Positions 1 to 32,055 of a stretch of 32,055 bases of DNA are shown in pieces; position 1 is the first letter of the stretch; each line of letters starts with the position of its first letter. Location: the NCBI GenBank assembly GCA_017504125.1, contig JAFVRT010000139.1:1-32055 (forward strand), given 5' to 3'. The translations under genes and the position numbers were made by a program. The notes beneath the pieces are model-generated. The model ran no database searches and was not told where the DNA came from. It saw only the letters and a program-made list of their open reading frames with translations. This stretch comes from Lentisphaeria bacterium (GTDB taxonomy: Bacteria > Verrucomicrobiota > Lentisphaeria > Victivallales > Victivallaceae).

Positions 1-32
1 AAGCAGAATAAATGATAAAGGGATAATAAATT

Positions 33-464
33 ATGAAAAAGAACATTTTTGCCATCGCCGCCGCAGCCGGACTTTTGCTTGCCGGATGTACCTCTGTTGA
101 ATCGACCCAGAACTTCAACGGACTGGCTTGCGGAACGCCAAATGAAAAAGCCACCTGCCAGATACTTGTGCAGATTTCCGGATATTATTTCCTGGGTCTG
201 CCAATGATCACCGGAGGATTGGGCGATAATAAGTTCACCTTTTTCACCTACACCCAGACTACCGACAACGCAGTCTGGCTGCTGACCAAAGAGGCCAAGA
301 GCAAAGGGGCAACCAGAATGATCAATCAGAATATCATGATCACAGAAAGTTTTGTGCCGTTCCCCTTCGTAAGCAAACGGATCCTCAACGCCTCCGCCAC
401 CGGAGTCCGTTCCCGTTCTGCAGCTGTCCGTCAGGCAACAGAAAACTACGACAGGGAACCCTGA
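33..464 (+). CDS. small lipoprotein of unknown function
   Basis: Unrecognised 143-aa protein, probably lipid-anchored in the envelope. The N-terminus has two lysines, a hydrophobic stretch and a lipobox (LAGC) with the acylated cysteine at residue 19, a textbook type II signal peptide. The mature part has two further cysteines within about the first 35 residues, a hydrophobic glycine-rich patch near residues 48-63 and a basic, serine/alanine-rich tail; no catalytic motif is visible. The ATG follows AAGGG by about 10 bases. It lies 21 bases upstream of the PhoH gene on the same strand, so the two may share a transcript, but nothing links their functions. The lipoprotein call is secure; function is unknown. 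Confidence 0.8.
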   Translation: MKKNIFAIAAAAGLLLAGCTSVESTQNFNGLACGTPNEKATCQILVQISGYYFLGLPMITGGLGDNKFTFFTYTQTTDNAVWLLTKEAKSKGATRMINQNIMITESFVPFPFVSKRILNASATGVRSRSAAVRQATENYDREP

Positions 465-485
465 TTTTCCCCGGAGCTGATTGCC

Positions 486-1889
486 ATGGGTAAGATAAAA
501 AGTTTTGTTCTTGATACCAATGTTCTGCTTCACAGTGCTCAAAGCATTGAGTCGTTTCAGGATAATGATGTCATAATCCCCATGGCGGTTCTTGAAGAAC
601 TTGACAAGTTCAAAAAGAATAATGATGAACTGGGGCGCAACGCCCGTATGGTGATCCGCAAACTTGACCGTTTGCGGCAATCGGAAAAAGAACCGGGCAT
701 GCTCCGGTATGGGATCCCGCTTTCCAGAGTGTCCAAAAGTGCTGCCGGAAGGCTCTTTGTACTTTCTTCCTCACTCACACCCGGCTCACCTGAAGAAAAA
801 GCAGTAGATGCTTTATTCAGCACCGGAGATATGCCGGGCAGCGTGCCTGATAACCGGATCCTCCGTGTCGCTTATGAACGCCACCTGAAGCATGACAGCC
901 AGGTCATAATGATAAGCAAGGATATCAATGTGCGGCTGAAAGCAGACGCTCTCGGTATCAAAGTCATGGATTTTGACAGCAACAAGGTGAGCTCGGATAA
1001 ATTCCACACCGGTTCTGTAACTATACAGGTTTCCGGAGAACAGCTCGCCGGATTTTTCCGCGACCGGGAGATGGAAATAAACAGACAGCTTTTCACCAAC
1101 TCCTTTGCGGTGGCGGAGTGCGAAGATAACAACCAGAAATATGCCGTCGGCAGAGCTGACGGCAACGGCAAACTCCGGCTTCTTGATTATTCACTGACTG
1201 ATAAAGTGTGGAACATTTCTCCCAGAAACCGGGAACAGCGTATGGCTCTTGAGTTGCTCCTGGATCCGGAAATCAGACTGGTAACTCTGGTCGGCGGAGC
1301 AGGAACCGGAAAAACCCTGCTGGCTTTGGCCGCAGCGTTGCATCTGACATTGAACAAGGAACTTTTTGACCGTATTCTGGTTTCCCGTCCCATTATTCCG
1401 CTGGGTAAAGATATCGGCTTTCTTCCCGGTTCCAAAGATGCAAAACTGGGCAGCTGGATGCAGCCGATCTTCGACAATCTGCAGTTTCTGCTGGGAGAAC
1501 AGAATCAACAGGAAAATAAGGGAACCGCAAAACGCAGCGGCAGCGGTTCAAAACTTACTGTAGATTCCCTGTTGAACTCCCACAAGATAGATCTTGAGGC
1601 TTTGACCTATATACGCGGACGCAGTATCGCAAGACAGTTCGTTATTGTGGACGAAGCTCAAAATCTGACTCCTCACGAAATAAAAACCATCGTAAGCCGA
1701 TGCGGCAATGATACTAAAATGATCCTGACAGGAGATCCGGCTCAGATCGACAATCCCTATCTTGACAGTTCCAGCAACGGTCTGTCATACGCGGTGGAAA
1801 AACTCAAAGGTCAATCACTTTACGGGCACATCACATTGAGCCGCAGCGAGCGCAGCGAGCTTGCCGCCGTTGCCGCAAGATTACTGTAA
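486..1889 (+). CDS. phoH2: PIN domain - PhoH family ATPase
   Basis: 467-aa fusion of an N-terminal PIN domain (about residues 5-150; acidic motif FVLDTN at 7-12) and a C-terminal PhoH ATPase domain (about 235-467). The Walker A motif GGAGTGKT is at residues 270-277 and Walker B (IVDEAQN) has its Asp-Glu at 389-390; the C-terminus has the usual Ser-Arg-Ser-Glu-Arg-Ser-Glu arginine-finger region. Proteins of this PIN-PhoH type (YlaK/PhoH2) are cytosolic, ATP-dependent RNA-unwinding ribonucleases, often linked to toxin-antitoxin or stress physiology. No antitoxin-like small gene sits directly upstream; the neighbour is a lipoprotein gene. A GGAG lies 10 bases before the ATG. The stop overlaps the convergent FAD gene by 9 bases. 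Confidence 0.92.
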   Translation: MGKIKSFVLDTNVLLHSAQSIESFQDNDVIIPMAVLEELDKFKKNNDELGRNARMVIRKLDRLRQSEKEPGMLRYGIPLSRVSKSAAGRLFVLSSSLTPGSPEEKAVDALFSTGDMPGSVPDNRILRVAYERHLKHDSQVIMISKDINVRLKADALGIKVMDFDSNKVSSDKFHTGSVTIQVSGEQLAGFFRDREMEINRQLFTNSFAVAECEDNNQKYAVGRADGNGKLRLLDYSLTDKVWNISPRNREQRMALELLLDPEIRLVTLVGGAGTGKTLLALAAALHLTLNKELFDRILVSRPIIPLGKDIGFLPGSKDAKLGSWMQPIFDNLQFLLGEQNQQENKGTAKRSGSGSKLTVDSLLNSHKIDLEALTYIRGRSIARQFVIVDEAQNLTPHEIKTIVSRCGNDTKMILTGDPAQIDNPYLDSSSNGLSYAVEKLKGQSLYGHITLSRSERSELAAVAARLL

Positions 1890-3473
1890 GATCCCCAGGG
1901 CACAGCGAATACCGTCTGCAGCACCGGAAAGGATCCCGCCTGCAGCACCGACTCCTTCACCGGCCAGAAAAAGTCCGGGCAATGAAGATTCGCCTTTTTC
2001 ATTACGCTCAAAGCGCAACGGCGATGACACACAGCTTTCCACCCCGACAAACTTGCCGTCACGGATGAATCCCGGACATTTGCGGTCAAAAAATCTCAAC
2101 GCCGCCCGCAGCGCACTCTGAACTTCTGTAACAAGCAGGTGATCGACCCGTCCGGGAACGATCCCGACTTCACATCCGGTATGTTTATTTTTCAAGCCGG
2201 CCCTGCCGTTAAGAAATGCGGCAGCATCCTGAGCGATCATAGTGTAATCTCCTCCACCGGCAGCAAAAAGAGAAGTTTCGATCTTTTCTATGAGTGTGTA
2301 TGCTTCATCAACGGATGAAAAATAATCAACCGGCAAAGTAGTTATCAAACAACTGTTGGCAAATTCGCCATTCCGGGAGTAATTGCTCATACCATTGGAA
2401 ATCGAGTGTTTTTTCCATGCCGTGGCATTGACAACATTTCCTCCGGGACACATACAGAATGAACTTACATTCCAGGCATCCCCCGGCCGGGAAACCAGAT
2501 GATATTCTGCCGCGCCCAATGCTGCCGGACGGTTTGTACAATGATATTGACAACGGTCGATCAGAGATTGCGGATGTTCAATACGGCATCCCATCTGAAA
2601 CGGTTTCAAACAGCTGTTCAGCATACCTGAAAGTGAGCGCACCAATGCCCTGCCGCCAAGCCCCGGAGCCAATAAAACAGCAGGTGCGAAAATTTCCTCC
2701 CTCCCGCATCGGACTCCGCCGCAGCGGCCGCCGGAGTTGATAACACCTGTAACCTCTTTACCCCAGATAAAAGTTCCTCCGAGAGCTTCTATCTTGCGGC
2801 GCAAATTGATCGAAACGGACGGCAATTTATCCGATCCGACATGAGGACGGCTCAAATAAGCGATTTCCGGAGGTGCTCCGGCTGCGATCATTTCTTCAAG
2901 AATAAAACGGCGGTTGACATCTTTAGTCCCGGTATGGAGCTTCCCATCAGAAAACGCCCCTGCCCCGCCTTCTCCGATAAGCAGATTGTTTTCGGTATCC
3001 AATTCACGATCCTGCAAAAATTTCTGCCACGCAGTTTTACGGGACTCAACATCATGCCCCCTATCTATGATAACAGGATTTGTTCCGGCCATAGCCAAAA
3101 CAAGCGCACCGAAAATACCGGCCGGTCCGGTGCCGACCACCACCGGATTGCGAAGGGAAATTTTTTCCGGCAGCGGCAATTCCGCTTTTTTCATAACTCC
3201 CGACACTTCCGGCGAAGCAAGCGGCAAATCAAGTTTTTCATTTGAAGATATCAGCAGTTTGTAGATAATAACCGGTTCTTTACGGGAGTCAATACTTTTG
3301 CCCAATATCTGATAATCGATCTTTTCTGGAGCGGTCTTCAGTTTTCCGGCAATGATACTGCCCAGCGCAGAATCAATGCCGACAGGAGCCCTGCCCGCTC
3401 CTACCGTAAGTTTTTCCAATATATAATCTGCCACAAAAATACCTCTTTCAACCGGTAATTTTACCAATTTCAT
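1881..3473 (-). CDS. FAD-dependent dehydrogenase (COG2509 type)
   Basis: About 530-aa soluble flavoprotein of the uncharacterised NAD(P)/FAD-dependent dehydrogenase family COG2509. After an N-terminal alpha/beta module of about 95 residues comes the dinucleotide fold VVGTGPAGIFGA with a downstream acidic/basic ribose-binding strand (IIDRG); the C-terminus closes with the FAD-binding signature LFLAGEGVGAAGGILSGAADG. Physiological substrate is not known for the family. I chose the ATG at 3473: the longer GTG start at 3494 would lie inside the predicted promoter (-10 at 3485-3490), and the family normally starts with a strand like MKLVKLPVE. AAAGG sits just 2 bases before the ATG, so the mRNA would be nearly leaderless. 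Convergent with phoH2, divergent from the prmC operon. Confidence 0.88.
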   Translation of the reverse strand: MKLVKLPVERGIFVADYILEKLTVGAGRAPVGIDSALGSIIAGKLKTAPEKIDYQILGKSIDSRKEPVIIYKLLISSNEKLDLPLASPEVSGVMKKAELPLPEKISLRNPVVVGTGPAGIFGALVLAMAGTNPVIIDRGHDVESRKTAWQKFLQDRELDTENNLLIGEGGAGAFSDGKLHTGTKDVNRRFILEEMIAAGAPPEIAYLSRPHVGSDKLPSVSINLRRKIEALGGTFIWGKEVTGVINSGGRCGGVRCGREEIFAPAVLLAPGLGGRALVRSLSGMLNSCLKPFQMGCRIEHPQSLIDRCQYHCTNRPAALGAAEYHLVSRPGDAWNVSSFCMCPGGNVVNATAWKKHSISNGMSNYSRNGEFANSCLITTLPVDYFSSVDEAYTLIEKIETSLFAAGGGDYTMIAQDAAAFLNGRAGLKNKHTGCEVGIVPGRVDHLLVTEVQSALRAALRFFDRKCPGFIRDGKFVGVESCVSSPLRFERNEKGESSLPGLFLAGEGVGAAGGILSGAADGIRCALGILQ

Positions 3474-3484
3474 ATCCTTTCTAT

Positions 3485-3543
3485 AAAATATCACCGCTTT
3501 ATCTCTTTTCCAAATTGGAATTTTGAAAAAAACAGGTTATATT
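3485..3543. promoter_or_regulatory. mirror-image divergent promoter pair
   Basis: Two sigma70-like promoters share a 13-base palindrome, TTCCAAATTGGAA (3508-3520). Plus strand: -35 TTGGAA 3515-3520, 17-base spacer, -10 TATATT 3538-3543, driving the 81-aa/prmC operon. Minus strand: -35 TTGGAA 3513-3508, 17-base spacer, -10 TATTTT 3490-3485, driving the FAD dehydrogenase. The minus start point would fall about 5 bases before the ATG at 3473. Confidence 0.65.
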
Positions 3544-3568
3544 ATAAACATACGGAGGAACAGCTGCT

Positions 3569-3814
3569 ATGATGAATAACCGAAAAGATCCCGATGCCAT
3601 GTTGTTGGGAATGGGCCTGGATAACCATGACGGCCATAAACGCCTCACCAAAGGCGATAATTTCTGTCTGGTCGGAGGCTCGGAAGAAACCCACGAACGC
3701 ATGACTGAAACTGCGATCAAATTCAACGAGAAACTTTCCCGCAAAGGGAAACATCTCAAGGAACTTTCCCCCGAAGAATTCCGGGACATGATGCGCGAGG
3801 CTTCTGAAGGATGA
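3569..3814 (+). CDS. 81-aa conserved-looking small protein
   Basis: Unrecognised 81-aa soluble protein, first gene of the prmC-yraN-comF operon. It is rich in charged residues with no signal peptide or membrane segment. The N-terminal half is glycine/aspartate/histidine-rich (DAMLLGMGLDNHDGHKR), the middle carries FCLVGGSEETHERM, and the C-terminal 25 residues look helical and acidic (LSPEEFRDMMREASEG). GGAGG lies about 10 bases before the tandem ATGATG start. Its stop overlaps the prmC start in ATGA (3811-3814), so translation is probably coupled. It could be an accessory to PrmC; that rests only on position. Confidence 0.75.
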   Translation: MMNNRKDPDAMLLGMGLDNHDGHKRLTKGDNFCLVGGSEETHERMTETAIKFNEKLSRKGKHLKELSPEEFRDMMREASEG

Positions 3815-4635
3815 TCGTTGCAGAAGCGCGCAAAACCGGAGTTGCCATGCTGGCTGCAGCAGGTTTCAACGACCCGCTTCATGAAACACTCTATCTGCTT
3901 TCCGGAATATTGAAGATCCCCGTACTCGAACTGCAGCTTGCACCTGATGCGGAAATCCCGGAAGCTCTCGGAGCAAAGATCATTTCTTCTCTTGAACGCC
4001 GAGCCGGACACGAACCGGCACAGTATATTCTCGGTACTGCGCCGTTCCGGGATCTGGAACTTGAAGTAAATCCGGATGTTCTTATCCCCCGTCCGGAAAC
4101 GGAAGAATTGGTATCATTTGCGCTTGAAAATCTGCCTTCCGGAGCTGCAGTCATTGATTTGGGGACCGGTTCAGGCGCGATTCCTGTCGCATTGAAAAAA
4201 GAACGCCCCGATTTGCATATCACGGCGGTGGATCGTAGTATGAAAGCTCTTGAAACAGCCGCCCGTAATGCGGCCAGGTACGATACAGAAATAAATTTCA
4301 TCCATTCTGATCTGTGGCAAGCGGTACCGGCAGGAACTTTTGATCTGGTAACAGCCAATCTGCCGTATGTTTCAGAGGAGGAATACCGGCAATGTGAACC
4401 GGAAATCTTTTTTGAACCGGTAATGGCTCTTACGGCTCCTGATAACGGTCTGGATTTGATGAAAAAAGCAATCGATGATCTGCCACGGCGTCTTGCTCCC
4501 GGCGGAAAGGCCGTTTTTGAACTCGGCGAATGGCAAAATGAACATATATGCCGTTACGGTACAGAAAAGGGGTTTTCTGCAGTTTGCAAGTTGGATCTGG
4601 AAGGTAAAAAACGCTTTGCCATATTGTACTCATGA
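3811..4635 (+). CDS. prmC: peptide chain release factor N5-glutamine methyltransferase
   Basis: 274-aa cytosolic enzyme (PrmC/HemK) that methylates the Gln of the GGQ motif in release factors RF1 and RF2 using S-adenosylmethionine. The helical N-terminal recognition domain (about residues 1-85) precedes the Rossmann methyltransferase domain. Visible signatures are IPRPETEELV, the SAM-binding loop DLGTGSGAIP, and the catalytic tetrapeptide NLPY at residues 183-186, a variant of the common NPPY. Length is normal for the family. Second gene of a five-gene operon with 4-base overlaps on both sides. prfA, the usual partner, is not in this window. Confidence 0.95.
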   Translation: MIVAEARKTGVAMLAAAGFNDPLHETLYLLSGILKIPVLELQLAPDAEIPEALGAKIISSLERRAGHEPAQYILGTAPFRDLELEVNPDVLIPRPETEELVSFALENLPSGAAVIDLGTGSGAIPVALKKERPDLHITAVDRSMKALETAARNAARYDTEINFIHSDLWQAVPAGTFDLVTANLPYVSEEEYRQCEPEIFFEPVMALTAPDNGLDLMKKAIDDLPRRLAPGGKAVFELGEWQNEHICRYGTEKGFSAVCKLDLEGKKRFAILYS

Positions 4636-5027
4636 TAATCGGGAATCCACAACGCAAAACCCATTTGAAAATCGGCAGGTTCGGAGAAGATTCGGCAGTC
4701 AGACTGCTTGAACTCAAAAATTACACTATTCTGGCCCGGAATTTCAGACTGAAAAGCGGAGAATTGGACATCGTTGCCCTTGACGGAAATACGATCGTTT
4801 TCATTGAAGTGAAAACTATAAGGCATCACAATCAATTCACTCCGGCAGGCAATCTTTCTTTCCGCCAGTTGAAACGCAACCGTACTACGGGACGGCTTTA
4901 TATGGCGATTTTCGGTATCCCCGGAGCACGATGCAGGTATGATCTGATAGAGATAACCGTCGATCGCCGCCGCTGGCGCAAGATCCTTAAAATAACTCAC
5001 TCAACTGATATCCTCTCTTTGAAATGA
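4632..5027 (+). CDS. yraN: YraN family protein (UPF0102)
   Basis: 131-aa member of the YraN/UPF0102 family, which has a restriction-endonuclease-like fold but no firmly assigned role. The conserved core is visible: GRFGEDSAV near the N-terminus, then GELDIVALDG and VFIEVKT, supplying the Glu, Asp and Glu-X-Lys of the putative nuclease site. The start overlaps the prmC stop (ATGA) and the stop overlaps the comF start by 4 bases. Physical association with comF and prmC fits a DNA-processing or housekeeping cluster, but nothing here proves a substrate. Confidence 0.9.
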   Translation: MIIGNPQRKTHLKIGRFGEDSAVRLLELKNYTILARNFRLKSGELDIVALDGNTIVFIEVKTIRHHNQFTPAGNLSFRQLKRNRTTGRLYMAIFGIPGARCRYDLIEITVDRRRWRKILKITHSTDILSLK

Positions 5028-5764
5028 AAGAACTTTTACGCCGTTTTGCCGCCTGGTGCGGATTTTTCCGCTGTCCGCTCTGTATGGAACAGAGCGGTAA
5101 CGGATGCAATGAAGTATGTCAGGAGTGCAGAAAAAAGCTTCCATTGCTTCCGGTACAGGGACGATGTCCGGGATGCGGCGGCAGGAATGATTCGGCTCTG
5201 GCGATCTGTCAGGCCTGTCTGGAGTTTCCGATGCGGCCTTACATAGATGCCGTCGCAGTCATGGAGTATACCGGAAAAGGCCGGGAAATGATCCGTAATC
5301 TGAAATTCCGCCGCAGTCCGGAATTTGCCCGGCCCCTCGCCATGCTTGCTGTAGAAAAACTTGCTGAAAGCGGAATATATTTTGATGTAATAATTCCGAT
5401 TCCGCTGCATTGGCAGCGTAATTTGGTCCGTTCTTACAATCAAAGCGAACTTATCGCCGCTATCATCGCCGCAGAAACCGGCAAACCGCTGCTGCACGGC
5501 TTGAAAAAGATCCTCCCCACCCGTCGGCAGGCAGGATTGCAAAAGGAACAACGGCAAAGAAATCTGAAACGCGCCCTCGCGGTCAAAGATCCCTCCTTCA
5601 GCGGAAAACATGTACTGCTGGTAGATGATGTTCTTACTACCGGAACCACCTTGAGTACAGCTGCCGGAATACTCATGAAAAATGGCGCAGCCTCTGTCCG
5701 GGTATTATGCTGCGCCAGAACTCCGCTGAAAAGAAATTCCTATGTTGCAAAGGAAAAAAAATGA
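5024..5764 (+). CDS. comF: ComF family phosphoribosyltransferase-like protein
   Basis: 246-aa ComF/GntX-type protein. The N-terminal 75 residues carry zinc-binding cysteine pairs (CPLC, CQEC, CPGC, CQAC), followed by a phosphoribosyltransferase-like domain with the PRPP-binding loop VLLVDDVLTTGTT near residues 190-205. In transformable bacteria ComF acts in the cytosol after DNA uptake; in others its role is unclear. The start overlaps yraN and the stop overlaps the next gene, each by 4 bases. Given the prepilin-like genes elsewhere in the window a competence link is tempting, but no comEA, comEC or pilus assembly gene is present here. Confidence 0.92.
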   Translation: MKELLRRFAAWCGFFRCPLCMEQSGNGCNEVCQECRKKLPLLPVQGRCPGCGGRNDSALAICQACLEFPMRPYIDAVAVMEYTGKGREMIRNLKFRRSPEFARPLAMLAVEKLAESGIYFDVIIPIPLHWQRNLVRSYNQSELIAAIIAAETGKPLLHGLKKILPTRRQAGLQKEQRQRNLKRALAVKDPSFSGKHVLLVDDVLTTGTTLSTAAGILMKNGAASVRVLCCARTPLKRNSYVAKEKK

Positions 5765-6765
5765 TCAAAAAAGTAAAATTTCTCTCTGCCGGAATGCTCC
5801 TGATTCTGCTTGGACTTTTTCTGCTTCACATAAAACTGAACGATAGTAACAGAGCATACGATTCCCTGCCGGATTATGATTATATCGGAGAAATCAAAGA
5901 ACTTGCGGCACAAAAACGGTGGGGGGAAGCCAAAGTACTCTGCGAAGATGTCATCAAATCGGAACTTCCATGCGCCGGGGAGGCACGCTTGCTTATGGAG
6001 CAGTATAACAAGGAGTCAGGTATTGTTTTCAATCGGGCATACAAAGCGTGCCGTGCATTCATTACCGGTAAACCTGACAGTTCCATAGAAGAACTTGCCG
6101 GCAGCATTGTTGCCGACATGATCATCTATGGAGATCTCCGTGATATTTTTCTTCAAGGCTGGTACAAGATCTCCGGCAAAGAAAACGATCCTGTAATTGC
6201 TGCTCTGGCGGCAGCAGGACTCATAACGGAATTTGCCGACATGGCAGACTGGGCTCCTGCGCTGTTAAAAGTGCTCCGCAAATCAGGAGCCATGACAGCT
6301 GAACTTTCGGAAAAACTTCTAAAAATGCTCCGGGAAACCATTTCCCGGAAAAAAATCGATCCTGCAGCCGGAAAATTTTTCCGTGACTCCAGAACTTTGG
6401 CTGAAAATTGCGGTTTCATACGAACCGGAAATATTTTCAAACATATCAAATCGCCGGCTGATCTGGCTGTAATGGCGCAGTTTTCCAAACACTCGCCTCA
6501 TCTTGCGGCATTGAGTGCCAAACATTGCAGAAACGATATGGTCAGAGTTATCCAGACCGCCGGGAAACATCCTCACGGGATGATGCTTTTGAAACATATC
6601 GCCAGAAAAGGCAAACTATTGACCAGATCAGGAAAGATCCTGTACAAAGGTTACTGGGAACAATTTTTACTGCAGAATACGGGGAATTTTCTGTACCTGA
6701 TTTGTGCGCTGTTCTCTGCCGCAGGTGTATTTCTGATTTTCTGCGGCATAAAAAAAAGGCGGTAA
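5761..6765 (+). CDS. membrane-anchored protein of unknown function, both termini hydrophobic
   Basis: 334-aa protein I do not recognise. A basic start is followed by a hydrophobic segment at about residues 9-23 (signal anchor), and a second hydrophobic segment lies near 307-327 before a very basic tail (GIKKRR). The roughly 280 residues between are mostly helical, with no cysteine-metal site or catalytic motif seen. A topology with the middle part outside the cytoplasm and both ends inside is likely. The start chosen is the ATG overlapping the comF stop (ATGA, 5761-5764); an upstream start at 5707 would lie deep in comF. The stop codon is inside the terminator stem of the converging operon. 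Confidence 0.75.
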   Translation: MIKKVKFLSAGMLLILLGLFLLHIKLNDSNRAYDSLPDYDYIGEIKELAAQKRWGEAKVLCEDVIKSELPCAGEARLLMEQYNKESGIVFNRAYKACRAFITGKPDSSIEELAGSIVADMIIYGDLRDIFLQGWYKISGKENDPVIAALAAAGLITEFADMADWAPALLKVLRKSGAMTAELSEKLLKMLRETISRKKIDPAAGKFFRDSRTLAENCGFIRTGNIFKHIKSPADLAVMAQFSKHSPHLAALSAKHCRNDMVRVIQTAGKHPHGMMLLKHIARKGKLLTRSGKILYKGYWEQFLLQNTGNFLYLICALFSAAGVFLIFCGIKKRR

Positions 6766-6785
6766 AGTTATCCAACTTTACCGCC
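6758..6785 (-). terminator. strong intrinsic terminator closing the minus-strand operon
   Basis: Perfect 12-bp stem (6758-6769 with 6774-6785), 4-base loop, followed on the minus strand by seven T (the A run 6751-6757). It lies 11 bases beyond the last minus-strand stop codon and overlaps the stop codon of the converging plus-strand gene (6763-6765). The plus side lacks a T run, so it should act mainly on minus-strand transcripts. Confidence 0.9.
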
Positions 6786-6795
6786 GGCAAACAGT

Positions 6796-7077
6796 TTATT
6801 TGAATTCGATTTTAGTATTCTGCCGGATCTTCACCAAAGCTATACGCAACATCCTTATGGCAGTAAAATATTCGCTCACCATAGTATTCATCCGTTCTAC
6901 TTCAGACCGGGTGCCGTTATTTTTCGTCCTCTGGAATTTGTCGGCATTTTCAGAAGTGATATCTGCAAGCCAGCGTTCATACTCTACAAGATCGACATTG
7001 GCAAGAGTTGGTCTCGGCACAATAACACGGCGGCTTTTTTTACTCTTTTTATCTTTTTTCTCCGCAGATTCTTTTTC
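6796..7077 (-). pseudogene. in-frame continuation of the secreted-protein gene after a TAA
   Basis: Ninety-three codons in exactly the same frame as the gene at 7078-7464, separated from it only by one TAA (7078-7080). The segment starts with a Lys/Glu/Ser-rich linker (EKESAEKKDKKSKKSRR), then a mostly helical acidic/basic domain (NVDLVEYERWLADI, SEVERMNTMVSEYF), and ends at a stop just before the operon terminator. A GTG at 7020 could start a 74-aa protein, but no Shine-Dalgarno sequence precedes it. The simplest reading is one ancestral gene of about 222 codons split by a nonsense change; stop readthrough or a sequencing error are alternatives. Confidence 0.55.
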
Positions 7078-7464
7078 TTACTGACGGGCTGCTTTTTCCA
7101 TATACAAATCTTTGTGTTCTTTGGTATAATTACGCATGGCAGTACCCTTGAACCTGACAGGGAAGCGTCTGATCGTCGCAACTTTGATCACTCCGTAATT
7201 ACGCTGCAGAGTACTGGCAGGAGAAGTGATATCTGCGATCCTGGCCTTTCCCTCTCTGGTCAATTTTGCCTGAATACGGTTGATATTACTGAACATACGC
7301 TGTAAATACTTTTCAGTATTTTTTCTGTAATCTCCTTCAGAATGCCTCTGGGAAGACCAATAATCTCTTTCTATGATATCCAGCAATCTCGCCGTATCAT
7401 CAAGCAAATCGGCACGCAATGAACAACATACGAGCAACAAGGCACTTATAAACAGTTTCATCAT
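7078..7464 (-). CDS. secreted protein of unknown function, probably truncated
   Basis: 128-aa protein with an evident signal peptide (MMKLFISALLLVCCSLRA, cleavage probably after SLRA at about residue 18). The rest is helical with many Arg, Asp and Glu, including ERDYWSSQRHSEGDYRKN and a strand-like segment VIKVATIRRFPVRF; no family recognised. I chose ATG 7464 because GGAGA precedes it by about 7 bases and it gives a clean signal peptide; the frame can also be opened at a TTG (7497) overlapping the HIT stop. Last gene of the hisE operon. Translation stops at TAA 7078-7080, after which the frame stays open for 93 more codons. Confidence 0.65.
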   Translation of the reverse strand: MMKLFISALLLVCCSLRADLLDDTARLLDIIERDYWSSQRHSEGDYRKNTEKYLQRMFSNINRIQAKLTREGKARIADITSPASTLQRNYGVIKVATIRRFPVRFKGTAMRNYTKEHKDLYMEKAARQ

Positions 7465-7493
7465 CGCAGTTTCTCCACTTATACTACAGACCG

Positions 7494-7913
7494 TCAATCA
7501 AGTTTCAATCTACCGGCTGCTGCGGCGGCGATTTCCGCCATCTTGCCTTCAGGATAGACCAGCTGCCGCCAGTTCCAATGGAAATCGTCCTCCACGCCTC
7601 TGGGAACCACATGCAAATGAGCGTGCATCACCACCTGTCCTGCAGCAAGTCCGTCTGCCAGATGCAGATTGTAGCCGTCAAGATCCAGTTCCCGTTTCAG
7701 AGCGATCCCGATACGGGAAGCTACATGAAACATCCTTCCGGCAATATGTTCCGGAATAGTGGATGCTGATTCATGATGTTCTTTGGGAATCACCAGAGTA
7801 TGTCCGAAATTGATCGGAGAAATATCCAGAAATGCGTACACCAGTTCATCTTCATAGATCTTGGCAGAAGGGATCTCGCCGTTAATGATCTTACAAAAAA
7901 TACAATTGTTCAT
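7494..7913 (-). CDS. HIT family nucleotide hydrolase/transferase
   Basis: 139-aa cytosolic histidine-triad protein of the Hint/YcfF group, purine nucleoside phosphoramidase-like enzymes. The triad HAHLH (His97, His99, His101) is followed by VVPR, and the N-terminus has the usual CIFCKIINGEIPS with a Cys-X2-Cys pair. Length and architecture are normal. The start lies 3 bases from the ktrA stop, so it belongs to the same transcript. An AP4A-hydrolase-like activity is possible; the physiological substrate cannot be told from sequence. Confidence 0.92.
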   Translation of the reverse strand: MNNCIFCKIINGEIPSAKIYEDELVYAFLDISPINFGHTLVIPKEHHESASTIPEHIAGRMFHVASRIGIALKRELDLDGYNLHLADGLAAGQVVMHAHLHVVPRGVEDDFHWNWRQLVYPEGKMAEIAAAAAGRLKLD

Positions 7914-7916
7914 GAT

Positions 7917-8570
7917 TCAATCCTCCTTGAAAAGTTCGATTATAGACTGGCGATTGCCGAATACTGTCAACTGATCGCCTTTTTCCAATAAAGTTCCCGG
8001 ACCTGTGGCAATATCTTCCACCGTTCCGGCTTTGCGCAGCAGCAGCACCGTAACATTGCAGCGGTTCCGCAGATCAAGCTCCAACAGAGTCTTGCCGGAA
8101 AGGCTTTGAGGTACTATGACCTCGGCAATAGCAGACCCCTTGAATTCAAAAATATCGCTGATATTGTGCCAGCTGAGCCGACGGCTGAGCCGGTTGGCGA
8201 CATCCTGTTCCGGCTGGATGACTTCATCAGCTCCGAGCCGGTAAAGGATCCGTTCCTGAACATCTGATGATGCCTTGGCGATGATATGTCTGGCCCCCTC
8301 CTGTTTAATGTGAGTCAAAGCCAGTATCTGGTCTTCAAAATGTGAACTCATTCCCAGAATGATCACATCGAATTTTTCAACATTCAATTCTTTTATGACA
8401 TCAAGATTGCTGACATCTGCCACCACAGATTCCGCCACTTTGTCCCGCATTTCGTCCACAAGCACCGGATTTACATCACACACCAGAACGGTGTTCCCCA
8501 GAGAACTCAACGAAATTGCCAATTTTGATCCGAATGAACCAAGTCCGAAAATCGCATAACTGTTTGCCAT
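7917..8570 (-). CDS. ktrA: Ktr/Trk potassium uptake regulatory subunit
   Basis: 217-aa cytosolic gating subunit: N-terminal RCK/TrkA-N Rossmann domain (residues 1-125, dinucleotide motif GLGSFG near 8-13, acidic ribose-binding residue in VCDVN) and TrkA-C domain (about 140-217). A single RCK unit of this length is typical of KtrA rather than the double-RCK TrkA. It forms a ring that binds nucleotides and opens the KtrB channel-like transporter. Start preceded by AGGAAAG; placed 21 bases after the ktrB stop. KtrA proteins often bind c-di-AMP through the C-terminal domain, not testable here. Confidence 0.93.
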   Translation of the reverse strand: MANSYAIFGLGSFGSKLAISLSSLGNTVLVCDVNPVLVDEMRDKVAESVVADVSNLDVIKELNVEKFDVIILGMSSHFEDQILALTHIKQEGARHIIAKASSDVQERILYRLGADEVIQPEQDVANRLSRRLSWHNISDIFEFKGSAIAEVIVPQSLSGKTLLELDLRNRCNVTVLLLRKAGTVEDIATGPGTLLEKGDQLTVFGNRQSIIELFKED

Positions 8571-8591
8571 AATTCTCTTTCCTGTATATCG

Positions 8592-9944
8592 TTATCCTAT
8601 AATAACCCGTTCTTCGGGATATTTCAGTTGTCCGGGTTTTTCTCTGCTGAGCAAAAACAGCATTATCGCAAAAGGTCCGAGCCGTCCTATTATCATCAGA
8701 ATAATGACAAAGATCTTACCTGAAACTGTAAGCCTGGCAGTTGCCCCCATGGACATACCGGTGGTAGTTACTGCGGAAGCGGCCTCAAACATCGACTCCA
8801 GCAATGGGATCTCAGGCGGAGTCAGGACATGAAGTACGATTCCACCGAAAGCAAACAGCAGCAAAAAAATCACCATCATGGTGAAAGCACGCAGCACGAT
8901 CTCCATACTGACCGACCGTTTGAATATCAAAACCTCCCGGTTTCCCAGCAGCGTATTGCGGATAGCCGCAAAGGCCACAGCAGCAGTTGTTACTTTCATA
9001 CCCCCGGCAGTAGATCCCGGAGCTCCTCCGATCAGCATCAATATTATAACCAGAGTTCCTATCCCCGGAGTCATATATGTTCCTACATCAAAAGAATTGA
9101 ATCCGGCAGTTCTGGAAAATGCTGAAAGACAGAATGCATTAAAAAGAGAAAGCGGCTTGCCGGAATCCAGACTCAGCAGCATCAATATCACCGTCCCGGC
9201 CAACAGCAATATGATACTGGTCGAAAGTACGACTTTGGAGTGAAGACGCAGATAAAGGCGACGCTTTTTGAAAATCTCAAGCAAATCGTAGATCACATAA
9301 ACGCCAAGTCCGCCCAATATCACCAATCCGACAAGGGTAAATTGAACCAGTACATTGGTCTTGCATAAACTTCCCGGCAATGGAGAAAATCCGGCATTGC
9401 AGAATCCGCTTATCCCAAGAAACAATGCGTGCCATGCATTGATAAAATAACTTTCAGGCACCGTAAGCTGTCCGACACCGAATCCTGCAGATTCCGGATC
9501 GTTGAACATGAGCCCGATGTATATCAGAACCACACCGACACCTTCACATACAAAGGTATAGCGGATAACGGTACGCGTAAGACCTTCGGCCCCCCGCAGA
9601 GAAAAATTGTCATTGAGATTTGAGATCATCAGAGTATTGCTGAAGGAAAGCCCGCGTCCCACTGCAAGCAGTATCGACGCACTCAATGTCATGATCCCGA
9701 TACCGCCGAGCTGCACCAGAGTTATGATTATCAACTGTCCGATAAAAGAAAATTCACATATATCGTTGGTTACAAGTCCATTCACACAAGCGGCACTTAC
9801 GGCTGTGAACACGGCATTTATCACCGGATAATTTCGCTCAGGTGTCCACCATGGCATAAGCAGCAGCAATGTTCCTGTGAGGATCATTGCCGTAAAAGTG
9901 GCAAGAAAAAGCAGCTGCCCTCTTTTTACATAACTTATGAGCAT
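8592..9944 (-). CDS. ktrB: Ktr/Trk potassium transporter membrane subunit
   Basis: 450-aa polytopic inner-membrane protein of the TrkH/KtrB superfamily, four M1-P-M2 repeats. Filter glycines of the four pore loops are visible in CVNGLV, CNAGFSP, RTAGFNS and TTTGMSMG; the first loop has Asn where Thr is common. The glycine-rich segment GGAPGSTAGGMK is the hallmark that forms the gating loop in repeat 3. It starts 1 base after the lptE-like stop with only a weak ribosome-binding site, so translation is probably coupled. Works with the adjacent ktrA product for K+ (or Na+-coupled K+) uptake. Confidence 0.94.
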   Translation of the reverse strand: MLISYVKRGQLLFLATFTAMILTGTLLLLMPWWTPERNYPVINAVFTAVSAACVNGLVTNDICEFSFIGQLIIITLVQLGGIGIMTLSASILLAVGRGLSFSNTLMISNLNDNFSLRGAEGLTRTVIRYTFVCEGVGVVLIYIGLMFNDPESAGFGVGQLTVPESYFINAWHALFLGISGFCNAGFSPLPGSLCKTNVLVQFTLVGLVILGGLGVYVIYDLLEIFKKRRLYLRLHSKVVLSTSIILLLAGTVILMLLSLDSGKPLSLFNAFCLSAFSRTAGFNSFDVGTYMTPGIGTLVIILMLIGGAPGSTAGGMKVTTAAVAFAAIRNTLLGNREVLIFKRSVSMEIVLRAFTMMVIFLLLFAFGGIVLHVLTPPEIPLLESMFEAASAVTTTGMSMGATARLTVSGKIFVIILMIIGRLGPFAIMLFLLSREKPGQLKYPEERVIIG

Positions 9945-9945
9945 T

Positions 9946-10461
9946 TTACCAGGATTCGGTCAGCGCATCTACTATCTTTTTGGAACCGTCCCACAGAGCC
10001 TGTTTCACGCCCTGGCGGCGTGCAGTTTCCAAGTCTATCATATTGTCAAACATGGCCTCTCCGGTGATTTTTCCGGGTCCGATAACCGGCTGGACTTTGC
10101 CGGGCATGATGACTGAAAATTCCAAATCGACCTTGACTTTATAATGTTCCGGCAGGAATTCGCTGTTATCGTCATCATCGCTGTCCCATGAAATTTCGCT
10201 GAACGAAGCCTTCAGCACTTTGGTATGGATAATACAATCGGCATTGCTTTCTCTGAGCAATTTATAAGTACCATCGTTCATGATCCTTTCGCAAAGCAAA
10301 GCCCGCAATGTACCTGAAGCATTATAAAGCAGAGTTTCATTGACGACAGGTGCGACAGCCACACTTTTGATCTGCGGATGTCCGGTAAAGCCGATTTTAT
10401 ATCCGCATCCTCCGGCCAAAATCAGTATTGAAAAAAGCAAAAGCGAAGACAACAATTTCAT
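9946..10461 (-). CDS. lptE: LptE-like LPS-assembly lipoprotein
   Basis: 171-aa predicted outer-membrane lipoprotein. Signal peptide with lipidation cysteine at residue 19 (ILAGGC) followed by GYKIG, then IKSVAVAPVVNETLLYN: the small alpha/beta fold start typical of LptE-family proteins, which plug the LptD barrel that inserts LPS into the outer membrane. Sequence similarity to characterised LptE is generally low, so the call rests on size, lipobox-CGY start and the VAVAPVVN pattern. Being next to kdsD (LPS Kdo synthesis) and a BamD-like gene supports it. The start overlaps the upstream gene by 4 bases. Confidence 0.7.
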   Translation of the reverse strand: MKLLSSLLLFSILILAGGCGYKIGFTGHPQIKSVAVAPVVNETLLYNASGTLRALLCERIMNDGTYKLLRESNADCIIHTKVLKASFSEISWDSDDDDNSEFLPEHYKVKVDLEFSVIMPGKVQPVIGPGKITGEAMFDNMIDLETARRQGVKQALWDGSKKIVDALTESW

Positions 10462-11537
10462 TTTTTACTTTCCTCTTTGTTCATATAATTTTTCAAATCG
10501 GGAACCGGCAGCAGATTATGATTACCTTTTTCTCCGGGAACAAGTAATATACTTTCCGCCTCAGCTGGTATTGCAAAACCTTTGTACCGTTCAAAACGCG
10601 GTCCGCCTTTCCGGGGAAAATCTCCGGGGACAAAAGTTTTATCCAATCCGGCAAGTTCATTTTCTGATTTGGGAGCAATGTCAGTTTCAGGATATTCTCT
10701 GACGACTCTGGCAAGATAGCGTCCTGCGGCTTCGCTTCTTCCCTGCTTGCGATAAAATTCGGCCATTTCATAAAGACGCTGAGCCTGGATATCACGGATA
10801 CGCTGCAAATTGCGTTTCACCATCACTTCAGAAGGATCGCCGGGGTACTTTTTCAAAAATTTCCGGCTCATTTCGGCACATTCAGCAGCATAGCGGCCAT
10901 CTCCATCGCCGCGCATGGCAAGCTCATAACATCCGTATCCGAGAGCCAGCAAAGCAAGTTTATACGCTGATGAATCCGGGAAACGCTGCTCAACGATACG
11001 CAATTCGTTCAGGGATTTTTTCACTTCGCCCTTCTGATCATAAATAAAGGCCAGACGCAAACGGGCCGAAGGGGCATGCGATGCATAAGGTGCGCGTTTC
11101 AAGGCAGCGGTATAGATATCGACTGTTTTATCCGGGCCATTGAGCCACGGGATCATTCTCATTGCATAAAACGCAGGCTCTCTTTTTCCCCTGAAATAAA
11201 GGTCGCCCAGTTCATACTCTCTTGCGACCATGGCAGCAACATCGGCAAACTCAGGATATCTTTTGAGCAGGGTTTCGATCAATTCAAACTCGCGCCACGG
11301 CAATTCCGCCAATTTGGCCGCCCCGATCTGTGCGCGCACAGAGTTGGCTTTGATGACATTGGATTTGGCCAGCAGCTCTGCATCGCTGAACGACTTCAAC
11401 GCATCATAATACTTTTTTGCCTTGACAAGTTCCAAACCTTTCTGATAGGCTTTGGTTGCTCCGGCATCATCGCCGCAAAGCACAAGCGATACCGATGCAG
11501 CTATCAGCAGCAACGCGGATTTGAGCTTTTCAATCAT
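10458..11537 (-). CDS. exported TPR protein, BamD-like
   Basis: 359-aa exported helical-repeat protein. The hydrophobic start ending in SLVLCG may be a lipoprotein signal, although Leu at -1 is atypical; otherwise it is an ordinary signal peptide. Repeats of the tetratricopeptide/YfiO type follow (for example AYQKGLELVKAKKYYDALKS, ARLRLAFIYDQKGEVKKSLN and EMAEFYRKQGRSEAAGRYLA), with the BamD-like pattern of a repeat followed by YPETDIAPKSENEL. BamD-like proteins help assemble outer-membrane barrels, but this could also be a generic scaffold. Overlaps the lptE-like gene by 4 bases and follows kdsD, an envelope-biogenesis context. Confidence 0.72.
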   Translation of the reverse strand: MIEKLKSALLLIAASVSLVLCGDDAGATKAYQKGLELVKAKKYYDALKSFSDAELLAKSNVIKANSVRAQIGAAKLAELPWREFELIETLLKRYPEFADVAAMVAREYELGDLYFRGKREPAFYAMRMIPWLNGPDKTVDIYTAALKRAPYASHAPSARLRLAFIYDQKGEVKKSLNELRIVEQRFPDSSAYKLALLALGYGCYELAMRGDGDGRYAAECAEMSRKFLKKYPGDPSEVMVKRNLQRIRDIQAQRLYEMAEFYRKQGRSEAAGRYLARVVREYPETDIAPKSENELAGLDKTFVPGDFPRKGGPRFERYKGFAIPAEAESILLVPGEKGNHNLLPVPDLKNYMNKEESKK

Positions 11538-11556
11538 AACAAATTCCCCGTGACTG

Positions 11557-12534
11557 TTACATTATCTTCAGCGCAGGCAAGTCCTGAACATCGATGATCC
11601 CCTGAACGATATTCTCTTTATTGACGACCACGATATCGTCGATACACCGCTTTTCGAGTATCTTCAGGACTTCTGCCACCAGAATTTCCTTTTCAACCGC
11701 GACCGGGCCGGGAGTCATGACATCACCGATTATCTTCTTGAGGATATCGGGATCTTTTTCCGCCCAGCGGCGGAAATCTCCGTCAGTAAAGATCCCCAGC
11801 AGTTTACGGTTTTCATCAGCGATTATTGCGGAACCGCAGCGGGCGTGGCTCATGGCATAAAGAGTTTCCCGAACCGTCCGGTCAGGAGAAACGATAGCGG
11901 TACGCTCGGTATCACGCATAATATCTCCGGCAGTCATGGTGACCAGACGCCCGATAGCACCGCCCGGATGACGGCGTCCGTAATCGGATTTGGTAAATCC
12001 GCGCTGTTCCAGCAGCACCAGAGCCAGAGCATCACCGAGAGCCAGCAATGCAGTAGTAGTAGTGGTGGGAGCAAGATTGAAAGGACAGGCCTCACGCGGC
12101 ACAGGCATCTCATAAACGAAGTCGCAGACAGAGCCCAAAGTTGATTTCGCGCTTGCGGTAATACCGATGATATCCACGCCCAGTCGTTTGGCAGGCGGAA
12201 GCACCACCAGTAATTCTTCAGTTTCTCCGCTGTAAGAAATAGCCAGCATCAGGTCATTTTCCTGAATAACTCCCAAATCACCGTGTCTGGCTTCGACAGG
12301 ATGCATAAAGACAGAAGGAGTTCCGACACTTGAAAGAGTTGCGGCTATCTTTCTGCCGATATGTCCGGATTTACCCACACCGGTAATGATAAGTTTTCCT
12401 CCGGCATCGATCGTTGCTGAACAACGCTCCACCAAAGTTTCAAAGTTTTCATCAAGTCTGTCCCGTAATGTGGTAAGGCCTTCGATCTCAATATCAAACA
12501 CCTCTCTGGCGCGTTTCAATATACTGCTGCTCAT
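11557..12534 (-). CDS. kdsD: D-arabinose 5-phosphate isomerase (KpsF/KdsD)
   Basis: 325-aa cytosolic enzyme that converts ribulose 5-phosphate to arabinose 5-phosphate, first step to Kdo of lipopolysaccharide. N-terminal SIS domain (about residues 30-165) with GVGKSGHIGRKIA and the conserved HPVEARHGDLG segment; SYSGETEE marks the phosphosugar-binding turn. Two CBS domains follow (about 205-262 and 272-325). Length matches E. coli KdsD. A GGAGG precedes the start, 24 bases after the hisG stop. Together with the lptE-like gene it shows an LPS-bearing outer membrane. Confidence 0.95.
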   Translation of the reverse strand: MSSSILKRAREVFDIEIEGLTTLRDRLDENFETLVERCSATIDAGGKLIITGVGKSGHIGRKIAATLSSVGTPSVFMHPVEARHGDLGVIQENDLMLAISYSGETEELLVVLPPAKRLGVDIIGITASAKSTLGSVCDFVYEMPVPREACPFNLAPTTTTTALLALGDALALVLLEQRGFTKSDYGRRHPGGAIGRLVTMTAGDIMRDTERTAIVSPDRTVRETLYAMSHARCGSAIIADENRKLLGIFTDGDFRRWAEKDPDILKKIIGDVMTPGPVAVEKEILVAEVLKILEKRCIDDIVVVNKENIVQGIIDVQDLPALKIM

Positions 12535-12558
12535 CTTGCAAAATCCTCCAGCTTTTAA

Positions 12559-13410
12559 TTACATACGGCATGCCCGGATCTCGGTGATAAAAATGCCGCG
12601 CCCACCGATGGCATAAAGTTCATCCATGATGTTGTTGACCTCGTTTTTACGGATCATAGCCTTGACAGCCACCCAATCAGGATTGGAAAGCGGCGCAATG
12701 GTCGGAGCCTCGATACCGGGAGTGATACGGCACGCAGCTTCCAGAGAATCCCGGCGGATATCGTACTCCACCATCACATAAGATCCGGCTACGATGACAC
12801 CTTTCATTCTGGCCATCATCTTTTTGGCGGCAGGATTGTCGCCGCATGCCGAATTTCCGGCGATAAGCACCGCTTCGCTGTGGAGCATGGGATCACCGAG
12901 AATAGCCAATCCGGCTTCTTTCAATGTGGAACCGGACTCCACGACATCGGCTACGGCATCCGCGATACCGAGTTTTACAGAAAGTTCCACTGCTCCGTCA
13001 AGACGGACTACCGGACAATTCAATCCGAGTTCATCAAGTTTGCTTTTGAGCAATTGCGGATAAGAACACGCGATCCTTTTGCCGTCCAACTCTTTAACTG
13101 AAGTGAGATTCAATTCTTTGGGTGCGGCAAAACAGAAACGGGAACGGCCGAATTCAAGGGGCATGAGTTCAGTAACTTTCGCGCCGCTGTCAGCAGCCAG
13201 ATCCCGACCGGTGATACCGAGATCGATAATGCCGTTCCCGACATATATCGCCACATCACGGGGACGCAAAAAGAGAAACTCCATATCGTTGGAACTGTCT
13301 GTTACCACCAGTTCCCGTCCGTAACGCTGACAGCGGAATCCGGATTCGGTCAACAATTTAACGGCACCGTCAGAGAGGGCACCTTTATTAGGAACTGCAA
13401 CTTTAAGCAT
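12559..13410 (-). CDS. hisG: ATP phosphoribosyltransferase, long form
   Basis: 283-aa cytosolic enzyme catalysing the first step of histidine synthesis (ATP + PRPP to phosphoribosyl-ATP). The sequence shows MLKVAVPNKGAL at the start, DLGITGRDLAAD, and the PRPP-site region ADVVESGSTLKEAGL. A C-terminal domain of about 75 residues after the catalytic part (MVEYDIRRDSLEAACRITPG...) identifies the long, histidine-inhibited HisG, which does not need HisZ. Start chosen at the ATG preceded by AGGAG; a start 54 bases upstream would run into hisE. Follows hisE by 16 bases. No other his gene lies in the window. Confidence 0.95.
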   Translation of the reverse strand: MLKVAVPNKGALSDGAVKLLTESGFRCQRYGRELVVTDSSNDMEFLFLRPRDVAIYVGNGIIDLGITGRDLAADSGAKVTELMPLEFGRSRFCFAAPKELNLTSVKELDGKRIACSYPQLLKSKLDELGLNCPVVRLDGAVELSVKLGIADAVADVVESGSTLKEAGLAILGDPMLHSEAVLIAGNSACGDNPAAKKMMARMKGVIVAGSYVMVEYDIRRDSLEAACRITPGIEAPTIAPLSNPDWVAVKAMIRKNEVNNIMDELYAIGGRGIFITEIRACRM

Positions 13411-13426
13411 GAGAAACTCCTGTATA

Positions 13427-13690
13427 TCAAAGGTAGCGGTAGATATCTTCAAGTTCGATTTCACGATCTATCATCATCACCTGCAGATGATAGAGAAGCT
13501 GAGAAATTTCTTCTGCGGCACGCTCTTTGGATTCATATTCGGAAGCCATCCACACTTCTCCGGCTTCCTCAACGATCTTTTTACCGATAAAATGGGTTCC
13601 TTTTGCCAATTCCTTAACTGTTCCGGAGTTGGGATCATTGGCAGCGGCTTTGGCTTTCAATTCGGCAAAAAGTTCTTCAAAACGCTTCAT
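13427..13690 (-). CDS. hisE: phosphoribosyl-ATP pyrophosphatase
   Basis: 87-aa alpha-helical MazG-like pyrophosphohydrolase for the second step of histidine synthesis (phosphoribosyl-ATP to phosphoribosyl-AMP + PPi). Motifs: [13 protein letters not shown] with the metal-binding EExxE pattern, and [18 protein letters not shown]. It stands alone, without HisI fusion, and is a normal length for free-standing HisE. First gene of the long minus-strand operon, directly after a consensus promoter and about 110 bases of leader; GAAGG lies 8 bases before the ATG. Confidence 0.94.
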
Positions 13691-13809
13691 GGCGCAAACC
13701 TTCCATAGTTAATTTTCGATCGTATATCCGCGACAGATCACGCTGACAAATGATATTGCACCAGCACTTCAGCATTCTCTCCGCGCAGCCGGGCTCCTGC
13801 CCTTTATAT

Positions 13810-13838
13810 AATATAGCGCAGGAACGGCAAAATTTCAA
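13810..13838 (-). promoter_or_regulatory. sigma70-like promoter of the hisE operon
   Basis: On the minus strand: -35 TTGAAA (13838-13833), 17-base spacer, -10 TATATT (13815-13810). It begins immediately downstream of the metallo-hydrolase stop. The inferred leader of about 110 bases (about 13803 to 13691) has a small GGGC-AGGA-GCCC hairpin near its 5' end; I found no his-rich leader peptide or riboswitch I recognise. Confidence 0.75.
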
Positions 13839-13845
13839 CTGAGTG

Positions 13846-14664
13846 TCAAAGTTCGATTTCCATTCCGTCAAAACCGACTTCAATACCGTGGGGATTGAAA
13901 AATTTGCACATATCCTCGTGGCTCATTCCCGGATTGTGGGAAAAATGATTGGCGACCAAAACAGCTCCGTCTGCCAATGATCCGGATTTGCGTAATTCCT
14001 CAAATACTCTGAGAAATGTTTCCCCCCCCATGTGTCCGGAGCCTTTATCGATATGCTGAAAACAGCAGTCAGCCACAACTGCATCGAATTTGAAATTTTC
14101 TTTTTTTATCAGATCCCAGCTTTCATCAGGGAACCACCCGGTATCGTTGGCAATGAGCAGAGAAAATTTTTCATTGCGGAAGGCAAAAAACTGAGCGTCC
14201 GGCGCAGAGTGATCCGCTTTGAACACGGTAAGTTCCACTCCATTTGACAACATAACTTTATCACCGGGTTCAACGATCCGGAACACGACCTTGTTCTGTT
14301 CCGGTTCCATAAATTTCTTGCAGTCTTCGATTACTGTACGACTGCCGGTGATACGCAGCAGCGACTCCGCAGGAACTTTTGACATGCCCCGTTTGCGGTT
14401 GTCGATATCTTCCGGATAAAAGTGGTCGCGATGATTATGGGTTATAACCAGATCTTCCAGCAGATCGAGCCGGAGCCGGTATTTCACCATATGATAAAAC
14501 ATATCCGGTCCGCAATCGATACGGATCGTATCACCAAGTTGATAAGCAGTACGGCTGCGTACATCTTTGCCGCCTTCGCTGAGAGCTTTAAGGCAGAGAG
14601 GACATGTACAGAAAAGTCCCGGCACGCCTTCGGCAGCGGCACTTCCACAAATAAGCAATTTCAT
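13846..14664 (-). CDS. PhnP-like metallo-beta-lactamase-fold hydrolase
   Basis: 272-aa cytosolic hydrolase of the MBL fold (COG1235). The metal motif is THNHRDH (His76, His78, Asp80, His81), with later metal ligands likely in the DHSAPDA, NDTGWF and NHFSHN segments. An N-terminal Cys-X-Cys-X2-Cys (CTC..C, residues 19-24) matches the structural zinc site of PhnP, the cyclic phosphodiesterase of phosphonate breakdown. No phn genes are nearby, so a related phosphodiesterase on another substrate is as likely. Own promoter upstream (14702-14729). The next gene downstream is hisE, with its own promoter. Confidence 0.85.
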   Translation of the reverse strand: MKLLICGSAAAEGVPGLFCTCPLCLKALSEGGKDVRSRTAYQLGDTIRIDCGPDMFYHMVKYRLRLDLLEDLVITHNHRDHFYPEDIDNRKRGMSKVPAESLLRITGSRTVIEDCKKFMEPEQNKVVFRIVEPGDKVMLSNGVELTVFKADHSAPDAQFFAFRNEKFSLLIANDTGWFPDESWDLIKKENFKFDAVVADCCFQHIDKGSGHMGGETFLRVFEELRKSGSLADGAVLVANHFSHNPGMSHEDMCKFFNPHGIEVGFDGMEIEL

Positions 14665-14701
14665 AATTCGGTAAATCCTTCACTTTTTTGGTTTGTTAGA
14701 T

Positions 14702-14729
14702 AATATAACTTCAAAGTGCAGTGTTTCAA
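14702..14729 (-). promoter_or_regulatory. sigma70-like promoter of the metallo-hydrolase gene
   Basis: Minus strand: -35 TTGAAA (14729-14724), 16-base spacer, -10 TATATT (14707-14702), within the 94-base gap after the HD gene. The expected start is near 14695, leaving a leader of about 30 bases. Confidence 0.65.
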
Positions 14730-14758
14730 GTGCAATAAAAGATTTTTGCATCAGATAT

Positions 14759-15337
14759 TCACACAAAGCCGAAATAATTCCACATTTCATCAAAACGCCG
14801 CAGCGGTTCTGCTCCGAATTTCTCCATGGAACGGCGGACTGCTTCAAAGGATTTTTCTTCCATATCACCGGATTTGGAAAAAAATTTATCCGCCAGACAA
14901 ACCAGTTTTTCCTCCGGAGTTTCCGGCAGCAGATCCACAGCCGGAAGCGGAAGTTTTCCGGAAATTATTTCTTCTGCGGTAAGCCCGCTTCCGGTATGGC
15001 GGGCGCAGATACGGGCAAAAACTTTCAGATCCATATTGTGTCCGATGCCGTATTGTTCCAGCATCTCCGCTCCGGCAAGCCCGTGCCAAAGATAAGGCAG
15101 CTGTCCGGTGCAGCAGATCCCCGGTGCATGACAGCGGCGTATTCCTATATCGTGCAGCATGGCTCCGCCGGAAACGATTTCAAGATCGACAGTTTCAGAA
15201 CTTTTTGCCGCAAGTTCCAAAGCCTTGCGGCAGACCTGGCAGCTGTGCTTCAGCAAAGTGCGTTTCAAATCATCATCTTCCGGATAAAAATGATCAATGA
15301 TCATTTTTATTTCCGGTAAAAATTCTATATTTTTCAT
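14759..15337 (-). CDS. HD domain phosphohydrolase family protein
   Basis: 192-aa cytosolic HD-superfamily protein. Metal-binding signature: His31 (LLKHS), HD pair His62-Asp63 (GGAMLHDIGI), and further histidines in the LWHGLAGAEML and ARHTGSGLT segments. The order and the sequence after the HDIG (His-Gly-X-X-Gly-Ala-Glu, then RHTGSGLT, then EEKLVCLADKF) resemble the small HDIG family TIGR00295, whose substrate is unknown. Probably a nucleotide or phosphate-ester hydrolase. It shares a divergent control region with the prepilin-like gene; no strong Shine-Dalgarno sequence is seen before the ATG. Confidence 0.85.
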   Translation of the reverse strand: MKNIEFLPEIKMIIDHFYPEDDDLKRTLLKHSCQVCRKALELAAKSSETVDLEIVSGGAMLHDIGIRRCHAPGICCTGQLPYLWHGLAGAEMLEQYGIGHNMDLKVFARICARHTGSGLTAEEIISGKLPLPAVDLLPETPEEKLVCLADKFFSKSGDMEEKSFEAVRRSMEKFGAEPLRRFDEMWNYFGFV

Positions 15338-15372
15338 AGCTCATACTCAATTCAAATTACTTATGCTGCTGT

Positions 15373-15401
15373 AATGTACATCGCAACAGCAGAGATTGCC
15401 A
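15373..15401 (-). promoter_or_regulatory. candidate promoter of the HD-domain gene
   Basis: Minus strand: -35 TGGCAA (15401-15396), 17-base spacer, -10 TACATT (15378-15373). The -10 region lies in GCGATGTACATTA, a 13-base word found identically in the matching position before the beta-lactamase-like gene (17891-17879). Confidence 0.45.
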
Positions 15402-15475
15402 GCAAAAGAAAGAATAAAAGTTTATTTTTTATCAAATTCCGTCATTTTTTTAGCAAAAAAATATCTGATTATCAC

Positions 15476-15504
15476 TTGCATATAACATTCTGACATGCTA
15501 TTTT
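15476..15504 (+). promoter_or_regulatory. extended -10 promoter of prepilin-like gene 1
   Basis: Plus strand: -35 TTGCAT 15476-15481, 17-base spacer ending in ACATGC, -10 TATTTT 15499-15504; TGC directly before the -10 makes an extended -10. Leader about 35 bases with CGGAG 8 bases before the ATG. Close match to the promoter at 17926-17954. The rest of the 208-base gap (15338-15545) is A/T-rich and shows nothing else I can name. Confidence 0.65.
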
Positions 15505-15545
15505 AGTACAGAGTCTGAGTTTTTATAACAATTCGGAGAAAAATC

Positions 15546-16412
15546 ATGAACACCAAAGAGATGTATCTGAGAAACGATTGCTGCGATGAACTTGTCTCCC
15601 CTATCCGTAGGCGGGTGAAGCCGTACGGATTCACGCTGATCGAACTGCTTGTCGTAATAGCGATCATCGCTATTCTTGCGGCCATGCTGCTCCCGGCTTT
15701 GCAGAAAGCGCGTGAAACAGCAAAACTCTCCACTTGCGTCAACAACATGGGTTCCCTTGCCAAAGCTCTGCAGTATTACGCTGATGACCAGAAAGACTAC
15801 TATCCTCCTTACTGGAACAACCCTGCAGCAATGTCGAGCGGAAGTACCGCCTGGTGGGCAGGCGCATGGTCAAAAGCCCCCGCAGGATATCAGAGCGGAC
15901 TTCTTGCTCCTTATCTCGGAGTAAATCAGAACGGGATCATCTTCGGATTCAGAGAGGTCAGTGCCACCTCAAAATATCTCTGCAGATTCGCCTGTCCAAA
16001 TCTCCCTGCCATGAAACACCCCAGAGCAGACAGTTCCGGATACCGGTCCGGTATCACGATGCTTGGCAGACAAAGTGCAGTCTGGGACGGACTCCGCCGC
16101 TCCCGGGTTCTGCGTCCTTCCCAAATGGCGGTCTATATCGAAGCCGAAGCTCCCAGTACCTCTTACCGTGCCAAGGACAATATCGAAGGATTTTACGGTC
16201 AGCTCATAGATGATGCCGTAGCTTACCGCCACGGAGCCGGAGCAAATCCCATTGCCACGATCACATTTGCCGACGGACGGGCCAGTTCCAGAAACAAATT
16301 CAAGATACCCGGAACCTGGAGTACCACTTATGCCTATTACAACTGTTTCTACCGTCCGTACCCGGTATACAGCGAAGACAAAACCGGTGCATGGTTCGCC
16401 AAGACGCTGTAA
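15546..16412 (+). CDS. prepilin-like exported protein with H-Xn-DG tail (1)
   Basis: 288-aa type IV pilin-like/pseudopilin protein. A 28-residue leader, unusually long and rich in Arg/Lys near its end (RRRVKPYG), precedes the class III cleavage site G28/F29 and the helix [16 protein letters not shown], with Glu33 at +5 of the mature protein. The globular part contains a DUF1559-like region and, near the C-terminus, a His-to-DG motif ([17 protein letters not shown]), here with 13 residues between His and Asp. Such proteins occur in great numbers in Planctomycetes and Lentisphaerota, usually away from secretion genes as here. Possible roles are surface display or a minor pseudopilin; unproved. 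Convergent with the next gene, 3 bases apart. Confidence 0.9.
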
Positions 16413-16415
16413 TTA

Positions 16416-17837
16416 TTATTTTCCGGAAAATCCGCAGGAACTCAAACGCGGCAGCAGAGGACGGAAAAGGGAACAAACTGTCTGCCAGCAGATCTGGATC
16501 CCTTCATTCTGAATCCCGATCGTCCATTTGTCTTTGAAGGTTCCGTCAAGGTGCATCAGAGAAAGTTCCAGAGTATTTTCATCTTTCCACGCGGCACTCC
16601 CGGCCACGGGGTGGGGTCTGGAGTCCTGAAATTGAATGCGGCTGTTTCTGAAACTTCCGAATCCGGCCCGGATAACTTCGGTACCGCGGGGTGTTTTCAG
16701 TTCCAGCAGTACGCCTTCGCGGTCAGCAACGAGTGAACCGCTTTCGATCCCGGCAGAATTGTGATTGAGGGCAAAGGTGCAATCGATCATTCGTGAAATA
16801 TTGCCTTTTTCCGCAGGTAAAATTTCCAGAGTACGGCACCGGGATTCCAAAGCACTCCAGGCCCCGTTATTTTCAGCAAGCGGCTGATTTTCCAGTACCG
16901 GAAGCAGTTTTTCCCACAGGATATTCAGAACCCGATCCATTCCGCTCATGGCGGAATTGACTGCGACAGCCATATCGTACACAGGAAGCATAATGGCATA
17001 CTGTCCGCAGGCACCGTCCCCGCGGAATCCGTGTCTGGAACACCAGAACTGATAGCCGTATCCGCAACTCCAGTCCGGCAGAGCATTCATGGAGTTGTCA
17101 GCGTGAGGTTTCACAGCATCTTCCAGATAGTCAGCCGGCATGATCCGGATCCCGTTCCACATTCCTTTATTCAGCAGCATCAGGGAAAATTTGGCAATAT
17201 CCATGGTCGTCAGGTGAAGTCCGAAGCCGCTGACATTGGTTCCGGCCGGACAGCACTCCCATACTCCGGGAGTGATCCCCATGGGCTCAAAAAGCCGCGG
17301 CATAAGATATTCCCGTACATTGACTCCGGTGACCCGGCGTATGACAGCCCCCAGCATGTAAGTACCGAGGGTATTATAAGCGAAATGAGTACCCGGTTCG
17401 TATTCCAGCGGAGAACTCAAAAATCCCCGTACCCAATTATTCTCCTTATCATTTCTGGCATAAGGGAAAGCACAATCCTTGTGTCCGCTCCGCATGGTCA
17501 GCAGATCACGCAAGGTAACTTTGAGCATCTTTTCATCAGTAACGCAAGAACGGTATTCAGGGAAAAAACCGATAAGTTTATCATTGACAGACAACAGTTT
17601 TTCACTTTGTGCAAGTCCGACTGCACACGAAGTAAAACTTTTACTCAATGACCAGAGTGCCTGAGGCATATCTTTATCAAAGGGTTTCCAGTATGCTTCG
17701 GTGATGATATTGCCATGACGCATGATGATAATGCTCTTCATGTAGTCCAATTTATCAAAATCATTGAGTATATCAACGATAACTTCATAAGGAACACCTT
17801 GTGACTCCGGAGTATTCCGCGGGATTTCATAACTCAT
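16416..17837 (-). CDS. serine beta-lactamase-fold hydrolase (COG1680)
   Basis: 473-aa protein of the class C beta-lactamase/esterase superfamily. SxxK nucleophile motif SLSK at residues 63-66; the tyrosine motif is AYNTLGTYMLG (Tyr154), the YN(S/T) form common in esterase-like COG1680 members. About 130 C-terminal residues beyond the catalytic domain form a beta-rich extension. No signal peptide, so cytosolic as annotated. More likely an esterase, amidase or D-aminopeptidase-like enzyme than a resistance lactamase. Divergent from the TPR gene at 17994; convergent with prepilin 1. A perfect palindrome at 16418-16431 overlaps its 3' end. Confidence 0.88.
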   Translation of the reverse strand: MSYEIPRNTPESQGVPYEVIVDILNDFDKLDYMKSIIIMRHGNIITEAYWKPFDKDMPQALWSLSKSFTSCAVGLAQSEKLLSVNDKLIGFFPEYRSCVTDEKMLKVTLRDLLTMRSGHKDCAFPYARNDKENNWVRGFLSSPLEYEPGTHFAYNTLGTYMLGAVIRRVTGVNVREYLMPRLFEPMGITPGVWECCPAGTNVSGFGLHLTTMDIAKFSLMLLNKGMWNGIRIMPADYLEDAVKPHADNSMNALPDWSCGYGYQFWCSRHGFRGDGACGQYAIMLPVYDMAVAVNSAMSGMDRVLNILWEKLLPVLENQPLAENNGAWSALESRCRTLEILPAEKGNISRMIDCTFALNHNSAGIESGSLVADREGVLLELKTPRGTEVIRAGFGSFRNSRIQFQDSRPHPVAGSAAWKDENTLELSLMHLDGTFKDKWTIGIQNEGIQICWQTVCSLFRPLLPRLSSCGFSGK

Positions 17838-17879
17838 AAGTGATCAAAGTCCTGTTTTTCAGAAAAATGTTTCCGGTAT

Positions 17880-17908
17880 AATGTACATCGCCGCATCATT
17901 TTTTGCAA
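17880..17908 (-). promoter_or_regulatory. candidate promoter of the beta-lactamase-like gene
   Basis: Minus strand: -35 TTGCAA (17908-17903), 17-base spacer, -10 TACATT (17885-17880), embedded in the same GCGATGTACATTA word as the HD gene promoter. Confidence 0.45.
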
Positions 17909-17925
17909 ATACACTCTTAAAGTAC

Positions 17926-17954
17926 TTGCATAAAATATATTTACATGCTATATT
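17926..17954 (+). promoter_or_regulatory. extended -10 promoter of the exported TPR gene
   Basis: Plus strand: -35 TTGCAT 17926-17931, 17-base spacer ending in ACATGC, -10 TATATT 17949-17954 with TGC extension. Nearly the same design as 15476-15504. Confidence 0.7.
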
Positions 17955-17993
17955 ATTCCTGTCGTGTAAAAACAGCAACACAGGTTTATAAAA

Positions 17994-18677
17994 ATGAAAA
18001 AAACAATTTTTATCACAGCTTTTGCATGTTCCGCCCTGTTTCTCGGAGCAGCAGACTTCAAGACTCTCTGCGCCGAAGCCGCCAAAGCCATGGGAACCAA
18101 AAATTATACCGCTGCTTCTGCGAAATATGAAGAAGCTGTCAAAAAAGCCCAATCCTCAAGAGAGAAACGCGCTGCCATCGTCGGGAAATACAATGCTCTG
18201 AAGAAACTGAAAAGATGGAAAGAGGCTGATGATTATGTATTGAAAACTGTTGATTCCGACGAGGTTTTGAAATCTCAGGACATCCGTTTTCTTCTCAGCC
18301 TAGTTGCCGGTGGACATTTGTGGGACAGTCATTATGAAAAAGCCTTGAGCATACTGCAGCAGGCTCAAAATATCCAGGCTCCCAAAGGCTCTAATGAATA
18401 CTACATCGTGCCATACTACATGGCAACGATTTATCTCAGCCGCAAAAAACAGTATTCCGCCGCCATTGAAACAATGAAAGATGTGATCACCCAGAAGGGG
18501 CTTCATCCGGCCAACCGTTATACCGGCAATATGCTGATCGGCAGTGCCTACGAAAAGATGGGCAAAAAAGCAGAAGCCCTCAGGCATTATAAAACTGCCC
18601 TCGAATACGGCAAAAAAGTGCAGTACAAATACAATTACTCCGAAGCAGAAAAGGCTGTCAAAAGACTTTCTGAATAG
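17994..18677 (+). CDS. exported tetratricopeptide-repeat protein
   Basis: 227-aa secreted or periplasmic helical-repeat protein. Signal peptide MKKTIFITAFACSALFLGAA, cleavage likely after LGAA at about residue 20. TPR-like units follow through to the end (ALSILQQAQNIQ, IYLSRKKQYSAAIETMKDVI, IGSAYEKMGKKAEALRHYKT). No enzymatic motif; probably a scaffold in the periplasm. Monocistronic: own extended -10 promoter upstream and an intrinsic terminator downstream at 18789-18819. The ribosome-binding site is weak. Confidence 0.85.
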   Translation: MKKTIFITAFACSALFLGAADFKTLCAEAAKAMGTKNYTAASAKYEEAVKKAQSSREKRAAIVGKYNALKKLKRWKEADDYVLKTVDSDEVLKSQDIRFLLSLVAGGHLWDSHYEKALSILQQAQNIQAPKGSNEYYIVPYYMATIYLSRKKQYSAAIETMKDVITQKGLHPANRYTGNMLIGSAYEKMGKKAEALRHYKTALEYGKKVQYKYNYSEAEKAVKRLSE

Positions 18678-18768
18678 TTCTGTTCCCGACAAAGGTCGGT
18701 AAAAGAGGTTGAGAAGAAAAAAACACCCATATAGGGAACAGCCCCCTCTGAATAAGCTGCAGACAGTT
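18678..18768. other. convergent spacer with nested inverted repeats
   Basis: 91-base spacer between the TPR gene and the DUF4037 gene. It holds an 8-bp perfect inverted repeat (18680-18687 with 18734-18741) enclosing a small hairpin (CCGAC-AAAG-GTCGG, 18686-18699, sharing two bases with the outer arm) and an AGAGG (18704-18708) that could pair with CCTCT (18745-18749) outside the repeat. A 7-base A run lies at 18717-18723. No gene or known RNA family recognised. Confidence 0.35.
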
Positions 18769-19695
18769 TCAACCTTCCATGACATGAAGCTCCCGGAGTT
18801 CCCGGGAGCGTATTTTTTTCATGATCTCAAAGGCGTGAGGTTCAAGATAGTCATCTTTGCGGTCAGACAATCCCTGTTCAGCAAGTTCTTCAATGATCGC
18901 AGAACAGATTTTTTCGATCACAGCACTTTTGTTTTCTGTACCTGAAGTTCCGGTCAGCAGAAATTCCAAATCGTCTTTCATCCAGCTGAAGCGCGGCAGT
19001 TCCTTCATCGCTCTGAAACACCATTTATAGTAAGGCGCAAAACTGAAATTCAGCAGAAATACAAGTGAAACGGTACTTTTGACAAATTCAGTCAGAGCAA
19101 GGTATGCGGCTCCCGGTTCTCCATGTTTCAGACAGCGAGTGAAGTTGTATTGTCCGCTTTGAGCCATGCTTATAACTCTGGCTGCGATTTTTTTCAACCT
19201 GACATCTTCAGGCATATCGTGGAGTATGGCATTGCGTATCCGGCTGAAAAGTCCCATATCGTCCCGGAATATCCGGCCGTTGACCGCCTCGGCAAAGGCA
19301 TATTCCGGTGTATAGAGCCACTCCTGCCAGTTTTGAGGAACTCCGGGGATCCCGATATGGCGGCGGTAGAAATCACTTATTCTGACCACGCCATGTTCAG
19401 AAGGCCCTAATTTACTTCCGGCGACTTTCAGTTCCGGAAAAGAACTCCTGACAAGTTTTTCATAAAGTCTTCCCAGAGCAAAACCGTAACGGGCTTCATC
19501 TTCATCGCTCACCCATAACGAAACTCCCACTCTGAAGTCATGATCGCGGGAAATATCATCGTCAAAGCCGAAACACTCCGATCCCCTGCCCGCCAGACCG
19601 GCAGCAATGCGCTGCACCAGTTCCGGGAATTCCGCTTCCAACGCCGGAGCCACGGTGGCGCGATACCATTTTTCCGCTTCTTCAAGCCCCGGCAT
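18769..19695 (-). CDS. DUF4037 nucleotidyltransferase-like protein
   Basis: 308-aa cytosolic protein. The N-terminal motif GRGSECFGFDDDISRDHDF (residues 37-54) is the signature of DUF4037: a nucleotidyltransferase-type Gly-Ser followed by acidic residues that would bind metal. A predominantly helical C-terminal half follows (about 140-308). Substrate unknown; a small-molecule or protein nucleotidyltransferase is the best guess. It overlaps the upstream TPR gene by 14 bases and is last in the carbohydrate operon. The start has GGAG 6 bases upstream. Its last codons contain the intrinsic terminator used by the converging gene. Confidence 0.82.
   Translation of the reverse strand: MPGLEEAEKWYRATVAPALEAEFPELVQRIAAGLAGRGSECFGFDDDISRDHDFRVGVSLWVSDEDEARYGFALGRLYEKLVRSSFPELKVAGSKLGPSEHGVVRISDFYRRHIGIPGVPQNWQEWLYTPEYAFAEAVNGRIFRDDMGLFSRIRNAILHDMPEDVRLKKIAARVISMAQSGQYNFTRCLKHGEPGAAYLALTEFVKSTVSLVFLLNFSFAPYYKWCFRAMKELPRFSWMKDDLEFLLTGTSGTENKSAVIEKICSAIIEELAEQGLSDRKDDYLEPHAFEIMKKIRSRELRELHVMEG
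18789..18819 (+). terminator. intrinsic terminator for the TPR gene, inside the DUF4037 coding end
   Basis: Plus strand: stem GCTCCCGG (18789-18796) with CCGGGAGC (18802-18809), 5-base loop, then GTA and seven T (18813-18819). It lies about 110 bases past the TPR stop, within the antisense of the DUF4037 C-terminus (codons for Arg-Ser-Arg-Glu-Leu-Arg-Glu-Leu). Confidence 0.8.
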
Positions 19696-20428
19696 AAAAA
19701 TCTCCTGCTCTGGTTTTCAATATCTTTTCATCTTCCGGATATCCCAATTCTCCAAAGGCAGCAGCACATTTACTGCAAGTATGGGCATAATATCCGTCCC
19801 GCGGTACTCCGCTGTCATTAAAACACTCCATTGCACACTCCAGCGACACCTTTATCATAGGATCTGCGGGGTCGTTTGCAGCATAAAGCTGTGCAAGATT
19901 CACCAGAGTAACCGCCTGATCCATGATCTGACCGCAGTTTTTCAGGATATCAAGTGCTTCAAGGTAATGATTCTCGGCTTTTTTGATATCTCCATTGGCG
20001 GCAAAAGCTGCCGCCATATTATTGAAAAGTCCGGCAAAACGGCGGTCTGAAGGAGCAAGTTCCTGTCTGTAACATGCCAAAGCCTCCTGATAATACTCCA
20101 ATGCTTCATTCACAATACCGAATGATTGAAGTGCAGTTGCTCCGTTTATCAGGATCGTTCCGGCGGCAACTTTACCGATATTGAGTTCCCGCATCAAAGC
20201 AAAGCCTTCCCGGACTGCTTCAATACCCCGATCATGGTCTTTCATCATGCGGTAATGGCCCATAAGTTCGCTCAAAACAGTAAGTTCTGCAGCCTTATCA
20301 CCGCATAAAGCGGCTTCATTGCGCCAAAAACGCAAATGCTCTCCCAGCGCATCCATTTTTCCGCTGTTGAAAAGACGGTCGCATCCGGCTATGATTTCTT
20401 CAACAGAAATTTGTTTACTTGAGATCAT
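19682..20428 (-). CDS. cytosolic TPR protein paired with DUF4037
   Basis: 248-aa soluble protein made largely of tetratricopeptide repeats, without signal peptide. Clear repeat helices include ALEYYQEALACYRQ, LFNNMAAAFAANGDIKKAENHYLEALDIL and TLVNLAQLYAANDP. The C-terminus has a His-Thr-Cys-Ser-Lys-Cys segment followed by another repeat. It overlaps the sialate esterase stop by 4 bases (ATGA, 20425-20428) and the DUF4037 start by 14 bases, so all three are probably translated in sequence. Probably a protein-binding partner of the DUF4037 protein; inferred from coupling. Confidence 0.8.
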   Translation of the reverse strand: MISSKQISVEEIIAGCDRLFNSGKMDALGEHLRFWRNEAALCGDKAAELTVLSELMGHYRMMKDHDRGIEAVREGFALMRELNIGKVAAGTILINGATALQSFGIVNEALEYYQEALACYRQELAPSDRRFAGLFNNMAAAFAANGDIKKAENHYLEALDILKNCGQIMDQAVTLVNLAQLYAANDPADPMIKVSLECAMECFNDSGVPRDGYYAHTCSKCAAAFGELGYPEDEKILKTRAGDFYAGA

Positions 20429-22593
20429 TCAAACTCGGCATAAACTTTGAGGAGTGCTTTACTGTAATTTTTGCTGCTTCCGGCAAAAGTCCAGTCAGGA
20501 TATCCATTGGGATTGTTTCCGATACCGATATCCTTTACCGGCTTAAAAAAATTGTTATAAGCAAAAACCGTCTGCTTTTCCATGAAATTATGGATCTGCA
20601 TGGAACCGTATCCGGGGTGAGCTGCGGAATTGCCGCTATCTCCGAAATCATACCGTTTACTGTCGGCACCGGGAATATTTTTCCGGTTGTCCATAGCATA
20701 ATTACCGTTCCAGAATTCGATATTTCCTTCTCTGAAGGAGCCGTTTTTGATCCCCGGTACATTGCTCAATACGGTCAAAGCCTTTACTTTGCAGTCAAAA
20801 AATGCTTTTGCTTTTTCCGGCACTCCGATAAGTCCGGCATCGGGCGTGAAACTTTCCATCGCCGCAGCCACCCATTGTGCACCGCCTTTTTTCGGCGTAA
20901 GATGAACGATATAAAGTACTTTTTTCACTTTGCCCTTGCAAGTTCCACTCTTGTCGGCGGCATACTTGATTTTTTTATCTGCACCGGGAATACTCAACAT
21001 GTCGTGACTGTAAACCAATTTCGCCTGTGGCGCAAGACGGCTCACGAGAACTTCGTCAAGGGTCTTGCCGCAGCGGAACGCTCCCAAGGGCAGTCCTGCT
21101 TCGTTGAAGATCGCGCCTTTGACAGTCTGATGCCACAGATAACGCATCTGCACCGGTTCAGCGACTTTCTCACAGGAAACGATGATCTTTTTTCCGTCCA
21201 AAACAGCAGTTGCCGGGAAAAACCTGTTATCGACACCGGCTGCTTCAAAGCCTTTTAAAACTTTGGGTGCGAGCCATTTTTCCACATTGCGGAACTCAAG
21301 AATGAATTTTTTCCCTTCGATCTTCCATGAAGCCAGCTGCGGAGAATCAGCCTTGACTGGTTTACCATAGGAATGCCTGAGAGCCAGCAGCGAGAGGCGT
21401 TTCCCTACAGTTTTCTTATCATGAGGGTGAATATCACCCCAATCCCCGACATCGTTGATCACCGCCATTTTCACATTGCTGCCCTGAGAGTTGGCGAAAC
21501 GCTCCTGGACTTCCCACATTTCCGGCAGCCGCAGGGGATTTCCGCCATATCTGAAAGGAGCCAGCTGGACGAAGTAGAATGCCATATCCGGATTGTTGAA
21601 CACTTTACGCCACCCTTTGAGCAATGCCTGCATCTTGTAACCGTAAAGTCCGTCGCCGAGATTGCTGCATCCCTGATACCAGATAGCTCCGCGGAACGCA
21701 AAGGGCACAAAGGGAAAGATCATTCGGTTGTAAAGTACTGTAGGATTCTGATATCTGCTCCACGGAACCAGCTCCTCCGGATAAGCCGGTGCCGGCGGCA
21801 GCGGCAGTCCGGCTTTCAGAGCTTTTTTGAATTCAACCAGCCATTTTTCCTGTTTCTGCAGCACATTTGCGCTGAATTTTTTGTATTCTTCCGAACCGGG
21901 GATCTTGGCATAGACACTATCGGCAAATTTTTTCAGTTCCGGTACCATACGATACCCTTCAGCGGGGATCCAGGGTTCGATTCTTGTGCCGCCCCAGTGC
22001 GAAGCAATCAATCCCACAGGAACACCCAAAACTTTACGGAGTTCCTGTCCGAAATAAAAGGCTGTCGCAGAAAATGAAAGACCGTTGTCTGCAGTCAAAG
22101 GGCTCCATTTCATCACAAAATCACGGCGGGGATAATGTGACCAGCCGTAAGGTGACATCTTCACGATGCGGATCAGCGGATCAGCTCCGGACTTCACATG
22201 TTTATCGCCGCCAGCAGCACGCCAGCGGGGATTGGAAGTCCACATGGGCATTTCCATATTGGACTGTCCGCTGCAGAGCCACACTTCACCTACAAGAACA
22301 TTGCTGACCGTGATACTGTTGTTTTTTCCGCTTATGATCATCGTCCGGCCTTTGGAGTCGGCTTTCATCGGCGCAAGAACAGCATGCCAGCAGCCTTTGG
22401 CATCTGCTTTGGCAGACACACTCTGTCCGGCAAATTTCACCGTTACATCTTCGCCGGGAGCAGCAACTCCCCACACCGGCACATTACGGTCGCGCTGCAG
22501 CACCATATTGTTACTGAAAACCGCAGCCGGAACAACTTTGCCATGAAGAAAACTGCAGACACACAACAATGTTGTAAAAAATACTTTTTTCAC
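20425..22593 (-). CDS. exported sialate O-acetylesterase
   Basis: 722-aa secreted SGNH-type esterase that removes O-acetyl groups from sialic acids or other acetylated sugars. Signal peptide MKKVFFTTLLCVCSFLHG, then an N-terminal beta domain and the nucleophile motif WLCSGQSNMEMP (Ser111). The acid/base Asp-X-X-His pair is in GDIHPHDKK. The core is flanked by a C-terminal region of about 190 residues (from about 530) not needed for the basic family, ending in GYGSMQIHNF and NNPNGYPDWTFAGS, probably a beta-sandwich or second lectin-like domain. Start codon is GTG with AAGGAG upstream, 17 bases after the GH95 stop. Exported although its GH95 neighbour is not. Confidence 0.9.
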   Translation of the reverse strand: MKKVFFTTLLCVCSFLHGKVVPAAVFSNNMVLQRDRNVPVWGVAAPGEDVTVKFAGQSVSAKADAKGCWHAVLAPMKADSKGRTMIISGKNNSITVSNVLVGEVWLCSGQSNMEMPMWTSNPRWRAAGGDKHVKSGADPLIRIVKMSPYGWSHYPRRDFVMKWSPLTADNGLSFSATAFYFGQELRKVLGVPVGLIASHWGGTRIEPWIPAEGYRMVPELKKFADSVYAKIPGSEEYKKFSANVLQKQEKWLVEFKKALKAGLPLPPAPAYPEELVPWSRYQNPTVLYNRMIFPFVPFAFRGAIWYQGCSNLGDGLYGYKMQALLKGWRKVFNNPDMAFYFVQLAPFRYGGNPLRLPEMWEVQERFANSQGSNVKMAVINDVGDWGDIHPHDKKTVGKRLSLLALRHSYGKPVKADSPQLASWKIEGKKFILEFRNVEKWLAPKVLKGFEAAGVDNRFFPATAVLDGKKIIVSCEKVAEPVQMRYLWHQTVKGAIFNEAGLPLGAFRCGKTLDEVLVSRLAPQAKLVYSHDMLSIPGADKKIKYAADKSGTCKGKVKKVLYIVHLTPKKGGAQWVAAAMESFTPDAGLIGVPEKAKAFFDCKVKALTVLSNVPGIKNGSFREGNIEFWNGNYAMDNRKNIPGADSKRYDFGDSGNSAAHPGYGSMQIHNFMEKQTVFAYNNFFKPVKDIGIGNNPNGYPDWTFAGSSKNYSKALLKVYAEFE

Positions 22594-22610
22594 CTTAAAA
22601 CTCCTTTTCT

Positions 22611-24830
22611 TCAGAGGGAAACTGTTTCACCGGCTTCGAGAGAAAACTCCCAGATATTATCCTTTACTGTTCCGGCGGCAGGCTGCGGCCAGCTGCGGGC
22701 AGGATCAAGCTGAATGCGGCAAACACCTTTGCGGCTTGCTGTGACTGACATGGAAACTCCGCGCCCTTTGACAAACTCCGCGCTGACTCTGAAACCGCCG
22801 GGAGCAGGCATATCTTTGACTTCGGCATTGCGCCAGTGAGCAGGCACACCGTCGCCGATGTGAAGCACTCCGCAGCAATCGTAAAGGAACATTTCCTGAA
22901 TTGCGGAAACGGCCCCCATGCCGCCGTCGATCTGCATGACTTCGCCCCGCTGCCAGTCGCCCAGAAGTGTAAATCCGGAAAATGCGGCATCGTGAAGCGT
23001 TCCGCCGCCCTTGTTGGTAAAAAGTTTACTGAAGATCTCAAGCAGCATTTCAGCATTTTCAGGCTGTTTGAAATGGCTGTTCAACTGGGCTGCCCATGCC
23101 ATACTCCAGCCGGACCAGTCCCCCATACCGTCAACGATCCACCGCTGTCTGGTCTGAGTAACCAGATCACGCCATTCCGGAGCTTCCGGATCGATAGTAT
23201 TGAAGGGGCAGATACATGCCAGATGTGAATGATGACGGTGGCTGAACTCCAGAGCCTGTCCTTTCCAGAGAGCTATCTCTTGCTTTTCCGGGTCGAGGAA
23301 TTCAGAAACTTCGCCTTTGACAACTGTGACTTCAGGCAATCTTGCCGCCACATCGAGCCATGCCGGATCTTTTTCTTCACCAAGCATTTCAGCTGCTTTG
23401 CAAAGATTCCGCACCAGGCGGTGGAACGCCGCCAGCTGAAAACTTGCATTGACACCCCAGGCATCAAATCTTGCACCACGGTATTCCGGAGAAACTGTAA
23501 CGGGCAGACAGAGTTTACCGTCTTCATCTTCAGACATCATGGCGGCGTAAACTTTGAATGTACCCTTCATAAAGCCAAATACGAAATCTTTCAGAAACTC
23601 CATATCGCCGGAGTAATCGCAGTAATCGAACATCATCTGAGAAGTCCACGCGGAACAGGCATGATCTATGGCTCCGGTCCAGAAACCTCCCATAAAAGTT
23701 CCCCGGTCATCAACGGCGTGAGGCATTAAAATACCATTTTCAACTCCGACAAAGTGAAATGCGTTCTGCTGTAACTTTTCTTTCCATGAACGCACCATGT
23801 TAAAGAGCGGCATCAGGTTTTGGAAAAGATTCGCCCGGAGTGCCGGTCCGTAACACATCTGCACATTGATATTGAAGTGATAATCTGCCGACCACGGCGG
23901 GAAACGGTCATCTTCGATCCACGGGCCCTGCAAACCGGCCGGAACTCCGGCAGGATCACTCATGGAAATAAACTTGTAAATACCGAACCAGTACATTTCA
24001 GTAAGTACAGGATTGTCTACCTCAAGGTATGTAACTCCGGAATAAGCCTTTTGCCAGTATACGGCATTGTCAGCCTTCAAAGAATCCCAATTTCCGGGAG
24101 CAAGATCTCCCAAAGCCTTTATTTCTTCATCTCCGCGGGCAAATGCAGCGGTAAAAGTATCGCCGTCCTGACGGAATGCGAGAGCAAAATCGGGGTCATC
24201 AGGCATGATCTGGTGAAATCCTCTGACAGAACCGGATTCAAAGTGTTCCGGTTCGGGGAATGAACACGCATCCAACGCTCCTCTGCCCAAATTATGCTGA
24301 GCAGGAGTTCCGGCATTCATTCCCCGTTCTTCGCTCAAGTGCCAGGAGTCTGCCCATTGTGCATTTACGATATCGGCACCGCGGAACATCAGTTTTTTCT
24401 GATCGCTTCTGCCCAACAGAAACTCCACACTTTTTTCGGAACCGCCCGATGTATACACGATCCGGAGTGCGGCATTTTCCAATTCAAGTTCGTAGCGCAG
24501 CAATTCACAGCCGTCGGCAAGTTCCAGTTTCAAGCGTCCGAGCGGCACGATCTGGGGACGGCGGGGAAACCTCTCCGGAAAATCCGGAAAAGCAAATATC
24601 GCACGCAATCTTTTTTCATCACTCTGCTCAAGGGACTCCCGGATATCGGCGAAGTTTATTTTGCTGCTCCACGGCAGTCCGCCGCGGTGATCCCACACAG
24701 AATTGGAACCGAAAGATATGTTGATATTTTTGCCGCCTCCCCACACCAGAACACCGAGAAAACTGTTGCCTAACGGAGCTCCGCATTGGATGCGCGGAAG
24801 GGGAAATTCTTTGATTATTACCGGTTTCAT
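22611..24830 (-). CDS. GH95 family glycoside hydrolase (alpha-L-fucosidase-like)
   Basis: 739-aa cytosolic inverting glycosidase, GH95 (alpha-1,2-L-fucosidases, some alpha-L-galactosidases). N-terminal beta-sandwich begins APLGNSFLGVLVWGGG; the (alpha/alpha)6 barrel carries the catalytic region WSADYHFNINVQM with the Asn-X-Asn pair (320, 322), the acid Glu449 in VSPEYRG, and Asp635 in MQIDGGMG. HRHHSHL (531-537) is another family landmark. All expected catalytic residues are present. No signal peptide, so substrates must be imported oligosaccharides. Start: ATG 24830 with AAGGA 11 bases upstream; the longer TTG frame (24917) would start inside the promoter. Confidence 0.88.
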   Translation of the reverse strand: MKPVIIKEFPLPRIQCGAPLGNSFLGVLVWGGGKNINISFGSNSVWDHRGGLPWSSKINFADIRESLEQSDEKRLRAIFAFPDFPERFPRRPQIVPLGRLKLELADGCELLRYELELENAALRIVYTSGGSEKSVEFLLGRSDQKKLMFRGADIVNAQWADSWHLSEERGMNAGTPAQHNLGRGALDACSFPEPEHFESGSVRGFHQIMPDDPDFALAFRQDGDTFTAAFARGDEEIKALGDLAPGNWDSLKADNAVYWQKAYSGVTYLEVDNPVLTEMYWFGIYKFISMSDPAGVPAGLQGPWIEDDRFPPWSADYHFNINVQMCYGPALRANLFQNLMPLFNMVRSWKEKLQQNAFHFVGVENGILMPHAVDDRGTFMGGFWTGAIDHACSAWTSQMMFDYCDYSGDMEFLKDFVFGFMKGTFKVYAAMMSEDEDGKLCLPVTVSPEYRGARFDAWGVNASFQLAAFHRLVRNLCKAAEMLGEEKDPAWLDVAARLPEVTVVKGEVSEFLDPEKQEIALWKGQALEFSHRHHSHLACICPFNTIDPEAPEWRDLVTQTRQRWIVDGMGDWSGWSMAWAAQLNSHFKQPENAEMLLEIFSKLFTNKGGGTLHDAAFSGFTLLGDWQRGEVMQIDGGMGAVSAIQEMFLYDCCGVLHIGDGVPAHWRNAEVKDMPAPGGFRVSAEFVKGRGVSMSVTASRKGVCRIQLDPARSWPQPAAGTVKDNIWEFSLEAGETVSL

Positions 24831-24888
24831 AAACAGCAAGATTCCTTTTTTTTGAGGGTAAAAAATCCCAAATCTCTGACTTTGAAAT

Positions 24889-24917
24889 AATATATACGCA
24901 GCTCCGGACTTTTTCAA
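24889..24917 (-). promoter_or_regulatory. internal promoter of the GH95 gene with flanking inverted repeat
   Basis: Minus strand: -35 TTGAAA (24917-24912), 17-base spacer, -10 TATATT (24894-24889). An 8-bp perfect inverted repeat (ATACGCAG 24894-24901, CTGCGTAT 24926-24933) brackets the -35 box, a candidate operator. The inferred leader is about 50 bases. Confidence 0.65.
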
Positions 24918-24949
24918 GTACAGAACTGCGTATTACCTGATTTCTGCTT

Positions 24950-25978
24950 TCAGGGCAGAAAAAATTCTTTGAACTCATTGCAGCACGGATTGCCGTCTGC
25001 GACTCCAACGATGCCTTTTTCCGGAAGACAATACATGGCCCAAACGGTGATATCTCTGCTCAACGGATCGCCGTGATGACATGGTGCATTGGGAAGTGAA
25101 TGATCGCTCAATATGGCTTTCAGCTGTTCCAGATTTTCCGGAACCGGTTTCGAGGCGATAAATTCTCCTCTGGAACGGATAAAAGGTTTCCGTTCCGGGA
25201 TCCTGGCATCGGCATTTTCCAATCCCGGAGTTTCGTAAAGATTGGTCGACCAGCAGAAATCACTGTTGCGGTTCCGCTCCATTATCACCGGTACTGCGGC
25301 ATCTATGAAGGTACATTCACCGCTCCGGTCTGCGGCAGCGATGGAAAATCCCTTGCCGGTCAACGGAAACTCCGGCGCATGAAGTCCACGCAAAAGCTCT
25401 CCGAGTGTACGGCAGCTTTTCATAAGTTCATAAAGGCGGATCCTGATATCGATGCGTCTTCCGTAACGGGGGAACTTCGATCCTACAGAACCGTGAGTAT
25501 TGGCAAGTCCTTCGCTGTTCATCATATCAAGTCCGCTGATCCAGCCGGCATAAGTGACCTGAATAAAGGGGATCCCTTTATCCGGAACACAACGGCGGAT
25601 AACAAAGGGAAATTCCTCCCCGATACCGGCATCGTTGTTTTTGGCAACGATCACCCCGTCAGGGGAACGGCGCAGCAAAAGCGGAGTACAATGTTCACAT
25701 GGAAATTCAAAGGTATCAAGCACATTGAGAAAGAATATGAATTCCTCCGGCACATCTGCACCGCGGGCTATGGCCTGGAGTTCGGTCAGCGAGTCGGGTG
25801 CAAAAAATTTCAGAGCCTCCGCGGCGTTGCCTGCAAAAGAACTTTTTACCGGAAACTTCCGCAGATATTCCTGCCACAACTCACGGCAGAATTTTATTTC
25901 ATCTCTGGCACATTCGCCGTACTGCAGTCCCATTTCTTCCGGAGTGCCGCGGCATTCGATGAATTTCAAGGGTTTCAT
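24950..25978 (-). CDS. C45-family autoproteolytic acyltransferase/hydrolase (copy B)
   Basis: 342-aa Ntn-hydrolase of peptidase family C45 (acyl-CoA:6-aminopenicillanate acyltransferase fold). In this family, self-cleavage exposes an N-terminal cysteine that attacks an amide bond. The nucleophile is Cys97 in EHCTPLLLRRSPDGVIVAKN; NDAG and GFSIAAAD are further conserved pieces. No signal peptide. Start set at ATG 25978 in a 4-base overlap with copy A. The substrate is unknown; in this glycan locus an N-acyl sugar or acylated amino compound is plausible. Residues 123-164 are identical to 120-161 of copy A. Confidence 0.85.
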   Translation of the reverse strand: MKPLKFIECRGTPEEMGLQYGECARDEIKFCRELWQEYLRKFPVKSSFAGNAAEALKFFAPDSLTELQAIARGADVPEEFIFFLNVLDTFEFPCEHCTPLLLRRSPDGVIVAKNNDAGIGEEFPFVIRRCVPDKGIPFIQVTYAGWISGLDMMNSEGLANTHGSVGSKFPRYGRRIDIRIRLYELMKSCRTLGELLRGLHAPEFPLTGKGFSIAAADRSGECTFIDAAVPVIMERNRNSDFCWSTNLYETPGLENADARIPERKPFIRSRGEFIASKPVPENLEQLKAILSDHSLPNAPCHHGDPLSRDITVWAMYCLPEKGIVGVADGNPCCNEFKEFFLP

Positions 25979-26988
25979 ATGGAATATTCCGTAAATGGAT
26001 TGCAGCATGGATTATTGTCGGCAACTCCCACGATGCCTTTTTCAGGCAGACAATACATCGACCAGGCGGTCACGGCATTGGCTTCTTTGCCGTGGCGGCA
26101 GGGAGCATGAGGCACGGAGTGATCGCTCAATATGGCTTTGATGCCTCCAAGATCCACCGGAGCCGGACATTCTGCGATATAGCGGTTACGGGCCCGGTAA
26201 AAAGGTTTCAGTTCCACAGGACGCATATCGGCATTTTCCATACCGGGAGTTTCATAAATATTGGTCGACCATGAAAACTCCTTGTTTCTGTCGCGCACCA
26301 CCACATTAGGTACTGCGGCATCAATAAATGCACATTCTCCCCTGCTGTCGCCGACAGCGATGGAAAATCCTTTGCCGGTCAGGGGGAAATCCGGAGCCTG
26401 AAGTCCGTAGATCAACTGGTCGATATTGCGGCATTGTTTCATCAGTTCATAGATCCGCAGCCGGATATCTATGCGCCGCTGCGGCCGGGGGAAAATGGAG
26501 CCTGCAGAACCGTGAGTATTGGCAAGCCCTTCGCTGTTCATCATGTCAAGTCCGCTGATCCAGCCGGCGTAAGTTACCTGAATAAACGGGATACCCTTAT
26601 CCGGAACGCAGCGGCGGATGACAAAAGGGAATTTTTCCTCCTCTCCGGCATCGTTGTTTTTGGCAACGATGATGCCGTCGGGAGAATGACGGAGCATCAA
26701 GGGAGTACACCGTTCCACTTCCGGCCCGAAAGTGTCCACATAATTTATGGCAAGAATAAAAGAAAATGCCACACCGGCTCCGTCGGCAACTCCTTTGAGC
26801 TCAGCAAGCACATCTGGCGCATAACGCTCCAATGCGGCACACGCCTCCTGCATAAAATAGGGGCGTTGAGGATATTTTCTGAAATGCGGAGTCCACAATT
26901 CCTCCGCATATCTTATTTCGCTGCGGGCACTTTCACCGTACTGACGGCCCATTTCTGCTGCGCTTCCGCGGCATTCAACAAATTTCAT
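25975..26988 (-). CDS. C45-family autoproteolytic acyltransferase/hydrolase (copy A)
   Basis: 337-aa paralogue of the next gene, same Ntn-hydrolase fold. Nucleophile Cys94 in ERCTPLMLRHSPDGIIVAKN. Starts MKFVECRGSAAEMGRQYGE, closely matching copy B's MKPLKFIECRGTPEEMGLQYGE, so the two are a tandem duplication. N-terminal 90 residues have diverged clearly, whereas the middle is almost unchanged. The start overlaps the barrel-protein stop by 14 bases, and the stop overlaps copy B's start by 4. Copies that have separated at the substrate-facing N-terminal part may act on different acyl groups. Confidence 0.85.
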   Translation of the reverse strand: MKFVECRGSAAEMGRQYGESARSEIRYAEELWTPHFRKYPQRPYFMQEACAALERYAPDVLAELKGVADGAGVAFSFILAINYVDTFGPEVERCTPLMLRHSPDGIIVAKNNDAGEEEKFPFVIRRCVPDKGIPFIQVTYAGWISGLDMMNSEGLANTHGSAGSIFPRPQRRIDIRLRIYELMKQCRNIDQLIYGLQAPDFPLTGKGFSIAVGDSRGECAFIDAAVPNVVVRDRNKEFSWSTNIYETPGMENADMRPVELKPFYRARNRYIAECPAPVDLGGIKAILSDHSVPHAPCRHGKEANAVTAWSMYCLPEKGIVGVADNNPCCNPFTEYSI

Positions 26989-28165
26989 TTTTCAGATGTT
27001 CCTTTTTCCGCATCAATGTTTTGGCTGCGGCCTGAATAAAAAATATCGATCCCAGATCCCGCATCAGGAACGGAATGTTATCGCTTCCGTCCGGATAACA
27101 GACCTTTTCCAGGATCGCGCCTTTAAGCGAAGTATCACCGGGAGCGGTCAACTGCATCATCATACAGAAATCTTCTGTTTTTTCAATAAGTTTCAGTACA
27201 GAATCATCGCCGGTTTCGTGATAATATGTTTCAAACATTACAGCGGCACATGCACTTCCGCTTGCAGCATGTCCGAAAGAAGGGGTGGAAAAGTCCGTAT
27301 ATGTATCCCGGAAAAGTCCGCCGTCCCTTCTGATCGCCTGCCGGTACCAGTCAACAGCTCTTTTGAACACCGCAAAAAAGCGTTCATCTCCGGTTTCGTG
27401 AAAAAGTTCCAACATCGGCAATCCCCACCAGTAGGCATGTCTGGGGTGGATATTGCCGTTTTTTTCATTGCATGGAATATATTTTATCCAGTTTCCGGCG
27501 GGATTTTCTTCTTTCAGCAAGTTTTCAGCCACAGCCAGAGCGATGTTGCGGAACTTTTCATTTCCGCTGCGCCGCCAGCCTTTGAGAAACACGGCATCAT
27601 CCAGCAGCGGCCGGGTCTGCGAACCGGGATTATCCATAAGAAACTGCCGTTTTTCGGGAGAATAGATATCGAGAAATTTCCCAAGATCCTCCTGCCATGC
27701 ATGAGTTGTCACCCACTCCAACGCTCTGACGGCAGCATCTTCGTACCGCTTGTTGCCGACGGCATCAGAGAGCATGAAAAGACCGTCGAGAGCTTCAAGT
27801 ATGGCGGAAGTGTTGACAGAGCCTGCCTCCACCTCATAAGCCTTTATCAATCCGGCATCCGCCCCGGAAGACTCCTGCTGTGCAAGGATGAATTCCGCTC
27901 CTGAAACAGCATATTCCAGATATTTTTTTTCCTCCAGAGCTTCTGCAGCCATGACAAAGGCCTTTACTGCCTGTCCGGTATGCCAGATGGGGCAGAAACT
28001 CTCCCATTTCTTTTCCCGTGAGAGATATTCGCCGCGGATCGCTCCGTTCCAGAAGGAATATCCGAAAGCACGGCCCAGTTCACCGACTGGCGTGTTGTCT
28101 TTCACCATTCCGGGACCGGAAAGCCATTCAAGGGCAAGAAGCAAAGATTCTTCCAAGGTTCTCAT
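26975..28165 (-). CDS. (alpha/alpha)-barrel glycosidase-like protein
   Basis: 396-aa cytosolic protein with repeated helical hairpins typical of six-hairpin glycosidases and epimerases. Landmarks are a His in CPIWHTGQAVKAF, a His-Ala-Tyr-Trp-Trp segment, and FGHAASGSACAAVMFETYYHETGD. Repeats such as YLEYAVSGAEFILAQQE and FFAVFKRAVDWYRQAIR recur about every 50 residues. I cannot assign a GH family; uronate/unsaturated-glucuronyl hydrolase-like folds (GH88/GH105) or an N-acylglucosamine 2-epimerase-like role are possible. Starts in a 4-base overlap with the DUF4838 gene and ends inside C45 copy A. Confidence 0.6.
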   Translation of the reverse strand: MRTLEESLLLALEWLSGPGMVKDNTPVGELGRAFGYSFWNGAIRGEYLSREKKWESFCPIWHTGQAVKAFVMAAEALEEKKYLEYAVSGAEFILAQQESSGADAGLIKAYEVEAGSVNTSAILEALDGLFMLSDAVGNKRYEDAAVRALEWVTTHAWQEDLGKFLDIYSPEKRQFLMDNPGSQTRPLLDDAVFLKGWRRSGNEKFRNIALAVAENLLKEENPAGNWIKYIPCNEKNGNIHPRHAYWWGLPMLELFHETGDERFFAVFKRAVDWYRQAIRRDGGLFRDTYTDFSTPSFGHAASGSACAAVMFETYYHETGDDSVLKLIEKTEDFCMMMQLTAPGDTSLKGAILEKVCYPDGSDNIPFLMRDLGSIFFIQAAAKTLMRKKEHLKNEIC

Positions 28166-31080
28166 TTTTCCTTACATTCCCTCAGAGATACATGGTCGAT
28201 CCAGACACATCCGCCCCTATTCGGACGGCAGAAGTAAACCACTCCGGGGTGTTTTTTGCCGGCATCAGAAGCGGTTTTGAAGCGGAACTCAAGATGCTGG
28301 AACTTCATTGTGCCGGTATATCCGGGTGAGGGCAGATAGCGCACGGAGTTTTTGACTGTGAAGCCTCCGTCATCCACACGGCATGAAAATGCGCCATGCT
28401 GTTTTCTGTCTGCGGGATTGACGATATTTTCCAGTTTGACAAAATACCGCAGCACATACCAGGTATCCGGTTTGAGTTTGTTCAGCCGGTGGACCAAATG
28501 AATATTTTTACCGCCGTCCAATTTTATCGATCTGCCGCCGGTACGGTAGATCCTGGTATCGCTTTGCAGATTACCTCCCCAGTTGAACCAGCTGTTCCGG
28601 ACTCTGCGGGGATCTTTGATAAAATCACCATTGGTCAGCAGATTGCCTTTTTCCGGATCTTCGGCAGTCAGTTGCCCGAAGTTGGCAATATCTCCGAAGC
28701 TCTGCCCCAGACAACTCCATGTGTAAAGTTTGGCTTTTTTATCAGTCTGTTTAAAAACACGATGCCGGGTAAAGTTGGCAACAATGTCATTTTTCTTTGC
28801 ATTGACAGCAGCTTTGGGGATACGGACTTCTGCGATCCACCGTTTTCCGTCTTTGTCGATACGGGTCTTGACTTCGGCTTTACCGTCGAATTTCCAATCT
28901 CCGTGATGTTTGGCAGGAATGGTTTTCAAATCCCCCACATCTCCGGAAACATTTACCATGAACTGGTAGAAACTTTCCCGTTTGCCGTCGGTATCAAGAT
29001 AGATCTCAATGGCGTTATCGCTCCAGATCCGGTTGTGATCCCGTTTTCTTCTGGTGATCCGCATATCATCGATACGGGGTTCGGAACATTCAAACAGGAA
29101 GTAATAATTTTTATCGGTCTGGAACATTTTCACTACGGTAGGAACATCGGTTTCATCATTTTTGAGATCCACAAGGTGAACGCCCTGAAGTTTTTTCCAT
29201 ACCGCTTTGCCGGAGTCGGCATCGATCTTGAAGCCGATGTCTTCTTTCATGACAGGCAGATGAGCTTTCCAGTTTTCCCGTCCTGCACTGCGGCGTTCAA
29301 ATTCGGCCCCCAGTTTAAGCATGGGATCGAGGAAATAACGGCGGATATAACGGACTCTTTCAGCAAAGATGCCCCGTTCTTTCTTCTCTGCTTTATCCAA
29401 AAGTGCAGCCAGACGGGCGCGCTCCCCGGCAGAGTATATATTGTTCCAGAGTTTATGTTCCGAAGGCAGCACGACTTTGGGACCCAGAGCAGTTTCTTCA
29501 CGGTGTGCGGCAAGATCTTTGACCCAATGGTGCTCAAGGGAGTCGAAGAAATCCTTCATTTCGGGAGCTCCCTTGCCGAACATCAGACGGTGGTGTTCGT
29601 TGAGAATGGCTTCTGCATCGCATTTGTGATCCCAGAGGACTTTGCCGAACATATAATAACTCAGGTAGCCGAAAATCCAGCAGTCATTTTCGCCCTCATA
29701 AAAAGCTCCGAAACTGTCAGTATAGTTGCGGCTGTAAAAAGCTGCCATGGCACGGGGAGTGGGGTTGGCGACACGGGGCAGCTGGACCGTATACTTGGTG
29801 GGATAGTTCCACATATACAGTTTGGCTCCAAGTTTCTTGCTCCATGCTTTGATTTTTCCGGTTTCTTCGGCTTTGGCGATGGGGTCAAGTTCGCTCCAGG
29901 GGCCGTGAACAGCCAGCATTACCACCATGTTTTTGGGGATATTCACCGCATCAGGGATCTCTTTGTAAGGGGTATATGCCATGGAGGTCAGGTAACCGGG
30001 AACACCTTCTTTAAGCATGCGGTTGGCAAGATCGACTTTCCATTGCCAGATCCAGTTGCTGATACGCTTCGGGTCATTCGATCCGAAAACTTTCCAGCAT
30101 TCTTTGCAGCGGCAGAAATACATTCCGTCATTGAACATGATGTTGAAAAAAGGCTTGCGCTGCGTGTACTGCCATGCGGAAATATTCCGGCTTTTGGCAG
30201 GTTTGCCCTGCATCACGGCGATGATATCTTCAAAGATCACATCTTTCAACTTGGGCGCACTCAGGCACAACTGGCCATACTTATTGGGCGAAAAATAAAG
30301 ACCGTTGGTTCCGTCCATGCGTTTGCCGTTCTGGTGCAGAGCGAAAAACTCCGGATTGCTTTTGGCAAAGCGTTTGACCAGATCGATGAAGGCAAGACCG
30401 TGGCAATTGGGAAGATGATTGGTGGACATCCTGATATGCTTTTCGTGGAGCAGCAGATCTTTTTTCCGGTCTTTGCCGGTGTACCACGATTCCAATTCCG
30501 GATCCACCGGCCATATATTGCAATGCCGCCAAACCATCTTGCGGTGCTGATGATCGGGGCGATCGGTGATATCGATCTCAGGGATGCTCCAGTTTTTCAG
30601 CGGCGGAGTGATCGTTCCCAGGCGACCGGGGAAATAGAAGCGGACTCCGGCGAAACGCTCAAGGAAGTCGTAAACACCGTAAAGGACGCCCCTTCCTTCG
30701 ATACTTCCGGTAATGGTCAGTTTGCCGGGAGAAGTTTTGATGATGAATCCGTCCCGGTCGAGCTTCTGCGAGGCGGCGGCGGTTTTCAATTCGATAACAA
30801 AGGGCTTAGTGCTTTGAGCAACAGGAACAAGTTTGCTTCCGGTCTGCTGCGAAAGGACAGCGCACAATTCTTTTGCGGCTTCCTTCACGATTGCCGGAGA
30901 TTTTTTGGGGATCACTACATCGAAATCGCATTTCCCCCCGGCAACAAGTTTATAAGAATTTTTTTTGCCGATGATGGTTTTCCGGGGCGACTGCGGCGAC
31001 ATGGAAAATTGCATGGCGGGTTCTGCGGCAAAGGCAGCAGTACACAGCACTGCCAATGTTGACAATAAAAGTTTTTTCAT
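28162..31080 (-). CDS. exported DUF4838 protein with carbohydrate-binding-like domains
   Basis: 972-aa secreted protein, first gene of the glycan run. Signal peptide ending ...CTAAFAA (about residue 18). Residues about 50-155 look like the alpha-glucuronidase (GH67) N-terminal domain; about 175-480 is the DUF4838 TIM-barrel-like part, with a Cys-rich FCRCKECW segment near 320. Residues about 640-800 resemble a CBM9/DOMON-type sandwich (SDNAIEIYLDTDG), and about 815-970 a CBM4/9-like module starting NLLTNGDF. Activity of DUF4838 proteins is unproved, though they are thought to act on polysaccharides. A palindrome lies upstream (31103-31116). AAGGA precedes the ATG by about 9 bases. Confidence 0.85.
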   Translation of the reverse strand: MKKLLLSTLAVLCTAAFAAEPAMQFSMSPQSPRKTIIGKKNSYKLVAGGKCDFDVVIPKKSPAIVKEAAKELCAVLSQQTGSKLVPVAQSTKPFVIELKTAAASQKLDRDGFIIKTSPGKLTITGSIEGRGVLYGVYDFLERFAGVRFYFPGRLGTITPPLKNWSIPEIDITDRPDHQHRKMVWRHCNIWPVDPELESWYTGKDRKKDLLLHEKHIRMSTNHLPNCHGLAFIDLVKRFAKSNPEFFALHQNGKRMDGTNGLYFSPNKYGQLCLSAPKLKDVIFEDIIAVMQGKPAKSRNISAWQYTQRKPFFNIMFNDGMYFCRCKECWKVFGSNDPKRISNWIWQWKVDLANRMLKEGVPGYLTSMAYTPYKEIPDAVNIPKNMVVMLAVHGPWSELDPIAKAEETGKIKAWSKKLGAKLYMWNYPTKYTVQLPRVANPTPRAMAAFYSRNYTDSFGAFYEGENDCWIFGYLSYYMFGKVLWDHKCDAEAILNEHHRLMFGKGAPEMKDFFDSLEHHWVKDLAAHREETALGPKVVLPSEHKLWNNIYSAGERARLAALLDKAEKKERGIFAERVRYIRRYFLDPMLKLGAEFERRSAGRENWKAHLPVMKEDIGFKIDADSGKAVWKKLQGVHLVDLKNDETDVPTVVKMFQTDKNYYFLFECSEPRIDDMRITRRKRDHNRIWSDNAIEIYLDTDGKRESFYQFMVNVSGDVGDLKTIPAKHHGDWKFDGKAEVKTRIDKDGKRWIAEVRIPKAAVNAKKNDIVANFTRHRVFKQTDKKAKLYTWSCLGQSFGDIANFGQLTAEDPEKGNLLTNGDFIKDPRRVRNSWFNWGGNLQSDTRIYRTGGRSIKLDGGKNIHLVHRLNKLKPDTWYVLRYFVKLENIVNPADRKQHGAFSCRVDDGGFTVKNSVRYLPSPGYTGTMKFQHLEFRFKTASDAGKKHPGVVYFCRPNRGGCVWIDHVSLRECKEK

Positions 31081-31102
31081 GAATCAGTATTCCTTATTTT
31101 TG

Positions 31103-31116
31103 GTAAAATGTTTTAC
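31103..31116. promoter_or_regulatory. candidate operator upstream of the DUF4838 gene
   Basis: Perfect inverted repeat GTAAAA-TG-TTTTAC, 22 bases before the DUF4838 start codon, between the prepilin stop and the ribosome-binding site. Symmetry resembles LacI/cre-type operators, but the core is not their CG centre. No convincing -35/-10 pair was seen in the 97-base gap, so the gene may be co-transcribed with the upstream prepilin. Confidence 0.4.
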
Positions 31117-31175
31117 TTTGAAAACAGAAAAATCGACAGATATAAATAAACTCACACATTGATCCTAAATATGGC

Positions 31176-32055
31176 TCACCATGATTCAACTCCGCCGGTG
31201 AGGACCCAAAACGAATTTCTGAATGCATTAGTATAGTACCCCTGTCTTGGCACTATGGCCCGTTTGAGCGTTTGCACATGGCCATCTATAAATGTGAAAT
31301 TAGCTTGTCCGGGTCCGCTGGCAACAACCACACTTTCCTCAACTTTTTCATCGCCGCCGTGAGCAAAAACTATCCGACCGAGAGAAGGATTATTGACTCC
31401 GTCAATGGTCGGTTTTTCAAATTGACTTTCGCCGAAAATACAGCATTTTGACGGTTTTTTCACTTTGGTTATCTTGCACAAATTCCTGAATTGTCCATCC
31501 TGCAGCATAATATTGATCCCGATCCCGTAAGCATCATTCTGATTGGCAGTAGCCAGAAACGATTTGTGGGACCGTTTGGGGCATGCCAGAGGACTGCGGC
31601 CAAGAGTTTTGTGTTCTCCTCCGATAACGACAGGCATATCATGGCCTACATAAGGAGCAATCATTCCGCTTTTGCTGAAACCTTCAGAAGGACGCGGCTT
31701 GCTCAATCCGGAAAACCATGATTTGTTGGAGTTATTGCTGCTGCCGCCGTTCCAATAAGGAGGCAGCATATCATCATTATCAGCCACATAAAAGAGCAAT
31801 CCCTTGCCAAGAGTTCCGAAGTTACCGGCACACTTGGTGAGATTGGCACGGTCGCGTGCCTGCTGCAATGCGGGAAGAAGCATGGCGGCAAGTATGGCGA
31901 TGATCGCTATTACGACCAATAGCTCGATCAGCGTGAACGCTGATCGAATGAAGCACGGCTCCGCCGTGTGAAGCGCAGCGTTGCTGCATGAAGCGTTTGC
32001 CTGCGGCAAACATGAAGCACTTGCTTTGCAAGTATGAAGCGGCGTATTTTTGTGA
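31176..32055 (-). CDS. prepilin-like exported protein with H-Xn-DG tail (2), 5' partial
   Basis: At least 293 codons, open to the right edge with no credible start; only a TTG (32009) lies in frame, without a ribosome-binding site, so the true start is probably outside. The leader is long, Cys/Ala/Ser/His-rich and ends IRSA, then the helix [16 protein letters not shown]. Ala rather than Gly precedes the Phe at the expected cleavage site, a tolerated but less common choice. The globular part aligns in outline with prepilin 1 ([16 protein letters not shown] vs [16 protein letters not shown]) and ends with an IDGHV motif. The leader-coding DNA is made of the hairpin array at 31925-32040. Upstream of the glycan operon on the same strand. 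Confidence 0.8.
31925..32040. repeat. array of five perfect hairpins separated by ATGAAGC
   Basis: Plus-strand order: hairpin 1, 9-bp stem, loop TGAA (31925-31946); ATGAAGC; hairpin 2 ACGGC-TCC-GCCGT (31955-31967); GTGAAGC; hairpin 3 GCAGC-GTT-GCTGC (31975-31987); ATGAAGC; hairpin 4 GTTTGCC-TGC-GGCAAAC (31995-32011); ATGAAGC; hairpin 5 ACTTGC-TTT-GCAAGT (32019-32033); ATGAAGC (32034-32040). Stems differ in sequence and length (5-9 bp) but are perfect; the spacer varies only once. The array codes for the prepilin 2 leader on the minus strand and may continue past the window. Confidence 0.9.

Follow-up and report, generated by a model that had tools for sequence, protein, structure and literature searches.

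Organisation of the gene run

Does a tightly packed run of genes for putative glycan-processing proteins form one catabolic pathway, or does it bring together units that are independent in related genomes? The question is raised by a 32,055-nucleotide window from a Lentisphaeria bacterium, which is an entire contig (C141) of a compact 2.2-Mb draft genome. Open reading frame calls agree with a preliminary description of the window in placing eight consecutive genes on the minus strand at 18769-31080; all features given below lie on this strand. That description counted eight genes and omitted a further one, encoding a prepilin-like protein (31176..32054; Pfam N_methyl, E 2.6e-6), which belongs with the first genes of the run. 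The contig end falls inside this gene and truncates it, and its upstream side lies outside the sequence.

The preliminary description treated the eight genes as one glycan pathway. Comparison with Victivallales-type Lentisphaeria genomes separates them into three modules instead: the prepilin-like gene, a secreted DUF4838 protein, a cytosolic (alpha/alpha)6 barrel protein and a C45 enzyme present here in two copies (module 1); a GH95 enzyme and an esterase (module 2); and a TPR protein with a DUF4037 protein (module 3). Conservation of the gene order in other genomes had been proposed as a check, and no related locus that was read had all eight genes in this order; conserved across them were only the barrel and C45 genes, accompanied by a giant secreted protein and the prepilin-like gene. 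The analysis supports this architecture well, as regards the limits of the modules, the linkage of C45 to the barrel, the folds predicted and the families assigned. As an explanation of the whole run we favour, with slightly more confidence than doubt, a same-strand mosaic of three closely packed modules.

The spacing of the genes had been described as mostly 4- or 14-base overlaps. The two C45 genes overlap by 4 nt if the second starts at the ATG at 25978, whereas GH95, from its most likely start, is preceded by a 119-nt gap, which coincides exactly with the end of module 1. Promoter and terminator scans of the run gave matches at chance level, no more than in shuffled sequences, and such matches were rejected as evidence for an operon. 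The genes of module 1 may be co-transcribed.

C45 and the barrel protein form a conserved pair

C45 copy A (25975..26988; NF040521, E 2.1e-36) and copy B (24950..25978) are 64-65% identical and are placed together in the tree with support of 100/99, copy B being a lineage-specific tandem duplicate. Its start is placed at an internal ATG; the longest ORF begins at 26008 and would overlap copy A by 34 nt. The curated C45 proenzyme model scored 125.9 and 101.9 bits for the two copies (cut-off 85), and was matched by 14/14 aligned members at E <= 0.001. C94-T95 is invariant in the 14 C45 sequences and aligns with the Cys-Thr of 2x1d; copy B keeps the Cys, and a nearly invariant Arg is replaced by His (PCRHG to PCHHG). 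The AlphaFold model of copy A (pLDDT 92) has isopenicillin N acyltransferase (2x1c) as its top Foldseek match (E 2.7e-20, TM 0.85). The window C45 proteins are thus predicted, from sequence and model, to be self-cleaving Ntn amidohydrolases or acyltransferases. They resemble acyl-CoA:isopenicillin N acyltransferase (2x1c/2x1d) in the fold over its whole length, in an N-terminal sequence match (E 1.7e-15) and in the Cys-Thr at the cleavage site, but differ in being bacterial, cytosolic and tied to a barrel enzyme; identity in the structural match is about 16%. The C45 family comprises enzymes for a variety of amides as well as acyltransferases. A 42-residue block identical in both copies prompted a search for gene conversion, which was rejected because no excess was seen at synonymous sites (p 0.24 by permutation; p 0.06 for the longest run of identical nucleotides). 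Close plasmid-borne C45 relatives were likewise discarded, the only ones seen being distant (<33% identity).

The barrel protein (26975..28165) is the other half of the pair. Its AlphaFold model (pLDDT 88) is matched best in Foldseek by 2-epimerases, isomerases and unsaturated glucuronyl hydrolases at TM of about 0.6-0.7, including D-mannose isomerase (E 1.1e-8) and cellobiose 2-epimerases (TM about 0.63-0.70), and the predicted fold belongs to the AGE/GH88/GH76 superfold. No full-length match to the GH88 profile was obtained, residues 48-158 alone scoring 26.9 bits against a cut-off of 26.6, and 6/10 barrel relatives match GH88 or Pec_lyase weakly. The protein thus shares the (alpha/alpha)6 fold and a GH88 Pfam match just above cut-off with AGE 2-epimerases/isomerases and GH88 enzymes, but is only 11-14% identical to them and has no AGE Pfam match. 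An alignment of 10 sequences contains many invariant W, H, D and R residues. The protein belongs to a distinct family with invariant residues of its own and is, by its modelled fold, a candidate sugar enzyme.

C45 adjoins the barrel gene or lies no more than about 5 kb from it in 13/13 assessable genomes, for which the chance probability is about 2e-25 with one miss counted, under a simple model that ignores the shared ancestry of the genomes. Three further genomes (G101, G094 and G323) carry C45 at a contig end and stand outside the 13; in G094 and G323, C45 is followed by a prepilin leader, and a second contig has the giant secreted protein c4 and the barrel at its end, as an unchanged gene order would predict. 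The pair is also kept in another family of the same phylum (G184, L089). A barrel gene without a visible C45 was seen in about ten loci, several of them cut by contig ends, so pairing is not a requirement for the barrel. GH95, the esterase, TPR and DUF4037 occurred in none of the C45 or barrel loci read. A core of this type recurs in Lentisphaeria/Victivallales and was seen in many related gut bacteria.

Secreted partners, uptake and regulation

The secreted DUF4838 protein (28162..31080) is a putative glycoside hydrolase with a CBM9-like domain (DUF4838, E 2.1e-27; CBM9_1, E 2.4e-5) and weak GH67N and NAGLU_N matches. Inspection of the sequences bore out the predicted locations: DUF4838 and the esterase have signal-peptide-like N-termini, and C45, barrel and GH95 proteins have no such start. 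The prepilin-like gene lies 95 nt upstream of DUF4838 and also adjoins the C45/barrel unit in relatives; in the source genome, which holds 32 DUF4838 genes or fragments, a prepilin-like gene is directly upstream of 10/32 (0.7 expected). DUF4838 is the secreted partner here, and other proteins take this place in relatives. Among these, c4 was rejected as a DUF4838 relative on zero detectable similarity, and sequence searches returned no solved relatives of it. In the collection of papers searched, one mentions DUF4838 and none mentions it together with names beginning Lentisphaer-.

The run was said to lack a transporter, SusC/D and a regulator, and none is present within it. However, the source genome as a whole yielded no TonB plug, and 77 of the 78 genomes of the family have none above cut-off (present in 1/78); SusC/D absence is therefore a trait of the family and says nothing about this locus. 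Relatives of module 1 often carry a local AraC, GntR or IclR regulator and, since the contig ends inside the prepilin-like gene, the statement about regulators does not extend from the run to the locus. The impression that the combination does not match a standard polysaccharide utilisation locus (PUL) was supported, in that it is not of the Bacteroidetes type. With SusC/D-type PULs and CAZyme gene clusters it shares the juxtaposition of secreted with cytosolic carbohydrate enzymes and, in relatives, regulators; it differs in that the genome has neither SusC/D nor any TonB plug, and in that the unit is headed by a prepilin-like gene and has a C45 amidohydrolase as a core part.

GH95, esterase and TPR-DUF4037 are separate from the core

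The cytosolic GH95 protein (22611..24830) is a probable alpha-L-fucosidase (catalytic domain E 2.1e-57; 195.4 bits, cut-off 27). Its longest ORF runs from a TTG at 24917; the ATG at 24830 is the most likely start because relatives start there. The motifs DYHxNINVQM, SPE and QIDG align with FucOB and other GH95 structures. A His precedes the Asn pair, as in FucOB and AfcA; this was dropped as proof of fucosidase specificity, since the His/Thr position does not decide between GH95 fucosidases and L-galactosidases (PMC8245568). The protein shares the catalytic domain, Asn pair, general acid Glu and Asp motifs with GH95 alpha-1,2-L-fucosidases (FucOB, AfcA, XacAfc95), but differs in lacking a signal peptide and in N- and C-terminal domains that match Pfam only below cut-off.

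Most annotations in the preliminary description held; that of a sialate esterase is doubtful. The secreted SGNH-type protein (20425..22593) matches a SASA-type profile (E 6.7e-12), and among solved structures its nearest matches are O-acetylesterases of the CE20 type (9h4u, 7kmm and 9ega; phmmer E about 1e-69), which suggests that it is closer to these, including the xyloglucan enzyme XacXaeA (7kmm), than to sialate esterases. The catalytic domain is in two halves with the GQSNM and DIHP motifs kept. Both halves and the flanking regions align with XacXaeA (E 4e-69), but the X448 insert between them is mostly absent (66 residues, against about 186 in 7kmm) and about 210 residues are added at the C-terminus. 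XacXaeA and XacAfc95 (7kmq) come from one Xanthomonas xyloglucan locus (PMC8245568).

In C45-holding genomes, none of the eight GH95 loci contained C45 or barrel, GH95 sitting elsewhere in all eight, and in relatives GH95 and this esterase were not seen as a pair, apart from a case with one different esterase (L117/L149). The TPR gene (19682..20428; TPR_12, E 1.7e-12) adjoins that of the nucleotidyltransferase-like DUF4037 protein (18769..19695; E 2.5e-33) in 19/19 related loci read, one of them cut by a contig end. One copy of each is present in 45/137 genomes of the order, and no glycan genes adjoined the pair in the flanks checked. TPR-DUF4037 is an independent neighbour of the glycan genes.

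Proposed function and alternative explanations

The best reading of the core is that a secreted glycanase feeds cytosolic trimming and amide cleavage of what would be an N-acyl- or amide-bearing saccharide. The secreted enzyme would cut a glycan carrying N-acyl amino sugars or amide-substituted acids, and uptake of the oligosaccharides would follow routes that do not use TonB and are encoded elsewhere. Once in the cytosol, the fragment might be hydrolysed or epimerised by the barrel enzyme; C45, having cleaved itself ahead of Cys94, would take off an acyl group or an amide. In the source lineage, GH95 and the CE20-like esterase would have been added to strip fucose and O-acetyl groups. In favour of this reading, protein families with amino-sugar enzymes among their members lie repeatedly close to the C45-barrel unit, namely GH20-like (L043, L085) and GH123-like (L049, L094) proteins and a PIG-L deacetylase (L085).

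Same-strand genes with short gaps or overlaps, a GH95 and an O-acetylesterase suited to decorated glycans, and the ruminant-gut origin of the relatives would all fit the original proposal of a single eight-gene locus acting on a host glycan with fucose and acetyl groups, for example mucin or a sialoglycan. This is nevertheless quite unlikely, given an order kept in no related locus read, a TPR-DUF4037 pair widespread without glycan genes, a CE20-like esterase, and the gap before GH95, where a promoter-like match is not above chance. A real possibility, although short of an even chance, is that GH95 and the esterase act independently of the C45-barrel pair on fucosylated, O-acetylated side chains of plant xyloglucan: XacXaeA and XacAfc95, from one xyloglucan locus, are among their best solved relatives (PMC8245568), and the hosts of the relatives are plant-eating. 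Against it, the window holds none of the backbone enzymes GH74, GH31 and GH35, the esterase lacks the X448 insert, GH95 has no signal peptide, and the pair was not found in relatives, that one different esterase apart.

The Ntn relatives of C45 include acid ceramidase, NAAA and bile salt hydrolases, which, like C45 enzymes, cleave non-sugar amides. The C45-barrel pair might accordingly handle a small amide (an acyl amino acid, peptide or bile-acid-like compound) rather than a glycan, its proximity to glycan genes reflecting regulation or chance. The differing secreted partners among loci would fit, but the barrel has a sugar-enzyme fold and the unit recurs beside putative glycosidases, and we regard this as doubtful. 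Gene packing alone, with short-gap neighbours in a compact genome sharing no function, would account for a complete order unique to the source genome among the loci read and for modules 2 and 3 being independent of module 1 elsewhere; it leaves the C45-barrel linkage in 13/13 genomes unexplained and is improbable.

Beyond the mosaic reading, we suggest tentatively that module 1 represents an undescribed type of Lentisphaeria glycan locus, in which C45 and a new (alpha/alpha)6 family would make up the invariable cytosolic part, acting on a polysaccharide with N-acyl or amide substituents; the giant secreted glycosidases would be interchangeable, and they and a prepilin-like protein would stand in for SusC/D. 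The conserved C45-barrel pair, for which folds are predicted and a nucleophile is conserved, occurs in bacteria whose glycan metabolism has received little study and, if the suggestion is true, would bring a C45 Ntn enzyme into carbohydrate breakdown.

Organisation of the run and the contig end

Eight open reading frames, all on a single strand and of the families named in the preliminary description, make up the run, but its reading as a single glycan pathway did not hold, as the genes occur apart in the loci of relatives, and the run very probably comprises three modules: DUF4838, barrel and C45 genes; GH95 and esterase; and TPR and DUF4037. Between longest ORFs, overlaps of 4 nt (DUF4838/barrel), 14 nt (barrel/C45A), 34 nt (C45A/C45B), 4 nt (esterase/TPR) and 14 nt (TPR/DUF4037) alternate with gaps of 32 nt (C45B/GH95) and 17 nt (GH95/esterase). 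The best C45B start is the ATG at 25978, reducing its overlap to 4 nt, and that of GH95 is the ATG at 24830, because relatives start just ahead of the same FPLPRI stretch; with this start, C45B and GH95 lie 119 nt apart. A prepilin-like gene on the same strand (31176-32054), 95 nt upstream of DUF4838 (28162-31080), is part of this picture.

The window is an entire contig (C141, 32,055 nt, one of 390 in a 2.2 Mb draft genome that is 76.5% complete) and ends within the prepilin-like gene. Its leader DNA (31843-32011) shares 90.5% identity over 169 nt with the end of another contig, C228 (locus L002), and this similarity probably caused the assembly break. Outside the run, 16416-17837 encodes a beta-lactamase-family serine hydrolase; its best NCBIfam match, at E 6.9e-71, is to 3-succinylated cholic acid synthase and falls far short of the equivalog cut-off.

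A conserved C45-barrel core

The conserved pairing of C45 with the barrel is the new element. C45A (25975-26988) was searched against 137 genomes of the order Victivallales, giving close homologues (at least 42% identity) in 12 other genomes; G323 and G184 came to light in a profile search across the phylum, and the copy in G074 is fragmented. In each of the 13 genomes assessable by contig, the barrel gene (26975-28165, minus strand) either adjoins C45 or has nothing between it and C45 except a prepilin-like gene and the gene of one giant secreted protein; this count leaves out G101 (contig too short) and G094 and G323 (C45 contig ends). In the latter two the C45 contig stops in a prepilin leader and the barrel, with the giant secreted protein c4, stands at another contig's end, which is consistent with the same gene order. 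The place of the secreted protein is taken by DUF4838 in the window, G105 and G109, by c4 (about 1,350 aa, Laminin_G_3 match) in G086, G095, G102 and G112, and by a GH123-like protein in G004; c4 shows no apparent homology to DUF4838. Regulators adjoin the unit in several relatives, of AraC type in G105, G109, G094, G095 and G086, GntR type in G071 and G004, and IclR type in G042. Loci retrieved with the barrel protein bear the names Victivallaceae and Lentisphaeria, the latter from goat rumen and sheep colon, which agrees with the placement in the preliminary description. The barrel is also present in about ten loci where C45 is not visible, and these too have putative glycosidases, prepilin-like genes and regulators nearby. 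Beside a second barrel locus of G105, L085:6369-10845 carries PIG-L deacetylase, GFO/IDH oxidoreductase, xylose-isomerase-like and GH20-like genes on one strand.

The predicted barrel model (pLDDT 88) matches AGE-type 2-epimerases and isomerases, GH88 and GH76, and Pfam GH88 covers only part of the protein with a score at cut-off; from the model the barrel may be either an epimerase or a hydrolase. The C45 model (pLDDT 92) matches isopenicillin N acyltransferase from end to end, and the nucleophile Cys-Thr lines up. Within the sampled set, C45A and C45B (24950-25978) are a lineage-specific duplication (tree support 100/99), and C45B has lost a nearly invariant Arg. A 42-residue block is identical in both copies (24950-26988); synonymous sites gave no support for gene conversion. 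Tentatively, a secreted glycanase might cut an N-acyl- or amide-bearing saccharide, which the cytosolic barrel would trim or epimerise and C45 would cleave at the amide.

GH95 and esterase

The GH95 protein retains its catalytic motifs and has homologues in 82 of the 137 genomes; in eight genomes carrying both GH95 and C45, neither C45 nor barrel was present in the GH95 locus. The best solved relatives of the esterase are 9h4u, 7kmm and 9ega. The second of these is XacXaeA, founder of CE20, whose xyloglucan locus also encodes XacAfc95 (7kmq; PMC8245568), and 7kmq is a relative of the window GH95. The X448 insert of CE20 enzymes is mostly missing from the window esterase, which is therefore termed CE20-like rather than a CE20 member. 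A role on plant xyloglucan side chains is at least as good a reading of this pair as one on sialate or mucin. The C-terminal part of the esterase (20425-21070), about 210 residues past the catalytic part, had no Pfam or solved-esterase match.

TPR-DUF4037

DUF4037 is single-copy in 45 of the 137 genomes. The TPR gene directly precedes it in each of the 19 related loci that were read, one of them truncated by a contig end, and their flanks held no other window gene. According to PMC3710099, DUF4037 is connected with aminoglycoside-nucleotidyltransferase-type proteins, sometimes fused to TPRs. Nothing points to a glycan role.

Uptake and prepilin-like genes

The absence of SusC/D noted in the preliminary description stands, no TonB plug domain being found in the draft genome (76.5% complete), but not as a trait of the locus: among 78 genomes of the family, a single one had a plug above cut-off, and the lack of SusC/D is therefore uninformative here. 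The same three-quarters complete genome yielded two weak ABC-type sugar-binding proteins, but a GPH transporter was not clearly found. It holds 32 DUF4838 genes or fragments and 37 N_methyl hits in 2.2 Mb, and a prepilin-like gene lies directly upstream, on the same strand, of 10 of the 32 (0.7 expected). In Planctomycetes, pili-like fibres at crateriform structures bind dextran, which reaches the periplasm (PMC5394234); that the prepilin-like proteins might act similarly is only a guess by analogy. Prepilin-like genes at L085:4569-5648 and in L014, L019, L084 and L095 have long leaders in which a [41 protein letters not shown]-type unit recurs, present more than once in tandem in L085.
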